Made by a program: the position numbers and the translations under genes. The notes under the pieces were generated by a model that saw only the letters and a program-made list of their open reading frames with translations, was not told the origin of the DNA and did not search any database. From IMG/VR virus record IMGVR_UViG_3300048446_000526, positions 23,413 to 87,412 of that record: a stretch of 64,000 bases of DNA; one strand, given 5' to 3'. Of this stretch, positions 1 through 64,000 are shown in pieces. Each line of letters begins with the position of its first letter. The stretch's first letter is position 1. This stretch comes from a virus.

Positions 1-2
1 AC

Positions 3-638
3 GCTAAGGCAGTAGCCCTAAAAATGCGTGGTTTAAGGGATAAATTAAAAGAATTAGTCTCTGTAAGGACCACTTTAGACAACCAGAGTGCCGAAGGTCA
101 AGCAGATAACGCTAAATTTAATTATCTCGTATCGGCCTGTGTGGTGTATAAAAACAATAACCAGCCCTATTATAAAAACCTAGAAGACTATCTAAATAGT
201 CCTGCCAGTGAGGTTTCTATCATGGGTGCTAAACATTTGGCTAGTATGATTTACGGACTTGAAGACGACTTTGAGAAGAAACTGCCAGAAAATAAGTTTC
301 TTACTAAATATAAATTTGTAAATGAAGACTTGGAACTGGTCAACAAAGAAGGCCACAGAGTTGATTCCGATGGAAGGCTTATCAACCAATTTGGTCGCTT
401 TGTAGATGAAGAAGGCAATTATGTTGATAAAAATGGTAACCCTATTAGTGAATCGGGTGACTATATTGTTGATGAGCAACCCTTCTTAGATGATGACGGT
501 AATCCTATTGTAGACGAAGAAACAAAGACAGAAGAAACCCCAACAGAAGAACAGCAGGATGAGTCTAAAGAAGAAACAAAATCAAAGCCAAAAGCAAAGA
601 AGCCAAGGGTTAAAAAGCCTGCTGCTACTACAGAGTAA
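3..638 (+). CDS. Acidic repeat protein upstream of the tape measure gene (5' partial)
   Basis: The frame is open to the left edge of the window. The first in-window ATG (base 24) has no Shine-Dalgarno sequence, so the gene probably starts outside. From that Met there are 204 residues. The middle (about 100-160) carries short repeats of the type D-x-x-G-x-x-V-D-x-x-G (for example VDSDGRL, VDEEGNYVDKNGNPI, DDDGNPIVDEE). The last 50 residues are Glu/Thr/Lys-rich and end in a basic tail with KPRVKKPA, so they are probably disordered. I do not recognise the family. The slot just before a tape measure gene is where tail assembly chaperones usually lie, so that role is possible from position alone. 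Confidence 0.7.
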   Translation, partial: AKAVALKMRGLRDKLKELVSVRTTLDNQSAEGQADNAKFNYLVSACVVYKNNNQPYYKNLEDYLNSPASEVSIMGAKHLASMIYGLEDDFEKKLPENKFLTKYKFVNEDLELVNKEGHRVDSDGRLINQFGRFVDEEGNYVDKNGNPISESGDYIVDEQPFLDDDGNPIVDEETKTEETPTEEQQDESKEETKSKPKAKKPRVKKPAATTE

Positions 639-679
639 ATCTATACTTTTGATGTCTCTAGAAACATAGGAGAACTAGT

Positions 680-3600
680 ATGGCATCATTTGATATAACT
701 GCACAAATTAATCTGAGAGGGCCAACGAATGTCAAGAAGATTGCTGCTGACATTCGTAGGCAACTTTCTACTGTTACTACAGGTAGCGTAAAATTAAATA
801 TTGACCCAAAGACCAACCAACAAGTTAATCAACTTAACAAGTCATTTCAGCAGTTTAACAATACTTTAAAGCAGACAAACACTACTGCTAAACAAGCAGC
901 CGCAAGCCTTAATCAATTAGGTTCTGCTGTTAATACAGTTAACACTAATGCTAGGGCAACCACCAACGCACTAAATCAAGTACAAACTGCAAATCAAAAA
1001 GTGGCAACTAGCACTAAACAAGTAGCCCAAAACGCCCAAGCCGCAGCAACAGGTTTCGATAAACTTGGTAAAAATATTGGTCGTCGTATCACAGACTTTT
1101 TAGCATTTAGAGCAGTGTCTACTGTGATTGGTGGTTTAAGTTCAGCCATAAGTCAGGCAGCAGGAAACTTTATTGACTTTGAAAGAGCACTTGCTAAAGT
1201 TCAGCAGGTTACAGGAGGAACGAATGCGTCTATTCAAGTCTTGTCCAACACCATTAATAACGCAGCCGTTGCAACAGGTTCAGCCGCTAAAGAACTAGCA
1301 GAGGTTACAGTAACTTTATCTCAGGCTGGTTTAAGTGCCGATGATACAGCGACAGCGTTAGAGGCTCTAGCACAAACAAAGTTAGCACCTACATTTGGAG
1401 ACATAAAGGATACAGCGGAAGGTGCTATTGCTATTTTAAGACAGTTTGGATTAGAAGCAGATCAATTAGGAGATGCACTAGGTAGCATAAATGCTGTAGC
1501 AGGTCAGTTTGCTGTTAGTTCAAGTGATGTTATTGTTGCTGTTAAACAAGCGGGTGCTGTGTTTGCAAGTTCAAGCAGAGGAGTTGTTGATGCTGAGACT
1601 GCATTGCAGCAATTTATTGCAACATTTACTAGTGTTAGGCAGACTACGCGAGAAAGTGCAGAAACTATTGGTACTGGTCTTAAAACTATTATCACTAGAT
1701 TACAGAGACTTGATACCATAGAATCATTAAAAAACTTTGGCATTGAACTTACAGACCTTGAAGGTAAGTTTGTAGGACCATTTGAGGCCATCAAAAGATT
1801 AAATGAGGGATTAAAGAATCTTGATACTAGAGACATTCGTTTTGGTGCCATCATTGAAGAACTTGGTGGTTTTCGTCAGGTCGGTAAGGTCATTCCTCTT
1901 ATTCAACAATTTGCTGTTGCACAAGAAGCACTAAAGGTGGCACAAGAAGGGCAGGGTTCTATATCAGATCAAGCCGTTATCGCACAAAAAACTCTAGGCT
2001 TTGAAGTTGCACAAACAGCAGCACAATTTCAAAAGTTAATTACAACAATAGGCAACAGCAGTGCTATTCAAGGAACAGTAAGGGTTGTCTTAGAATTAGC
2101 ACAAGCACTTCTTTCAGTAGCAGACGCATTAAGTGATATATTGCCCCTGCTTCTTGCAGTAGGAACTAATGCTGCTATTGCAAGCATTGCAAGTGTTGGA
2201 AAAGGCATCGGTAAGTCTTTTGGGTTTAATCAAGGAGGAGTAGTACCAAAAGGCTATGCTAGTGGAGGTTATGTTCCGGGTTCAGGAAATCGAGACACTG
2301 TACCAGCAATGCTGACTCCCGGTGAGTTTGTTATTCGCAAAAAAGCAGTACAGGCTATTGGCGTTGATAAATTAGGAGCAATGAACCAAGGAGGAGCATC
2401 TACCGTAACACAAGCCAAACACATGGGAGGCAGAATACAAAAGTTTGCAACTGGTGGACAAGTAGCAGTCGATTATGTTCAAAGCAAGCCTGACGCCGCC
2501 ACAGAAAAACAGTTAATAGGAAACAATATAATCAATTCTATTAATAATCTTGCAAATTTCTTTAGTCCTGAAGCAAAGAATGTATCAGAAAGAGCCGATC
2601 CTAAGAATGTTGTTCCTAACTATTCTGGTATGGTTGGAGGAATCTTTGAAAAAGCAGTTGAATTAGTAGCAGGAGTTACAGTACCCAAGTCAAAAAATAA
2701 TCAGGTATGGGACTATCCTGCTGGACTTGGAGATACCGAACTGTTTAACTATGTACCAAGTTTAAATAGACCTACAGACGCTAAAAACAGTGTTAATAGC
2801 AATGCTGTTATTGACAAAAAACTACAAGCACATTACAACAACGCTAAAGGTTCAGAAAAATTAAGAACTAAATTTGGTATTGTTGTATTTGATGAAGGCG
2901 TAGATTATGATTATACTTTTGATCCTTCTTATTTCAAAGAACGAGCATTAGACAAAGATTCTGTAAAGAAAGCAAGAGGAGGCTTGATACAAAATTTTGT
3001 TGACGGAGGCGAAGCAATACCTATAGCAAAATCAGGCCGAATCAAAAAGAAAGATTTAGCAGATGCCACTACGCCACAACTAGAACAACTATTAAAAAAT
3101 CCAGCAGTTATAAGCAATCCTTCTACTACACAAGCAATTAACAGCGAACTAGCAAAAAGAGGAAAAGAAGCCAAGGCAGAAAAATTAGGGGTTGTAGGCA
3201 TACTTCCTATAAACTACGCTAAGGACTTAGCACCCGCAGATTATGGCGGTACGTTTGCTAAAATCTATGCTAGAGGCTTGCCACAAAAATATGAAGAAAC
3301 CGTACTCAATATCTCTAAAGGACTAAGAGGGGTTGTAGACGAGGCAGCAAGAGGATTAGGTGAAGACAATCCACAGGCTCTTTCTCCTGAACAAGAAAAA
3401 GCAACCGGACTAGAAAACGTACAAGGAACTGTTTTTGAAGCAGTGCTTTCAGCCCTTGGTGCAAGAGGCGGGAGCGTACAAAATCAAGCCATTGATTACC
3501 AAAATGGTCTTGGTCCTGCTGCAAGAATATTTCCGGGTATTGGTCCAGATTGGCCTACAGAGGTCAAACGAGATGTAACTGGTGCTGGTATGAGTAGGGC

Positions 3601-6600
3601 AAAAGGAGAGTTTGCCAGATACTTTAAGGAAAACGCACAAAATAAAAGCATAGGAGGAGCAATACAAAGATTTGCTACCGGAGGCAGAGTAAATGATAAA
3701 GCAGGACTGAAGATTAAAACTACCGGAGGAAGCACAATCACTTCTACTTTTGAAGAAGGCCAAACTAGTTCTGGAGAAGTGGTGGCACAGAATATAGGCA
3801 AAAATTTATTTTCTGTTGTTGCTGCTCAGGCATCAGGTGGTGGAGGAAGGGCTTTATACGATGCTGCTATGAAACAAGCGACAAGACAAGGAGGAAGTTT
3901 GGTTTCAGATAGAAGCAGAGTTAGTTCATCGGCCTTAAATCGTATTTGGAATACATACTATGGTACGGGTAAGAGTAAAACAGGCCAGAGAGTTGGCAGG
4001 CAACCTGTACCAGAAGACATGCTTTATACAGGTGCGTTCTTTAAAGATTCAGATTTTCCAAGCCCTGATCCTTCAACATGGCAAGGTAAGGCAGTGTCTT
4101 TGCAGTATGCATATCAACAATTTGCAGATGGTGGAGCAGCATCAGGAGGAGATACGGTTCCTGCTATGTTGACTCCCGGCGAATATGTTATTAATAAAAA
4201 AGCAGCAAAACAAATTGGTTTACCCAAACTTAACCAAATGAATTATGCTGATAGGATTAAGGGATATGCAACAGGCGGGCCTGTTGGTCCGGTGCAGTAC
4301 TTTAACAATGGAGGATCACCTGCTTCCGGTTCTGCTCCTGCCAGCAATCCTTGGGTAACTGCCGCAAAGATTAATTTGACTGCTGCGAAACTTAATCAAA
4401 AAAACGCAACAACTAATAGTAAGACAGCGGCTACAAACGGGCAAGCAGCAAATACAACCTCGAACAGCGTAAACAATATTCCTAAAGAAATGGGTATTGG
4501 AGCAAGACTTGCTTTCGGGCTCATAGGCCCGCTTATTGAACAAGCAATCGTAAAAATAGCACCAAATAGTGCTATTGCTGCTGGTGCTGGAGAAGGTATT
4601 AGTCAGGGTATTGTGGCTTCTTCAACGTCTAAAGAACTTCTTGGTGGTTTAAGTGGAGCGGCAAAACTTGCCGCTGGAAGGTTTGGAAAGTTTGGAAAAC
4701 TTTTAGTTACTAGTGGGAAATTTTTAGAGAAATGGACCGGGACAATTACAACAGGAATAGGCCTCTTCGCTGGTTTTAACGGGTTCCTTAGTGGTCAATT
4801 AAACAAAAGTATAGAACTATTAGCCCTAAGAACCACTGAAGCAGGAAAAGCGGCAGAAGAGGCATTTGCAGGTCTACCGGGAGTAATAGCAAAAATTGGT
4901 ACTAACGCAGAAGACTACAATGCCATATTATCAGACGGTGGTGCAAAACTAGCAGATATGATTACAGCAGCAGAAGCACAGAGACAAAAATCCCAACAAA
5001 AAAACCAAGGAGGATATTTTGGTGCAGCATTTAGAGGTCTTGGACTTGAAAGTGAGGAAGGCAGAGAAATTAGAGAGGCTCAAGGAAGAGACATAGACAG
5101 AGAAGCATTTAGGGCAGCAGGTGATTTAGCAACCAAGCAACTGCTGGCGATTGTTTCATCGGGCGACAGCGTAGAAGAGGCATTTGGGGGCAACAAAGTC
5201 GCTTTGGATAGTTTCAAGAGAGCCATAGCACTTACTGATCTTGCATATCAAAAAGAAGAGAGAAGATTACAGGATTTAATTAATAAGGCTGGAGCACAGT
5301 CGGCAGCAGGTCAAGCCTATACAGAAGAACTTAGAAAGGCTCGTGAGGATGCTTTCAAAAAAAGAGCAGCCGATGTTGACGCAGCAATAGCATCCCAAAA
5401 ACTCAAGAAAGAAATAGAGGAGCAAAGAAAGGCTTTAAATTTAGCAACAGTAGCCATTGCAAACTATACCATAGCCTATAACAAGGGTGCTGACCAAGCA
5501 GCATTTGCGTTTAAAAAACTGGCTAAGTCAGCAGATCGTATGGCTGAAGGACTCAGTGGAACTGATCCAAGTCAATTATTTGCTGATAACATCAATGTTA
5601 TACAAAACCCTGAACTCTTTAATCAAACAGACAACACGCTCGCTCTTGAACCTCTGAAAAATATATTAGGAGGTAATCGAGATGCTATTCAGGCATTTAC
5701 AACTCTTCCCGCTGAAATTGCAGGAGCACTGCAAAGAGCCGTTAATCAAAACCCTGAAAACAATGCACAAGGTGCTGCAATCATACAAGGTGAAATAGAC
5801 CAAGTTCTCGCTGATAAGTTTGGTAGCAATAGTCTGTTCGCTAGGACACTGAGCAATAGCATAAAAGGTTTAATAGCAGAAGCACAAGGAAATCAAGATG
5901 GTGAATTTAATGCAGCAGCATTGATCAAAGGCACTACGGAGATTATAGAAAAGTTTGGTGAAGATGTTAAAAAAGGTTTAGTAAAAAGTTTAGAAACCAT
6001 TCAAGAGGCATTCGGAAAATTAGCACAATCTTCTGCTAGACTTTTCCAAGCACAAAACAATTATGCTAATGCGGTCAGGAATAGTGTTACAAGTCAATTA
6101 AAACTTAATCAAGAGATTAAGGAGGCATTATCAGAAGTTCGTCAACCTAGAAGTATATCTTCAATAAATGATACAAGTGGTGTTTCTCAACAACAAGTTA
6201 GTAATGCTGGGGACTATTTCCAGCAGTTGGCTATTATACAGCAGGAGCAAACCAGACTCAATGTAGAGCAAGTCAGGCTGACACAAGAAGGCATAGACAA
6301 AGACGGTGAAAACGCCACAGAAATCGCTACTGCTATAGGAGCCAACGAAGCAGCCCTAGCAAACCTAAATGCTAATACCAAGAATTTACAAGCCGCTTTA
6401 CAAGATAAATTAGGTCAACTTCAAAGTGAACTAGGAAGTAGACTAGCAGACCTGAAAGCGGAACAAGCAGCAGCAGAAAGTATTTTTGAAAGCCTGTTAA
6501 AGGATGAAGGAGATACTAATCAAGGCATATCAAGGGCGTTGCAGGTAGCAAGCGGTCAGGGCGTTGGTAATCTTACCGGAGACGAGGCTATTCGTGTATT

Positions 6601-9600
6601 GAAAGATATTAAGCAGTTGCAGGCTGCTGGTATTATAGAAAACAATAAAGAGACAAGAGAAAATGTAGTAGGGGTTCTTGGTGAATCAAGAGGACTTGGT
6701 AATTTTACTGGCTTAGGACAAGAAATTATAGATAAGATTATTAATGCACCGGGAGAGGATGATCAGGTTAAGGCCTATGTAGCAGAAATACAAAGAACTA
6801 ATATTGCTATTAATCAACTTACATCTGCTTTGGCTTTCACAGAATTTAGCAATGCCTCCAAAGCATTGAATATTTCACAGGACGCACTAAGAGTTTCTAT
6901 AACAACACTTAACGATACTATAAAGTCGGAAATAGGTAAAATTAAAGCCAACGGAGGACAAGACGTAGAAGGGATTACTAATGAACCAGAAACAAAAGCA
7001 AAAGGAGGTTTAATTTATCGTTCAAGCGGTGGTGGTACACAAAAGGGAGTAAATTGGCAACCTAGAGGAACAGACACTATTCCAGCAATGCTCACTCCGG
7101 GTGAATTTGTAGTAAATGCAAAAGCCACATCGCAAAATAGAGGTCTTCTTGAGTCTATAAACAGATCGTCTGGTGGTCCTGTATCACCTGCTAGAAAAAG
7201 TACTGGAGGTATTCTTTACAGAAATGCTGGAGGAGGCACTGATAGTTCTTCAACAGAGAGTGTTGGATCAATACTTGATGGACTTAATGCAAAGCAGATA
7301 TTAAATCTCTTGAAAGAAGCAGACTTTATGAAAGAAGGGGGTGCGTTGAACAGCATTAGAGATTGGACATCCAATACAGCAAGTGCCGTTAAGTCAGCCA
7401 TAACCAAAAGAGCAAGCGGAGTTTATGGAGGTTTTAAGAATTTTGGAAAAATTAAAATTCCTACATGGATGGATGACGCAGTTAAAAACGGCCTTTTAAG
7501 TGAAGATGTAGTAGCAGGTTTAGCCGATAAACCATATGCGGTTACTAAATTCCTTAGAGGAAAAATAGATTCTCTTACTGCTGGCCCAGTTGCACAACGA
7601 ATAGGACAATTTACTGGTGGGGCTTACAAGTTTGCAAGTAATAAACTAGGCTTACTGGCTCAATCTAAGTGGATTAAAAATATTCTAGGTCCAGCAAAGA
7701 GTGTTCTTAAATATATTCCGAAACTTGGCTCATTCCTTGGTAATTCTCCTGCTTCAAGTCTTGCAAGCAAAGGACTTGCGTGGGCAGGTCTTGTTGAGCA
7801 TATGATATCAGGTGCTTATGCAGGAGTTAATAGAAGTCAAGATTTGCAAGATTCGGGAGTTAGTCCTTTGTCGTTTCAAGGAATAATGTCTCCTTTGGCT
7901 GAATTTCTTGCAGGAGGAACCGCTGACGGTGCTTTGCCTCCAAACGCAACAAAAGAGCAAAAGGCAGCATGGATGGAAGGAACCAAGAACGGAAAAATTC
8001 CTCGATACAATTCGGCTAGTTTTCAGGCATGGGGAACCGCAAGTCTAAGTAATCTACTTAGAATGGTTGGAGGAATGGGTACTGGTTTTACTCTTGCTGC
8101 TCAATATGCCCCAGCGGCAATGCCTTATTCGGGAATGATTGGTGCTGCTGTTGGAGGCGGCATAGTTGTTGCTGGTCAAACTTTCCGAACCCTTGAAGAA
8201 ATCGCTGGTCTTTGGGGAGATCAACCAGACCTTGCTCAAACAAGAAGACAAGAACAACAAAATGAAGACTCGAAGCAAAGTTTCGTTGGCGACACTAAAG
8301 ACCAACTACCGGTTCTTGGTGACTTGCAATACAACAGGGCTGTCTTTGCAGGACAAAAGAGAGGAAAACTCAAAAAATATGAGAATGATAAAGCCAGATG
8401 GAAAGAGGTTGAAAAACAAGGTGCAGCAGTTAAAGTTAATGATGTAGATGCGTGGGCTTACGTAAAAAGTAAATATGAAGCCGGTTTACAATCGCATAAG
8501 TTTGATGTAGAAGATGGTAAATTTTTAAGAAACCTTATTCCTGTAAAACAGCAAGGTTATCTGTGGGATCAATATAGCGACGAAGATATACAAAAAGCCT
8601 ATACCGCTGTTATGCTGGCTTCAGAAGAGAAGTGGAAAGACTTACCTCTCATAACATCCCTTAATCCTAATAAGAATATTAATTTAACTTATGGTGATAA
8701 TATTAAAAACTTGAGGGCTGTTGCAGAAAGCACACAAACAAGATTATTTGGAGACGGTGAGGATAGACCAGCAGATGAAAATTATTTTGAAGGAGATGAT
8801 AAGTTAAGAAGTATTATGGCTCAAAAGGGCGAATTGTATAATGCGAATGCCTCTTGGTTGGAAACATATGTTGGTAGCGAAACAAATCAAGATAAAAGCG
8901 AAATGGATTTCTTAGATTACGAATCTAGTAACTTCACTAAGATATCAGAATACAATAAGGCAATAAAGGCTAGGAGAGCAGAACTTATTCAAGAAGAGAA
9001 GGATAGGCGAATTGCAGAAGCAGAGACAAAGAAGGCAGCAGAAGACAAGCAAAACGAAGAAGTCAGAAAGTTCGGAGGACTACAACAGAATTTACAGTCT
9101 CTTACATCAGCAGAAAATCCCGACTTTGAGTTTATGCCACAGGCTCCATTTATTAAGCCTAAATCAAGGTTGATACTTCAGCGGCAAAAAGATAGTTTGG
9201 CAATGAGACAGAAACTTGCAGAGACACCTGTATTTTACCCAGATGAAAACGATAATCTTGTACAAGGACCACCAATGGGTGAGTACTTAGATTGGAAGAC
9301 AGGTGCGTTTACAGATAAGCCTGAGTTAATTAAAACTAAAAGCGAATATGATTTCTGGTCAGGAATTGGTAATGCTATAGTAGAATACAGAAAAAATTAC
9401 AGAGTCGGTGGTGACCTGTATGATGTGCTTCCTACAGTCCATCCATCTCAGGCTATATTAAAAGACATTGCTGGTGGCACTCAAAGTGAGCAAATTGCTT
9501 TTAGAAACTTTATGAATCCAAAAGCAACAGACGCTAAAACTTCAACCGCTGGTGCTTTTCAAGAGTTGTTCACAGATTATCCTACAGAATTTGCGAATAT

Positions 9601-11284
9601 AACTAAACTTTCTGAAGAAGAGAGCAAACTACCTCAAAAAGAACAAGAAAAACTTATACAAGGCAGAAGAGATGCACTCATTGCTAAACTTGCTACCCAA
9701 AACGGCTTACTGGATGGTCAAGGTCAGCAGGCAATTTACAATAAAATCGCATTGGCATTATCTCCTCTAGCAGGCGACTATTATGAAAACATTAAGGGAG
9801 TAAATTTTTATACTGATAAGTACACTCCAGAGCAAATTTGGACTGCTAGTAATCAGAACGGTCAGTTTGGTCTTGGTCTAACATCAATGATAGGGGCTAT
9901 GGGTGTAGACAATGCAAAGGAACTATATCCTCAACTTGCTGGTGCTAAAAAAGGTATGGATTTTGCTGAACTCAAAGGAAATTACCAAAAGAGAATTCAA
10001 AACCTGTATAAGGTTCGTGGAGATGATCCTTTTGAAGAACAAGACTTACAAAGACAAAGAAGCAAAGATAAAGCCCAAGCAGATGCTTATGCCAAACAAG
10101 AACGACAAAGACTCAAGAAGGTTGAAAACTATGCTAGACTTAATCTTGTAGGTCAAACTTTTCCTGAAGACCCTCTTGAGTATGTAGACTTTAGACAAAA
10201 ACAAACAGATGCTTTCTCAAGGTCTGTAGAAGGTTTTGGTCCAACTTATCCTGTGCCTTCTGATCTTATAGCATTCAAAAACGGTGGTGTGTCTGAAAGA
10301 TGGGTAAGAAAATTATTCACTCTTAAAGATCAAGCATCTAATTTTGAACTTAGTCAAAAAACAGCAGAAGCACTACTCAGATACAAGGCTCAGTTCGGTG
10401 AAGGCACTGACGCAGAACAATGGCTCTCTAAGGTTTACCAACTTGATGGCAAAATTGATATTGATGATATATATGCAAGTACTCCGGGTGAAGGTGGTGC
10501 AGCAAGTGCAGCCTCAGATTTATCCAATATTCAAACTAAGATAAGTGATGTAGAGAAGGTAGTAGCAAGCATAAAAGGTAAAGCAAATTCTAAAAACGCT
10601 GTAGCAAGAAGAAAACTAGAAAATTCTATGGTAGACTTGAAGGTTGCTGGGCTGTGGAATCCTGCTCAGGGCGTAGACCAAAACGCACAGAGCCTTATGA
10701 GTCTGAGTCAGGGACAATTTGCAGCAGACCCACTTTTAGATAAACTCAAAGAATATGGCGATATCAACCTTTCTGATAAATTCCGTAATGCTAAGGCTAT
10801 AGGCCTAGCAACAGGAGGGATGGTTCCAACAAGCGTATTTACTCCTAGAGGCACAGATACCGTACCTGCTATGCTCACACCGGGAGAGTACGTTGTAAAT
10901 AAGAAGGCCGCAGCAGAAAATAGACCTTTACTAGAGTCTATTAACGGTAAAAGAAAGTCCAGAAACCCCAGAAGTTCATACTATCAGGACGGTGGTAATG
11001 TGAGCAATAATGGTGTAAATAATGTTGTCGCAATAGATGTGCAGGAAATCAGCAAGTTTGTTACCTCATTTGACAGATTTAGTAAAGAATTAGCCAATTT
11101 GAATATTCCTTCGGAAATTACTCTACAAGGAACACACACAGTTGATGTTAATGTAAACGGGGCTCAAGTCTTGAACGACTTACTTAACGGCCCGATTGGT
11201 GAAATGGTAGCCAGCGAAGTAGAATTGGCGTTCCAAAGACAAAGCAACGAATCAGAAGGGGCAGTACCAAATCCATTTAGTTAA
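680..11284 (+). CDS. Giant tail tape measure protein with inserted enzyme-like modules
   Basis: At 3534 residues this is the length ruler that fills the tail tube and is ejected during infection. Residues 1-130 are Gln/Asn/Thr-rich and helical. Residues 140-480 look like the TP901/PhageMin_Tail core (FIDFERALAKVQQVTGG, and a helix-rich stretch with TIGTGLKTIITRLQ). A motif of the form DTVPAMLTPGEFVI plus K-K-A recurs at residues 539, 1158, 2132 and 3393. Linkers of the form GG-x-IQ-x-F-x-x-GG occur near 584, 767 and 992, with related ones near 1148 and 1192. Between them sit three globular modules, two resembling PD-(D/E)XK nucleases and one a GNAT fold (listed separately). The rest is Ala/Gln/Lys-rich helix, with hydrophobic stretches near 1290-1370 and 2390-2460. 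The start follows AGGAG. The tape measure call is firm; the module calls are inference. Confidence 0.95.
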   Translation: MASFDITAQINLRGPTNVKKIAADIRRQLSTVTTGSVKLNIDPKTNQQVNQLNKSFQQFNNTLKQTNTTAKQAAASLNQLGSAVNTVNTNARATTNALNQVQTANQKVATSTKQVAQNAQAAATGFDKLGKNIGRRITDFLAFRAVSTVIGGLSSAISQAAGNFIDFERALAKVQQVTGGTNASIQVLSNTINNAAVATGSAAKELAEVTVTLSQAGLSADDTATALEALAQTKLAPTFGDIKDTAEGAIAILRQFGLEADQLGDALGSINAVAGQFAVSSSDVIVAVKQAGAVFASSSRGVVDAETALQQFIATFTSVRQTTRESAETIGTGLKTIITRLQRLDTIESLKNFGIELTDLEGKFVGPFEAIKRLNEGLKNLDTRDIRFGAIIEELGGFRQVGKVIPLIQQFAVAQEALKVAQEGQGSISDQAVIAQKTLGFEVAQTAAQFQKLITTIGNSSAIQGTVRVVLELAQALLSVADALSDILPLLLAVGTNAAIASIASVGKGIGKSFGFNQGGVVPKGYASGGYVPGSGNRDTVPAMLTPGEFVIRKKAVQAIGVDKLGAMNQGGASTVTQAKHMGGRIQKFATGGQVAVDYVQSKPDAATEKQLIGNNIINSINNLANFFSPEAKNVSERADPKNVVPNYSGMVGGIFEKAVELVAGVTVPKSKNNQVWDYPAGLGDTELFNYVPSLNRPTDAKNSVNSNAVIDKKLQAHYNNAKGSEKLRTKFGIVVFDEGVDYDYTFDPSYFKERALDKDSVKKARGGLIQNFVDGGEAIPIAKSGRIKKKDLADATTPQLEQLLKNPAVISNPSTTQAINSELAKRGKEAKAEKLGVVGILPINYAKDLAPADYGGTFAKIYARGLPQKYEETVLNISKGLRGVVDEAARGLGEDNPQALSPEQEKATGLENVQGTVFEAVLSALGARGGSVQNQAIDYQNGLGPAARIFPGIGPDWPTEVKRDVTGAGMSRAKGEFARYFKENAQNKSIGGAIQRFATGGRVNDKAGLKIKTTGGSTITSTFEEGQTSSGEVVAQNIGKNLFSVVAAQASGGGGRALYDAAMKQATRQGGSLVSDRSRVSSSALNRIWNTYYGTGKSKTGQRVGRQPVPEDMLYTGAFFKDSDFPSPDPSTWQGKAVSLQYAYQQFADGGAASGGDTVPAMLTPGEYVINKKAAKQIGLPKLNQMNYADRIKGYATGGPVGPVQYFNNGGSPASGSAPASNPWVTAAKINLTAAKLNQKNATTNSKTAATNGQAANTTSNSVNNIPKEMGIGARLAFGLIGPLIEQAIVKIAPNSAIAAGAGEGISQGIVASSTSKELLGGLSGAAKLAAGRFGKFGKLLVTSGKFLEKWTGTITTGIGLFAGFNGFLSGQLNKSIELLALRTTEAGKAAEEAFAGLPGVIAKIGTNAEDYNAILSDGGAKLADMITAAEAQRQKSQQKNQGGYFGAAFRGLGLESEEGREIREAQGRDIDREAFRAAGDLATKQLLAIVSSGDSVEEAFGGNKVALDSFKRAIALTDLAYQKEERRLQDLINKAGAQSAAGQAYTEELRKAREDAFKKRAADVDAAIASQKLKKEIEEQRKALNLATVAIANYTIAYNKGADQAAFAFKKLAKSADRMAEGLSGTDPSQLFADNINVIQNPELFNQTDNTLALEPLKNILGGNRDAIQAFTTLPAEIAGALQRAVNQNPENNAQGAAIIQGEIDQVLADKFGSNSLFARTLSNSIKGLIAEAQGNQDGEFNAAALIKGTTEIIEKFGEDVKKGLVKSLETIQEAFGKLAQSSARLFQAQNNYANAVRNSVTSQLKLNQEIKEALSEVRQPRSISSINDTSGVSQQQVSNAGDYFQQLAIIQQEQTRLNVEQVRLTQEGIDKDGENATEIATAIGANEAALANLNANTKNLQAALQDKLGQLQSELGSRLADLKAEQAAAESIFESLLKDEGDTNQGISRALQVASGQGVGNLTGDEAIRVLKDIKQLQAAGIIENNKETRENVVGVLGESRGLGNFTGLGQEIIDKIINAPGEDDQVKAYVAEIQRTNIAINQLTSALAFTEFSNASKALNISQDALRVSITTLNDTIKSEIGKIKANGGQDVEGITNEPETKAKGGLIYRSSGGGTQKGVNWQPRGTDTIPAMLTPGEFVVNAKATSQNRGLLESINRSSGGPVSPARKSTGGILYRNAGGGTDSSSTESVGSILDGLNAKQILNLLKEADFMKEGGALNSIRDWTSNTASAVKSAITKRASGVYGGFKNFGKIKIPTWMDDAVKNGLLSEDVVAGLADKPYAVTKFLRGKIDSLTAGPVAQRIGQFTGGAYKFASNKLGLLAQSKWIKNILGPAKSVLKYIPKLGSFLGNSPASSLASKGLAWAGLVEHMISGAYAGVNRSQDLQDSGVSPLSFQGIMSPLAEFLAGGTADGALPPNATKEQKAAWMEGTKNGKIPRYNSASFQAWGTASLSNLLRMVGGMGTGFTLAAQYAPAAMPYSGMIGAAVGGGIVVAGQTFRTLEEIAGLWGDQPDLAQTRRQEQQNEDSKQSFVGDTKDQLPVLGDLQYNRAVFAGQKRGKLKKYENDKARWKEVEKQGAAVKVNDVDAWAYVKSKYEAGLQSHKFDVEDGKFLRNLIPVKQQGYLWDQYSDEDIQKAYTAVMLASEEKWKDLPLITSLNPNKNINLTYGDNIKNLRAVAESTQTRLFGDGEDRPADENYFEGDDKLRSIMAQKGELYNANASWLETYVGSETNQDKSEMDFLDYESSNFTKISEYNKAIKARRAELIQEEKDRRIAEAETKKAAEDKQNEEVRKFGGLQQNLQSLTSAENPDFEFMPQAPFIKPKSRLILQRQKDSLAMRQKLAETPVFYPDENDNLVQGPPMGEYLDWKTGAFTDKPELIKTKSEYDFWSGIGNAIVEYRKNYRVGGDLYDVLPTVHPSQAILKDIAGGTQSEQIAFRNFMNPKATDAKTSTAGAFQELFTDYPTEFANITKLSEEESKLPQKEQEKLIQGRRDALIAKLATQNGLLDGQGQQAIYNKIALALSPLAGDYYENIKGVNFYTDKYTPEQIWTASNQNGQFGLGLTSMIGAMGVDNAKELYPQLAGAKKGMDFAELKGNYQKRIQNLYKVRGDDPFEEQDLQRQRSKDKAQADAYAKQERQRLKKVENYARLNLVGQTFPEDPLEYVDFRQKQTDAFSRSVEGFGPTYPVPSDLIAFKNGGVSERWVRKLFTLKDQASNFELSQKTAEALLRYKAQFGEGTDAEQWLSKVYQLDGKIDIDDIYASTPGEGGAASAASDLSNIQTKISDVEKVVASIKGKANSKNAVARRKLENSMVDLKVAGLWNPAQGVDQNAQSLMSLSQGQFAADPLLDKLKEYGDINLSDKFRNAKAIGLATGGMVPTSVFTPRGTDTVPAMLTPGEYVVNKKAAAENRPLLESINGKRKSRNPRSSYYQDGGNVSNNGVNNVVAIDVQEISKFVTSFDRFSKELANLNIPSEITLQGTHTVDVNVNGAQVLNDLLNGPIGEMVASEVELAFQRQSNESEGAVPNPFS
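2470..2980 (+). other. PD-(D/E)XK-like module A inside the tape measure protein
   Basis: Tape measure residues about 597-766, between two GG-x-IQ linkers, hold acidic and basic residues in the order of a PD-(D/E)XK fold. A helix ends in G-G-I-F-E (about residue 656). A strand carries V-W-D-Y-P (about 677), a second strand carries T-D-A-K (about 699), and then a helix and a strand of the form FGIVVFDEG follow. This is a reading by eye of motif order. Catalytic activity is unproven. Confidence 0.4.
3010..3655 (+). other. PD-(D/E)XK-like module B inside the tape measure protein
   Basis: Tape measure residues about 778-990 contain V-F-E (about 919), A-I-D-Y (about 938) and T-E-V-K (about 960), followed by a helix SRAKGEFARYFKEN. 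The order and spacing match module A, and G-L-G follows the Asp in both. The E-V-K is a canonical E-x-K. The module ends at the next GG-x-IQ linker. Seeing the same pattern twice is the main support. Confidence 0.42.
3690..4125 (+). other. GNAT-acyltransferase-like module inside the tape measure protein
   Basis: Tape measure residues about 1005-1148 contain a strand-helix pattern with G-G-G-G-R-A-L-Y, then A-x-x-x-A-x-x-x-G-G-S-L-V-S-D-R, then VSSSALNRIW. A Gly-rich turn followed by L-Y-helix and then L-x-S-D-R with S-x-x-A-x-x-x-W resembles acyltransferase-like domains found in other phage virion proteins. The assignment is from motif resemblance only. Confidence 0.35.
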
Positions 11285-11301
11285 ACACAGGAGCCTTAGA
11301 C

Positions 11302-14300
11302 ATGGCAGACGAATTTACAACAGGTAATTTATTTTTAGGTTCTGGTACTAATGTATCAGAAACAGAATTTGATATAAGGCTTTCTACTGATGAAGGTCTT
11401 TCTACTTTATTTAATGCTAGTGGAGTAGATACTGATTTCCGTGTAAATGCTTCAGGGAAGGTGGGTCTGCACGTAGACGCAGACACAGGGCGTGTTGGTA
11501 TAGGCACCGGCAACAATATAGGAGCAGCATTGCATGTAGTTAGCACTTGTGCGAGTGATGGGCTTAGAGTAGAGACCAGAACAGACTGTCCTACTGGAGT
11601 AGAGATTGAATTTATTCACAAACCCCAGACACCTCCAGTAAATGGTTCACTTCCTGTACAAATTAATCTTGCTGGCAGAAATCAAAACAGTTCTGACGTA
11701 AATTATGCTAGGATTAAAAGTAGAGCACTCTCTACTGCTACAAGTCAGGAAACAGGCGAATTAGTTTTCACTGTGATTAAAGACGGTGTTGATGTAGATG
11801 CACTTGTAATCAATCCATTGACAACTTCTATCGGATCAGAAAACTCACAATCAGGAGATAATTACCTATTCATTGGTAGCAATAACTTAGTTTCTGGTAA
11901 TAGTTTTATTATCTTTGGTTCTAATAATACAGGCTTAATAAACAACGGTATACTTTTAGGTGCCGATAACCACATTCATGGAGACAGACTGCTAATTGTT
12001 GCAGATAACTCTGTTGTTTCTGGAGACCAGAATATTGTATTTGCTTTAGATAGTGAAATTTATGGTGACTCTAACCTTGTTATTGCAGAAAATGTATTCA
12101 CTGACGGCGATCAAAACATTGTCTTTGGACACAATACAAATAGCACTGGTGATTTTAATATCTTGCTTTTAAATGACTCAGATAATATAGGCAGTAGCGG
12201 AGTAGGTTTTGGTAACCAATCTTTAAATGTTGGTAACAACAATGTCTTTGTCGGTAACTTTAATACTGTGGATGGTGATAATGACCTTATTATTGGTTCA
12301 GAAGTAGAGGTTACTGGTGACAACAATATTCTTTACGGTTCTGAATCTAGTGTCAGTGGTAGCAACATTATTTCTATAGGTGCTGGAAACGATGTACTTA
12401 ATATCGCAAGCGGTGTGTTTATAGGTTCAGATATTGACTTGAGAAACAGCGAAAAGTCAGTTGTAATCGGTTTGGCGAATGCAACAACTGGTAGTTTAAC
12501 ATCTAGTGTTATACTGGGCTTAGAAAATGATACTACCAACGGTAGACCAACAGGGGTAATTATTATTGGACAACAGAATACTGTTTCCACTATAGCCAAC
12601 ACAACAATAATCGGTAATCAAAATGAAGCCAGTGGTTTGGTCCTGAACAACTTAATATATGGGACTCTTAACTCTGCACCAACAGATAGTCGTAATAATG
12701 TAGTTGTAGGTGTTATGAATAATACCACAGGCAACATATTGTCCGCTGGTACTTTACAGCCTAGCGGTCGTAAAGATGGTACTATGGCAAATACTGTAGT
12801 ATACGGTATTAACAACATAGTTTCTGATGTTAGCGGAAGTAATGTTCTAGGTAGCAAAACTTATGCAGAGGGTCAAAGCATCAATGTTTTGGGTTCTCTT
12901 AATCAACTCAAAGGCTCTAATGATACTCAGATATTAGGACATTCTAATTTTAGTGTGGGCAACCACAATACTATTATTGGTAGCCATAATGATATTATGG
13001 GTTCTCATTCTATACTACATGCCGCATCTGATGATCGTAACCAATTATTTGGTAGCGGTAACATATCTATTGGTAATAGTGAGGCCGTAGTTAGCGGTAT
13101 GACTATTGGTTTTCAAAACGCAATGAATGCACCTTTCGGTATTGTTTATGGTAGCGGAAACCAAATAGGTCTGAGAAGACATTTGTTTACCGTAGACAAC
13201 AACGGCAGTACTACACTGAGAGTTAATGGAGATCAAACAAACGTATATGAACCTAGTATGGTAATCTTGCTTGCTATGGTCAATCCTACTTCATCAGGTG
13301 ATAATACCAATATTAAATCTATTCAAACAGTAACCTATAACAACGGAGGAGGCGTAAATGACTATACTGATATAGTTATAGATTCAGCACCTTTGTTGCC
13401 TTCTACTACAGTCAACTATCAAGTCAACGAATTTTTTGATGAAGAAACCTATCAATTAGGTGATAACAGTGTTATTAGTGGATGGATCATGCCTTATCAG
13501 TCAGGACAAAACACTGAGATAGACACCATTAATTTTCCAAGATATGGTTACTCATCAATTATACTAGGTAACAATAACAAATCCCTACATGCCAGCGGTT
13601 TGATATTTGGTCAAGAAAATAACGTGTCTGGTAGCAGGCACGTTGTAATTGGGAATAATATTTCTGGTTTTTATAATAACGCAGTACAAATTGGTACTAA
13701 CAACACTAACAAAATGTATCTAGATGATGATTCAGTAATTTTTAATACTGGTGCTAGTCAAAATGACATTATTTTTAATAGCAGCACAGAAGGTGTTACG
13801 GCTTACTTTGATCTTGACGAAAACAGAGTAGGGATCAACAACGCTGACCCACAAACTACGCTTGATGTTTCTGGCGTGATTACTGCGGGTGGTATTAAAT
13901 TACTTGGAGATTTTTCAGAAAATAGTGGCTGGATACCAATTAATACAGGAGACGGCACTGTACAGTGGCAGAGACCAACTACTCTATCAGGCATAAACAG
14001 CGGTATATGCATGAAGGTTAGTGACTATGTTTCTAGCGGATTAGAAACATTTAACTACAACACATCTAGTCAGACTATATTCTTTGATCGTAGCAATATC
14101 CGTAGAGATGATAGATATGTTTACGATAAAGATGCCGGAGATTCATTAGAAACCGCTATAATGATCGACACAACCGGGATGTTTTTGAATATTGATCCTA
14201 ATGGAAGAGACAATGGATACAACTTTACTGTTTATGGATCGGGAAGCAATGCTCCTTTAAACAACAGAGATGGTACTGATAACGTATATTTAATTAAAAC

Positions 14301-15912
14301 AGATGTGCCTAGAGCAGAAGTACAGTTTACAAATTTGACAGGACTTAGTGGTGCATTTAATGAGTTTATAATTAATGACGCACTTAAAGTTCCTCCTAAT
14401 CTTACAGGAACATTCTTGTACTGTGATTCTAATAATGATAATTTGTTACGGTCAAAAGTCACACCTAATTTCAGTATTTTGTTCACTAGAAACGACAGTT
14501 GGCAAACAGGAGAGGCGAGTTTAAGATATTTTTATAATGATCAAGTATTTACTATTGGTGGAGACGGTGAGACCAATGCAGCATTGGATGTAGGTTATGA
14601 ATCGAATGAACCTAATAGTAATATCGTTTTAGCCCATACTCAAGACCAAAGAACAATATTTAATAATCGTAGTTATGGCACAGAGTTTGTCATTAAAGAA
14701 TCTGGTGCTTCTAATGGTAATTTCAACGGTTTTCACTACAATACAGAAAGTGGCGTATTAGGCCTTAATGTTAATGATGCAACAGATGTCGTTAAAGAAG
14801 GAACTGCTAATAGTCCTACTCCTTGGTATGACAGAACTAGCAGTCAAGAAACTATGGTAATGTATGCCAATGGTAAGATTCGTGTAGAAGGTCTGCAAAT
14901 GGGTGCTGGTGGTGGAACTTTTAATGCGTCTATAAAAGACCAGTTTCTTACAGTGGTTGACGACTACGGCAATATCGGTTTTGCTACTCCTTCAGTAGAT
15001 CAAAGTTTTGATGTTAGATTTCCTTTGGCTATTAATGGTCAGACATCTCAAGACGTTACCATGTATGAAATATCTGAAGATGATGAAGATGGAAACAGCC
15101 TAACAACAAATCAAAGAGGCATGGCTTTAATATGGGAAGGTACTCGTTGGGTTCAAGGTGCTAGCAACGTAGGCTATTGCACCAGACTTGGTATTCCAAG
15201 TGCCTCCACTCCAGACAATTATTATACTTCAGAAGGTAGTAGTTTTGGACCTTATGCAACACTTCCTTCAGGTCAGCAGAACTCATTTGTGATTGCTGGT
15301 CAACCAATCGTTGAAGAAACAGCCCGTAGAGCAAATCCGGGTCATTCAAGAAGTATGCAACAAGAAACCACTATACTAAAAGCCATAACAACAGGAACTA
15401 ATACTGAAGAATTAACTACAAGTTTCACAAAGGGCAGCACTGGCAACGGTGCTACTGGCACTAATACGATTTCTCTTATTGTAAACCCAGAAATTCCCAA
15501 CGATATATATCAGCAAGTTGTATGGAAAGTTGAAATTGACTATGTTGTAATGACACAACAAGACGGTGGAAGCGACAGTAACCTTACCAATCTTGCTGCA
15601 ACCGTTGGCAAGTACACGGCTGGCTTAAAAATATTTAGTGATGCTCAAGGTCAACGTCAAGCAGGTGCTCTCTTTGGAGGTGTGTTTGATAGTGTTCATG
15701 ATGGAGGAGGACCGGGGAACATATTTGGAGGGCTTGATGCACAAAATGGCCCGATTACTGTTTCAATAGATTCTACTAGTACTCCGTATCGTTTATCGCT
15801 CAAGACTGTTGGACCGGGAGGTGGTTACACCTCTATTTATGAAGCAGTAGTTAAACTTACACAAATGCAAGTGCCTTGGAAGATGCCTTTCACAGGGTCC
15901 GATCCAAACTAG
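11302..15912 (+). CDS. Large tail fibre or adhesin with a beta-roll repeat head
   Basis: At 1536 residues this is a probable receptor-binding or tail-decorating fibre. After residue 180 there is a long run of roughly 14-residue repeats of the type G-x-x-N-x-V-x-G-x-N-x-x-I/F-G (for example GSNNLVSGN, GNNNVFVGN, GSEVEVTGDNN), continuing to about residue 635 and returning near 750-800. Such repeats form the left-handed beta-roll of YadA/Hep_Hag-type trimeric adhesin heads. Two segments typical of phage tail fibres flank it: VGIGTGNN with ALHV near residue 55-75, and VGINNADPQTTLDVSG near 842-858. The C-terminal 600 residues are beta-rich and unrecognised. I see no S74 self-cleaving chaperone domain. 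The start follows AGGAG, 17 bases after the tape measure gene. Confidence 0.8.
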   Translation: MADEFTTGNLFLGSGTNVSETEFDIRLSTDEGLSTLFNASGVDTDFRVNASGKVGLHVDADTGRVGIGTGNNIGAALHVVSTCASDGLRVETRTDCPTGVEIEFIHKPQTPPVNGSLPVQINLAGRNQNSSDVNYARIKSRALSTATSQETGELVFTVIKDGVDVDALVINPLTTSIGSENSQSGDNYLFIGSNNLVSGNSFIIFGSNNTGLINNGILLGADNHIHGDRLLIVADNSVVSGDQNIVFALDSEIYGDSNLVIAENVFTDGDQNIVFGHNTNSTGDFNILLLNDSDNIGSSGVGFGNQSLNVGNNNVFVGNFNTVDGDNDLIIGSEVEVTGDNNILYGSESSVSGSNIISIGAGNDVLNIASGVFIGSDIDLRNSEKSVVIGLANATTGSLTSSVILGLENDTTNGRPTGVIIIGQQNTVSTIANTTIIGNQNEASGLVLNNLIYGTLNSAPTDSRNNVVVGVMNNTTGNILSAGTLQPSGRKDGTMANTVVYGINNIVSDVSGSNVLGSKTYAEGQSINVLGSLNQLKGSNDTQILGHSNFSVGNHNTIIGSHNDIMGSHSILHAASDDRNQLFGSGNISIGNSEAVVSGMTIGFQNAMNAPFGIVYGSGNQIGLRRHLFTVDNNGSTTLRVNGDQTNVYEPSMVILLAMVNPTSSGDNTNIKSIQTVTYNNGGGVNDYTDIVIDSAPLLPSTTVNYQVNEFFDEETYQLGDNSVISGWIMPYQSGQNTEIDTINFPRYGYSSIILGNNNKSLHASGLIFGQENNVSGSRHVVIGNNISGFYNNAVQIGTNNTNKMYLDDDSVIFNTGASQNDIIFNSSTEGVTAYFDLDENRVGINNADPQTTLDVSGVITAGGIKLLGDFSENSGWIPINTGDGTVQWQRPTTLSGINSGICMKVSDYVSSGLETFNYNTSSQTIFFDRSNIRRDDRYVYDKDAGDSLETAIMIDTTGMFLNIDPNGRDNGYNFTVYGSGSNAPLNNRDGTDNVYLIKTDVPRAEVQFTNLTGLSGAFNEFIINDALKVPPNLTGTFLYCDSNNDNLLRSKVTPNFSILFTRNDSWQTGEASLRYFYNDQVFTIGGDGETNAALDVGYESNEPNSNIVLAHTQDQRTIFNNRSYGTEFVIKESGASNGNFNGFHYNTESGVLGLNVNDATDVVKEGTANSPTPWYDRTSSQETMVMYANGKIRVEGLQMGAGGGTFNASIKDQFLTVVDDYGNIGFATPSVDQSFDVRFPLAINGQTSQDVTMYEISEDDEDGNSLTTNQRGMALIWEGTRWVQGASNVGYCTRLGIPSASTPDNYYTSEGSSFGPYATLPSGQQNSFVIAGQPIVEETARRANPGHSRSMQQETTILKAITTGTNTEELTTSFTKGSTGNGATGTNTISLIVNPEIPNDIYQQVVWKVEIDYVVMTQQDGGSDSNLTNLAATVGKYTAGLKIFSDAQGQRQAGALFGGVFDSVHDGGGPGNIFGGLDAQNGPITVSIDSTSTPYRLSLKTVGPGGGYTSIYEAVVKLTQMQVPWKMPFTGSDPN
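11850..13210 (+). repeat. Coding repeats of the beta-roll (G-N-N type)
   Basis: This stretch codes for more than 20 degenerate copies of a short G-N-rich unit (VSGN, TGDNN, VGNNN, SGSN). DNA identity between copies is low, so the repeat is kept at protein level and is not a recent tandem duplication. Confidence 0.7.
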
Positions 15913-15933
15913 GAAATATTATAGGAGATATAG

Positions 15934-17613
15934 ATGCCACCAAACAGAAATGGCCCTAATATACAATATGGAAATTTTTGGTTTGATCCGATCAGTGGAT
16001 TTCCAGTTCCACAGGTAAGTATCAGTCAAAATGTAAACAGAAGCAGTGCCGGTGTGGTGATTGGCTACGAGTCATCAGTTACACTAGAAGGTATTATTTA
16101 TGGATTTACAGGCTATAACAATGACTGTCAAAGTCCTAGTCAGTTAGATCAAGATACCGGCTTTGCATTTCTTATGGAGCAGGTTGAAACTCTTAGCAAA
16201 GTTTTTTCAAGCGATTTTAAAGCACTAGAGATTACTTGTTCGACAGATGAAGGAGACCAAGTATTACTAAGTGCTGATGGTACGGGCAATGTAACAAAAG
16301 TAAATAGTATAAACTTTAATCAGTCTCAAGACTTATGGGCGATTACTGTGCCTTACAGTATTGAAATAGGTGTAATTACGAGTTCTGGTATTGCTGGTGG
16401 TGGAGAAGGCTATCCTAGCGGTGGCAACAGGCCGTATTTTATTAGCAATTACACAGATAATATACAGATCAATGTAGACACAAGTAAGAGTTACTATCTT
16501 GCAGACGGCAACAATCCGATTAAACAACCATTTCCTAATCCTTTTGATTCGAGTACATCATTCGATGGTGGAAGCAGAATGGTTCCATTTGAATCATCTA
16601 CCGGATACCCTGTCTACACTGTAACAAGAACCATTGGTGCTGTAGGCATAGCGACTTCAGGACTTAATCAAGTAGAGAATGCAAAAGATTGGGTAGCCAA
16701 TCAGTTACTCGTTTATCCCATTGGAACATTAACACAAGACCTAGACCTGTATAATAGAGAAAGAAATATTTCTTCTGATGAAGCAGGAGGCTCTTATCAG
16801 GTTACTGAAACTTATTTAGCAACTAGAGCAGGCACACAAAACGGTTACTTAGAAACTTTTGAAGTTAGTCAAGATATTAGCACTAACGGAAATAGAACGG
16901 TCACAATAGCAGGACAGATACAAGGATTAGAGTGTGGCAATATAGGGATTGAACCTCCAGTAGGTACTTATACTGGTGTTGTTTTTCCGACACACACGGG
17001 AACTTCTCCTGATTGCACAAAATACGATAATGCTCTTAGTGGCTACCTGATTGAGCAGAGCAACTTTTTTCAGCGTTGCATTAATACAATGCCTTACTAT
17101 CAGCCTGTAGAGGACACATCGAAGTTTTTTACAAGTCCTAATTTTTTAAATCCTAATCCTACTAATAAAAGAGACGGTTTTAATCCAGCAAATGGTACAG
17201 TCAGTTACACTTGGTCCTATGATAATAGACCCGGATCGCTTATTGATGGTGCTCAAGGCGAAAGATTAGATATTAACGATAATTATGCGGTACGTTCTGT
17301 TGCAAATGTGTATGTAATAGGTAGGAGATTAGGACCAGTAACACAGGATTTGGGTACTTATACAAAGCCTACTAGAAGAGTAACTTATTCAGCAAGGTTT
17401 CCTAGACCGAGTGGATTTGAAGGCTATAATTTTGATGTATTGGTAACAAATGATATTGTGAACCTTGTGGCTTTATATGATCCTGCAAGAGTTAACCCCA
17501 CTCCAACTAGTGGGCCAGTAGTCAGTAATATAAGATCGGACAATTATTCATTCAACCCTATTGATGCAAGCGTAAGTTATACGGTGGAATGGGAATATAC
17601 AAAATGTAATTAA
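15934..17613 (+). CDS. Putative tail or baseplate structural protein (559 aa)
   Basis: I do not recognise a family. The protein is beta-rich, with many short Gly/Ser/Asn turns and few Lys. It has no signal peptide and no membrane segment. The N-terminus (MPPNRNGPNIQYGNFWFDP) is followed by a strand-rich domain with VVIGYESSVTLEGIIYGFTG near residues 42-60. A Pro/Gly-rich segment precedes a second strand-rich half with VTYSARFPRPSGFEG near residue 490. Five of its seven cysteines fall after residue 320. It lies between the fibre gene and a giant tail gene, with a Shine-Dalgarno AGGAG and a 21-base gap, so a virion role in the distal tail or baseplate is the natural reading. Confidence 0.6.
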   Translation: MPPNRNGPNIQYGNFWFDPISGFPVPQVSISQNVNRSSAGVVIGYESSVTLEGIIYGFTGYNNDCQSPSQLDQDTGFAFLMEQVETLSKVFSSDFKALEITCSTDEGDQVLLSADGTGNVTKVNSINFNQSQDLWAITVPYSIEIGVITSSGIAGGGEGYPSGGNRPYFISNYTDNIQINVDTSKSYYLADGNNPIKQPFPNPFDSSTSFDGGSRMVPFESSTGYPVYTVTRTIGAVGIATSGLNQVENAKDWVANQLLVYPIGTLTQDLDLYNRERNISSDEAGGSYQVTETYLATRAGTQNGYLETFEVSQDISTNGNRTVTIAGQIQGLECGNIGIEPPVGTYTGVVFPTHTGTSPDCTKYDNALSGYLIEQSNFFQRCINTMPYYQPVEDTSKFFTSPNFLNPNPTNKRDGFNPANGTVSYTWSYDNRPGSLIDGAQGERLDINDNYAVRSVANVYVIGRRLGPVTQDLGTYTKPTRRVTYSARFPRPSGFEGYNFDVLVTNDIVNLVALYDPARVNPTPTSGPVVSNIRSDNYSFNPIDASVSYTVEWEYTKCN

Positions 17614-17629
17614 GGAAAGGAATTAAAGG

Positions 17630-20600
17630 ATGGCAGTAGACAACGGGCCTATAACTTGTAGTAATTTAAGCGTAAATCAAGTAGGGCCGTATAGCCAAAC
17701 TCTGGTTTTAGGGTGCAGTGCTACAAATCTAAGTATGAACGTAGGATGGGGTTCTACCAGCAGTACTTGTTCTATTACGATGGTACGAGACACCTGCCGT
17801 CATTGGAGAGATGAAACGTATGATGAATCTAATACCTACTGGCAAAGTCTTCTTCAGCAAGGACCGGACAATCCAATAGGAAATGCGTTACCAAAAGGCC
17901 CAGATGGAAACATAGACCCATCTCAATCAGACCCAAGAAGAACTTGGCAAAAAAATATAGCCCGACAACAAGTAGCAGAACAAAACTATAAATTAAATAA
18001 TCAAGACAGCAATCAAGCATACGGTGACTTTGGAAAACAAATGTGGTATTCTAATTTGGCTGGTGGTTTTGGCATGGTAAATTGGCTTGGCCCAGACCCC
18101 GGATTTTTAGCCAACTCAGACAATGCTGCTACACAGATTAATAATCCCGGTGCTACTGTAGGCTATGATGTAAACGGTACTTGTGTTTTTGTAAAAATGG
18201 AAGACTTGTTTTTTGGAGGAATAATTAAAAGTTGGGAAAACAGAGCAGCCCAAGGAGGAGTCACTACTTCTGTACAATTAGAAAGTATGGCAAGCCTACT
18301 TAAAGGCACTAGTATGATTATAAATAACTTCAATGGTTCTGTTGGTAGCAGATATTATTCTGGATTTACTGATATTCCTATTGTTACTGTACCTAGTAAT
18401 GATGTAGATGGAGATGTTGGTGTTGGTGCCAATATATATAACGGTAGTGTCAGAGGAGGTAATCACCCTAATTTAATCAATTTACAAGGCCTTGCCAATT
18501 TTGTTTATGGTTTTAGTGGTGCTTCTTGGGCAGGAAGCAAGGGTGTTAGTGCTGCTGATATATACTTTATGATTAATAGTGTTCTTAACCCAAGTAATAT
18601 ATCTCTACCAACAAGCCCGTACTTTCCTTATGGTGCTTTAGTTGGAAGAAGTTTAATAGACAGATTTACTGGTAGTTTTATTGACACAAATCAACAGGTT
18701 CTATCTTATGGAAATACACAGATTTCTTACGAAGCATTAGGATGGATGCCTACAAAACTCGCTATCGACAACAGGTTCAGACCTATGTTTTCATTAGATT
18801 TAAGCGAAGTTCCTGTTCCTCCAGCAGACATATATTTTACTGAAGACAGTCTAACCATTACAGCATTTTTAGACGCTATCTCTCAAGGAGGCCAATATGA
18901 TTACGTCATAGACTGTGCTCCAAGTACCAACCCTCTGTATAGTGCTTGCATCAAGGTTAGAACAGTCAATCGTTCAATAGCGGTTCCTCCTAATACTCTT
19001 GGCAATGCACTTGCTACTAGAGATGATTTTCAAAATGTAAATTATGGTGAAGAATTTGATACGGCAGATGTTCGTGAGGTTATAGTAGGTGCTCCTCAAA
19101 AAAGACTGATGCAGTTTACAACTATAGGCAAGTCTATATTTCAAGAAACAAGAGTTTACGATCCTTTTGTTGAAAGAGGAGGAGGACTCGTAAGAGGTTC
19201 TGATGTAGTTGTTCCTTATGGTTCGCAAATGGTTACAGAGTTTGATCCTGACCCAGAAGTAGAACTAGATACTGTTAATGTCCAGCAAGGACAAAATTCT
19301 TTCCAGCCTAATCTGATAGACATAAGATGGTATAAATCATATAGGGTTGGTGCTGGCGTGGTGGCACAACAAACTACAACAGATCAATTTTTTAGAAATT
19401 ACAATAATGGTGGTAGCCAAGGAGTCAAAAAACTAGGCAACTATGGGCTAAAAACATTTGTTCGTATGCCTGCTGGAATTGACCAAGAGGCAAACTCATA
19501 TCCCTTGTGTTCAGACTTAATTAGTCCTTTCTACGGCAAAGACAGCACAGGCAACATTAGGCTTGTTTACTTTGATCGAAAGATGGGTCAAATTCAAGTT
19601 ATGACAAGTGTTTTTGATTGGAGACTATGGTGCAGTTATGCAACACCAGATTTTGCACAGCCAACACCTAATAATGCGAACGGTGAAGGACAAGGCCAAG
19701 GAGGAGAACCCGGAGACGATACCATAGGCGATGACGAACCAACCAATCCAGTTTTTAGAGTAGTAGGCACACAATGGGTTATAACAGAAACCGAAATCAG
19801 AGCAGCAATGTCTGGTATCGACATTTTCTTTCATTATTTATTTGATGAATATAAAAATGGTTTTGTTACCATGACTGCTAAATACTTTTATGATTACATA
19901 GCAGAGGCTTTTTGTACGAATGTTGCGGATCAATTACTAAATGGTGGTCAATGGTGGGAAAACACCAAAGAGATAGACTCTAGTAAAGCAGCATATCCTA
20001 ATGCAGATGGTATATTTATAGCCGATGGACCAGATGGAGCCACAGACAGTAGATGGGTTCCAGCATTAACAGACTATAGAGTTTTTCAAGAACTTAAAAA
20101 ATTAATGAAGTTTCTTGCTGAAGATATTGGTGAATATCATGCAAAATCTTATTTAATCAGAATGCCGCAGGTATACTCTTTTACAGATCGTGCCGGAAAC
20201 AGACAATACAATTACCAGCCATCTGATTTTGGATGGGAAGAAGAAGGTAATCCTTTGGATGACACTATGGTAATAGGTTCTTCAGCATCACGAACGCTAG
20301 CAAACGGAAATGGTACTTTTGGTCCTATGGTGGGCTTTCTAGCAAATCTAGAATTTGATGGACAGAACCAAACTTTTACTGAAGATGAAATCACCCAAAT
20401 GAAATTACCGGAACAATGTCCAGAAGAACCTCCTCCACAGCAACCAGAAGCAGAAGACCCAAAAGAAGATGCTGCTGGTGATAAATTACCAAACGGAGCA
20501 AACCCTCCTAATGATCCCGGCAGGCCTCCTCTTCCGAAAAATGCACAGCAAGGACCAGCAGCACAATCATCAAGAAATACTGTTTCTATAATGGCAGGCG

Positions 20601-23542
20601 AAGATGCAGATGGAGATGGTGAAGTTGATAATGTAAATGATAATCCTAATCAGGCTCCTCCTCAAGGTCCGCTTACTGATGCAGGAGATGGTGGTTCACC
20701 AAAAGATGACAAGAGACCAACTAAAAATCTTGAAAGAGGATGGTATGTACCATTAGATTTATCAAAAGTAGATAAGAGTACTTCTATATACTATGTTAGT
20801 CAAAATCTAATAAATGACAGAAACAGTTTTTATGCCTCATTAGGCTACCCCGTTGCAACAATCACCAGACCTTTTTATGATACAGAAGGGGAAGCACACA
20901 ATTTTAGAAGAAGAAATGTTTCTTGTTATCGTAAAGCATATCTCAAGGCAAATTTTTTAGTACTGAATGATTATGATAAAACACCTGATCAACTAGGATT
21001 TTCTAGAATGCATGGAGGCAGTCCGTGTGTTGCTTTGCAAGTAAGTTCTACAGTAGATCAGATATCAGAAAGAGGAGTTGATTTTGTAATGGAGATGCAG
21101 AAATTCCTTCTTCAGTTTAACGGCTACCAACTTCCAAAAGAGTCTGGACTACAAAGAAACTGGCAAAAAGGAAAACAAATCACTTTTATTGATAAACTGG
21201 ACGATGAGACACGTAAACCAGCATCGAAAGCGATTCTTGCTGGTAGAATAAACGCAGCAAGAGCCAGAAGAAGACTTATTGTTTCTGGTCAAAACGATAA
21301 AAGTGCCGACATGGAAAAGTCAAATAGAGTATTTAAAAGAGGTGTTTTTGCTATACCAGTATTTGCAATGGTTCCAGTGCAATACAATATTGCAAACTAT
21401 GGGCCGTGGGCTACTGTTCCCGGTACTGTAGAAAATATTGTATTTAATGACAGTAACCCTATTTTTAATGCTACTCTTGCAGATAATATGGTAGGAGGAG
21501 TAAGAGTTAAATATGATAGTAATGCTGCTCCGTGGAATTACGGAGGAATTGAATACCTAGACTATGCTAAACTTACAGAAGTAACATCTACCCTTAAAGG
21601 CCAGCAGTCTTTAGAAAAAGCATCATTTCAAGTTCCGGGTGTATTATTGTCTGACGGCTTTCCTGTTAGTATAGGTTCATTTGTAGCAGGACAAGGAGCC
21701 ATTGTGAATAGTCTTAGCACTAATATCAGTGCTCAGGGAGGATTTAGTACCAACTATACTCTTAGAACATATGTAAAGAAAATTGGTTTTTATAATAATG
21801 AAAGAGCCAAAGAAATAGCAGAACTAGGAAAGCAAAACAGCGACATTAGAAATGAACTAACAAGACTGCAACGAGAGGCTTTTGATCTTCGTGTCAGTAC
21901 AACTCAAAATACTACTAGAGGAAGTAATGGAAACGGTGGTTCTGACAGTTATAGAGTTCCACCAGATAAAGAAGAAGGTCTTATTGGAGATACAAGTCCT
22001 GTAGAAGCATTAGTCGGTAAGGCAAGACCATACATTCGAACTGGTGCTTCTTTTGCAAACGAACAAGGATATAGTCCTTCTTGGCATATCACGCAGTCAA
22101 CAGCAGGTGCTACTACCGGACCTGATGATACATATCAGCATATATCTAGAACTACACTTTATAAAGACGACGAGTTTATAACTAAGTTTATGGACCCTGC
22201 TATTTATGGTTCTCAGTCTATGATGAGTCTTGACGGTATCATTTCTCCTATATCTTTCTATCCTACTCCATACGGAGCAACTTACCATATCACCAGATAT
22301 GATAGAAAACATTGTCCATACTGTAAAGGAACAGGGTCATACAAATACAAAGTTGGTAGCACTCTTTCAGTAACCAGTGAATTTCCTACCTATGACGAGA
22401 TGGATGCAGGAGCCACTCTTACGGCAGATTGTACTTTCTGTACAACAGACAAAGAACAAGAAAGAAATGGAAGTGCTGGTAAAACTACCATTAGAACTCC
22501 TCCTTATATTATTGATAAAGGTACAGATGAAGAATTAGCAGAAGGTGCTACAAACGTAGGAGAAGATGCCTGTCAAGATTCTAGAGTTCTTATTAACTAT
22601 ACAACTTTAACTCCTGTCGTTATGTCTTCCACTAGTGGTGAGTTTGCTGTTTCTATTAATAGACAAGAAGGCGATCTTTGTGCTCATTCTATCAGGATGG
22701 TTGGGGTAGGATGGCAACCTCCTAGCGGATCACAAAGTTTACACTTACAAGGAGCAGGTAACAGAACCAAGAACTACTCTGATTATGACATCAGTTATAA
22801 TAATGGTTCCACAGACCCCGACTTTGAAGCATTAAACAATGCAAGGTTTATGGGTTTGCGTGGACCAATGATGTTGCACGGCTGGGGTTATGATGTAGAT
22901 GGTTATCCAGTACCTAATGCTTCTGGAGATATACAATACGGAGACGACGGTTCTCCTGTTACAGACGCAGATGGAAACACTATTTATGCTAATCAGGTTC
23001 AACAAGCAGACGGTTCATTTTCTGAGCCCTTTCCTGAACAAAAGTTTGCAAAAAATTGGGCAAGTGCTCCGAATACTTGGCCCGTAGGCCCAATAGATTT
23101 AAGATGGAATCCAAAGGCTAAACTTTGGACTGTAGGAACAAGTTATACAGACGTATACGTTACATTAGAGAACGACCTTAAAGGAGACACACCAGTAAGA
23201 GCAGTGTTAACAGATGCGGCAGACAACACTGATCCTTTACCTGACGGCTACAGGAAACTAGTATTTGTTCAAGACCCCAATGGTTTCTTTAGTGCTCCTC
23301 GTGGTGCCACCATATATGCCAAATACAATACTGATTCTGGTTTTTACAACCCTATCTTTAACAACACCACTATAGTACTAGGAGTTGTTAATGCTGCTGG
23401 TGCTGCCACGGTGTATATAGATGATAAGGCGTATGATGTAGGGTTTTCTAACCCTTTAGAAATTGGCGTAAATGTTGGAGGAAAAGCCATTTTTATGTTT
23501 GTCGATGGAGAGTGGATTATTCAAGCGACTAGTTGTAGATAA
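17630..23542 (+). CDS. Giant tail or baseplate protein with a Cys4 site (1970 aa)
   Basis: No family was recognised for the whole chain. Residues 390-500 include a segment of the type SLTITAFLDAISQGGQYDYVID followed by strands, which vaguely recalls baseplate-hub proteins. Residues about 945-1040 form a Pro/Gln/Asp-rich hinge containing DADGDGEVDNVNDNPN, which resembles a calcium-binding Asp-rich loop. Residues 1390-1425 form a short coiled coil (IAELGKQNSDIRNELTRLQ). H1561-C1562-P-Y-C1565-K-G-T-G is an exact CXXCXGXG motif as in DnaJ zinc repeats, and C1601-x-x-C1604 can complete one zinc site. The C-terminus is beta-rich with aromatic residues. Position in the tail operon suggests a hub or tail-tip component; that is inference. 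Confidence 0.6.
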   Translation: MAVDNGPITCSNLSVNQVGPYSQTLVLGCSATNLSMNVGWGSTSSTCSITMVRDTCRHWRDETYDESNTYWQSLLQQGPDNPIGNALPKGPDGNIDPSQSDPRRTWQKNIARQQVAEQNYKLNNQDSNQAYGDFGKQMWYSNLAGGFGMVNWLGPDPGFLANSDNAATQINNPGATVGYDVNGTCVFVKMEDLFFGGIIKSWENRAAQGGVTTSVQLESMASLLKGTSMIINNFNGSVGSRYYSGFTDIPIVTVPSNDVDGDVGVGANIYNGSVRGGNHPNLINLQGLANFVYGFSGASWAGSKGVSAADIYFMINSVLNPSNISLPTSPYFPYGALVGRSLIDRFTGSFIDTNQQVLSYGNTQISYEALGWMPTKLAIDNRFRPMFSLDLSEVPVPPADIYFTEDSLTITAFLDAISQGGQYDYVIDCAPSTNPLYSACIKVRTVNRSIAVPPNTLGNALATRDDFQNVNYGEEFDTADVREVIVGAPQKRLMQFTTIGKSIFQETRVYDPFVERGGGLVRGSDVVVPYGSQMVTEFDPDPEVELDTVNVQQGQNSFQPNLIDIRWYKSYRVGAGVVAQQTTTDQFFRNYNNGGSQGVKKLGNYGLKTFVRMPAGIDQEANSYPLCSDLISPFYGKDSTGNIRLVYFDRKMGQIQVMTSVFDWRLWCSYATPDFAQPTPNNANGEGQGQGGEPGDDTIGDDEPTNPVFRVVGTQWVITETEIRAAMSGIDIFFHYLFDEYKNGFVTMTAKYFYDYIAEAFCTNVADQLLNGGQWWENTKEIDSSKAAYPNADGIFIADGPDGATDSRWVPALTDYRVFQELKKLMKFLAEDIGEYHAKSYLIRMPQVYSFTDRAGNRQYNYQPSDFGWEEEGNPLDDTMVIGSSASRTLANGNGTFGPMVGFLANLEFDGQNQTFTEDEITQMKLPEQCPEEPPPQQPEAEDPKEDAAGDKLPNGANPPNDPGRPPLPKNAQQGPAAQSSRNTVSIMAGEDADGDGEVDNVNDNPNQAPPQGPLTDAGDGGSPKDDKRPTKNLERGWYVPLDLSKVDKSTSIYYVSQNLINDRNSFYASLGYPVATITRPFYDTEGEAHNFRRRNVSCYRKAYLKANFLVLNDYDKTPDQLGFSRMHGGSPCVALQVSSTVDQISERGVDFVMEMQKFLLQFNGYQLPKESGLQRNWQKGKQITFIDKLDDETRKPASKAILAGRINAARARRRLIVSGQNDKSADMEKSNRVFKRGVFAIPVFAMVPVQYNIANYGPWATVPGTVENIVFNDSNPIFNATLADNMVGGVRVKYDSNAAPWNYGGIEYLDYAKLTEVTSTLKGQQSLEKASFQVPGVLLSDGFPVSIGSFVAGQGAIVNSLSTNISAQGGFSTNYTLRTYVKKIGFYNNERAKEIAELGKQNSDIRNELTRLQREAFDLRVSTTQNTTRGSNGNGGSDSYRVPPDKEEGLIGDTSPVEALVGKARPYIRTGASFANEQGYSPSWHITQSTAGATTGPDDTYQHISRTTLYKDDEFITKFMDPAIYGSQSMMSLDGIISPISFYPTPYGATYHITRYDRKHCPYCKGTGSYKYKVGSTLSVTSEFPTYDEMDAGATLTADCTFCTTDKEQERNGSAGKTTIRTPPYIIDKGTDEELAEGATNVGEDACQDSRVLINYTTLTPVVMSSTSGEFAVSINRQEGDLCAHSIRMVGVGWQPPSGSQSLHLQGAGNRTKNYSDYDISYNNGSTDPDFEALNNARFMGLRGPMMLHGWGYDVDGYPVPNASGDIQYGDDGSPVTDADGNTIYANQVQQADGSFSEPFPEQKFAKNWASAPNTWPVGPIDLRWNPKAKLWTVGTSYTDVYVTLENDLKGDTPVRAVLTDAADNTDPLPDGYRKLVFVQDPNGFFSAPRGATIYAKYNTDSGFYNPIFNNTTIVLGVVNAAGAATVYIDDKAYDVGFSNPLEIGVNVGGKAIFMFVDGEWIIQATSCR

Positions 23543-23551
23543 GGATTTTAA

Positions 23552-26500
23552 ATGTCTTGCTGTAATATTAATTATTCCAGAAATTATGAAACTGTTGTAA
23601 CTTCTGCATTTAAAAGCAGTTTTGCTTCAGCACAAAAAAGTTCTGTGTCTAGAGAAAATACACCTAGTACAACAGGGTGGTTTCCTATAATCGCTAGATA
23701 TAGTCCTAGGGGAAATGCTTTTTATACACCTCAGTTAAGTATGCCTCAAATAACAGGATACACTCTTTTTGATCCTATTAATTGCAACAATGCAGATTTT
23801 ACAGACCGGGAGTTAAGCGACCCAAACAGTATAAATATGGACACATCATATTGTGAACAATGGTCTCCCGAAAACAATGCTAGTATTCAAACAGGGAGAA
23901 TGAAAAAAGCAGACGGTACTCAGGCTCCTGTCTCTAGGAAAGGCGGCTTGAGTGATGTTATGACCCATCAATCTGATATATATCATGGTATTCCATACTT
24001 GATGACACAATATGCTAGCGGTTTTATGGACAACAAATTTGATGGAACTTTTCCTCTAACTATGAACAACCCTGTAGGATGGAATAGTGTTGTAGAGTCT
24101 ACGCCAGAAGAAGGAACAAATAAGAGATATTCTGATTGGCATATTATGCCAAGAATGGGAGAGATAGATTACGATCCTATGACAAGCCAATATCTAAACG
24201 AGCGAGATCATTCTATGGCTAATAAAAAAGCCATGATTGCACATAAAACAGCGGGCAATTTTATTCTGTTTAATATTGGAGATGTTTTTCAAGAAAATGA
24301 TGAAGATTGGGAAGATGATTATCTTGCTTATGCAGATATTCTAGAACCTCTTTTGGTGGATACATCACAAGGAGAGAAAATCAATGAAAGAGGGTCGTGG
24401 GACTTAAAACTTCCTGAGCCTGAAGAGTTTATGCAGCCTTATGGCTTTGATGCATTTACTTATAACAATGTTTTTGTTGGAGATAAAAAACGTGTTTCAT
24501 ATTGGAAATGGGATATAAATAAATGTTCTGCGGCGTGGGTTCTCAAGACGGATGAAGAAATTAAAATAGAGGTAGGAGAAGAAAGCGATAAAATGGACTA
24601 TATAACATATATTCCATCCGGTGATTGTTTTATTGCTAAAATTGATCCTATAGAACCTCAAAATAAATCTAGTGACCCCCAAATGAACAAAGAAGGTGAA
24701 AAGAGGTGTCCATCTGGTGTTAAATTTATTGACGAAGGCACAGTCTATACAATTCCTCATAACAGTTATGCCGTGTACATATCTTGTAATATTTATCCTG
24801 CTTTTTATGAGGCTTTCAATGCTTTAAAAAAAATAACAAAAAGTATCGAAAATCTTATGCCTGTTGAACCTGACGAAGAAGGAGATAGTAAAAATACTCT
24901 TTATCGTGTGATTGAACAAGCCATGTATGTGGCTACTCATCCTTTAGTCGATAAAATCACCGTAGACCTGCATAAAAATAACATCCAAAGTGCTGAAAAA
25001 CTTACACCTCATATCTGGGGTGGTTATCTTAATCCACAGTATTCGTACATGAACGCATATGATAAAAATTATGCTAGTTTTAATAATTTAAATCTTTGTA
25101 AAACTTGGACAGATTTAGGCAGGACAATTAATAATAAGTATGGATCATATTTTACTGAAGAAATAGAAATAGGATCAGAATCATTTGCTCCTTATACTTC
25201 TTCTCATATAGGCGTTGATGTGCTTTATGATCTTTATGCCAAAGGGGGTTCGTTCAGAACTAAGGGTAGACAAAGTACTGACTATAAAGATATGACTCCT
25301 TGGTATCCTGATTTTCAGGTATCGCTTGGAGGACTAAAATTAAAAGTTGCTGATGAAAGAAGTATTATAGAAAGAACATACTATAGTTTTAATGAAGATG
25401 AAGAAGGGTGTTCTCTTGATGATTGGAAGGCTTTTAGCAATTTGCAATTAAATGATAAAACTTTATATAGCCGTTATTTGCAAAGCGGACTATATGAGAT
25501 GAATAGTTACTATGTAAGAAATGTTAATGAACAAGGTGGCAGCATTAGAGGTTATTGTGATATATGTGACGAGTACAGCACATATGAAAATTACGGAGGA
25601 GAAGAAAACTGTGTTGAACACGATGGATCGCTTCCGTTTTGTGACTGCGACGAAAATCCAGACCCAGAAAAATATCCTGAACTGCCTTGTGTAGGCATAT
25701 CCGATAATACTGTAAGACTAGAAAGAAAATACGAAGTTATCGTAGATACTAATTCTTTTCCTATTAATATGGCTTTTCATTTGGACGGAGGTGCTTATTA
25801 TAGGGCGAGAAATCTAGAAGAAACAGGATTTATACAAAATGCAAATATTCAAGCATGGGGCAGTATGAAGGTAAGGTTTGCTTCATTCGATACTCGTGTT
25901 GCACAAACTAGGGCTTGGGCTGTAGACGTATACCAGTTACAGACCGACGACCCAAAGACGTTCTCATGTGAAAGGTTTCCTGTATTAGAAAATTGCGAAC
26001 AAAGCAAAATTCTTTACGATGACACTTACCCTATTCAAAAAGACACTTTGGTATACGCACATACTACTGCTTATACTCCTGCTCAAAGCACTAAATACTC
26101 TCCTTCTCTTAAATTATATGGAGGCTACGACAAGGGCAAACTTGAAGAATTATTTCCTGCGTATGATTTTCCTGATGTAGGGAAGACTGTCAGAGGTAAG
26201 ACTACTTATAGAATAGACCCTGATAACCCATTCGGATGTGAATCAAATGACTATTTAGTACATGAAAATTATTTGAGAAGTTCTATAAAAATAGAACTCA
26301 ATAATCAAAATGACCCATATTGCGATCTAGTTATGACTTCTAGAGAAACCGTAGACATTACTGGTCCTAGATACTTTATTACTTTTGATGAATTTGGAAA
26401 TGAAGAACAGATACTCAATAAAGATTTTAAAAGATTTTCTACGAGTGTGACTTATCAGCCACAAGAGCCTGAGCCCACACAAGGATCGCCTTCTGTAAAA

Positions 26501-29500
26501 AGCAATAGTGTAGTATGGCCCGGAGGAGGAAAGTTCCTTGTTCCACAGCAAGACCAAAGCAAAGATAATTGGTTCTTGACTTTTGAAAACTCATTCTTAA
26601 TGGAACTAATGAGCAGTGCAGGAGCACTTTCTCCAGAAGATGAAGACAGCGGTATCTCAGCCAACATATTTCCCGGTATAGAAAATCCACAACATCAATT
26701 TGAAAATATTTACTTTGATGACATATCTTATACATTATGCAATAATAAAGAATTATGGTTTGATTTCGGAGATCAAACATCTTCAGTGAGATTAACTTTC
26801 ATAAAAAGACCTAGACCAGTTAAGGCAAAATTTGCTTTATTCGCCCCAAATCTTGTTGAGTTAGGAGAAAATGTCAAGTTTGATTTTAATCAGATTAAGA
26901 CCGACGATGAAAACATGGCAACCGTAATGCCTAGTTATTTTAGAAATCAGTTAAACTCAGATCAGATGCCTAAGTATACTTTTAACAATGACATTTCATC
27001 TGAATCAGAACTACCAGAAGCAGCAAGTTGGATAATATCAAGTGAACAAGCGAAAGCCTTAGCCCCTTTATTTAAAACCGTAAGTTCTTTTGACAGTAAT
27101 AGAAAAATCAGAATCATATTTAAACAAGACAAAACTTACTGGGAACTTAAAACCTTACCTACTAAATATTACTCTCATGGAAAATCATGGCAAGGATATC
27201 CTCACTTTGTTAAACCAGTTTTTCAAGGTATTGACACAAATTATATTCCCGGTATGGTTCCCTATGTGCAGAGAACGTCTACTCCTGAAGAAAGTAGATG
27301 GATAGTGAAACCTAATACTGAATATGCTTCAGACAAAGCAGGTTTAGTTATGGGAGAAGATGAAACGGCTTTTGATCCGCAATGGCCTCTCAATCTACAA
27401 CTTAATAACTATGCTGTAAACTTAGATAAAAATACAGTAGTATTTCCCGGTGCTAGAATGTTTTTTGCTATGTTTCCTGAGATAGATACATGGGATGGTG
27501 CTGCGGACAATGCTCCTGCTGGAAGTCTTGTAAAGATAGGTAATTTTATATACTATAAAATACAAGGTGGCAGTCCGTCAGAAGATGAAAGATTCCAAGA
27601 CTATTACTTAATATTTAATCCTCTTGATACATACACATGGCAGAAGTATTCTGATTTACATATAGACTTTGCTAATACTAGTTATGCGGGATATGTGTAT
27701 AATGGTTCATTTGACTTGCCAAATATACCGTTTTACTTTTATCGTTATCCGTTTGGAGACAGAAGCAAGATTAAAAAGGCTTTGGCTACTAAAATTAGTA
27801 TTAGGTCTACTTTACAAGATAGTTCAGGTCGTAGAATTTTTCCTGCTACGCTTATTGATGGATGTGTAGATTATTGTCAAGAAGGTGGTGTGTCTTATTT
27901 AAAAATAGAAACTGAAATTAAGTTTGCAACTAAGTTAAACAAAGATTGGTTAGAAATTAACAGTAAAAAAACACCTATATCTTCTTATCACATATACCAC
28001 CCAGAATGTGTTGGTGCGGAGAAAGATAGGCTGTTGGCTAATGAGAAATATGCTACTAAATGGGCTGATCTAGAACACTTTGATGATATAATATTTGATC
28101 ACTGGATAGCGAATGAAGTTGGAGAATCTTATTATCCGCAAAGCAGATACCTTAACACTTTTTACAAAACTATAGTTGACAATGGCAATTACATTAACAC
28201 ACAAAAAAATTCTGTACTGCCACAAGCAGGACCGTTTAGATTTATGGTTCATCAAAAGTACAGCGTAGACTATAACGCAGGAGAACCTGTGGCAGCAAGA
28301 AGAATAAGCGGTGTTCATAACTATCTTCCGTTTATGGATATAAATGATAAGAGTGCGGTGCAGTCTGCAAATTATTTAATTACAGAACCGACTGATAATT
28401 TTGATGGATTACTAAAACCAGTAGCAGAAGATGAGAACGGAGTGGTAAGGCCTGACTTGGAGTTCGTGCTTACTGTACCAGTAGAATGCGAACTAGAACG
28501 TGTCTGGTTGCCTGCAAAAAACAAGGCTATGCTTAGTGAGTCTTTAAGAATGGATACACCTCAGTATTGGATAGAAAATATTCAACAGGAAGAAGAGGAC
28601 AGATGTGACGGAGAAAGCCTGAGTCAAATATTTCCTCGTCCTATTAAAGGCAAAAACTATGGCAGTTCTTTTGGTGGTGCAGTGAGAGGTATTACCGCTA
28701 GCACTATAGCAGATGATGATAAGTTTCCTACTGCTACGTGGACTCCAGAAGCCTATGCTATATGGACTCAGTATTGTGACTTTGATCCGAAAGGTTGTGA
28801 TCCTGTGGGGACGCCTTACCGATCAGGAATTAAGCCCTGCTACATGAATCAGGGAGGCTCAACATCGCTAAAAGCAGAATACAAATTTGCTAACCCTAAT
28901 ACTATACCTTTCGCAAATGTAGCCACTTCTATAGACGGCGTATATATTACTTACGATGCAGGTATTATCAACGGAATGAACGGATATCGTCCTCCGATGA
29001 TTTTAAGGTCTATTTCTGAACCTACATATAATAAACAGAGTAAAAATAATATACAGTACTCCCAAGACTATCCTGACTCTTGTAATGATAGTGTGGTCTT
29101 GCCTCCTTTGTACCAGTATCCTGAATGGGACGATGAGGTATCAGATACATTTATGGCAGGAGCAGACAAGTGGCGAAAGGCTGCCCTAGAAAACGATAGG
29201 GCTAAAAATGTTTTCTATGCAGATGTCTATGCAGAAGAAATGACTTTTCGTGCTTTATACGGTGAAGTTGAATTTGTAAATAGACAATCTATAAACGGTA
29301 CAAAAAAATTAACTGCGAATGAAATTATTAACTATGTTGATCCTGAGATCACAGTTAGCGAAATGCATGATCAAATTCTGTGGGATTATGACAGTGCTGG
29401 CGACAGGATACAGAAACCAAAGGTGGAAGGGTTTTTTACTGTAAAATCACCTATGGAAGATGGAGAATCAGTGTCGGTAGTAGTCAACGGTGAAACTATA

Positions 29501-32500
29501 TCTGCATATATTACGGCGGCAGACGGAGGAAGTTACGTTGGCAGTACTATGAATATTAGTTTCAAAGATGAAACTTATTCGTTTCCGATACGAATGGTAT
29601 CAGCAAAATATGCTACAATGATATCTGTTGAAAGCGATTCTGAGCCTCCAGAAGTTGCTGAAGACGAAACCTTAGAATTAGTACAAAAAGGCAGAGTAGT
29701 TCATCCTTATGAAAGTTATACGTCGCTGTCTTGTCAATCTGCGGTAGCAGGCTGTCCAGTTAGTTATCCTCCATCTTATAATGACATTAGTGATGATGAT
29801 TGGGGACCGGGAGAAACCCGGACATATGTCCAAAGTACATCTGAAGTTGATATGGGAGATTGGTATTCAATGATCACACTGGTTCCTACTGCTGATGTAT
29901 ATAGATGGTACGATACTTATGATGTATGTGAAAGTACTCCAGAATTTTATGGCCCTTATAGCAGAAGATGCAAGCCATATGAATATGGGTATTGTAACTT
30001 TGATAACACTGAATGTCCTCCGTGTGTACCATCTAGAGGTAATGAAACGCAATTTCTAGAAGGAAATGCGAAAAAAAGTTATTATACAAACAAAAATGTA
30101 TGGGTTAATAATTTCATTGCATCAGACAATGAACAGTATGATTATGAGTGGAGATATTGTAGGAATATTTTTAAGAATCATGGTTATTTTAATAGAGATA
30201 ATTTTTCTTATCATCCAAATGATGTATACCGGACTGATTTAGTTTTAGAGTATGCTGGAGAGTATAATGCTATTCTTGAGGCATATGCTAGTTGTGTAGG
30301 AGAATGCAATGGGGATTGCGGCTGTTACTGTGCCACACCGAAAAACCAAGGAATTGGTTGGTATCCGGGTCGTCCCAACGGAACTAAAGAAGGATGGGGT
30401 TGGTGTGATTTCGAGAGAAACGTATGTCCTTGGGGTACTTACCCGGGACAAACTGGAGAAGTTCCTCCAAATTACTATAAGTGTGCTGACTGCGAATGCA
30501 TTGGAGATACGAGTTGGCTTCCTTCGACAGCAGACCCAATACCAGACGAGTTTTATGCACCGTATGGTGATTCTGGTAGTTGTTTTTGTAGAGGACAGGG
30601 AGGAGGAGGCAATGGGGGTTGTGGACAAAACCCTCCACAGGCGTGTTATCAAAGATATTGTTATCCTGCTACAGTTGCATGTGCTGAAGGTAAAAACGCT
30701 TCGGCGGCAGACAGTGGTTGGTGGCCTAGTTTTGGATACGACCCAGACACAGGAGAAGCCTACACGCATGCCCTATGTTACCCCAAAGGTTATTGTAATA
30801 GTGCTCACGATAGTTGGACCAGAACAGGACCAAAATATGAATGGCGTGACGGTGAGTGTGGATTTCCATACAGAAAAAGAGTAGATCGCTACAGCAGAGC
30901 AGGGAATTTTTCCTATTATAGAGATAGATGTAATTGGGGTCGTGCTACGTGTATGTATAGTTGTGTTGATGATGGTAATGAATTTGCCCCACCCGGATCA
31001 AGTGTTGTAGACCACAAATTTACAACTATAACAGAAACTAAAGAGGTTCTGTACGACACATATATCAGAGAGACAAACTATGGAGGAGGGGCAGGAGGTA
31101 TAATTTGTAATTCTGGAGCACTTTTTGATGGATGTCCTAATACATGGTTTACAGTTTCTTATACCAACAACAAAATAAACCTTACTTTTCAAAGCGGTAT
31201 TATTGCTTGGATAGAAAGTGATGAAAGACCGGGAGGAATAGACAAATGTACAGGCCCAACAATTTCTGCGGAAAACCACACGATATGTGAGACTGTAAAA
31301 TATCAAACGAATGCAAATGTAAGAGCCACTTTTAACAATGAACTAGGACATTTAGATAATTACGTTCAAACCACAGACTGTAATTGTGGAGAAGATATAT
31401 CGGTTGACGTACCTGAACAAACTCCTCAGTGGGCTACAAGGACTTTGGAGGGTAAGTGTTATGTTTCTCAATGGATGGAGGAGCATGTGCATGAAAGTGT
31501 TTTTACTGCTGGCTACAACTGGACTGCTGTGTGCCAGAGCAACCAATCTCTAGGAAATTCTTACTTTGGATTCTTGCAAGGTTATAATGACGGTGATTGT
31601 TACAATAACGCTGCCGGTTCAGACTGTCCTGTTGACAGACCTTGGTATGGAGTAGCACAAGGTAAACTACAAGGGGTTGATTGTGATAATACTGATTCTT
31701 GTTCGGTTGGTAAAAGAAATTGGGAACAAGAACAAAATAGATATCACGCAAGAAAATTAGAACAATACAACTCTGCAAACGATAGTATACCTGAAGAAAA
31801 TATTTTAGAGGGTGTGGTTCCCGGTAGTATGTCAGAACTCAAGTTTAAAACTTATAGCATTGAGGGAGGCAAGGCCGTAAGAGCAAATCAAGACCAGTTC
31901 GGTGCATCTGTTGAAGATATCAATGTTCAGGTTACTGTGGCATACTATGAATATAAATATAGGGTAAGGTGGGATATTAATGATGCCATTGCTCAAACAA
32001 GAGGAGACACATATTTCGTGCCATCAGAAGGAGCAGGAGCAACAGAAGATGATTTCCAGAGTTGTTTGGCTGGTCGCCCCTTTGGACCTGCCGATACGTC
32101 TAGTCTAGAACCAATAGACGAGTATCTTGATATGAATCAAAGCGAGTCGTTTCAGTTTAGCAAACTGAACTATCGTTGTGATGGAGGTTCGGGATTTACT
32201 TTCGGTAGACCATATCCCAACTGGTATGATTTTCAGGTAGCACCACATGGATGTCTACCTAGATACGGAGAATATTACGGAAGATATGATAGTCCTCCAA
32301 ATAATTTCATATGGACAGTACCCACAATCAGCCAAAAGTCTTGCACAAAACGAAGAACTTGTTATTATAATGATAAGTTATGGCCTTCTGATGATAGCGA
32401 TTATTATTCACTCAGTAGTCAACCTACATTTTTACACTGTCATAAATTTTTAAGCAAAAACTGGATATATGATTATATTCGTGGATCACCATTCGGATAA
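23552..32500 (+). CDS. Giant cysteine-rich structural protein (2982 aa)
   Basis: This is an unrecognised virion-sized protein, opening with MSCCNINYSRNYE. It is rich in Tyr, Trp, Asp, Pro and Asn, with no membrane segment or signal peptide. A first cysteine cluster lies near residues 665-710 (YCDICDEY, FCDCDENPD). From about residue 2060 to the end, cysteines come in dense groups such as CNGDCGCYC, CADCEC and ECPPCVP, separated by Gly/Asn/Tyr-rich loops. This looks like an array of small metal- or disulfide-stabilised modules. It starts 9 bases after the previous gene with TAAGGA upstream, so it is co-expressed with the tail genes. It may be a baseplate, tail-tip or host-recognition protein. 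Nothing in the sequence fixes which. Confidence 0.6.
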   Translation: MSCCNINYSRNYETVVTSAFKSSFASAQKSSVSRENTPSTTGWFPIIARYSPRGNAFYTPQLSMPQITGYTLFDPINCNNADFTDRELSDPNSINMDTSYCEQWSPENNASIQTGRMKKADGTQAPVSRKGGLSDVMTHQSDIYHGIPYLMTQYASGFMDNKFDGTFPLTMNNPVGWNSVVESTPEEGTNKRYSDWHIMPRMGEIDYDPMTSQYLNERDHSMANKKAMIAHKTAGNFILFNIGDVFQENDEDWEDDYLAYADILEPLLVDTSQGEKINERGSWDLKLPEPEEFMQPYGFDAFTYNNVFVGDKKRVSYWKWDINKCSAAWVLKTDEEIKIEVGEESDKMDYITYIPSGDCFIAKIDPIEPQNKSSDPQMNKEGEKRCPSGVKFIDEGTVYTIPHNSYAVYISCNIYPAFYEAFNALKKITKSIENLMPVEPDEEGDSKNTLYRVIEQAMYVATHPLVDKITVDLHKNNIQSAEKLTPHIWGGYLNPQYSYMNAYDKNYASFNNLNLCKTWTDLGRTINNKYGSYFTEEIEIGSESFAPYTSSHIGVDVLYDLYAKGGSFRTKGRQSTDYKDMTPWYPDFQVSLGGLKLKVADERSIIERTYYSFNEDEEGCSLDDWKAFSNLQLNDKTLYSRYLQSGLYEMNSYYVRNVNEQGGSIRGYCDICDEYSTYENYGGEENCVEHDGSLPFCDCDENPDPEKYPELPCVGISDNTVRLERKYEVIVDTNSFPINMAFHLDGGAYYRARNLEETGFIQNANIQAWGSMKVRFASFDTRVAQTRAWAVDVYQLQTDDPKTFSCERFPVLENCEQSKILYDDTYPIQKDTLVYAHTTAYTPAQSTKYSPSLKLYGGYDKGKLEELFPAYDFPDVGKTVRGKTTYRIDPDNPFGCESNDYLVHENYLRSSIKIELNNQNDPYCDLVMTSRETVDITGPRYFITFDEFGNEEQILNKDFKRFSTSVTYQPQEPEPTQGSPSVKSNSVVWPGGGKFLVPQQDQSKDNWFLTFENSFLMELMSSAGALSPEDEDSGISANIFPGIENPQHQFENIYFDDISYTLCNNKELWFDFGDQTSSVRLTFIKRPRPVKAKFALFAPNLVELGENVKFDFNQIKTDDENMATVMPSYFRNQLNSDQMPKYTFNNDISSESELPEAASWIISSEQAKALAPLFKTVSSFDSNRKIRIIFKQDKTYWELKTLPTKYYSHGKSWQGYPHFVKPVFQGIDTNYIPGMVPYVQRTSTPEESRWIVKPNTEYASDKAGLVMGEDETAFDPQWPLNLQLNNYAVNLDKNTVVFPGARMFFAMFPEIDTWDGAADNAPAGSLVKIGNFIYYKIQGGSPSEDERFQDYYLIFNPLDTYTWQKYSDLHIDFANTSYAGYVYNGSFDLPNIPFYFYRYPFGDRSKIKKALATKISIRSTLQDSSGRRIFPATLIDGCVDYCQEGGVSYLKIETEIKFATKLNKDWLEINSKKTPISSYHIYHPECVGAEKDRLLANEKYATKWADLEHFDDIIFDHWIANEVGESYYPQSRYLNTFYKTIVDNGNYINTQKNSVLPQAGPFRFMVHQKYSVDYNAGEPVAARRISGVHNYLPFMDINDKSAVQSANYLITEPTDNFDGLLKPVAEDENGVVRPDLEFVLTVPVECELERVWLPAKNKAMLSESLRMDTPQYWIENIQQEEEDRCDGESLSQIFPRPIKGKNYGSSFGGAVRGITASTIADDDKFPTATWTPEAYAIWTQYCDFDPKGCDPVGTPYRSGIKPCYMNQGGSTSLKAEYKFANPNTIPFANVATSIDGVYITYDAGIINGMNGYRPPMILRSISEPTYNKQSKNNIQYSQDYPDSCNDSVVLPPLYQYPEWDDEVSDTFMAGADKWRKAALENDRAKNVFYADVYAEEMTFRALYGEVEFVNRQSINGTKKLTANEIINYVDPEITVSEMHDQILWDYDSAGDRIQKPKVEGFFTVKSPMEDGESVSVVVNGETISAYITAADGGSYVGSTMNISFKDETYSFPIRMVSAKYATMISVESDSEPPEVAEDETLELVQKGRVVHPYESYTSLSCQSAVAGCPVSYPPSYNDISDDDWGPGETRTYVQSTSEVDMGDWYSMITLVPTADVYRWYDTYDVCESTPEFYGPYSRRCKPYEYGYCNFDNTECPPCVPSRGNETQFLEGNAKKSYYTNKNVWVNNFIASDNEQYDYEWRYCRNIFKNHGYFNRDNFSYHPNDVYRTDLVLEYAGEYNAILEAYASCVGECNGDCGCYCATPKNQGIGWYPGRPNGTKEGWGWCDFERNVCPWGTYPGQTGEVPPNYYKCADCECIGDTSWLPSTADPIPDEFYAPYGDSGSCFCRGQGGGGNGGCGQNPPQACYQRYCYPATVACAEGKNASAADSGWWPSFGYDPDTGEAYTHALCYPKGYCNSAHDSWTRTGPKYEWRDGECGFPYRKRVDRYSRAGNFSYYRDRCNWGRATCMYSCVDDGNEFAPPGSSVVDHKFTTITETKEVLYDTYIRETNYGGGAGGIICNSGALFDGCPNTWFTVSYTNNKINLTFQSGIIAWIESDERPGGIDKCTGPTISAENHTICETVKYQTNANVRATFNNELGHLDNYVQTTDCNCGEDISVDVPEQTPQWATRTLEGKCYVSQWMEEHVHESVFTAGYNWTAVCQSNQSLGNSYFGFLQGYNDGDCYNNAAGSDCPVDRPWYGVAQGKLQGVDCDNTDSCSVGKRNWEQEQNRYHARKLEQYNSANDSIPEENILEGVVPGSMSELKFKTYSIEGGKAVRANQDQFGASVEDINVQVTVAYYEYKYRVRWDINDAIAQTRGDTYFVPSEGAGATEDDFQSCLAGRPFGPADTSSLEPIDEYLDMNQSESFQFSKLNYRCDGGSGFTFGRPYPNWYDFQVAPHGCLPRYGEYYGRYDSPPNNFIWTVPTISQKSCTKRRTCYYNDKLWPSDDSDYYSLSSQPTFLHCHKFLSKNWIYDYIRGSPFG

Positions 32501-32511
32501 AGGAGAAAATA

Positions 32512-33219
32512 ATGCATTGCGTAATGATTCCTATAGGCGGCAAATTTTTTAAAGGAAAACCTGTATATAAATGCACTCAGTGCGGTATGACTGTAGGTTT
32601 AGAAAATCCTGAGACAAAAATTATCTGCCCCACCAGAGCAAAACTAGATAATATGCATAATCTACACACTAAGAACCATTATAGAGAACTAATGCAGAAT
32701 CAACATCCATCAGAGTTGTCTCATGATGAAGACCTATCAATGAAGCCTAATATGAGCGTTAGGGATAGAATTATATTGATTACTAAAAGAAAATTAGTTT
32801 CTCAAGCCGAACAAAGCAGAAAACTTAATCCCCTGAATCCAAACAATGAAATGGTAATGGAAGACATAGAACGTGAAGCGGAAGCAGCAGCAGATGCATA
32901 CCTATCAGGAAAAGCAACCGAGAAAGCAGATAAATTAGACAAGGCAAAACAAAGAGAACAAGAAAAGGCCAAGTGCTCACAAGAAGAAATAGATGCAAGA
33001 CTCGCTATCTGCGACTCTTGTGAGTATTATGAAAATGAATCATGTCTTCAGTGTGGTTGTGCAATATCTAGAGATCGTGTATACGGAAATAAATTGGCAT
33101 ATAAGAACAAATCATGTCCTATTGGTAAATGGGGTCCAATCTTTAATCAAATTCCTACGAATGGAGAAACAGGCACTTCTTCTGAAGATGGTGATTCAGG
33201 TTCAGCGGGATCGGATTGA
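32512..33219 (+). CDS. Two-zinc-ribbon phage protein
   Basis: Residues 21-40 carry C21-T-Q-C24 and C39-P, a partial N-terminal zinc site. A helical basic middle (residues 80-160) with many Lys/Glu/Ala follows. The C-terminal domain has C167-x2-C170, C178-x2-C181-x-C183 and C202-P-I-G-K-W, a pattern I associate with small zinc proteins common in myoviruses of aquatic bacteria. Function is unknown; nucleic acid or protein binding is likely. It closes the + strand operon, with AGGAG 7 bases before the start. Its last 73 bases overlap the 3' end of the convergent gene on the other strand. Confidence 0.65.
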   Translation: MHCVMIPIGGKFFKGKPVYKCTQCGMTVGLENPETKIICPTRAKLDNMHNLHTKNHYRELMQNQHPSELSHDEDLSMKPNMSVRDRIILITKRKLVSQAEQSRKLNPLNPNNEMVMEDIEREAEAAADAYLSGKATEKADKLDKAKQREQEKAKCSQEEIDARLAICDSCEYYENESCLQCGCAISRDRVYGNKLAYKNKSCPIGKWGPIFNQIPTNGETGTSSEDGDSGSAGSD

Positions 33220-34154
33220 GATTTACCTCTGTGCTTGACCCAAAAGGTATGTATTCTTTTAGAAGCATAGTTATTTGCTCTAAAAGTAACACTGCCATGA
33301 AATACTCTAGGTTTTTCACCTTCTTCTTGGAAAAGAACTGTATACTTAACAGCCTTTGCACTCGTATGTTTTCTGTACCAATGTACATAAACCCCGTATC
33401 TTCCCGCCACAAAGTTTTCTAGGTATATATTTTCTACAGCGTCATTGGTGTTTGGATATACATTCATATCAATGTCAAGATGTGCAAACTCTGTTTTTTG
33501 ATTTTGAAAGCAACACATATCCTTAAACCACTGGCCTTCTTTAGGTAGCAGTTTTTGCTTAACAAGATGAAGGTCTAGGTCGTCTGTTGTGTTCCAAAAT
33601 AGAGAAACTGTAATTTTACCTCTTTTTGCACCTAGTCCAGCCAGTTTCTTTAACATACCGCCAACCTGACCGTCACCTCCTGTCCCACCTTCCATTATGG
33701 TTCCTGTCAGAGGATTACCCATTTCATTGGATTTGCTGTTTGACCCCAACTTCTCAGATAATCCACCCATCAAGTCAGCAGGATTTACCTCTGAGAGGCT
33801 CATATCGCCTTTCTGAGGCTCTGGATTAAAAATAGGGTCTTCGATAGGGCTAATATCCGCAGGTTTAAAATCTGGCTCTAGTATGGTCTCAGCCAGTTTT
33901 GCTGCTTCTTGTGCTGTTTCTATTTCAGCAAACCAATCTACCATTTCTTGGTTTACATAAGGTTCCTCATCCATAATGATAGAATCTTCATCGTCCTTGG
34001 CAGAACTCATAATAATTTGGATAGGGTTTAGTTCTTCAGGCACAGGAACATAGATGACCATCATCATAACCATGATGCCTATATGAACTACCACACTCGC
34101 CATCCATCCGGGCGAGTCTCGTTTAGATAGATTGTCTATATCTTTAATATCCAT
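33147..34154 (-). CDS. Membrane-anchored protein with DUF2135-like beta domain
   Basis: At 335 residues, this protein has one N-terminal membrane segment at about 16-36 (PGWMASVVVHIGIMVMMMVIY) after a short charged cytoplasmic start. An acidic, Pro-rich spacer (40-140) and a Gly-rich linker (150-178) follow. The beta domain (180-320) has the pattern VSLFWNTTDDLDLHLV, then ENIYLENFVAGRYGVYVHWY. The D-x-D-L-H and G-x-Y-x-V-x-V-x-W-Y features match DUF2135/YfaP-type domains. The SVVVH membrane start plus Gly-rich linker resembles planctomycete envelope proteins. It has its own promoter and RBS (GGAG) and lies alone at the end of the - strand block. It could alter the host envelope or exclude other phages; this is inference. 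Confidence 0.6.
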   Translation of the reverse strand: MDIKDIDNLSKRDSPGWMASVVVHIGIMVMMMVIYVPVPEELNPIQIIMSSAKDDEDSIIMDEEPYVNQEMVDWFAEIETAQEAAKLAETILEPDFKPADISPIEDPIFNPEPQKGDMSLSEVNPADLMGGLSEKLGSNSKSNEMGNPLTGTIMEGGTGGDGQVGGMLKKLAGLGAKRGKITVSLFWNTTDDLDLHLVKQKLLPKEGQWFKDMCCFQNQKTEFAHLDIDMNVYPNTNDAVENIYLENFVAGRYGVYVHWYRKHTSAKAVKYTVLFQEEGEKPRVFHGSVTFRANNYASKRIHTFWVKHRGKSQSDPAEPESPSSEEVPVSPFVGI

Positions 34155-34178
34155 AATATTTCTCCAAAAGTATAACCA

Positions 34179-34206
34179 ATTATACCAGACAAAACTAATT
34201 TGTCAA
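34179..34206 (-). promoter_or_regulatory. Sigma70-type promoter, exact consensus, 16-base spacer
   Basis: On the - strand the -35 TTGACA (34201-34206) and the -10 TATAAT (34179-34184) are separated by 16 bases. The predicted start near 34172 leaves room for the GGAG ribosome site of the membrane protein gene. The -35 hexamer encodes Leu-Thr in the last codons of the upstream gene. Confidence 0.8.
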
Positions 34207-34728
34207 GAGTATATTTCTGTATGATTCATAATTTTCTTTTGTGGCTTCTGTTAGATTATGCGGAGCACATCGCCAGTAGTCACCATTGCCTTGCGGCTCA
34301 AACCATTCGTTATAATCCTCACGCTTGGCTTCAGGTGGTATAACTACAAAACCTAGTACATCAACCTGTCGCCATTCTTCACAAGGAATAAAACAACCAA
34401 ATAATATTTTGCCTCTGTCTGTAGGACGGATCGCAGGCCCAACGCCTTTTTTGCGAGACCTGCGAACCTCTATGTCTAGTCCAACATCAGCATCAAATTT
34501 TTTCTCTTGGTGCTGGTCGGAGTGCCACAGTGTAGGCACGTAGTATATGTTTAGTAATTTTGCAACTGCCATTTCGCACAGAATAGCCGCTGGCTGTGCT
34601 ACTCTATCGCTTTCCATCAGTTTACGATCATAATAAGACTTGTCACTCTTGCCTTCATTAGCAAGTTGACGCATCAAACCGTACTGATTTGCAATCGCTA
34701 TTTCTACCAAATTCATATCTACCAACAT
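34195..34728 (-). CDS. PD-(D/E)XK nuclease-like protein
   Basis: In this 177-residue protein the order E52 (in CEMAVAKLLN), D79-A-D81-V-G and E87-V-R89 resembles a PD-(D/E)XK core in which the final Lys is replaced by Arg, with basic residues R90 and R92-K-K following. An aromatic-rich C-terminal half (WFEPQGNGDYWRCAP) is unassigned. It overlaps no neighbour and sits 2 bases after the zinc-ribbon gene, in a run that also holds a possible annealing protein and a Vsr-like nuclease, so a role in DNA recombination or host DNA breakdown fits. The substituted Lys means it could also be inactive. Confidence 0.45.
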   Translation of the reverse strand: MLVDMNLVEIAIANQYGLMRQLANEGKSDKSYYDRKLMESDRVAQPAAILCEMAVAKLLNIYYVPTLWHSDQHQEKKFDADVGLDIEVRRSRKKGVGPAIRPTDRGKILFGCFIPCEEWRQVDVLGFVVIPPEAKREDYNEWFEPQGNGDYWRCAPHNLTEATKENYESYRNILLTN

Positions 34729-34730
34729 AA

Positions 34731-35066
34731 TTACTTACCTTTCTTCTTACCTTCCCACTTATACCATCCGTTATTTTCGAGCCAATTACCTTGCTCGTCT
34801 TTACGCTTAGGAAAGAGAGTGTCGCCTTTCTTGTGTTGTCCAAATGATAGAACAGCACCGCAATCCATGCAACGACATTCGTAATATTCATTGCCGTCCA
34901 CATTTCTAACGACAAACTTAATATTATGTGAACCACAGATACCACACTGTACTTCACTAAATACTTCTTGCACAATAGAAAGATTCTTAAAAAGTTCTTT
35001 CTGTCCTGCACCTTCAATATGAAACTCTAATTTTTCGCTTGGTCTAAAAATTGCTTTATTGCTCAT
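34731..35066 (-). CDS. Small zinc-ribbon protein
   Basis: At 111 residues, this protein has a Cys4 zinc ribbon of C41-G-I-C44 and C66-M-D-C69, with strands between them (KFVVRN, EYYECR). A conserved-looking tail LFPKR with NNGWYKWEGKKKGK is basic and likely contacts nucleic acid. It lies 3 bases after the possible annealing protein gene, so the two are probably translated together. It may be an accessory factor in recombination. No precise family was recognised. Confidence 0.6.
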   Translation of the reverse strand: MSNKAIFRPSEKLEFHIEGAGQKELFKNLSIVQEVFSEVQCGICGSHNIKFVVRNVDGNEYYECRCMDCGAVLSFGQHKKGDTLFPKRKDEQGNWLENNGWYKWEGKKKGK

Positions 35067-35069
35067 AAT

Positions 35070-35780
35070 TTATTTCCATGATTCTTCGTAGCCTAGTAAA
35101 TTTGCAGAAATATTGGAAGTGTCAGTTTGCAGGTCTGTAAGTTCCCTAACAAGTTTAACAGCATCCTCATGCTTAATATTATAAACACCTTCTGCTACAA
35201 TGTCAAGTGCTTTAATAACATTATGTACATTAATATCGCATCTTTTTGCAATTATATCTATAAAATTAATCTGATTGGGAGTAATCTTAGACACACTGTC
35301 GAAATCCGGGTTATCTTCAGCATCTTCTACCAGTTCTTCAGCGGCTACTACTTTCCGTAGTTTTAATGCTCTACGTAAGGCACGACCTTCTGCCCTAGTT
35401 TCTGCTACAGCCACAGGGTGGTTACGGAACACCTTATCGCAGTTTCCCCAGTATACATCAGCAGAACCGCTAATAGAACGTGTTCTAAGAACATCCTCCA
35501 TGTCTTTATCATTCATTATATAAGACAGTGTATGCACAACAGTAGCACGTTTCTCATTATCAGGAGTTGGCTGTTGTAGAACCTCAGACATAGCCTGTAT
35601 GACTGTACAATTCAGTGCAATCTCAAATACTCTACGCAGACCATCTGTTGTAGGATTTCCCTCAATCAGTTCGTCTTTGTTTAACAATCCCAGCACATGG
35701 TCAGTCCACCCTAATTCATTAGGTGTTACACTTATGCTTACTTCTTCAACTTTTTCTTCAACTTTTTTAGTCCTTGGCAT
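35070..35780 (-). CDS. Possible single-strand annealing protein (Rad52/Erf-like)
   Basis: In this 236-residue protein, the central segment has GSADVYWGNCD, then VFRNHPVAVAETRAEGRALR and ALKLRKVVAAEEL. An A-x-T/E-x-R-A-x-x-R-A-L helix followed by a KVVAAEEL strand-turn resembles the oligomerisation helix of Rad52-type annealing proteins. The C-terminal 70 residues (ITPNQINFIDIIAKRCDINV) look like a small helical domain, similar to those attached to phage annealing proteins. The zinc-ribbon and nuclease genes downstream fit a recombination module. The match is by eye and could be wrong. Confidence 0.4.
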   Translation of the reverse strand: MPRTKKVEEKVEEVSISVTPNELGWTDHVLGLLNKDELIEGNPTTDGLRRVFEIALNCTVIQAMSEVLQQPTPDNEKRATVVHTLSYIMNDKDMEDVLRTRSISGSADVYWGNCDKVFRNHPVAVAETRAEGRALRRALKLRKVVAAEELVEDAEDNPDFDSVSKITPNQINFIDIIAKRCDINVHNVIKALDIVAEGVYNIKHEDAVKLVRELTDLQTDTSNISANLLGYEESWK

Positions 35781-35783
35781 AAA

Positions 35784-36572
35784 TTAATCCTCTATAGTAG
35801 TAATCTTAGTTTTAGTATTCTTAATATTTTTTAACACATCCAAGAGATTTGTCAATACCCTTTTTGCTCTTGCTTCTGAGTATTCATGTTTTTGTGCAAC
35901 ACGAACCATCTTGTATCCTTTTCCCACGATAAGCCCTGACTTTTTCTTATCATACCTTTGTGTCCTTTCTAAGGCTTCCTCTCCCCATACAGGAAAGAAA
36001 TGAGATGGGCCATCGACTTCTATCGCTACACTTATAGTAGGCAGGAACAGGTCAAGATGCAAGTTTGTTGTCCCTAAAATTTGCTGCTTATGCGGCTCCA
36101 CTTTGTAACCACCCTTAATTAAACCATTTAAAAGATAGTGTTCCAGTTTAGAGCCTGTTTTGCTGGTGGCACGAACTGCTGATCTTGCTTTTGCAAGCCT
36201 TTGCTCTTTGACTTCTTCTGGAATATTTTCCCATAGTGCTTTGGCTGTGTCTTTGCGTTTCTTTAATTCTGCTGGAGATAAATTCTCCCATGTGGTCATT
36301 AGCGTTTCACCAATCTTCTGTTTTGACTCTTCACTGTGGTGTTTGCCTTCTGTTGGATGACTAGCAGAACCAGTTTTAAGTGCATTAGATTGTGCAGAAC
36401 TTTTATCTCTTAACGTAATTCCGTATTTTTTAGCATCACGCCTGATTTTATTTGCGTAAGTACCTAAAACCTTAGCCGTATCTGCTAGGCTCTTTTTTTC
36501 TTGACAATATATTTTTTTAATAGCAGCCTTTTTATCATTATCTGCTAAATCACTGTATTTCTTCGATGACAT
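35784..36572 (-). CDS. Vsr-like (DUF559/EDxHD type) endonuclease with NUMOD-like and HTH regions
   Basis: At 262 residues, this has an N-terminal helix-turn-helix (about 25-50, LADTAKVLGTYANKIRRDAKKYG). A NUMOD3-like stretch near 80-90 (SEESKQKIGETL) follows, then a nuclease domain from about 140. The nuclease has LEHYLLNGLI, a strand pair HLDLFLP and VAIEVDGPSHF, then D-K-K-K-S-G and KMVRV. D and E-V-D-G-x-x-H fit a PD-(D/E)XK fold of the Vsr/DUF559 group, which includes free-standing homing endonucleases. The DNA-binding repeats favour a homing or mobile role over repair. Its 5' end overlaps the preceding gene by 23 bases. Confidence 0.65.
   Translation of the reverse strand: MSSKKYSDLADNDKKAAIKKIYCQEKKSLADTAKVLGTYANKIRRDAKKYGITLRDKSSAQSNALKTGSASHPTEGKHHSEESKQKIGETLMTTWENLSPAELKKRKDTAKALWENIPEEVKEQRLAKARSAVRATSKTGSKLEHYLLNGLIKGGYKVEPHKQQILGTTNLHLDLFLPTISVAIEVDGPSHFFPVWGEEALERTQRYDKKKSGLIVGKGYKMVRVAQKHEYSEARAKRVLTNLLDVLKNIKNTKTKITTIED
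35828..35855 (-). promoter_or_regulatory. Weaker sigma70-like promoter
   Basis: On the - strand, TTGACA (35850-35855), a 16-base spacer and TAAAAA (35828-35833, 4 of 6) lie inside the 3' end of the Vsr-like gene. A start near 35821 would serve the possible annealing gene at 35780. Confidence 0.35.
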
Positions 36573-37026
36573 TATTAAATTCCTCCGCTGATAGTTGTGG
36601 CAATAGTTTTACAGGTTTTTTCCAGCAAATATCCAGTAAATCATACACTTCTTGACTATGTGCAATAAACTCTAGATTACTAGAGCCATACTGGTTTTGC
36701 CACTGCGTATACAAATTTTGAGTGGTACTTTCTCTACCCCAAGGTATTTCTGCAATATACATGACTTGTTTTGCTGGTGTTTTAAATGTCTGAGTAAGAA
36801 GCCTAGACTTATGGTCAAACAAATATAAGTTACCCTTGAAAAACTTAGCCTGACTCACATGCAGCATGTAGTACCGATTACCTTGTATAATTGCATTAGG
36901 AGTATTACTAAATACAACTATATTATCCTTGGGTCTTAAAAGACAAAGATCGTTAATCATTGCCAGTAGACCAAGACAGTTTTGATTTTCTTGATCAATA
37001 TCTAATAGGTAAAATCCTATGTTCAT
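36550..37026 (-). CDS. Glycosyltransferase-associated small protein
   Basis: At 158 residues this has an alternating strand-helix pattern: MNIGFYLLDID, then NIVVFSNTPN, then KQVMYIAEIPWG. The segment LEFIAHSQEVYDLLDICW near 120-140 resembles the helix after the first Rossmann domain of GT-B enzymes. It is too short to be a full GT-B enzyme and lacks the E-x7-E nucleotide-sugar motif. It may be a degenerate glycosyltransferase half or a partner of its neighbour, whose 3' end overlaps its start by 4 bases. Function unknown. Confidence 0.4.
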   Translation of the reverse strand: MNIGFYLLDIDQENQNCLGLLAMINDLCLLRPKDNIVVFSNTPNAIIQGNRYYMLHVSQAKFFKGNLYLFDHKSRLLTQTFKTPAKQVMYIAEIPWGRESTTQNLYTQWQNQYGSSNLEFIAHSQEVYDLLDICWKKPVKLLPQLSAEEFNNVIEEIQ

Positions 37027-37814
37027 ATGTTCTTCCTTATATATGGGACAATTTCATGTTTTGTAAAATACTCAAATGTTCTTTTATCTAAAAGCGGTAC
37101 TTCTGGTATTGTTTTACCAGACTCAATAGCCTTTTCTATGCCGTCTGTTAAGTCTAAGTTTTTGATACCACAGGCTTGGGCTTCTAAAGTGAGATCGTCA
37201 GTCAGGTCAATAAAATAACTATATTCGTTTAGTACAAGGCTTAAACTTCTGGGGTCTAACATGCCTAAGTTTTGATGGTTATGAATATTTGTATCATTAA
37301 ATACATTAATTTTATGTTTAGTATTAGGGTACAATACGGGATTGATTACTTTCTCTATTGTTTCTGGCATACCATCAGACATAAGAGCAATTTTACCATT
37401 GCGTTCTTTATTTAAGCCTGCGAAGCAGGTGTTGTCATACTTATTATCATATGTCAAATATATAGGTGGCACTTGACGTTTTACAATCTTGCTGTTAACA
37501 ATTAATTTAACCTGAGAAGTTGTCAAATAGTTCCACAGTTCATCGTTTTCTGGTCCTAGGTCTTTGTCAAACAATAAGAATATTTTACAGTCAGTCTGGT
37601 GTTCAGTAATGAAGTCATGCACTTCTTGACTATAATCTAATATTGACATAAGAATAGCATCTGGTTTGTATCTTACATAGTAGTCGAAAAGCCTGCCATA
37701 TATATTGACGACTTCTAAACCCACATTTTCATCTGGCAATGTGCTTTGTAAAGCAATAGAGATACATCTATGTGGAACACTTTTTTGACTGAATGCTGTA
37801 GCGAATTTTTTCAT
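37023..37814 (-). CDS. Probable GT-B glycosyltransferase-like protein
   Basis: At 263 residues the alternating strand-helix pattern looks like a GT-B domain: KPDAILMSILDY, CKIFLLFDKD, KLIVNSK, and late YSYFIDLTDDLTLEAQACGIKNLDL. The last segment is like the donor-site region of GT-B enzymes, in which E-A-x-A-x-G precedes a strand. It ends with a short helix pair. It is embedded in a chain of overlapping glycan genes. No specific sugar can be assigned. Confidence 0.4.
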   Translation of the reverse strand: MKKFATAFSQKSVPHRCISIALQSTLPDENVGLEVVNIYGRLFDYYVRYKPDAILMSILDYSQEVHDFITEHQTDCKIFLLFDKDLGPENDELWNYLTTSQVKLIVNSKIVKRQVPPIYLTYDNKYDNTCFAGLNKERNGKIALMSDGMPETIEKVINPVLYPNTKHKINVFNDTNIHNHQNLGMLDPRSLSLVLNEYSYFIDLTDDLTLEAQACGIKNLDLTDGIEKAIESGKTIPEVPLLDKRTFEYFTKHEIVPYIRKNI

Positions 37815-38491
37815 GTTTTATTCTTTTCCTTTTTTACAATTATGCTGTCACTATTTTTATTAAGTTTTAAAAATGCCAAAGATATGAGGCCATCTGCTAT
37901 TGCAGCGTTCAAAATCTCAAACAAGAACATATTATCGTAATACCTATCATTTATTCCTTCTTTTAAACTTTCCCAATCTTTTTTGCATATGTATATACCC
38001 TCGTTCCAAACATAGTCCCCTATACCGTAAAACATATAGGCTATTTGTCCTGTACCTTCTTGTAAGGTAAAACCTACAGGTTCTTCGTGTTTGGTTTTGC
38101 TGTTCCTTTTTTTTGCTAATATCCAAGATTTATTATAGTCTTTGGGTTCAAACTTTTTAGGCAAAGTATCTCCATTTAATATAAACAATCCGGGGCTATC
38201 ATCAAGTTTTATTTTTTTCAAAAGCATCTTGATAGCATAGCCATGATTCTTTTCCAAAAACTGTGGATTGTAAATATCAATTACGTCTTCATTGACAATC
38301 TTACGTAAAAGTTTTTCTGTTCCAAAACCTGTGCAGACGTATATTTTCCCATCGAACAATTTGTCCAAGATTTTGATTTGTTTATTAATAAGTTCAGTAG
38401 CGTTAGGAGATGTTTTAACCAAACCTATAGGGCCAAAGGACTTCATTCCTTTTTTTATCTCGTATGCTAGTATACATGATTTTACTTTCAT
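37811..38491 (-). CDS. Nucleotidyltransferase-like (GT-A fold) protein
   Basis: At 226 residues the features fit a sugar nucleotidyltransferase or GT-A fold. The N-terminal strand SCILAYEIKKGMKSFGPIGLVK is followed by a helix, KIYVCTGFG, a helix, and GLFILNGDTLPK, which matches the acidic N-G-D motif where the metal and nucleotide bind. The usual G-G-x-G-T-R-x-x-P loop is replaced by KGMKSFGPIG. It overlaps both neighbours by 4 bases. It may prepare or transfer an activated sugar for the adjacent glycosyltransferases. Substrate unknown. Confidence 0.45.
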   Translation of the reverse strand: MKVKSCILAYEIKKGMKSFGPIGLVKTSPNATELINKQIKILDKLFDGKIYVCTGFGTEKLLRKIVNEDVIDIYNPQFLEKNHGYAIKMLLKKIKLDDSPGLFILNGDTLPKKFEPKDYNKSWILAKKRNSKTKHEEPVGFTLQEGTGQIAYMFYGIGDYVWNEGIYICKKDWESLKEGINDRYYDNMFLFEILNAAIADGLISLAFLKLNKNSDSIIVKKEKNKT

Positions 38492-38895
38492 TTTTTCCTG
38501 ATCGTGGCAACAGTGTAGATTCCTTCATAGTGTTGACTATCTAAATCATAACCAATGTTATCTAACCAAGAGTGAAAATCTTTTTCTGACCAAACAGACT
38601 GTATAGTAGGCAATATAGCAGAATACTTTTCACTACTAAGATCACCACTGGCAATTTGTTTCTGAACCAAATCAAGATTAGTGAACCTAACAAGCATTTC
38701 TCCACCGACCTTAATTTTTTTTGCTGCTTCATTACACACCGTCAAGCGGTCTGCTGAAACCATATTATCCATACAATAAAGTGTCAGTTTTTCCACATAG
38801 CCATTGCTAATTATCTGTAATTGATTCACAGGCACATTATTAACACCTTCGATTTGTTGAGATTCGTGATAGATCACATTCATTTCTTTAATCAT
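38488..38895 (-). CDS. Short methyltransferase-like protein lacking the SAM motif
   Basis: At 135 residues, the central KKIKVGGEMLVRF strand and the closing GYDLDSQHYEGIYTVATIRKK resemble the second half of Rossmann-type methyltransferases (a G-G-x-L-V/I strand followed by the last antiparallel strands). Motif I (E/D-x-G-x-G-x-G) is absent, so the protein looks truncated and is probably not an active methyltransferase alone. ATGA overlaps link it to both neighbours, and the frame is intact. It may be a decayed enzyme or a structural relic. Confidence 0.35.
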   Translation of the reverse strand: MIKEMNVIYHESQQIEGVNNVPVNQLQIISNGYVEKLTLYCMDNMVSADRLTVCNEAAKKIKVGGEMLVRFTNLDLVQKQIASGDLSSEKYSAILPTIQSVWSEKDFHSWLDNIGYDLDSQHYEGIYTVATIRKK

Positions 38896-39791
38896 GCTAT
38901 GTATGCCTCTCTTATTTTCTTGTTGAATATTTCTGTAATCCTAGTTTGAAAAGTACCAAAACTGTAATTGTCTTCCAAATATTTTCTATTCGCTGTAATA
39001 TCTTGTTTTGTTGACAACAGACTTTGGACTGTTTCTAACATTTTAGCACCGTTATTTTGTATTGTAATTCCCGGTGATTGTTCAATAACGCTGTTTGATC
39101 CTATTACTGATGCACCGCAAGCGACCGCACATAGAGCCTCATAGTTGCCATTTAAGGTGGTTGTTATAAAAACCTTATGTTTCTTCACTTGGTTGCTAAA
39201 ATCCTCTAATGTATGAAAATGAGGAGTCAGATTGCATGTCAAGCCTGCTTGTTGAAACTGACCAGCCAGTTGTCGTCCCAACATGCTAGTGTCATGTATA
39301 AGGACATCTTCTGATTGTGTAATGTCTTCATCTGTTAAAAGATCAAGAGGTACGCCAAATTTAACAACTTCAGAATTATTAGGCATTCCCCATGTGTCTG
39401 CTATACCTTGCGAAGTATAAAGTTTAAGAACCTGATCACTTCTTTGTGCCAAAATCATCCAATCTTCTTTTTTAATATTGCCTCTTGGCATATTAAGAAC
39501 CAAAATCCTATTAACATGACGAGACATTGCTTCTTGAGCACTATTGTCGTTAATATTTCCTGTTACAACAAGACTGTATTTTTGGTCGCTGTGATATGGC
39601 TCTGGTAAAGTAATAGCGGTTCTGCTAGAAGGATTTTTAAAATTTGGATTCTGCATAGGCCTTAAATAGTACCTAAAACCAGTTTCAAAAAAAGCACAGT
39701 CTAGTAGTGAACCAGTAGGGGTCCAAGAGATATTGTGATTATCATCAATAAGACAATGTAAAATATTTGTTGTGGCTCTTGCTAGTTGCAT
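38892..39791 (-). CDS. Probable glycosyltransferase (GT-B-like)
   Basis: At 299 residues the C-terminal half is GT-B-like: DVLIHDTSMLGRQLAGQF, then HKVFITTTLNGNYEALCAVACGASVIGSNS, in which E-A-L-x-x-x-A-C-G-A-x-V-I matches the nucleotide-sugar site region of GT-B enzymes. The N-terminal half has KYSLVVTGN and NRILVLNMPRGN strands. A final helical segment (LEDNYSFGTFQTRITEIF) is typical of GT-B ends. It overlaps neighbours by 4 and 10 bases. The acceptor is unknown. Confidence 0.55.
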   Translation of the reverse strand: MQLARATTNILHCLIDDNHNISWTPTGSLLDCAFFETGFRYYLRPMQNPNFKNPSSRTAITLPEPYHSDQKYSLVVTGNINDNSAQEAMSRHVNRILVLNMPRGNIKKEDWMILAQRSDQVLKLYTSQGIADTWGMPNNSEVVKFGVPLDLLTDEDITQSEDVLIHDTSMLGRQLAGQFQQAGLTCNLTPHFHTLEDFSNQVKKHKVFITTTLNGNYEALCAVACGASVIGSNSVIEQSPGITIQNNGAKMLETVQSLLSTKQDITANRKYLEDNYSFGTFQTRITEIFNKKIREAYIA

Positions 39792-40903
39792 ATTTTCTTT
39801 CCTATGTTTTCGTAAGTAAATTGATCAACAGCATCTATACCTAGTTGCTGTTTGGCTTCGTAGGCTTTTCTGTCTTTTTTGTACATCTGATAAACCTTTT
39901 GCATGTGGTCAATTAGAACATAAACATTCGGCCTATACCAATATGAATTTGCATTATATATATCAAATGATTCTGACAAAGTTCTAGTGTTGGCAATTAC
40001 AGGATACTTTTGACTACTGATTATAAAACCATTATCCTTGTTTACAAAGTCTACCATACCAGTGTTAGCAGTTACAATAGGTGTTTTTCCTAACACAAGT
40101 GCTTCTGCGGCTGGACGGCAGTATGCTTCACCAAAAGAAGGCATGACAAAACAATCAGAGGCATTGTGTAGACCAAGCATATCAACATCACTAAGTCTTT
40201 CTGTAACAACATATTCATCTCTACATTTACCTATATTCATTCTCTTCTTGTGTGCATCAATAGCACTTTTGACAATGTTCATTGCTTCTCCCGTATTTTT
40301 TCCGGGTACGCTAGTTTTTATGACTAGCGATACATTCTCATTGTTGCGAAAAGCAAGATTATATGCTGTGATTAAATCTGTAAGATTTTTTCTTTCTACA
40401 AACTCTCCCACATAGTAAAAAACAAATGATTTTTGTATTTTAGGGTGAATATTTAGTTTATGGTCTTTGTGCTTTTTAATAAATTCTACGTCTAAAGCAC
40501 CAGAAATAACTTTACACTTTGTGGTAATACCAGATGCTTTTACGCTTTTTGCTTCTTGTTTACTGGGGACAAGAATCAAGTCCATGTTATTTAGTATGTT
40601 TTGTGAGACAGAAGAAGAGAGGTCAGTGATCTCCATATTAAATATACCCACATTCTTCTTGACCCTATTACTTACAGTCATATTGTGCGGCAGTAATTCT
40701 TGGTAGACCACATCATACTTATCGAATGTTTGGTTTTCACATTCAACAATCACAGGATCAATATTCTTCTCAGACTGACCAGTATAAAAGTAAGGTCTAG
40801 TCGTTAGATTTTTGGTTTGTGTCAATATAGACTTGATGTAGTCTCTTGCTGACATTCCCCAGCCATCATTCTGTCTGTACGGCCCGATAAATAATGCGTT
40901 CAT
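39782..40903 (-). CDS. GT4-type glycosyltransferase
   Basis: At 373 residues, this is a full GT-B enzyme of the GT4 group. The N-terminal domain opens MNALFIGPYRQNDGWGMSARDY with the usual G-x-G-loop. The donor domain has YYVGEFVERKNLTDLITAY (E-R-K at about 170-172, the phosphate-binding R-K) and the E-x7-E motif E259-A-Y-C-R-P-A-A-E267. A retaining transferase using a nucleotide-sugar donor is expected from the family. The short 1-base overlap with the upstream transferase gene shows co-translation. Sugar and acceptor cannot be read from the sequence. Confidence 0.8.
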   Translation of the reverse strand: MNALFIGPYRQNDGWGMSARDYIKSILTQTKNLTTRPYFYTGQSEKNIDPVIVECENQTFDKYDVVYQELLPHNMTVSNRVKKNVGIFNMEITDLSSSVSQNILNNMDLILVPSKQEAKSVKASGITTKCKVISGALDVEFIKKHKDHKLNIHPKIQKSFVFYYVGEFVERKNLTDLITAYNLAFRNNENVSLVIKTSVPGKNTGEAMNIVKSAIDAHKKRMNIGKCRDEYVVTERLSDVDMLGLHNASDCFVMPSFGEAYCRPAAEALVLGKTPIVTANTGMVDFVNKDNGFIISSQKYPVIANTRTLSESFDIYNANSYWYRPNVYVLIDHMQKVYQMYKKDRKAYEAKQQLGIDAVDQFTYENIGKKICN

Positions 40904-42576
40904 TAAGATTGACCTTTCATGTTTGCATACTGTATGAAGTCTTCTTCTGTAAGTTTGTCTTTGTTTTGCATTGCATCAGCAGCAAAATTGTTGTTTTTAA
41001 TATAGGCATTTAGATTCTTTAGTACATCTTCCTTTGTGAAGCCCTGATTCTGCATACCCACGATCTTAAATTGATAGTCTAGGTTTTGCAGCAGGTTAAT
41101 AATTACATTGGAAGTAATCATTGTTGGACTATTACCAAAACGAGAACCTGCCAAAGCAGTCACATAGTCATAGCCGTGCAAGTCTGGAAATTCATTAGGA
41201 CTAATCTCTGCTATTTTCTGTATAGGTTGATCCCATCTGCCTTGATTTCCGGTGAGCACAACATTGTCTAAATATGATTCCCATTTCTTAGCAATATTGT
41301 CCCAGTTGTAATGCTTTTCAGTATTCTGACGGCTTTCAATACATTTTGATTCCTGTAGCAAAGAAGGAAGATTAATGTATTCATGCAGAATCCTGATAAG
41401 GTCATCGTTGTCGGGATAGACGCGAATGGCTTTTGTCTCTAGTTCTCTAAAGTACTGATTGACCTTAATGGGATAGCCGTTCAACTTATGAACCACATCT
41501 TGCATGGCACTATAATCGACACTCGCTACAGGTAAACCTGCACTTGATGCTTCAACCTGTGGCATCCCGAAGCCTTCACAAATTGCATACTGAACATAGA
41601 TGTCCATGATGTTGTAAATTACGTTCAGATCAGACTGTTCCAATCCGTTCGCTACATTGGGCATACTCATTGATTTGTTGCCACACTTGGGACAATATGC
41701 CACCGGATGCTTGAAACGACTTATATGATAGTGTCCACATTGCTTGCAGTTATATGTAAAGAAAACCTTGTTTCCTACTTCGTATTCTTTCAGGTACAAA
41801 GGAATATCCCATCCTGCGTCTGGGTAACTGGTATGAACATGCAAATACGTTTTAGATGCTAGGGGATGATTTGCTTCATGCAACTGATCCACAAATTTCT
41901 GGAACGCTTGGAATAATTCAGGTATGAGTTTACGCTTTTGATTACGACAGACTGTACCCACTATAAAAGCATCTTCTTCGATACCCATTGATTTTCTGAT
42001 TTGCTTTTTGGCTTCTGGTCCCAGAGGCTTAAACACATCTAGACTCACACCCGGACTTGTTGTATCAATGTAATTAATTTTGTTGTTGCTTTGTTCAGCA
42101 AGCGTGTCTCTACCAAAATCACTGTATGTCATAATGGCATCTGCTGAAAGGAACGTGTCGATCCAATCTTCTTGCTGTGGTGCTGAATCTACTGTAGGCA
42201 TCAATATCCAGTGAAAAAAGGGTCTTAATGGACTATGCTGCTGATACGCATTCATCCAATAGTCACGCACATCAATGACTACATCAGGCTGAAAGTCTAG
42301 TAATACACGTTCAAAACGCCATCTTCCGAATTGATTTTCGGCTGAACTCATGTATTGCTTGTGTCTAGGATCACCGGCAGGCACAGCATTAGCGTAATAA
42401 CGCCACTTGATAATACCGTCCTTGGGATCGTTGACCTTACCATAACAAGCATGTTCCGCTAATTCGTATTTGCCTGTTGCGTGTAAACGAGACATGATTT
42501 CTTTAGTGTAGGTTCCAAAACCGGAACTTAGATAACTAGCCTCAGAAACCATTAAAACTTTTAATTTTTTTGCCAT
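40903..42576 (-). CDS. GT4-type glycosyltransferase with an inserted zinc ribbon
   Basis: At 557 residues this GT-B enzyme starts with LKVLMVSEASYLSSGFGTYTKE. The donor site has K-R-K near 214-216 and the E-x7-E motif E334-G-F-G-M-P-Q-V-E342. Between the strand VFFTYN and the donor site there is a Cys4 insertion, C277-K-Q-C280 and C295-P-K-C298, which should bind zinc. This insertion is unusual in GT4 enzymes. About 130 extra residues follow the donor domain (from about 430), including a helical tail EEDFIQYANMKGQS. The start is supported by AAGGA 6 bases upstream. It is the first gene of the glycan cluster after SSB. Confidence 0.8.
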   Translation of the reverse strand: MAKKLKVLMVSEASYLSSGFGTYTKEIMSRLHATGKYELAEHACYGKVNDPKDGIIKWRYYANAVPAGDPRHKQYMSSAENQFGRWRFERVLLDFQPDVVIDVRDYWMNAYQQHSPLRPFFHWILMPTVDSAPQQEDWIDTFLSADAIMTYSDFGRDTLAEQSNNKINYIDTTSPGVSLDVFKPLGPEAKKQIRKSMGIEEDAFIVGTVCRNQKRKLIPELFQAFQKFVDQLHEANHPLASKTYLHVHTSYPDAGWDIPLYLKEYEVGNKVFFTYNCKQCGHYHISRFKHPVAYCPKCGNKSMSMPNVANGLEQSDLNVIYNIMDIYVQYAICEGFGMPQVEASSAGLPVASVDYSAMQDVVHKLNGYPIKVNQYFRELETKAIRVYPDNDDLIRILHEYINLPSLLQESKCIESRQNTEKHYNWDNIAKKWESYLDNVVLTGNQGRWDQPIQKIAEISPNEFPDLHGYDYVTALAGSRFGNSPTMITSNVIINLLQNLDYQFKIVGMQNQGFTKEDVLKNLNAYIKNNNFAADAMQNKDKLTEEDFIQYANMKGQS

Positions 42577-42604
42577 TTTATATCCTTAGTGTAAAAATGG
42601 AGAA

Positions 42605-42628
42605 GGCGGCTCGTTCCCCAAGACCGCC
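42605..42628 (-). terminator. GC-rich hairpin between ssb and the glycan cluster
   Basis: GGCGG (42605-42609) pairs with CCGCC (42624-42628) around a 14-base loop, in an otherwise AT-rich genome. On the - strand it is followed by TTCTCCATTTTT, a weak T-run, so it could be an intrinsic terminator after ssb or a 5' structure for the downstream transferase gene. Just upstream on the - strand lie three GAGAGC-type direct repeats (about 42630-42645). Confidence 0.35.
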
Positions 42629-42663
42629 CTCTCGCTCTCGCTCTCACCCCTATAGAAGACACT

Positions 42664-43050
42664 CTAAAACGCTGCTACTTCACCTGTTGAGGTTTGTTGT
42701 TGCTGCTGAGTGCCATTGCGAGACAACTTGGTAATCTTGGAGAAATTGTTTACTCTGACCTTCAGAGTGTTGTGTTTTACTCCATCCTTTTCCCACGAAT
42801 CATTCCTCAATGATCCTTCTACCATCACAAGGTCGCCCTTCTGAAAAGAAGCACCGATAATCTCTGCACCAGTATCCCATGCTTCACAAGGAACAAATGT
42901 GGTAATCTTATCCTTTTCGCCGTTAGACTTTGTATATTCGCGTGAAACAGCAATGGTAAAGTTAACAACAGAAGTACTTTTACCATTTGTGTTCACCTTG
43001 CGAACATCAGGGTCTCGGGCCAAATTACCTCGTAAAATATTAATATTCAT
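42664..43050 (-). CDS. ssb: Single-stranded DNA-binding protein
   Basis: At 128 residues this is a bacterial-type SSB with an OB fold. It coats single-stranded DNA at the fork and in recombination. The fold shows MNINILRGNLARDPDVR, FTIAVSREY, TTFVPCEAW, FQKGDLVMVEGSL and LKVRVNNF. A poly-Gln linker follows and the end is TGEVAAF. The usual acidic tip D-D-D-I-P-F is reduced to a single Glu and final Phe, so partner recruitment by the tip may be weak. It starts with AGGAG spaced well, behind its own promoter. Confidence 0.93.
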   Translation of the reverse strand: MNINILRGNLARDPDVRKVNTNGKSTSVVNFTIAVSREYTKSNGEKDKITTFVPCEAWDTGAEIIGASFQKGDLVMVEGSLRNDSWEKDGVKHNTLKVRVNNFSKITKLSRNGTQQQQQTSTGEVAAF

Positions 43051-43094
43051 TCGTCACTCTCCTAGTTTAGAAAATCCAAAACCAATCATACTTT

Positions 43095-43122
43095 ATAATA
43101 AACCCAACACAACGAGTGTCAA
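43095..43122 (-). promoter_or_regulatory. Sigma70-type promoter of ssb
   Basis: On the - strand, TTGACA (43117-43122), a 16-base spacer and TATTAT (43095-43100, 5 of 6). The -35 starts 2 bases after the TAG stop of the polymerase C-half gene. A transcript start near 43088 leaves a 38-base leader before the ssb ATG. Confidence 0.65.
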
Positions 43123-43124
43123 GC

Positions 43125-44741
43125 CTAATTCTTTGGAAGATACGCTTTTTCTACAATAAGACTATCTCCATCCCTATTTTTACTGCCTTGTACTACAATA
43201 ATATTATTCTCAAACAAAATACTGCTATAAGCGGCATATTGCTCTGGAAAAAATACTATACCATCTATAGAACCGCTACTGTCGCTGCCCTCTAGAAAGG
43301 CCATTTTTGAGCCGGGATTCTTGCCTTTTTTAGTCTTAATTACACTGACATTATCTATCTGTATAGCGACGACAATATCATTGCGAAGACAGTTATTAAA
43401 ATCTCTACATATTATGTTGGTCATTGATACGTCATACATATCGACCTTACTGCATGTTATACTACAACCTAAACATTCTTCTTCTTTGTCTGCAATCCAT
43501 TCTGGACTGTCAACAAGTGCATATGGAGGGTTGTTAATACTTTGTATAAATGCCTCTAATTTATCTTTTCTGCGGCTGCTCATTCTCGGCTTACCGATAA
43601 CACAATTAATGATGTCTATCAGAGTTCCGTTGTCTAGACAGTTCTCTACCGCATATTCTAGTTCTTTGGCTGTAAGATTAGATACTATTTCGTATTCAAA
43701 TAGCATCTTGGTTCTGCTAATACCATAAAAGTCTAAAGCACCACATTGTATAAGTGCTTTTACAGCAGTACTGGTGATATTAGTAAGCACTTTTGTGACC
43801 ATCTGATACCACGACAGTTCTTCTAGCATGATGTTTTTATCGTCAATAAGTTTGATTAATTTCTTGTACATGGATGAGCCGAACCCTTTTACATCCGTAA
43901 GACCGAAATATATCTTCTTTTCATGGAGTACAAAAAATTCATTTAATACTCTAATATCTGGTAGATGTACGGTGATGTCCATTTGACTAGCGTTTTGTAC
44001 AAGTTGTTTGATCTCTACCTTGGGGTCAATCTTATCTTTAGCAAAGCGTAGATATGACGCAAAGAATACCCTAGGGAAGTGAGCCTTTGTGTATGCAGAC
44101 AGATAAGCATTCATGGCATAGGATACAGCATGGCTTTTGTTAAAACTGTATCTCTGGCTTTTTTCGATCCATCCGAATATCTCTTCTGACTGTTCTTTTG
44201 TGACTAATTTAAGTTTTGCAGAACCGGAGATGAACTTCTTTTTTAGTTTCGCCATTTCCTCTGGCTTCTTTTTACCGATTGCTTTACGCAGATTATCTGC
44301 TTCCTGCAAGTCAAAGCCTGCAACTTCTTTTGCAATCTGCATAGCCTGTTCCTGATAAATCATTTCACCGTATGTAGTTTTCAGAGATGGCTCTAGAGTA
44401 GGATGGTAGTAGTCTACCGACTCAAAACCATTTTTCCTATCAATATAGTGATTACTGACATTCTTACCATCACGATAAGCCTGCAAGCATCCCGGTCGCA
44501 GAATGCTAATCAAAGCACTTAACTGTTCAATATTTTCTGGCTTTAGTTTCTTAGACATGGTTCTACCAAGTCTAGACTCCAACTGGAAGCAACCTTTTGT
44601 GTTACCTTCAGATATTAAGTCCCAAGTTTTCTGGCAATCCAAAGGTATATCTTGGTTAACCGGATCAAAGTCTACTGAAGTTTTACCGTCTTTTTCTACG
44701 GCATCAAAACAACAGCCACAATTAAATTTTAATACTGTCAT
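43125..44741 (-). CDS. dnaE: DNA polymerase III alpha, C-terminal half (fingers, clamp-binding region, OB)
   Basis: At 538 residues this is the second part of a split DnaE. After a unique start (MTVLKFNCGCCFDAVEKDG), it carries IPLDCQKTWDLISEGNTKGCFQLES, which in intact DnaE follows the last catalytic Asp. The fingers have YQEQAMQIAKEVAGFDLQEADNLRKAIGKKK and FNKSHAVSYAMNAYL. A helix-hairpin-helix region (VKGFGSSMYKKLIKLI) and a C-terminal OB domain (DIVVAIQIDNVSVIKTKKG, IVFFPEQY) follow. It has no PHP domain and no catalytic D-x-D, so it can work only with the N-terminal half. The start overlaps the exonuclease stop as ATGA. No intein motifs are seen. Confidence 0.9.
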   Translation of the reverse strand: MTVLKFNCGCCFDAVEKDGKTSVDFDPVNQDIPLDCQKTWDLISEGNTKGCFQLESRLGRTMSKKLKPENIEQLSALISILRPGCLQAYRDGKNVSNHYIDRKNGFESVDYYHPTLEPSLKTTYGEMIYQEQAMQIAKEVAGFDLQEADNLRKAIGKKKPEEMAKLKKKFISGSAKLKLVTKEQSEEIFGWIEKSQRYSFNKSHAVSYAMNAYLSAYTKAHFPRVFFASYLRFAKDKIDPKVEIKQLVQNASQMDITVHLPDIRVLNEFFVLHEKKIYFGLTDVKGFGSSMYKKLIKLIDDKNIMLEELSWYQMVTKVLTNITSTAVKALIQCGALDFYGISRTKMLFEYEIVSNLTAKELEYAVENCLDNGTLIDIINCVIGKPRMSSRRKDKLEAFIQSINNPPYALVDSPEWIADKEEECLGCSITCSKVDMYDVSMTNIICRDFNNCLRNDIVVAIQIDNVSVIKTKKGKNPGSKMAFLEGSDSSGSIDGIVFFPEQYAAYSSILFENNIIVVQGSKNRDGDSLIVEKAYLPKN

Positions 44742-45430
44742 GCTGTAAATGCGTCCTTAAATGTAATCTTCTTAGCCAAATTCCTATGCAGCCTCATAAA
44801 TCTTGTCAGAATTGCTGCTGTGTCCTTAACGTCTTTGATAGCATCATGAGCACCATCTTTATCTATACCCATGTAATCACGCAGATTATCTAGAGTGTAA
44901 CTTTTTAGGTCTGCGTTGTGCTCAAACCAGTAGAATACAAGGTTGAGCATGTCTACCACATCTCTTGGATAAAAAATCTTGCTGTTACCTTCTTTATTTG
45001 TGTCACCATACTTTTTTGCCATTCTCTGAATGATAGGTAGATCAAATCTGTATATGTTATAGCCTGCTGCAATCGGAGCAGTAAACTGGCTCTGTTTCTT
45101 TGATCTCATATGGTATTTCTCCAGATATCCTGTGAACATATCCCATGATTGTTCTTGCGTAGGATACTTTTGCCATTCAGCACGAACATCTTCCTTGGAA
45201 CATCCTTTGACCTTGGCATGAAAATCTAAGATGTCTGTCTTATATTCATAGTCAGGGTCTTTTTCCATACACTCTGGTTTAAAGTTAGCATTAAACTCCG
45301 AGTTAGGTATAATCTCAAGACTGACAGGATCAACCATTACTGCGGCAATCTGCACCGGACTGCACTTAATTGGGTTCACCCCGTCTGTCTCAAAATCAAA
45401 CACACAAATCTTATTATAGTTAATAGCCAT
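44738..45430 (-). CDS. DnaQ-like 3'-5' exonuclease (DEDDh)
   Basis: At 230 residues this is a probable proofreading subunit for the phage polymerase. The DEDDh site is complete: D12-F-E14 in ICVFDFETDG, D130 in YNIYRFDLPI, and H195 with D200 in GAHDAIKDVKDT. Its length fits epsilon without extra domains. It lies between the two halves of DnaE and overlaps the second by 4 bases, a strong hint that the three act as one polymerase core. A typical clamp-binding motif was not seen. Confidence 0.88.
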   Translation of the reverse strand: MAINYNKICVFDFETDGVNPIKCSPVQIAAVMVDPVSLEIIPNSEFNANFKPECMEKDPDYEYKTDILDFHAKVKGCSKEDVRAEWQKYPTQEQSWDMFTGYLEKYHMRSKKQSQFTAPIAAGYNIYRFDLPIIQRMAKKYGDTNKEGNSKIFYPRDVVDMLNLVFYWFEHNADLKSYTLDNLRDYMGIDKDGAHDAIKDVKDTAAILTRFMRLHRNLAKKITFKDAFTA

Positions 45431-45459
45431 AAAAATCCTGTTCTAAATCCTAGTATTAA

Positions 45460-45654
45460 TTATTGTTTAATAACTTTTGTTAAAGGTTTCATTCCCTGCG
45501 TATAGCCGGGACCAACAGCCTTAGCATTTTTGTAAGAGCAGCAACTTTTTCTCACTTCTCTAATTTTTTCAAAAACCTGAGAAGGTTGACCGTCTATTAC
45601 AAATTTGTCACCAATTTGCAAATGACGAAACTCCGTTACTTCTTGTTCTGACAT
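45460..45654 (-). CDS. Small conserved-looking phage protein (64 aa)
   Basis: This is a short protein with FRHLQIGDKFVIDGQPSQVFEKI near the start and a C-x-x-Y with NAKAVGPGYTQ later. A G-D-K-F-x-x-D-G beginning followed by K-I and a CCS/NA stretch recurs in small phage proteins of unknown function. It has its own near-perfect promoter and a GGAG ribosome site. It may be the first gene of a transcript that also carries the exonuclease and the polymerase C-half. Confidence 0.6.
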   Translation of the reverse strand: MSEQEVTEFRHLQIGDKFVIDGQPSQVFEKIREVRKSCCSYKNAKAVGPGYTQGMKPLTKVIKQ

Positions 45655-45678
45655 AATTCATCTCCATAGTTATAGTTT

Positions 45679-45707
45679 ATTATACCCGATAGTATATACA
45701 CCGTCAA
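45679..45707 (-). promoter_or_regulatory. Sigma70-type promoter inside the polymerase N-half stop
   Basis: On the - strand, TTGACG (45702-45707), a 17-base spacer and TATAAT (45679-45684). The TGA of the -35 is the stop codon of the polymerase N-half gene. A start near 45672 would serve the 64-residue gene, exonuclease and polymerase C-half, independently of the N-half. Confidence 0.8.
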
Positions 45708-47575
45708 GCCCCTTGCTTCATAAGATCGCTGATACACATGATCTTATCTAGCATAGCAACACCTAGAATATCTAATTTAATCATACCAAGACTTTCCAAA
45801 TCAGTCATTTCCATACCTGCAATGACTTGTTTATTCTTGCTGTCATAAACCATAGGACAGATACCAGCCAAAGGCTCCGCACTAACGGCTATACCAGCAG
45901 CATGTTTTGATTGTACTGACTTGGTTCCTTCTAGCCTCATGGCTTGTTCAAATCTTTTTGACAATGGCCCCTCAAGTTCGCCATCTTTACCGATGTGACA
46001 CCACTGTTTTAGTTTTTCAGCATCATTCTCTAATGCCCATCTAATAATAGAAGAGTCTCCTGTGGCTTCTTTCATTTCTTGTAAGTCATCTGCTACTTTA
46101 GATTCTTCAGGGATATTTCTTGTGATATCGTTCATTTCTTCAAACGTAATACCTCCAAACACCCTGAGCACATCTTTCAACGCACCACGACCTTTGATTG
46201 TGCCAAACGTAATCATCTGTGACACTTTGTCATCTCCATAAGTATCACGAATATATTGTATAACTTGCTCACGTTTGTCAATAGGCACATCTACGTCAAT
46301 ATCAGGCATAGACGTATGTTCTGCTGTATTTCTACCAGCATTATAAAATCTATCAAAGATAAGACCGTACTTAATAGGATCAATAGTGGTAATACCAATT
46401 AGGTAAGAAACCAAACACCCTGCTGCACTTCCTCGTCCCGGTCCCGGTAGCCATTTATTATCACGCACATGATTGACTATATCTTGTACAATCAGAAAGT
46501 AACTAGAAAGGTCTGCACCTTGCAATACACTTAGTTCATACTTGATTCTATCTACATATTGTCCATGTTGTTCTTTTGGTATATAATCCGCTATTTTATC
46601 TCTCCACCCATCCCTGCATAGTTGACGCAAATACTCTGCATCATCTATGGCTTCTGGACAGGGAAAAGGTGGCAAATTTGGCTTACTGAGAATATCATAT
46701 TCTTCGCACATATCTGCGACAAAGTTTGTATTTGCTAGTTCTTCTTCTGTATGTAGTGCTGCCATCTCTTCTTGATCAAGAATGTGAAAGTTGTCAGACT
46801 TAAAAAACGCATCTAGTCCTACAGACTCATTGTTCTGTATCTTCCTATTTACCTCTGAGAAGGTGGTTTTTAAATTGTTACACAACAGCACCCTTTGGTC
46901 AACAGCGTCAGTCTTACGGCAATAGTGAGCGTCAGGAGTGGCTACAATTTTGTTTCCTGTAATTTTTGCCAGTTCTCTGATGCAGTCTGTGAGTTTGTCC
47001 TGCAAAGGTATATTTTCATGGTCCATTAACTGTGCTTCTAAAAAGAAATTTTCTTTACCAAATATATGATTAAGTTTGCTGACTAGTCTAGTGCCGACAT
47101 TTTTCCAATCAGGGTTGATGTCGTCTCCTACCACTAGATGTCTAGCCAGCGTAGAACCTAAGTGACCACAGATGCCTATAATGTTGCCATCAATAAACTG
47201 AGACAGGGTGTCTAAGTCAAGTCTAGGCTTGCGGTAAAAATGTTCTGGCAAGTTGGCTTCAGAAGTTAACCTGATAAGTTTTTTCCATCCGTCAAAGTTT
47301 TTAGCAAGCAAAAGAAAGTGACTGAGTTTTGCATTCTCTTTGTCTTTTATTTTTGCATCTTGTTCGCACACATATATTTCTTGGCCCAAGATTGGCTTGA
47401 TATCGTTTTTACGCATCTCTGAGTAAAACTTGATAGCACCAGCAATATTACCGTGATCTGTTAATGCACATGATGTCGCACCGATCTCTAAGCATCTTGA
47501 GGCCATATCTGCTGGTTTGCTCATGCCATCCAGCAGGCTATACATACTATGACAATGTAAAGGTTGATAATTCAT
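45704..47575 (-). CDS. dnaE: DNA polymerase III alpha, N-terminal half (PHP and palm)
   Basis: At 623 residues this is the first part of a split DnaE. The PHP domain shows H7-C-H9, TDHGNIAGAIKFY, ILGQEIYV, ICGHLGS and ATPDAHYC, which looks like a full metal-binding set rather than the degraded one of E. coli. The palm has PGPGRGSAAGCLVSYL and the D-x-D in MPDIDVDVPIDKREQ near 424-428. The third catalytic Asp lies in MIKLDILGVAMLDKI near 602. The chain stops 20 residues later, just before the region that begins the C-half gene. GGGAG precedes the start. All catalytic Asp residues are here; fingers and DNA-binding parts are in the other gene. Confidence 0.93.
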   Translation of the reverse strand: MNYQPLHCHSMYSLLDGMSKPADMASRCLEIGATSCALTDHGNIAGAIKFYSEMRKNDIKPILGQEIYVCEQDAKIKDKENAKLSHFLLLAKNFDGWKKLIRLTSEANLPEHFYRKPRLDLDTLSQFIDGNIIGICGHLGSTLARHLVVGDDINPDWKNVGTRLVSKLNHIFGKENFFLEAQLMDHENIPLQDKLTDCIRELAKITGNKIVATPDAHYCRKTDAVDQRVLLCNNLKTTFSEVNRKIQNNESVGLDAFFKSDNFHILDQEEMAALHTEEELANTNFVADMCEEYDILSKPNLPPFPCPEAIDDAEYLRQLCRDGWRDKIADYIPKEQHGQYVDRIKYELSVLQGADLSSYFLIVQDIVNHVRDNKWLPGPGRGSAAGCLVSYLIGITTIDPIKYGLIFDRFYNAGRNTAEHTSMPDIDVDVPIDKREQVIQYIRDTYGDDKVSQMITFGTIKGRGALKDVLRVFGGITFEEMNDITRNIPEESKVADDLQEMKEATGDSSIIRWALENDAEKLKQWCHIGKDGELEGPLSKRFEQAMRLEGTKSVQSKHAAGIAVSAEPLAGICPMVYDSKNKQVIAGMEMTDLESLGMIKLDILGVAMLDKIMCISDLMKQGA

Positions 47576-47587
47576 CTATTCTCCCAA

Positions 47588-47791
47588 TTAATATTCGTCT
47601 GAAAAGTTTCCATCAAGTTCACCATCTGACATGTAGTCCATTGCACCAAAAACCATAATGGTGTCCATTAATCCGTCGTCGTTATCTTCGTCGTCATCTT
47701 TTGTTTGTTGGTTATTGTCGGATTTCTTATCAGAGCCAAAAGCATAACTCGCACAAACAACAGCAAATAAAATCCATATCAAAGATTCCAT
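47588..47791 (-). CDS. Small membrane or secreted acidic protein (67 aa)
   Basis: Residues 2-18 (ESLIWILFAVVCASYAFGS) form a hydrophobic segment that could be a membrane anchor or signal peptide. The rest is strongly acidic (DDDEDNDDG) with a hydrophobic patch IMVFGAMDYM. It starts behind a strong promoter and before the polymerase N-half gene. No family was recognised. It might act at the host membrane early in infection, but only the build is seen. Confidence 0.5.
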   Translation of the reverse strand: MESLIWILFAVVCASYAFGSDKKSDNNQQTKDDDEDNDDGLMDTIMVFGAMDYMSDGELDGNFSDEY

Positions 47792-47824
47792 AATCTATTC
47801 TCCAAAAGTAATTCGATCTCTTCT

Positions 47825-47852
47825 ATTGTAACACATTCTTACTGGTTGTCAA
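47825..47852 (-). promoter_or_regulatory. Sigma70-type promoter before the polymerase operon
   Basis: On the - strand, TTGACA (47847-47852), a 16-base spacer and TACAAT (47825-47830). The TGA stop of the upstream nuclease gene lies inside the -35. A start near 47818 would transcribe the 67-residue membrane gene and the polymerase N-half. Confidence 0.8.
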
Positions 47853-48892
47853 GTAGAACCCGGAGCACGATATTTTGCTACATTGTAACCTTCTACCTGA
47901 TAGACCTTAACGGTATCATCCATACCATTCATGCGAATGTCATGTTTAATCTGTTCGCACATAGTCATTTCCTCTCCAACTTCCGTTTCTTGATCTTCTC
48001 TGTATTCTATCATAGGCTGATGTTTAGTTCCTGCAAATGACTTTTTGCCGAAATCACAAAGTTTAGTGCATTTCCAAGACTTTTTAAGCCTTGGCACTTT
48101 ACAGTTTTTAATTTCTTCAAATCTTGCACGTAACATCATCTCCACCTTAAATAGGTCTGGTTTATCAAAGCACAATGAGAATATACCACCATCGTTGATA
48201 AAATTAATTGTAACAATAATATTCTTTATATCAGGATACAAATGCTGTATTGCATAATAATACAACATTAGTTGTGGGTCTCGTTGTAATTTTGCTATTG
48301 TTTTTTCTTGTCCTGTAGCCCAATCAAGTCTACGACCTGTTTTATAGTCGGTAATTTCGTATGTGTCATCATCGACTTTTGTAATCAGGTCAATCGTTCC
48401 TTTAATAGCAAGTTGTCCTTGCACACGTTCTCCGTTGGGGTCTACAAAATCATAGTGAGCCCAAGGCTTATCTATAGCAATATCAAATCTTTGTTCAGGC
48501 TGAATGATGTGTTGATTCCTAGGGTCAAGCATACCATTGTTCTGCTCTAAACATTTTTGTATCCATTTTCTACAATCCCGGTAGTCTACATCTGTCCATC
48601 TGTGATGAGTAAAAGCACTGGTATAATAGTCATAGACTTTTTGTGTTAAGTCGTCTATACTATAATTATGCACATTTACATATCCTACAATGTCATCTTC
48701 AAAACTACCTTCTTTATTTTGTAGTGCTAGTTGCACAAAAGCGAGTATCTCCATGACCTTATGTACAATAGTACCCTTGTCAGCCTTTTTGTTTGAATCG
48801 CCGTTGTAACCCAACACATACTGAAAGAAGTATTGTTGTGGACACATAGACCATGTGCCATAGGAACTACTTCTCAAATACGCTATATCCAT
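47849..48892 (-). CDS. RecB/Cas4-like PD-(D/E)XK nuclease
   Basis: At 347 residues this belongs to the PDDEXK_1/Cas4-AddB group. It has SSYGTWSMCPQQYFFQYVLGY at the start, H44 in GTIVHKVMEIL, D168 in AIKGTIDLI, and D182-Y-K184 in ITDYKTGR. Cysteines C17, C275, C279 and C312 are placed as in relatives that bind a 4Fe-4S cluster, so a cluster is possible. It should cut or resect DNA ends. It sits between the pseudopilin and the polymerase genes, with GGAG before the start. An equivalent of a recombination exonuclease fits the RecA found upstream. Confidence 0.8.
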   Translation of the reverse strand: MDIAYLRSSSYGTWSMCPQQYFFQYVLGYNGDSNKKADKGTIVHKVMEILAFVQLALQNKEGSFEDDIVGYVNVHNYSIDDLTQKVYDYYTSAFTHHRWTDVDYRDCRKWIQKCLEQNNGMLDPRNQHIIQPEQRFDIAIDKPWAHYDFVDPNGERVQGQLAIKGTIDLITKVDDDTYEITDYKTGRRLDWATGQEKTIAKLQRDPQLMLYYYAIQHLYPDIKNIIVTINFINDGGIFSLCFDKPDLFKVEMMLRARFEEIKNCKVPRLKKSWKCTKLCDFGKKSFAGTKHQPMIEYREDQETEVGEEMTMCEQIKHDIRMNGMDDTVKVYQVEGYNVAKYRAPGST

Positions 48893-48900
48893 ATAATCTC

Positions 48901-49974
48901 CTATCGAGTGAAAACTCCACCGTCTCTTGAAAGCATAAGTTTATCCCATGCAGACAGAGCATTAGGGGCTGTACTAGGCAGCACCTCGATGTCGTCATTA
49001 ATAAAATGCGTTGACCCATCAACAAATACCACACCGACACCGCCGGGATGCAGGCTCCTAGAAGTCGCTTCATTATTGGTGTTATCAAAGCAACTCATAC
49101 CTTGTTTATTCATGTCATAACTTTGTTTTAAGTTGTTGCAATTCACAATATTGTCTGCACCTGACGCTGTATTTGCATTAGGCCCAGCAGCGTCTAGGCT
49201 GACTCCATCATAAGTTAAACCGCCATGACCCCATAACGCACTGCCACCAGCACCAGCCATAGCCCAACAACCTCTAGAGTCACGCTCATCAATACCTGCA
49301 CGAACTTCTGCCAACAGACAAGTGTTGCTTGTACCATCACTGATATGTGCGAAGGTACTGCTAACTCCGTAACCCATAACACCTCTTAGCATAGGGTCTT
49401 GCCAGTTTTTGCCTCCGTTACCAAGAGCATTTAGTGGAGGATGCAAGGTAAGAGAAAACATACCTAGGCCTGCATTTGCAGCATAGTTGCCTCTAGCCCA
49501 GTTGTCACCCCACTGTGCTGAACGTGGAGTAGAAGTACCGTTGAATGGAACTCTATTGTATGGGTCACTAGCACAGAGCATCACGCTCAGTTCTGTAGAA
49601 CGCAATGCTTCATTGCTTGGTGCTGCTACAGTAAATCTGGAATCACTCTCATCATGGAGGGCTTTCACCGTAGTACCTTCCATATAATCCAACAAATCAA
49701 TTACCCAGTTTTTAGTTCTAGTATATGAACCAATACCGTCTGGTGGCAAGGTAGGATCGTTGGAACTAATTTTGTGACTAGCATATGGAAATCTACCATA
49801 AGCAGACTCATAGTTGTGACAGGCTAATCCTAGTTGTTTCATGTTGTTGCTACACGCCATACGACGAGCAGCCTCTCTTGCTTGCTGCACAGCAGGCAAT
49901 AGCATACCGACAAGAACGCCGATGATAGCGATAACAACAAGTAGTTCGATTAAAGTAAATGCTTTCTTATTCAT
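48901..49974 (-). CDS. DUF1559-type pseudopilin (planctomycete family)
   Basis: At 357 residues, this has the N-terminal class III signal MNKKA-FTLIELLVVIAIIG, with predicted prepilin-peptidase cleavage after A5 and Glu at +5. It continues MLLPAVQQAREAARR and the C-S-N-N-x-K-Q-L-G-L-A-x-H-N-Y-E stretch, and closes with H309-x9-D319-G320. These are the marks of DUF1559/SBP_bac_10-like secretion pilins, which are expanded in Planctomycetota and rare elsewhere. A 4-base ATGA overlap with the dNMP kinase shows it is a resident phage gene. Role unknown: it may compete with host pilins, form a surface structure, or block superinfection. Confidence 0.9.
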   Translation of the reverse strand: MNKKAFTLIELLVVIAIIGVLVGMLLPAVQQAREAARRMACSNNMKQLGLACHNYESAYGRFPYASHKISSNDPTLPPDGIGSYTRTKNWVIDLLDYMEGTTVKALHDESDSRFTVAAPSNEALRSTELSVMLCASDPYNRVPFNGTSTPRSAQWGDNWARGNYAANAGLGMFSLTLHPPLNALGNGGKNWQDPMLRGVMGYGVSSTFAHISDGTSNTCLLAEVRAGIDERDSRGCWAMAGAGGSALWGHGGLTYDGVSLDAAGPNANTASGADNIVNCNNLKQSYDMNKQGMSCFDNTNNEATSRSLHPGGVGVVFVDGSTHFINDDIEVLPSTAPNALSAWDKLMLSRDGGVFTR

Positions 49975-50552
49975 AGTAATTTCTCCAAAGTTAAAAAGTT
50001 GTCCAATTCATCTAAAGTTTCCTGCACTGTTTTATTAGTATTGTCAATTACCAGATCAAAATTATCTCTTGAGAAATAAGTATGATCTAATGCCGTTTCG
50101 CTGGCATGATCACTATTATACACGTTACGCTCCAGTTTGACAACCACCCCGCCAGCATTTTTTATACATTCTACTTCGTTAGGAAAACGACAGTCTGCAA
50201 CGAGTGCTAGAAATGGTGAGTCTTTTTCTATACGATTAATAGTAGCCGCTGACCATACGTCATTTTTAATAGTACGAAATATATCCGTACCTACATACTG
50301 CATGACTTCTCTAGCGGTCATAAATTTGCCATGTCGCTTGCATTCTGTCAAAGTATTTTTATCATTGTCATCACCATAGCACTGAGTATATGTTAAACCT
50401 AAAACATCCATACATACCACTCTTTTGAGTGGATCAGCAAAATTGTAAACTTTGCACACGTTGTCTCCTGTACACTTAGAAGCAAGGTGTTCTGCACAAG
50501 TAGTCTTACCAGATTGTTTTCTGCCAGCAAATGCAATGATCTTAGTTTTCAT
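49971..50552 (-). CDS. Deoxynucleoside monophosphate kinase-like
   Basis: At 193 residues, the P-loop G10-R-K-Q-S-G-K-T-T is near the start. The family shape is that of phage dNMP kinases (T4 gene 1 type): FADPLKRVVCMDVLGL, a REVMQYVGTDIFR segment, and ADCRFPNEVECIKNAGGVVVKL. It should convert dNMPs to dNDPs to feed DNA synthesis. It overlaps both neighbours (primase upstream, pseudopilin downstream) by 4 bases. The ribosome site AAGGAAG is clear. Confidence 0.8.
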   Translation of the reverse strand: MKTKIIAFAGRKQSGKTTCAEHLASKCTGDNVCKVYNFADPLKRVVCMDVLGLTYTQCYGDDNDKNTLTECKRHGKFMTAREVMQYVGTDIFRTIKNDVWSAATINRIEKDSPFLALVADCRFPNEVECIKNAGGVVVKLERNVYNSDHASETALDHTYFSRDNFDLVIDNTNKTVQETLDELDNFLTLEKLL

Positions 50553-51724
50553 ATTACTTCCTTTATGTACTGTTTAATTTCCTTGTCAATTTCTTCACTA
50601 GTCATTTCGCCAATGTCACCCTTGGATATTTCTGGTATAAATACCCTATAAGTGTTTTGGCACTTATTCTTAATGTCTTGTGCTGCCTGTTTACCGGCTT
50701 CGTCATTATCAGTCAATACTATTATAGCCATTGCTCCTGAAGAGTCCAGTATCATTTTTTGCCTATCGCTCAAATTGCAACCAAATATCGCCACACTATT
50801 ATGTATGCCATTTTCTTCTAGTCTCCATACGTTGCCGGGACTTTCTACAATAATGGCTACATGAGACTCCGCTATGTGATCTTTTGCAAAACCTTTCCAA
50901 TAATTGTACAGATTATTCTGACTTTTAAAATCTGCACTATGTTTCCATTTAGAGTAAGCCCATCTGTACTCTGGGTCAGGACAATCTTTGTTTGGGTCAT
51001 GATAAGCACCACATTTAGGACATTCTTCAAAGATGCTCCTACCTGTACAACCCACCATGTTGTCACAATCTAGGTTGTAAATAGGTGCTACCACCCTATT
51101 ATTCATAGGTTTGCCAGCGATATTACAAAGTCCAACATCATATTTATCTAATATTTTCTCAGAATATCCCCTGTCTATAAAATACTGTGCAGGATAATTT
51201 AATAAACTACGCACTTGCTGTCTAGAAACCTTTGGTGCTTCAGTTTGAACTTCTTCTCGTATATGACTAATAGCATTGGTAAATTTTGATTTCTCTCTGT
51301 TTATGGTGGTGATCTTAACGTCTTTCAAGTTTTTGTGAACAAACTTCTCTATGAAACTAACTGCTTCACTGAAAGTCGCCATCTTATCGCCTTTGGCTAC
51401 CCAGCCATATTTTTGATGTGATAATATCCCACGTACAAATCCTATGATAGAACTTTTAAAACATTTTTCGCAACCATGAGTTCTACATTTCCAGTTACCT
51501 CTATAGTTATCGTAATCATCGTCACCGACATGATACAGGTTAAGTGCAGTGTCATTGTCTCCGTCATGAATGGGACAAGCCATGCTCATCATCTTACCCT
51601 TATCACGGTAGTCAAGGTCAAAATAATCAAGTAGTTCTTCAATGTTATCGCAAGCCAAGTCACATAACACTTTGAGTTTCTTTTGATCAGTTGAACGGTA
51701 TTGCTTCGCTGTTTTCATCTTCAT
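50549..51724 (-). CDS. DnaG-type DNA primase with extra zinc site
   Basis: At 391 residues, the N-terminal zinc site is C50-P-I-H53, C80-x4-C85 (and C88). A TOPRIM domain follows with V-E294-S-P-G-N and a D339-N-D341-E pair in IIVLTDNDEAGKQAA. Relative to E. coli primase the glycine in E-G-x-x-D is replaced by Ser-Pro-Gly. A second Cys-rich insert (C235-P-K-C238, C248) sits before the TOPRIM. There is no C-terminal helicase-binding domain of DnaG size. The frame allows ATG at 51724, but the ATG at 51718 (6 bases after AGAGG) is better placed. The gene overlaps the helicase. Confidence 0.85.
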   Translation of the reverse strand: MKMKTAKQYRSTDQKKLKVLCDLACDNIEELLDYFDLDYRDKGKMMSMACPIHDGDNDTALNLYHVGDDDYDNYRGNWKCRTHGCEKCFKSSIIGFVRGILSHQKYGWVAKGDKMATFSEAVSFIEKFVHKNLKDVKITTINREKSKFTNAISHIREEVQTEAPKVSRQQVRSLLNYPAQYFIDRGYSEKILDKYDVGLCNIAGKPMNNRVVAPIYNLDCDNMVGCTGRSIFEECPKCGAYHDPNKDCPDPEYRWAYSKWKHSADFKSQNNLYNYWKGFAKDHIAESHVAIIVESPGNVWRLEENGIHNSVAIFGCNLSDRQKMILDSSGAMAIIVLTDNDEAGKQAAQDIKNKCQNTYRVFIPEISKGDIGEMTSEEIDKEIKQYIKEVI

Positions 51725-53156
51725 CCTCTACCAAAAAACCATCTTGTTGTTGATCACGATTGTTCATTAATTCTAATTTAGTCTTACCTTCGGTAATTTT
51801 TGCACACCAACCCTTCATATTGCAGTTGATGTAATCATTATCGTCCAATCCTCCACCATGACGACTAATTAATGGAACAAGTTTACGGTTTCCGTTGTCT
51901 GATCCATCTTCAGCAATCTCTTCGGAAGACTTGCGTTTAAAGATACTAAAGTTGCTACAGAGCCAGATAATTCTGTCTGAGCCACTAGCGGTATCTGTGC
52001 TTTCTTTGGTAATACCATCACGGTTCAGTTGGATAAATGCCATGATAGGTATTTTGTATTTACTGGCAAAATTATGTAACTGCGTCATCATAAATCCCAG
52101 TAGTTGATATTCTTTTAGGTCTGCACTCATGCCTTGCGTATCCATTAATTTTAGGTAGTCATAGAAGACGACACAATCTTTGGCTGTGCCATCATCATTT
52201 AGACCTACTTCTTTTACTAGCCATCTACGCATAATAGACACTTGATCCTCAAAACTTTTACCAGCAATAGACTTGTGGTAATACGGAGTATCTTTGAGTT
52301 CTTTCATTGCCGCTTTGATCTTTTCTTTTTTAGCGGGTATTTCTGCAAACTTACCTGTTTCTATCTCATTGATTTCTACTTCTGTCATCATAGCAAGTAC
52401 TCTGTTGATATGATCTTCCTTAGTCATTTCTGTATCCATGTTTAATACGGGTATTTTTAATTGATTAGCAATATAAAACCCCATATTGTCTGATAAGAGA
52501 GTCTTACCCGTTTTAGGACGAGCCGCAATAACATTTACTGTAGACTTACGCAGTCCTCCACCGATTGCTTGATCATAGGCATGAAAGCCTGTTGGTATAC
52601 CCACTTGGTCTACTTTGTTTACAACAAGGTCTTTTACGTATTCATCTATATCGCTACCGATAGTCTCAGGCTTGTTGTCTGTATCATTTAGTACATTAGT
52701 GAAATCAAACACGGCATCTTCAGCAACAGCCAGAATGGAACCGATACTCTCTGTGCCGTTGACATCCAGAAGTTTATCGTTTGCTCCATCTAATTGTTTT
52801 CTGAGAAGTCTGGTAATTTCCAGTTTGCGAATCTTTGCACCAAATTTTCTAACATTATCTAGATTTACAGGAAAATCTATGATAGCCTTGAGATGTTGTA
52901 CTTCTTCTTTTTTCTGAATTACGCTACTCAAACCTAATTGTTCTGCCGCAGAAAATATAGAAGCAACATCCATAGAGGTAGCGACCTCTTCTCTGTCGAA
53001 GATTGTCTTGAGACATTTGTATACAACCAGATTACTATCTACAGTAAATGTAGACTCTGTTATAATGTCTGCTACTTCTAGGTACGCATCATGACCATAC
53101 TTGCATAGACCTGCAAGAACCGCCCTTTCCGCTGCTGCATCGCTTAAAACTATCAT
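51687..53156 (-). CDS. DnaB-like replicative helicase
   Basis: This is a hexameric fork helicase. An N-terminal helical domain (SDAAAERAVLAGLCKYG) and a linker precede the RecA-like motor with Walker A (A-R-P-K-T-G-K-T at about 212-219), VLNMDTEMTKEDHINRVLA, VVFYDYLKLMD (Walker B) and a Q-L-N-R loop (FIQLNRDG). The start at 53156, forming ATGA with the upstream stop, is preferred over 53174 because AGGGGA lies 6 bases before it. The C-terminus ends DEDENSEAIPFN, which resembles the acidic tip of SSB. About 489 residues from this start. Confidence 0.92.
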   Translation of the reverse strand: MIVLSDAAAERAVLAGLCKYGHDAYLEVADIITESTFTVDSNLVVYKCLKTIFDREEVATSMDVASIFSAAEQLGLSSVIQKKEEVQHLKAIIDFPVNLDNVRKFGAKIRKLEITRLLRKQLDGANDKLLDVNGTESIGSILAVAEDAVFDFTNVLNDTDNKPETIGSDIDEYVKDLVVNKVDQVGIPTGFHAYDQAIGGGLRKSTVNVIAARPKTGKTLLSDNMGFYIANQLKIPVLNMDTEMTKEDHINRVLAMMTEVEINEIETGKFAEIPAKKEKIKAAMKELKDTPYYHKSIAGKSFEDQVSIMRRWLVKEVGLNDDGTAKDCVVFYDYLKLMDTQGMSADLKEYQLLGFMMTQLHNFASKYKIPIMAFIQLNRDGITKESTDTASGSDRIIWLCSNFSIFKRKSSEEIAEDGSDNGNRKLVPLISRHGGGLDDNDYINCNMKGWCAKITEGKTKLELMNNRDQQQDGFLVEDEDENSEAIPFN

Positions 53157-53545
53157 CCACTTCCCCTTGCACAATCGTTACACTTATATCTTGCAGCACC
53201 CTCATGTAATAATTGTGCTGACACTGTTTCTGTTTTGCCACACATGCGACACTTGGCATCAACCATTGATGCTTGTCGTGTTCGTGGTACAGGGTCGTAC
53301 TGTGACAGTTTCTTCTGTATCTCAGTATCCTGTTTATACATTTTTCTTTCTGGCATATCTTCAAATTTATTATAATGCTGATGATTTCTGTAGTCAGGCC
53401 CAGCATTCTTAATAGGCACTGCTTTAGTAGCCTGTGTTGCTGTTGTCGCAGGTTGCTCTACCCTCGCTTCGTCTTCTGGAAGCATGGCTTTAAGCATACC
53501 AATCATCTGTTTGATTTGTGATTCACTCAGTTGTTCTTCAGCCAT
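53153..53545 (-). CDS. Small C-terminal zinc-ribbon protein
   Basis: At 130 residues, an Ala/Pro/Thr-rich linker region (30-55) connects an N-terminal helix to a Cys4 ribbon at C99-R-M-C102 and C122-N-D-C125. The middle is polar with KMYKQDTEIQKKLSQYD. It overlaps helicase by 4 bases and the preceding gene by 8 bases, so it belongs to the replication chain. It might act as a helicase or primase partner. No specific family was recognised. Confidence 0.6.
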   Translation of the reverse strand: MAEEQLSESQIKQMIGMLKAMLPEDEARVEQPATTATQATKAVPIKNAGPDYRNHQHYNKFEDMPERKMYKQDTEIQKKLSQYDPVPRTRQASMVDAKCRMCGKTETVSAQLLHEGAARYKCNDCARGSG

Positions 53546-54026
53546 TTTTCACCATACCCTTTGCTCTTTGAATGTTAATTAAAATATCCGATAGGTTTTT
53601 CAGCGAACTGGACAGGTATGTGAGTCTGTCTAGTCTCTGAGTTGCGTACTTTTTAATCATATTTAACTTAAATGCCTTTTCGTTGTGTTTAATTGCTTGG
53701 TACGATTTTTCAAGATAGCCATAGCCTTTGTAACTATTAATTTCATCAGCAATCACAATCTTGATTTCGTCGTCAGCCCAATTAATTCTTGCCTGCTCAC
53801 GGTTTATAGTTCGCTGGATATGGAAGCCAAATTGTCCAAGTCTAAATGCGATCTCTGCACAGTGAGTTATATCCATCTTTTCTAACACATCTCGCGTCAT
53901 TGTCAAGTACTCATTTAATTCTTTTTCTGGTAGGCTGTCGCCTTTGTATGATGGCATACCAAGACCACGTTCATATTCGTCTAGTACTTTGTCCCAATAT
54001 TCTGTTTGTTCTTTCGCTGTTTTCAT
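53538..54026 (-). CDS. Helical phage protein next to RecA, possible recombination mediator
   Basis: At 162 residues it is almost entirely helical, with YWDKVLDEYERGLGMP at the start and a basic C-terminal helix pair (KHNEKAFKLNMIKKYATQRLDRLTYLSSSLKNLSDILI). I do not recognise a domain. Placement between the RecA/nuclease genes and helicase, small size and basic helices recall T4 UvsY, which loads recombinase. This is only an analogy, with no residue-level match claimed. Confidence 0.35.
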   Translation of the reverse strand: MKTAKEQTEYWDKVLDEYERGLGMPSYKGDSLPEKELNEYLTMTRDVLEKMDITHCAEIAFRLGQFGFHIQRTINREQARINWADDEIKIVIADEINSYKGYGYLEKSYQAIKHNEKAFKLNMIKKYATQRLDRLTYLSSSLKNLSDILINIQRAKGMVKNG

Positions 54027-54433
54027 CCTAATATCCTCTTACGCCACTGTTCCTCATCTTCATCATATGGTAACTCAACATATGCTATTCCGTTAATTTC
54101 GCACCATTCTATTTTTTCTCTGTCTCGTTTTTTGTGTTTTGCAAAATTCATAGGTGTCTGATGAAAATGTGGCACAAATTTATAGTGCTGTTCTCCGTGT
54201 ACCTCAATACATTTATTGTTTAAAGGTAGAAAAAAATCCAAGTATACTGTCTGACCTTTTTTAATCGGTACTGTAATCTCTTCACAAATCTGTAAAGTAG
54301 GAAAACAATCTTTGATTAAATCTCTCGCCGCTGTGTGATACTTTGACTTGCCTGCTCTAGTTGCTCTAGTCAGTCCTTGTCCTAAGTTCAACTTTATTTT
54401 ATTTCCATCCAAGTCATATACAGTTCTACTCAT
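54023..54433 (-). CDS. Vsr/DUF559-like endonuclease (short form)
   Basis: At 136 residues, the nuclease core has YLDFFLP (D66), then KCIEVHGEQHY (E77, H79, H83), then FAKHKKRDREKIEWCEINGIAYVELP. The E-V-H-G-x-x-H arrangement is the same plan as in the Vsr-like gene near 36 kb, but without HTH or NUMOD parts. It follows recA with an 8-base overlap and may serve recombination (nicking or junction cleavage). A homing role is less likely because DNA-recognition modules are missing. Confidence 0.6.
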   Translation of the reverse strand: MSRTVYDLDGNKIKLNLGQGLTRATRAGKSKYHTAARDLIKDCFPTLQICEEITVPIKKGQTVYLDFFLPLNNKCIEVHGEQHYKFVPHFHQTPMNFAKHKKRDREKIEWCEINGIAYVELPYDEDEEQWRKRILG

Positions 54434-55445
54434 CTACTTCTAATCCTAACATAGTTTTCAGTTCTTTGTCAAGTTGTTTTGCATCTTTAGGGTTTTCCAG
54501 TAGATGCAATCGTACCTTCTCTGCACCTTGAAATTTAGGTTTATCTTTAATTGATTCTAGAGTGTACCAAGCACCACCTTTTTTAATAACGCCCAAGTCG
54601 CTGCATAATTCGACCAACTCAGACATCTTATCAATTCCCTGTCCATATCTTAGAAAACTGACACTCTTGACTCCCGGTGGTCCCAGAGCAGACGTAATAG
54701 TTTTCCATGTTACTTTTTGACCTACTTGTGGGCCTGTTGCTGGAATGTGCCATGCCTCTACTCTCTCGGCCCATAGTTTTACATCAGTCTGATATGCTAC
54801 TGCTTGTCCTGATTTTTCTTTGAACTCTTTTCCATAGCCGGTAGGATTACCCATAAGATGAGTGATACCAATAACAATATTCTTATTGACAGGAATAACA
54901 TTTGCTACCTTTCTGCAAAACTTGGCTAGTAATTTAGCACCGTCAGCCCGCTGCATCTTGTTCATATCCGAAGTGATTTCTGCTTCTGTACAAAGTGCTG
55001 AATATGAATCAATAATAAGTATAGAACCCGGAATCTCGTTAATAATACGTTCTGCAATCGCAAGATATTCTTCGCCATGTAAAATCTTGCCTTGCTGAGA
55101 ACCGATAATTTCAAACCGTTCTAGGTCTAAACCTTCTATCCCTTTTAAATCACGCTTCTTCAGCCTACCTTCTATGTTTAGGTAATACGCTTGTCGTGGT
55201 TTCTTTAAGTCTCCCTGATATTCTGGCTTTAGTGCTGTGGCTGTAAAGTCTAAAGAAGATGTAGTCTTTCCACATTTTGGTTGTCCAGTAAAAATAATAA
55301 AACTACCTTCTGGTATCCCACCTCCCAATCCAAGATCAAGTGCTGGGCTAACTGGTATAATGATCTGCTTTTGGTCTACTACCGCATTTGCCGATATCAC
55401 AACCTCGTCACCAAATTGCTTCTTAATATCTTCTTTTAGTGCCAT
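54426..55445 (-). CDS. RecA/UvsX-type recombinase
   Basis: At 339 residues, Walker A is G54-Q-P-K-C-G-K-T-T62. Walker B is in SILIIDSYSAL (D146). Later IVIGITHLMGNPTGYGKEFKEKSGQA provides the DNA-binding loop region, and TDVKLWAERVEAW follows. It lacks the long RecA C-terminal domain. It catalyses strand exchange for repair and recombination-dependent replication. It shares one base with the upstream gene (TAATG) and overlaps the endonuclease, so it is in one operon with the helicase and primase. Confidence 0.92.
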   Translation of the reverse strand: MALKEDIKKQFGDEVVISANAVVDQKQIIIPVSPALDLGLGGGIPEGSFIIFTGQPKCGKTTSSLDFTATALKPEYQGDLKKPRQAYYLNIEGRLKKRDLKGIEGLDLERFEIIGSQQGKILHGEEYLAIAERIINEIPGSILIIDSYSALCTEAEITSDMNKMQRADGAKLLAKFCRKVANVIPVNKNIVIGITHLMGNPTGYGKEFKEKSGQAVAYQTDVKLWAERVEAWHIPATGPQVGQKVTWKTITSALGPPGVKSVSFLRYGQGIDKMSELVELCSDLGVIKKGGAWYTLESIKDKPKFQGAEKVRLHLLENPKDAKQLDKELKTMLGLEVDE

Positions 55446-55852
55446 TAATCTAACTCCCTTAGTTTACTAATAATATTGTCTTTAGTTTTGTGTTTTGCAA
55501 AAGTTTGTTTTTCTGTTCTGTCAATTTCTTTAGTTAGTTCTGTATTCTGTGCTGCGAGTTTCACTTCTTCCTCTTCTATTATAGCCACAAGGTGTGGTGC
55601 TCTCAAGGAAAAAATTCTTAAACCTGCCTTTGTGTTTAACGCATTAATAATAGCCCTTGGAGAAAACCTCTTAACGAGTTTATTAGCCGTTGGTATCTGG
55701 TTCTTAAAGTACTTTTCCCACTTGTCAGTTGTCCAGAAACGATAGTGTAGATCGTTATTGTCCGTTTTGGCTTTACGTTCACATATCATCTCTGTGATAA
55801 ATTGAGCCGGGGTGACTTCTTTACCATTAGAATATTTTGAGATATACTTCAT
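55445..55852 (-). CDS. Unrecognised phage protein upstream of recA
   Basis: At 135 residues, the N-terminal part has a Y-K-x-G-K-E-V-T-P-A-Q-F start, then ICERKAKTDNNDLHYRFWTTDKWEKYFKNQI with several aromatic residues. A conserved-looking block IINALNTKAGLRIFSLRAPHLVAII follows, with a coiled-coil tail (EEEVKLAAQNTELTKEIDRTEKQ). No enzyme motif is seen. It precedes recA with a 1-base overlap. Confidence 0.55.
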   Translation of the reverse strand: MKYISKYSNGKEVTPAQFITEMICERKAKTDNNDLHYRFWTTDKWEKYFKNQIPTANKLVKRFSPRAIINALNTKAGLRIFSLRAPHLVAIIEEEEVKLAAQNTELTKEIDRTEKQTFAKHKTKDNIISKLRELD

Positions 55853-56268
55853 TATGTTGTTTCTTTTTTGTTTTTTTCTTTTTCTATATTAACATAGGAA
55901 GTATCTATTGATTTGTCAAGGTGGTCTAGAAAATCTTTTGTAAGATTTATTGGGTCTATTCCCGGCTTGACTATTACATGGTATTTGATATCTGCTATCT
56001 GATCAATGTCCAATAAGTTTTCACAAGATTCGTCCATATGATGCAATTCACTATTGACTGTTACAAATAAATGGCTAACACCAGAATGATTCAGGAACTC
56101 CGGGTGTTCTGCTGAATAGAAATAGTTCGGGTCTTCTATCTTTTTCTTAGAAGACAGTTCAAACCTTCTCTGTTTTTCTTGTTCGAGCAAGTCTGCTAAC
56201 CGAGAATACTCTACTAGTTCTTGATCGGTAAAGACTTCCATCATAAATTTTAGTTCATTATGATCCAT
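55852..56268 (-). CDS. Unrecognised phage protein
   Basis: At 138 residues, an amphipathic N-terminal helix (MDHNELKFMMEVFTDQELVEYS) and a coiled-coil-like stretch LADLLEQEKQRRFELSSKKK are followed by a mixed domain with HLFVTVN and KYHVIVKPGIDP strands. Ending Lys/Glu-rich. No family is assigned. Its 3' end carries a possible promoter for the recA operon. Confidence 0.5.
   Translation of the reverse strand: MDHNELKFMMEVFTDQELVEYSRLADLLEQEKQRRFELSSKKKIEDPNYFYSAEHPEFLNHSGVSHLFVTVNSELHHMDESCENLLDIDQIADIKYHVIVKPGIDPINLTKDFLDHLDKSIDTSYVNIEKEKNKKETT
55891..55919 (-). promoter_or_regulatory. Possible sigma70-type promoter for the recA chain
   Basis: On the - strand, TTGACA (55914-55919), a 17-base spacer and TATGTT (55891-55896, 4 of 6), inside the 3' end of the preceding gene. 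A start near 55885 would precede the gene that begins at 55852. Confidence 0.45.
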
Positions 56269-56271
56269 ATT

Positions 56272-56619
56272 TTACTCTGGTCTAAAGATAAAGTCTGAGG
56301 TGTCCCTAGCGTCATTTGATTCTTTGGCTTGCTTAACGGCTTCTTGTGCTTGCTGAGACGCTGCTTCTGTCATCACAGAAACATTGCTTTTGCCACTAGC
56401 AGTTTCACCCTGCATAAGTTCTCTGACACCAGTAACAGGAGCCTGTTTAGTCTTTATAGCACCTTCGTTTCTTGCTGGTTGTGGAGCATTTCGTTTAAGC
56501 ACACCTTTCACTTGTGCAGGAGATAGTCCTAATTCTTCAGCGACATTGGACACTCCCAAGCCTTGGCTAGTGAGATGTAAAACTGCGTATGTCTGTGTCC
56601 TTGTAATTTTATTAGCCAT
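56272..56619 (-). CDS. Small HTH protein
   Basis: At 115 residues, the N-terminal 10-45 are a helix-turn-helix: YAVLHLTSQGLGVSNVAEEL and then LSPAQVKGVLKRN. The rest is a polar, Ala/Gln/Glu-rich tail (EAASQQAQEAVKQAKE) that is probably disordered or coiled coil. It could bind DNA as a regulator. The HTH reads like the sigma/transposase-type HTH seen in many phage regulators. Confidence 0.55.
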   Translation of the reverse strand: MANKITRTQTYAVLHLTSQGLGVSNVAEELGLSPAQVKGVLKRNAPQPARNEGAIKTKQAPVTGVRELMQGETASGKSNVSVMTEAASQQAQEAVKQAKESNDARDTSDFIFRPE

Positions 56620-56620
56620 G

Positions 56621-57019
56621 TTATTCTAACTCTCTTTCTGCGTTTAGTAAGTAGCCCTTGTTCTTTGTCTTCAAAAATTTAATATATAAAGAAAAAACTT
56701 TGTGGTTCACTTCTTTAAATTTATCATTAGATCGACACACACGATCCAAGAATTGCACATCTTCCTTGACTCCATATTTTGCTACAGCATCGTACAATTT
56801 ACCTGTGGTTACAGTCTTGCACATATATTTGTACGATCCGTCTTTTCTTAGTAGGGTCTTAGCATAAACTTTGATATCGTCTTGTTCCCTACGAGGATAT
56901 TCATCTTGGTCATTGAAGTCTTGGTCTCCTGCTACAGTATAGTAGGCGACACCTTTTTCTACAACCTTTCTTACTGTTTTATCTTCTGTATATACGCTTT
57001 TGGGGTTAAAAATAGTCAT
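56621..57019 (-). CDS. Unrecognised phage protein
   Basis: The frame allows a start at 57037, but ATG at 57019 is better: AGGAG lies 5 bases before it and it overlaps the upstream stop as TGATG. About 132 residues from there. An opening MTIFNPKSVYTEDKTVRKVVEKG, a basic middle (YAKTLLRKDGSYKYMCKTVTTGKLYD) and an aromatic-basic helix (KFKEVNHKVFSLYIKFLKTKN) are visible. No enzymatic motif was recognised. Confidence 0.5.
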   Translation of the reverse strand: MTIFNPKSVYTEDKTVRKVVEKGVAYYTVAGDQDFNDQDEYPRREQDDIKVYAKTLLRKDGSYKYMCKTVTTGKLYDAVAKYGVKEDVQFLDRVCRSNDKFKEVNHKVFSLYIKFLKTKNKGYLLNAERELE

Positions 57020-57384
57020 CATTTCTCCTTTGTCCATTTGATTTTAGTTTTCGGTCTTTCAATTCTGCTCATGCCTGCTGGCAACTGTGCATCCAGTACT
57101 TTTCTAGCATCTTCTTTTTGCTTGTGGTCATAGTGTTTAGCGTCTATGGCTTGCTTTTGATCCTCACTGAACCTTCTTCCATTACGTTCTGCTAAATGTC
57201 CTAGTGTAATTTCTCCATCTCCCTTTATTACGCTGACGACAGGAAGATCGTCTTCATAAGAACGAGACACATCCTTCTTTCTTTTGCACTTGGGACACTT
57301 CGGTTGACTATTATATTCTGATATTGTTACAGTCAACTCAAAGTAAATATTGCAATCTTCGCAGGAATATGTATATGTTGGCAT
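57019..57384 (-). CDS. FmdB-type zinc-ribbon protein
   Basis: At 121 residues, it opens MPTYTYSCEDCNIYFE, the start of the FmdB/CxxC_CxxC zinc-ribbon family, with C8-E-D-C11 and C30-P-K-C33. Family members are small putative regulators. The C-terminal two thirds are Lys/Asp-rich, with DQKQAIDAKHYDHKQKEDARK as a likely helix. It is translationally coupled to the next gene by a TGATG overlap. Confidence 0.75.
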   Translation of the reverse strand: MPTYTYSCEDCNIYFELTVTISEYNSQPKCPKCKRKKDVSRSYEDDLPVVSVIKGDGEITLGHLAERNGRRFSEDQKQAIDAKHYDHKQKEDARKVLDAQLPAGMSRIERPKTKIKWTKEK

Positions 57385-57385
57385 C

Positions 57386-57967
57386 CTATATGTAACCTTT
57401 AAGGTAGTTGTTCCATTCTTCAGGTATCCTATCCCTTATTATATGCAGTTCATGGGTGATTGGCAAGTACTTATTTGATTTTTTTGGATGAATTGGCTTT
57501 TTCCGCAGTTTAAGGTCAGTTTGATTTAACATTTTATTGGATTTTCTGCGATTACACTTGACGCAACAAGTCACAATATTTTCCCACACAGTAGGAGAAC
57601 TGGGGTTTTGCCATTTAGATTTAGGGACGACATGATCATAAGTCAACTGATTTACACGAGGCCGGACACCGCAATACTGACAACTGTAGTCATCCCTTAT
57701 AAATATGTTCTTTCTGGAAAACACGACTTGATGAGTGTTATATATATTAAAATACTTGGCTGTTTTAATTACGGCAGGAACCCTAACTGTATCTTTAGCA
57801 CCTTGTATAAAATCGTCATCATAATATTGTACTATTTCAATAGACGGTTTTTCACGCAGAGAATATTGATACTCCCAAACGATAGCCTTTCTCCAACTGA
57901 TAATACCAATCGGAGAAAAGTCAGCGTTTAAGATTAAACATTTTTTATGGTCTGTTTCTGCCTTCAT
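57386..57967 (-). CDS. HNH endonuclease
   Basis: At 193 residues, the HNH core is NIFIRDDYSCQYCG (C-x-x-C), then TYDHVVPKSKW (the D-H pair), then WENIVTCCVKCNRRKSNK (second C-x-x-C and Asn). This is a bacterial/phage McrA-like HNH. The N-terminal part (LILNADFSPIGIISWRKAI) matches the common HNH leader region of this subfamily. It may be a resident nuclease used for genome processing or host DNA attack, or a selfish homing gene. The 5' end overlaps phoH by 23 bases. Confidence 0.85.
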   Translation of the reverse strand: MKAETDHKKCLILNADFSPIGIISWRKAIVWEYQYSLREKPSIEIVQYYDDDFIQGAKDTVRVPAVIKTAKYFNIYNTHQVVFSRKNIFIRDDYSCQYCGVRPRVNQLTYDHVVPKSKWQNPSSPTVWENIVTCCVKCNRRKSNKMLNQTDLKLRKKPIHPKKSNKYLPITHELHIIRDRIPEEWNNYLKGYI

Positions 57968-58661
57968 GTTCAGTCAACCTATCTACAATATCCGCTATAA
58001 TAGGATTTCTGAGAATATCAACATCTTCTAGTCTTTGGTAGCCCACGCCCACTATCTCTTTAAGTATATTGGTCAGAGCATAGAAGCCGCCTTGTTGCTG
58101 TCGCATAAGGTCAGACTGTTCAATATCACCAGTTAAAACCATCTTGCTATCATTACCAATTCGTGTTAGTAACATTTTAAGTTGGTCATAAGAAGCATTT
58201 TGACACTCATCTGCTATAATAAAAGCATTATGGAAACTGCGACCTCTCATTAGTGCTAAAGGTACAATTTCTATTTTTCTTTTATGTTTTAACATGCCTA
58301 TATGAGTAGAGGTTAGAAAATGACTCAGTTCATCAAATAATGGCAAAAGATAAGGATGTAATTTTTCTTCTGCTGTTCCCGGTAAAAACCCAAGTCTTTC
58401 TCCTGCTTCTACTACAGGTCTTGTAATAACGATTTTTTCAACTTTCATATCGAGTAGATACTCTAAAGCCATACCTACGGCAATATGTGTTTTACCAGTA
58501 CCCGCTGCACCTTGACAAAATGTAATAGTGTTTTCAGCCACATTACGGATATAGTCTTTTTGATTAATCGTTTTAGGCTTCAGCCTGTTTCTAAAACCAA
58601 TAATGATCTCGTCGGGTTTTTCAAGCCGATTTTGACCAACATTTTTCTTTTTCTTTCGCAA
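57945..58661 (-). CDS. phoH: PhoH-like ATPase
   Basis: At 238 residues, Walker A is G51-A-A-G-T-G-K-T58 in CQGAAGTGKTHIAVG and Walker B is FIIADECQN (D151-E152). Family signatures IVITRPVVEAGERLGFLPG and MVLTGDIEQSDL are present. PhoH proteins bind RNA or DNA and are common in aquatic phages; the exact job is unsettled. The start codon is TTG at 58661, with GAGG 7 bases upstream; no in-frame ATG occurs before the Walker A motif. Confidence 0.9.
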   Translation of the reverse strand: MRKKKKNVGQNRLEKPDEIIIGFRNRLKPKTINQKDYIRNVAENTITFCQGAAGTGKTHIAVGMALEYLLDMKVEKIVITRPVVEAGERLGFLPGTAEEKLHPYLLPLFDELSHFLTSTHIGMLKHKRKIEIVPLALMRGRSFHNAFIIADECQNASYDQLKMLLTRIGNDSKMVLTGDIEQSDLMRQQQGGFYALTNILKEIVGVGYQRLEDVDILRNPIIADIVDRLTEHEGRNRP

Positions 58662-58683
58662 AATAATACCTCACGGTAAAGGG

Positions 58684-60885
58684 TTAAATTAGACAAGCAC
58701 CTCCTGCACAACTAATTTCCTCAATCCCGGTCGTATTGTCCTCCGTTTCTAGCAACTGGGTGTAGTCAACCTTTTTGTAACTATCAAATAGGTCTTTGTA
58801 CCTTTTCCAGTTATATACATCTTTCATGCAATACGTAAGACGCTTTTCATCACCGTCAAAATATTTTGCGGCAAATCTATGCATCTTAGTTGCAAATATT
58901 GTTTTGTCTTCAGGATCATCTTCTTTTTCTTGTTTTAATGTAATATAGTCACATGCAGCCCATAGATTTAAATTAAAAGCGTTTAGACCCAATTCAATAA
59001 GCCCTGAACACCATAGTGCAGCATCACCATATTCTTTAACAATTTCTCTAGGAGTGTATACCGTTGTAAATGGTGCTTGCGGATAATCCTTATCACCACT
59101 CTGAGGTATCAGACTAATCCCAGCAAAGAACTTTCTATTATTATATATGTATTCAGTTACAGATTCCCATTCTTCAGGTTTTACAGTAACCGTGTTGCTG
59201 ACGTTGTGACTAAGAAAGTCCTGTGTACATAACGATCTGTTTTTCCCAGACTGTACCCAGTTCATTTGTGCGTCTTTGACTACCGAAAGCATTTCGACTG
59301 CTGGTAACTGGTTTTTTAGTTTAGAACCGTCTGGTACTTCAATGGGAAATTTAACAACTTCATCTGTATCATTGGCAGACCATGAAGACTTCTCGCAGGC
59401 CTGTGGGTTATAACTCTTGAAATGTTGAAAGGGGGCTTCCAGAATATTTGCCTGTACATGTCTAATGTATCTCTTGGCGTGGTGAGGATGAATACCGGAA
59501 CTTGTACCAAGCATAGAACTTGATGTTCCTTCTGGTTTCAAACAGGTTACTCTTGCTGCTTGATTAATCTTAATCTTTTTAGCAAGTTCTTTGTTTGTGT
59601 CAACTGCAATCTTTGCACCTTTCTTTAGTACTTTCTCTGTGAGAACAAGATCATGCTTTTCCATGATCCCTGTAAGTGACACACCAAGAAGTGCTTCGCG
59701 TTCAAAGATAGAGTTTGTAATATCTCCTAGATATTCTAAATTAGTAAACCCTGCTTGTAAAGTACCGATAATTGCAGCGGCTCTACATCTTTCATAAAAA
59801 TCTTCTTCGTCCACAACAGACGAACAGTTGATCGTAGAAAGATTACATCCTTGCCATCCAGACTTACCAGTTTTTTCATCTACAGGCCACATGCCTACTT
59901 CTACGCATGGGTTGAATGTCATCTCTGTGGAGTCACTCCAGATAAATCCGGGTTCACCGAACTCTTTGACTGAACCCATTAGTTTTTTGAATTCTTCGTA
60001 TGTAGTCTCGTTTTTCAACAACAACGCAGAGTTGTTGCTTCTGGCTCTTTGTGGATTGTCTACATACCAGTTGCCTGTTTTGGCTTTAGCCATTTCTTCG
60101 TCATCTGCACTAAATAGTGCTAAGGACGCACTTCTACGAACACCACCAGATAATACAGCATCGCTTGAGTGCATAATAATATCATAAGCATCAATAGGTT
60201 TAAGTTTTTTGACTCTCTTTTCAACGCACCTCTCCAGTAACTCTCTAATTTTTTCTAGACCATTTTGCAGTGGCTCGAAACCGGGAGCCTTGCCTACGCC
60301 AGAAGAAAGTACAGCACCTTTTTCACGAATATTGCTGTAATCAAAGACAATGTACTGATCTTTATATTGTTTGAATTTTTCATCTGTAGGTTTAGTAAAG
60401 TATGAACTAAGCAAAACACCTAAAGCATCAGCCCAGCCTTCAATGCTATCTTCTATAATATACTTTACACCTTTATCTTTGTCTTTTTTATTTTGTGTGA
60501 TCGAAGGTAACTTAGCAACGTGATGTTTTTGTACAGAGAAGCCTGTGCCGCTACCACACAGTAATAACCAGAAGCATTCTTGAAAGAATCTGGGACGATC
60601 ACAATAAGAACTTGTGCAGTTGTAAATCTTAGCGTGTCTCTTCAGGATAGGGTCGCCTCCAAACTGTAACGCTCTTTGACTACCTAAGACTTTTTTCTTG
60701 TGCATCATAGAGTAGGCCCAGTTTATTTCGTCTTTAAGGCCTTCTATCTCACCGTATTGAGTGTGCATCATGCTTTGTACACGTTCAACCGCTTCCTTCC
60801 AAGTCTCTCTTCTGTTTTCTGATTCTACCCAACGTGCGTACTTGCTAACAAATGTATAGTTCTGTAATTCGTTTAACGCCGACAT
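58684..60885 (-). CDS. nrdJ: Class II (B12-dependent) ribonucleotide reductase
   Basis: At 733 residues it matches the monomeric adenosylcobalamin type (Lactobacillus RTPR, about 739 residues). It turns NTPs into dNTPs. Active-site features are the catalytic N325-P-C327-V-E329, a disulfide pair candidate C90 (in YNCTSSYC) and C347 (in GCNLSTINC), and the C-terminal shuttle C726-x4-C731 (CAGGACLI). LLLCGSGTGFSVQK near 110 and LSGGVRRSASLAL near 246 are typical. It uses cobalamin, which the host or medium must supply. AGGAG precedes the start. Confidence 0.93.
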   Translation of the reverse strand: MSALNELQNYTFVSKYARWVESENRRETWKEAVERVQSMMHTQYGEIEGLKDEINWAYSMMHKKKVLGSQRALQFGGDPILKRHAKIYNCTSSYCDRPRFFQECFWLLLCGSGTGFSVQKHHVAKLPSITQNKKDKDKGVKYIIEDSIEGWADALGVLLSSYFTKPTDEKFKQYKDQYIVFDYSNIREKGAVLSSGVGKAPGFEPLQNGLEKIRELLERCVEKRVKKLKPIDAYDIIMHSSDAVLSGGVRRSASLALFSADDEEMAKAKTGNWYVDNPQRARSNNSALLLKNETTYEEFKKLMGSVKEFGEPGFIWSDSTEMTFNPCVEVGMWPVDEKTGKSGWQGCNLSTINCSSVVDEEDFYERCRAAAIIGTLQAGFTNLEYLGDITNSIFEREALLGVSLTGIMEKHDLVLTEKVLKKGAKIAVDTNKELAKKIKINQAARVTCLKPEGTSSSMLGTSSGIHPHHAKRYIRHVQANILEAPFQHFKSYNPQACEKSSWSANDTDEVVKFPIEVPDGSKLKNQLPAVEMLSVVKDAQMNWVQSGKNRSLCTQDFLSHNVSNTVTVKPEEWESVTEYIYNNRKFFAGISLIPQSGDKDYPQAPFTTVYTPREIVKEYGDAALWCSGLIELGLNAFNLNLWAACDYITLKQEKEDDPEDKTIFATKMHRFAAKYFDGDEKRLTYCMKDVYNWKRYKDLFDSYKKVDYTQLLETEDNTTGIEEISCAGGACLI

Positions 60886-60947
60886 TGTTACTCCTGAAAA
60901 ATTCTAGATAAATAAATTGTAAGTCCTACTAATAATTTTCGATATGA

Positions 60948-61406
60948 CTATATACACCGTGACATCCAAGATAAATCGGCATCTCTGTAAAAAATTTTCA
61001 TTCCAGAGTTTTTTACAAAAAAATCAAAACGATTTTTTGCCTCTTCATCAAATAAATGTGTACCATGATTTTTTGCCATAATTACGGTTTCTACGCCCTC
61101 TTGCCAAAGGGCCATAATACAGTCGTTACAACACTGTCCGGTAACATAAGCAATTCCTTTTTCCGGTCTAATTGTACAGTTGGAAAGAGCATTTCTTTCT
61201 GCATGAATCATCCAGTGATACTTTTCTGGTCGATGTGTAGGAAGCAAAGAATCATCCATCCCTCTCGGAAAACCGTTATATCCTACTCCTAAAATTCTAT
61301 GGTTAGGATCAGTAATTACACAACCGTGTTGCGTATGTACATCATGGCTACGCAGAGAAACTGCTTTGGCTAGTCCTAAGAAATAATCGTCCCACTCTGG
61401 TCTCAT
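60948..61406 (-). CDS. dCMP deaminase
   Basis: At 152 residues this is a zinc-dependent cytidylate deaminase. The HAE motif H68-A-E70 lies in WMIHAERNAL and the second zinc ligands are C93-N-D-C96 (GQCCNDC in place of P-C-x-x-C). It turns dCMP into dUMP for dTMP synthesis, next to ribonucleotide reductase. The intact GVGYNGFPRGM loop is seen. A promoter lies just upstream. Confidence 0.9.
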   Translation of the reverse strand: MRPEWDDYFLGLAKAVSLRSHDVHTQHGCVITDPNHRILGVGYNGFPRGMDDSLLPTHRPEKYHWMIHAERNALSNCTIRPEKGIAYVTGQCCNDCIMALWQEGVETVIMAKNHGTHLFDEEAKNRFDFFVKNSGMKIFYRDADLSWMSRCI

Positions 61407-61445
61407 GTCATCTTGCCTAAATTAAAGATAAGTTGTTACCTACTT

Positions 61446-61473
61446 ATTATAGGTAAAATCGTTGCAGTGTCAA
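61446..61473 (-). promoter_or_regulatory. Sigma70-type promoter before dCMP deaminase
   Basis: On the - strand, TTGACA (61468-61473), a 16-base spacer and TATAAT (61446-61451), an exact consensus. The TGA stop of the sulfotransferase gene is inside the -35. A start near 61439 would transcribe dCMP deaminase and perhaps ribonucleotide reductase. Confidence 0.85.
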
Positions 61474-62078
61474 GGAACTTTAGAGTAATTACCTGCAATA
61501 AAATCTTCTCTGTGATACCAGTAAATCAAGTCTTGTTCATAGGACGTAAAGTTGTGCTTGCGTTTTTTAATTATACTTTTATTGGCATGTGGAAAAGTTT
61601 TTAATTTATCTTCTTTTTGCTTGGCTGAAGGAGGATAGGGAATACCTAAATGTATATCAGCACTGCCTAATTCATTTACTATATCTTCACACCTTAATAA
61701 ATGCGTCCAATCTGGATATACTGTAATAACAGGGCGACATGCTGGTTGTTTAGCGTATTCTAAAAGCCAGTTGTGAAAAGTAATTTTTTTATCTTCTGGG
61801 ACTTTATGTATATGCCATTTCCACATACTAATACATCTGTCATAAGGATTTCTGATAGGTAGGAATCTACGCCAATCTTCTCCCAAAAAGTCTTGAGGCA
61901 CTTGTGCCGTGTGTGGACTATAGTATTCCTGACTCTTCCAGTTGTATTCTGGGTTTGGCCCTATTATTCTATTGTGTACATTGTACTCACCATCCTGTAT
62001 AAGAAAGTAGTCTAGGCTTGTACTGTAGTTTTTAAAAGGAGAATATACTAAGTATTTTTGTTTATAGTTAACTATCAT
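61470..62078 (-). CDS. Sulfotransferase-like protein
   Basis: At 202 residues, the 3'-phosphate loop of PAPS-dependent sulfotransferases is visible as R76-N-P-Y-D-R81-C-I-S84 in LPIRNPYDRCISMWKWH. The N-terminal VYSPFKNYSTSLDYF is in the place of the 5'-phosphosulfate loop (K-N-x-S-T-S). The protein may sulfate glycans. It lies next to a glycosyltransferase and a deoxysugar epimerase, with a 4-base overlap. A PAPS source is expected from the host. Confidence 0.7.
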   Translation of the reverse strand: MIVNYKQKYLVYSPFKNYSTSLDYFLIQDGEYNVHNRIIGPNPEYNWKSQEYYSPHTAQVPQDFLGEDWRRFLPIRNPYDRCISMWKWHIHKVPEDKKITFHNWLLEYAKQPACRPVITVYPDWTHLLRCEDIVNELGSADIHLGIPYPPSAKQKEDKLKTFPHANKSIIKKRKHNFTSYEQDLIYWYHREDFIAGNYSKVP

Positions 62079-63511
62079 TTAAAAAAATCCATAAAATCTA
62101 TGTTTTTTGGTATTACCACATGGGGATGTGTAAAATTTTCTTCAAAATATTGTTTATTTTTCTTGGTTTTTTGCAACTTTACATCTAAGTCAAATGCCTT
62201 AAACTGTTTGATAATTTCTTTATTGTCAAAATGATGATCTTTAATAACTAAAAAGTTTTCTAATTCATCAGCAGGGTGTGCATAACGGAGATTGTTTTCA
62301 CATATTATAATCTTGTGGTTCATCAATAGGCTTTCCAAAACAACAATCGGACAAGGATCGCGTGTGCTGGTTAAGAAAAAGTAGTCAAGTTGTTCTAATA
62401 TCTCATGTGGATTTTTCACAACGTCTATGAAAGTCAAGTTAGGTATATCTGTATCTAGTGTTCCCCCTATCCAAATAAAGTCATATTCTGGACAAGCCTT
62501 TGCTGTCTCCGCAAATAAGTTTATGTTTTTTCTAGGACATATCGTACCACACATACCAATTTTTACACGTTCATTGTGTTTTCTTCTTTTCTTGTTTTTT
62601 TTAATTTTACTAACCCTAGATTCATGAACAAACTCTGGAACCACAAAAGTCTTATCTCGCAACTCAGGAGGTAGTTTAAAATTGTTTCTAATTTTATTGG
62701 CTACAAAAAAAGTTGCTTTAGAATTTGCAATCAGTTGAAACATCCTTGGGCGTTCTCCACGAAAAAATCTAATTGCATCAACATATGTTTCATGAAAGTG
62801 ATATATTGTTTTGTCTGCGTGGTGTGAAAATAAGTCGTAGTCTGTAACCATACGTGTCATAGAGTTGCTATAAATCACACTAGGATTGCCCCTGTTTAAA
62901 ATGTCTAATAGAATATTGACATTGTTAAAGTAATACATATGCTTTATTTTTTTATTTAGCGTAAAACATTTGCTGGGATGTGCATCCAAAAATACAACAT
63001 CTTCATGACCATTATCAACTAGGTAGTTTGCTAGGTCTTGAGCAAAAAAGGGTGCTCCTGTAACTGTTGAAGCATGGTTAACAATAACTATGGCTCCGTC
63101 TGGAATTTCTATGTCTTGCTCAACTAGGAATTTATTCATCTCCTCATAAGTCATGCCTATGTCCCAAGTTCTATGTGTTCCGTATCCGATATTTAAAAAG
63201 TGATCAGCAACATCTTCGACATTTTGGGCTACGTCTAAATTCATAAACTTATAAACATCTTCATCAAAACTTTCTGGAAGTTCAGTTAACTTTGCTTGAT
63301 ATGGATTAAACGCTGGCCTGCCCTCTTCATGTCCTTTGACATAATAGTGTGCATATAATGCAATATGATTAGTAATTTGCATTTCTTCAAGATCGGGATT
63401 CATTTCTAAATATTCCAAATGACTAAACCTAGGCTCCAACTCACGAACCTTTTGCATAATCTTTCCCGGTTTGGTTAAGTCTAGCAGTCTTTTTTTATCA
63501 CTTCTTTGCAT
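62075..63511 (-). CDS. Glycosyltransferase with N-terminal Y-L-x-x-N-P-D-L repeat
   Basis: At 478 residues, the first 110 residues hold two copies of a motif around YLEMNPDLEEM and FMNLDVAQNVEDVADHFLNIGYG (each followed by a G-x-E-G-R or similar end) found in front of many bacterial glycosyltransferases. The GT-B part has IVIVNHASTVTGAPFFAQDL, then RVKIGMCGTICPRKNINLF and the donor-site D-P-C-P-I-V-V-L-E, a D-x7-E form of the E-x7-E motif. It should act with the sulfotransferase and epimerase. Confidence 0.75.
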   Translation of the reverse strand: MQRSDKKRLLDLTKPGKIMQKVRELEPRFSHLEYLEMNPDLEEMQITNHIALYAHYYVKGHEEGRPAFNPYQAKLTELPESFDEDVYKFMNLDVAQNVEDVADHFLNIGYGTHRTWDIGMTYEEMNKFLVEQDIEIPDGAIVIVNHASTVTGAPFFAQDLANYLVDNGHEDVVFLDAHPSKCFTLNKKIKHMYYFNNVNILLDILNRGNPSVIYSNSMTRMVTDYDLFSHHADKTIYHFHETYVDAIRFFRGERPRMFQLIANSKATFFVANKIRNNFKLPPELRDKTFVVPEFVHESRVSKIKKNKKRRKHNERVKIGMCGTICPRKNINLFAETAKACPEYDFIWIGGTLDTDIPNLTFIDVVKNPHEILEQLDYFFLTSTRDPCPIVVLESLLMNHKIIICENNLRYAHPADELENFLVIKDHHFDNKEIIKQFKAFDLDVKLQKTKKNKQYFEENFTHPHVVIPKNIDFMDFFK

Positions 63512-63999
63512 GAGTTTTTATCCCTTGTTGATATGACAGTAGGTGCCTTCACGGGCCAAATAATATTAAATGCAGGTTCACACCAGCAAAATCCATAGTC
63601 ATGCTCAGAGTCGTAGACTGAATCTTGTTGGTAATACAAAACACAGTCGGTCGTCGCAAAAAACGCATGACCACAATTCGGTGGAATATACAAACTTTGT
63701 AAATTGTCAGAAGTTAGGTTAACTCCGTAATACTGATTGTATGTTTCACTCTCTGGTCTTAGGTCTACACATACATCATACACCTTGCCTGAAACGCAAG
63801 TAACTAATTTCGCGTAGGGAGTTTGGTGTATACCACGTATGGTTCCAATAGACGACTTGCTGTAGTTGCTTTGGAAAGGAACAAATTCAGGAAAAGCACA
63901 TCTCTTATACATTTCTGCAAAAACACCTCGTTCATCTTTATGAATATCAGGTGTAAGAACCACACAGTCTTTAATAGTTGTATTGCTTATCTTTATCAT
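63481..63999 (-). CDS. dTDP-4-dehydrorhamnose 3,5-epimerase-like (RmlC)
   Basis: At 172 residues, this has the RmlC cupin features KDERGVFAEMY, FVPFQSNYSKSSIGTIRGIHQT (catalytic His58), DVCVDLR, and PPNCGHAFFA (H111). It makes or modifies a dTDP-deoxysugar used by the neighbouring transferase. The ATG at 63999 is close to the window edge but the N-terminus has normal length. Its 3' end overlaps the transferase by 31 bases. The partner rml genes, if any, would lie outside the window. Confidence 0.8.
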   Translation of the reverse strand: MIKISNTTIKDCVVLTPDIHKDERGVFAEMYKRCAFPEFVPFQSNYSKSSIGTIRGIHQTPYAKLVTCVSGKVYDVCVDLRPESETYNQYYGVNLTSDNLQSLYIPPNCGHAFFATTDCVLYYQQDSVYDSEHDYGFCWCEPAFNIIWPVKAPTVISTRDKNSCKEVIKKDC

Positions 64000-64000
64000 T

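What the first reader, a model, noticed from the sequence alone, without database searches (positions are those of the whole stretch)
43125..47575. Split DnaE with a proofreading exonuclease gene between the halves
The N-half holds PHP, palm and all three catalytic Asp sites. The C-half holds fingers, helix-hairpin-helix and OB parts. Between them lie a 64-residue gene and a DEDDh exonuclease that overlaps the C-half. Both halves have their own starts and no intein residues are seen, so the enzyme must assemble from two chains, giving a two-chain alpha plus epsilon core. Split alpha without an intein is unusual.
Basis: partly seen in the sequence, partly recalled or inferred. Interest (0 to 1): 0.85.

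Follow-up and report, generated by a model that had tools for sequence, protein, structure and literature searches.

The report
Two-chain phage DNA polymerase III
A large, uncultured group of phages makes its only detected DNA-copying enzyme as two separate proteins with a proofreading enzyme encoded between them and no sign of the self-splicing elements that usually rejoin split polymerases, so the two chains most likely just fit together into one working enzyme.

Summary
Window 43125-47575 (- strand) encodes a DnaE-type Pol III alpha in two chains: N-half 623 aa (PHP, palm, all three catalytic Asp) and C-half 538 aa (fingers, HhH, OB). Between them lie a 64-aa ORF and a DEDDh exonuclease whose stop overlaps the C-half start (ATGA). 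It is not a local oddity. About 280 fetched loci (78 lineages below ~82% identity) carry the same break at the palm/fingers junction, always with the exonuclease. No locus has intein sequence at this break, although some relatives carry genuine split inteins at other sites of the same gene. Both halves are under strong purifying selection. Twenty records of up to 230 kb hold no PolA, PolB or intact Pol III alpha. One lineage has the halves in one chain and nests inside the split clade (re-fusion likely, not proven). The best reading is an obligate non-covalent two-chain replicase with a co-translated proofreader. No interface was predicted for the two separate chains; that remains inference. 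Intein-less split polymerases are known (T4-like gp43A/B; a minimal split Pol III alpha in PolB-bearing jumbo phages), so this is a new variant. A full PHP-containing replicase split this way was not found in the literature searched.

The parts
45704..47575 (-). N-half of DnaE-type Pol III alpha, 623 aa: PHP domain (nine ligand positions H7,H9,D16,H41,E66,H86,H138,D215,H217 present), palm with GPGRGS motif and catalytic D425, D427, D602; ends 21 aa after D602
45679..45707 (-). sigma-70-like promoter TTGACG-N17-TATAAT overlapping the N-half stop; both hexamers kept in L002 and L008 while the spacer differs; would transcribe 64-aa gene, exonuclease and C-half apart from the N-half
   Evidence: not general in the clade
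45460..45654 (-). 64-aa ORF (KSCC...NA...PLxxV type small protein); poorly constrained (dN/dS 0.2-0.6) and replaced by unrelated genes in other subclades
44738..45430 (-). DEDDh 3'-5' exonuclease (epsilon/DnaQ-like), 230 aa, with conserved C-terminal tail RLHRNLxxKIxFKDxF; found in all 78 non-redundant split lineages
44738..44741 (-). ATGA overlap of exonuclease stop and C-half start (translational coupling)
43125..44741 (-). C-half of Pol III alpha, 538 aa: fingers (13-176), helix-hairpin-helix (256-345), OB (470-524); alone it folds confidently in AlphaFold2 (pLDDT 92.7, pTM 0.85)
44634..44741 (-). N-terminal extension of the C-half (res 1-36): predicted three-stranded hairpin with C8-G-C10, then C36; 61 of 61 lineages with the CxC also have the Cys at 36

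Best explanation
This is the replicative DNA polymerase of a large clade of uncultured phages: a DnaE-type Pol III alpha that works as an obligate non-covalent heterodimer. The N chain carries PHP, palm and the catalytic aspartates; the C chain carries the nucleotide- and DNA-gripping fingers, HhH and OB parts. They dock at the palm/fingers boundary so that the active site is completed across two chains. The DEDDh exonuclease encoded directly 5' of, and translationally coupled to, the C chain is the proofreading subunit. Shown: gene anatomy, conserved split site, absence of intein or intron at it, selection on both halves, universal exonuclease partner, no second polymerase detected. Inferred: assembly without covalent joining, polymerase activity, exonuclease binding, and the origin (probably insertion of the exonuclease cassette into an ancestral dnaE).
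For: Same split in 267 clean + 13 further-broken loci of 353 fetched, 78 lineages at <82% N identity. All 25 split rows sit in one fully supported clade against bacterial and other phage DnaE (again). N-half tail beyond the domain median 2 aa. Genuine split inteins at GPGRG|C...HN|S in relatives serve as an internal control for what an intein would look like. dN/dS 0.016-0.063 for both halves. Catalytic and fingers residues invariant. No PolA, PolB or beta clamp, and one split Pol III alpha (two in one record) in 20 records up to 230 kb. C-half alone folds at pLDDT 92.7 and matches DnaE. A natural single-chain relative (L112, 46% identical N-half) folds as full DnaE (pTM 0.74; TM 0.82 on E. 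coli alpha 2hnh). Exonuclease present in all split lineages, usually overlapping the C-half start.
Against: No complex was predicted and no activity measured; docking of the two separate chains is inferred from the single-chain fold. The polymerase search covers records that may be incomplete. The exonuclease is assigned to this polymerase by synteny and motif only. No cultured member of the clade was found in the phage collection (best hits about 35% identity).
Confidence: 0.85

Rival explanations
1. The halves are joined covalently after all, by an unrecognised split intein or by RNA trans-splicing, giving an ordinary one-chain DnaE.
For: Split inteins do occur in relatives of this very gene at other sites, with nuclease inserts; the C-half begins MTVLKFN-C, and an N before a C could remind one of a C-intein end.
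Against: No N-intein: the N-half stops 0-16 aa after the domain in all 280 loci. No Hint/intein hit in the window halves. The Cys motif is CGC..C36 with a predicted hairpin and is missing in a subclade that is still split. The exonuclease reading frame runs into the C-half start in most loci, leaving no room for intron sequence; Rfam finds none.
Confidence: 0.05
2. The polymerase is decaying or has been turned into something else: the N-half and C-half act separately (for example PHP nuclease and DNA-binding protein) and the phage uses the host polymerase.
For: PHP ligands are lost in part of the clade; phages can rely on host polymerases.
Against: Catalytic aspartates and fingers residues are invariant, dN/dS is 0.016-0.063, both halves and the exonuclease always occur together in fixed order, and a single-chain version exists in the clade.
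Confidence: 0.06
3. Assembly or sequencing error, or strain-specific frameshift.
For: Single metagenomic record.
Against: About 280 fetched loci with the same boundary and intact genes between.
Confidence: 0.01
4. On history only: the single-chain lineage (L110/L112) never split and is sister to a purely split clade, so there was one split and no re-fusion.
For: Holding all split rows together costs 17-21 lnL and AU p is only 0.048 and 0.068.
Against: In both trees the single-chain lineage nests inside split lineages; in one it joins L245/L250/L264 at a starred fork.
Confidence: 0.25

Closest known systems
Minimal split DNA polymerase III alpha of group 2.2 jumbo phages (Iyer et al. 2021, PMC7824862)
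   Same: C-family catalytic alpha in two standalone phage proteins, no intein reported
   Different: That form is a minimal NTase/template-binding core without other Pol III domains, its two genes are far apart, and it accompanies a family B polymerase. Here alpha is full-length with PHP, HhH and OB, the genes are adjacent with an exonuclease between, and no PolB or PolA is found
Split gp43A/gp43B PolB of T4-like Aeromonas phages 25 and 44RR; split NrdA of Aeh1; split topoisomerase of T4 (reviewed in PMC2988022)
   Same: Essential phage replication enzyme made as two chains that assemble without splicing; 43A and 43B co-purify and have polymerase activity
   Different: Family B not C; inserted DNA is a homing endonuclease or untranslated spacer, in few phages; here the insert holds the proofreading exonuclease and the split is fixed across a large clade
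Cyanobacterial split DnaE with split intein (Caspi et al. 2003, cited in PMC3919608)
   Same: dnaE in two genes
   Different: Those halves are trans-spliced by an intein; no intein here
Fractured genes with split inteins and a homing endonuclease (Dassa et al. 2009, as cited in PMC6892783); split PolB with intein of phage MIJ3
   Same: Broken polymerase gene with another gene in the break
   Different: Relatives such as L024, L048 and L155-L158 do show that arrangement at GPGRG|S; the palm/fingers break does not
E. coli Pol III core (alpha, epsilon)
   Same: Same alpha domains and an epsilon-like DEDDh exonuclease
   Different: alpha is one chain; dnaQ is not inside dnaE; the C-half here ends at the OB region

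Membership tests
C-family (DnaE-type) DNA polymerase III alpha | PHP, palm (pol-beta fold), fingers, HhH, OB in order | tested here: met
   Pfam and PHROG matches over two chains; structure search of the C-half and of a single-chain relative
C-family (DnaE-type) DNA polymerase III alpha | three catalytic Asp and GS motif | tested here: met
   D425, D427, D602 and GRGS invariant in 14 relatives
C-family (DnaE-type) DNA polymerase III alpha | single polypeptide (usual, not strictly defining) | tested here: not met
   two ORFs in about 280 loci
DEDDh exonuclease (epsilon-like) | D-E-D-H-D active site | tested here: met
   79-80 of 80 sequences; RNase_T 5.8e-11
DEDDh exonuclease (epsilon-like) | binds alpha and proofreads | not testable with these tools
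   synteny only
Split-intein DnaE | N-intein at the end of the first chain and C-intein at the start of the second | tested here: not met
   positive control in relatives
Minimal split Pol III alpha of group 2.2 jumbo phages | only catalytic and template-binding core, no PHP | tested here: not met
   PHP, HhH and OB present
Minimal split Pol III alpha of group 2.2 jumbo phages | coexists with PolB | tested here: not met
   0 of 20 records
Intein-less split phage replication enzymes (T4-like gp43A/B type) | two chains, no splicing element, other DNA in the break | tested here: met
Intein-less split phage replication enzymes (T4-like gp43A/B type) | two chains co-purify and are active | not testable with these tools
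   needs bench work

The most novel reading that the evidence does not exclude
A large clade of phages replicates with an obligate two-chain C-family replicase: the active site is completed across a palm chain and a fingers chain, the proofreader is co-translated with the fingers chain, and in this phage's subclade the two parts have separate promoters so that core assembly can be set by chain ratio. The CGC..C hairpin at the start of the fingers chain is an added docking or metal-binding element, and one lineage has re-fused the gene.
Probability: 0.5. Interest if true: 0.75.

Novelty: new variant of a known kind. Interest (0 to 1): 0.62.

Why it matters
Bacterial replicative alpha subunits are treated as one chain that only inteins ever divide. 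A clade in which the only detected replicase has stayed in two unspliced chains gives a ready split point at the palm/fingers boundary for taking the enzyme apart, for testing how alpha, its PHP domain and epsilon assemble, and for asking why a phage would keep the parts separate. The same gene family also carries split inteins at other sites and a single-chain lineage, so splitting, trans-splicing and probable re-fusion of one enzyme can be compared side by side.

Tried and rejected
Intein at the split: rejected. Group I/II intron or other RNA element: none in the window region or in 8 loci. Ribosomal bypass or readthrough: rejected because 0.66-4.6 kb of complete genes intervene. The 64-aa gene as a conserved third subunit: rejected, since it is weakly constrained and other subclades carry unrelated genes there, e.g. 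sequences that look like uracil-DNA glycosylases in L228 and L235 (recognised by eye). General conservation of the promoter at the N-half stop: rejected; it is specific to the window, L002 and L008. A cysteine or histidine partner in the N-half for CGC..C: no specific one; the columns that differ are mostly PHP ligands and follow phylogeny. Mixed alignment of N- and C-halves for folding: misaligned and discarded (A3). Co-evolution contact analysis across the halves was not run: too few diverse pairs (about 80) for 1160 columns.

Full report
What is there. On the - strand, in order of transcription: a PD-(D/E)XK nuclease (47849-48892), a 67-aa ORF, the N-half (45704-47575), a 64-aa ORF (45460-45654), a DEDDh exonuclease (44738-45430), the C-half (43125-44741) and an SSB (42664-43050). 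The window is bases 23413-87412 of an 87.4-kb virus record. The surrounding module holds a DnaB-like helicase, a Toprim primase, a UvsX-like recombinase, a PhoH-like protein, ribonucleotide reductase and dNTP enzymes, i.e. a phage replication module.

The two halves. The N-half matches PHP and the Pol III alpha catalytic domain and ends 21 residues after the third catalytic Asp; the C-half matches fingers, HhH and, weakly, OB. Together they cover positions 42-1070 of the 1190-position phage DNA polymerase family phrog_405 almost without overlap (42-615 and 610-1070). Against solved structures the N-half alignment ends at Taq alpha residue 625 and the C-half alignment begins at 638, so the break is in the link between palm and fingers. 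The nine PHP ligand positions are filled, with His at the place where the Taq sequence shows Cys (read off the alignment), so PHP may be active too; part of the clade has lost these residues.

It is a clade-wide trait. Scans of IMG/VR and GTDB with the window proteins and alignments gave, with annotated records, 353 loci. Profile searches class 267 as cleanly split, 13 as split with further breaks, 43 as single-chain (mostly bacterial or other phage DnaE) and 28 as partial; some loci come from the same contig. The N chain runs only 0-16 residues past its domain (median 2), and the gap to the C-half domain is 657-4614 nt, mostly about 880. After removing near-copies 78 split lineages remain. 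The exonuclease is present in all of them and lies directly 5' of the C-half in most, often with a -4 or -8 nt overlap; some loci carry extra genes between exonuclease and C-half. The small gene before it varies by subclade.

No splicing. Some relatives do carry real split inteins in this gene: at GPGRG|S of the N-half (CFLPDSR... and ...GVHN|S) with a nuclease-like ORF between, and at FNK|S of the C-half with a LAGLIDADG ORF. They show what an intein looks like here; the palm/fingers break has nothing of the kind in any locus. Rfam finds no intron.

Function is kept. Catalytic and fingers residues are invariant. dN/dS against L002 and L008 is 0.016-0.042 (N), 0.031-0.063 (C), 0.028-0.070 (exonuclease) but 0.2-0.6 for the 64-aa ORF (simple counting, dS partly saturated). 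Twenty records of 87-230 kb have no PolA, no PolB, no beta clamp and one split Pol III alpha each (two copies in one); the records may be incomplete. That the host clamp is used is inference.

Structure. The window C-half alone folds with pLDDT 92.7 and pTM 0.85, and its nearest solved structures are Pol III alpha. Its first 23 residues form a confident three-stranded hairpin carrying CGC; 61 of 61 lineages with CxC/CxxC also have Cys36, against 5 of 16 without it (lineages are related, so a simple p-value overstates). The natural single-chain relative L112 (1132 aa) folds with pLDDT 82.9 and pTM 0.74 and aligns with TM 0.82 (target-normalised) to the E. coli alpha core 2hnh over 973 columns. 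This shows what the two halves build when linked; it does not by itself show that separate chains dock.

History. In two trees all split lineages share one well-supported stem. The single-chain lineage L110/L112 (order exonuclease, then fused N:C) nests inside them, which would mean one split and one re-fusion, but the AU test is borderline (p 0.048 and 0.068). How the split arose is inference: insertion of the exonuclease cassette into dnaE is the simplest story.

Expression. In the window, L002 and L008 a near-consensus sigma-70 promoter (TTGACG-N16/17-TATAAT) overlaps the N-half stop while its spacer differs, so the 64-aa gene, exonuclease and C-half could be transcribed apart from the N-half. 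It is not general in the clade.

Known or new. Intein-less two-chain phage enzymes are known: gp43A/B of phage 25 co-purify and have polymerase activity (PMC2988022), and Iyer et al. 2021 describe a minimal split Pol III alpha in PolB-bearing jumbo phages (PMC7824862). A survey of bacterial C-family polymerases mentions only intein-split DnaE (PMC3919608); a 2026 survey gave no passage on a split C-family enzyme (PMC12926913). I found no paper on a full-length, PHP-containing, intein-less two-chain alpha; the library holds open-licence papers only. I therefore rate it a new variant of a known kind.

Noticed in passing
window 48901-49974 (-): A DUF1559 (PF07596) protein with a prepilin-type N-terminus sits between replication genes; the family is, from general knowledge, typical of Planctomycetota, hinting at a planctomycete host. 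Of 20 related records only this one and its closest relative (L002's record, two copies) have it.
   Followed up: partly
L024 3981-7114, L048 4059-7122, L127, L155, L156, L323: Split intein at GPGRG|S of the N-half with a nuclease-like ORF between the intein halves, so in the palm/fingers-split members the polymerase is encoded in three or more pieces.
   Followed up: partly
L155 8669-11641; L146 3634-6021; L122 13700-15853; L176 4293-6584: Further inteins in the C-half: split intein with LAGLIDADG ORF at FNK|S (L155) and cis inteins at RPG|C (L146, L122) or in the FN|S region (L176, in a Phycisphaerales MAG).
   Followed up: no
L174 1861-4935: N-half broken just before MPDIDID with a LAGLIDADG ORF in the gap; no intein seen and no Rfam intron hit.
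   Followed up: partly
L196 (Bacillus phage Jayan PQ299153) 4986-8393: A cultured phage whose DnaE is broken at another site, just before MDIDTD, with a 77-aa ORF between; mechanism unknown.
   Followed up: partly
L257's record (G011), 53291 and 199351: One 206-kb record carries two Pol III alpha N-halves.
   Followed up: no
subclade lacking the CGC motif (L094, L096, L108, L245 and others): PHP metal-ligand histidines are often lost in this subclade while the exonuclease is kept.
   Followed up: no
window - strand: Eleven near-consensus TTGACA-N16/17-TATAAT sites (at least 11 of 12 matches) lie on the - strand and none on the + strand, against about 1.6 expected per strand in shuffles.
   Followed up: partly
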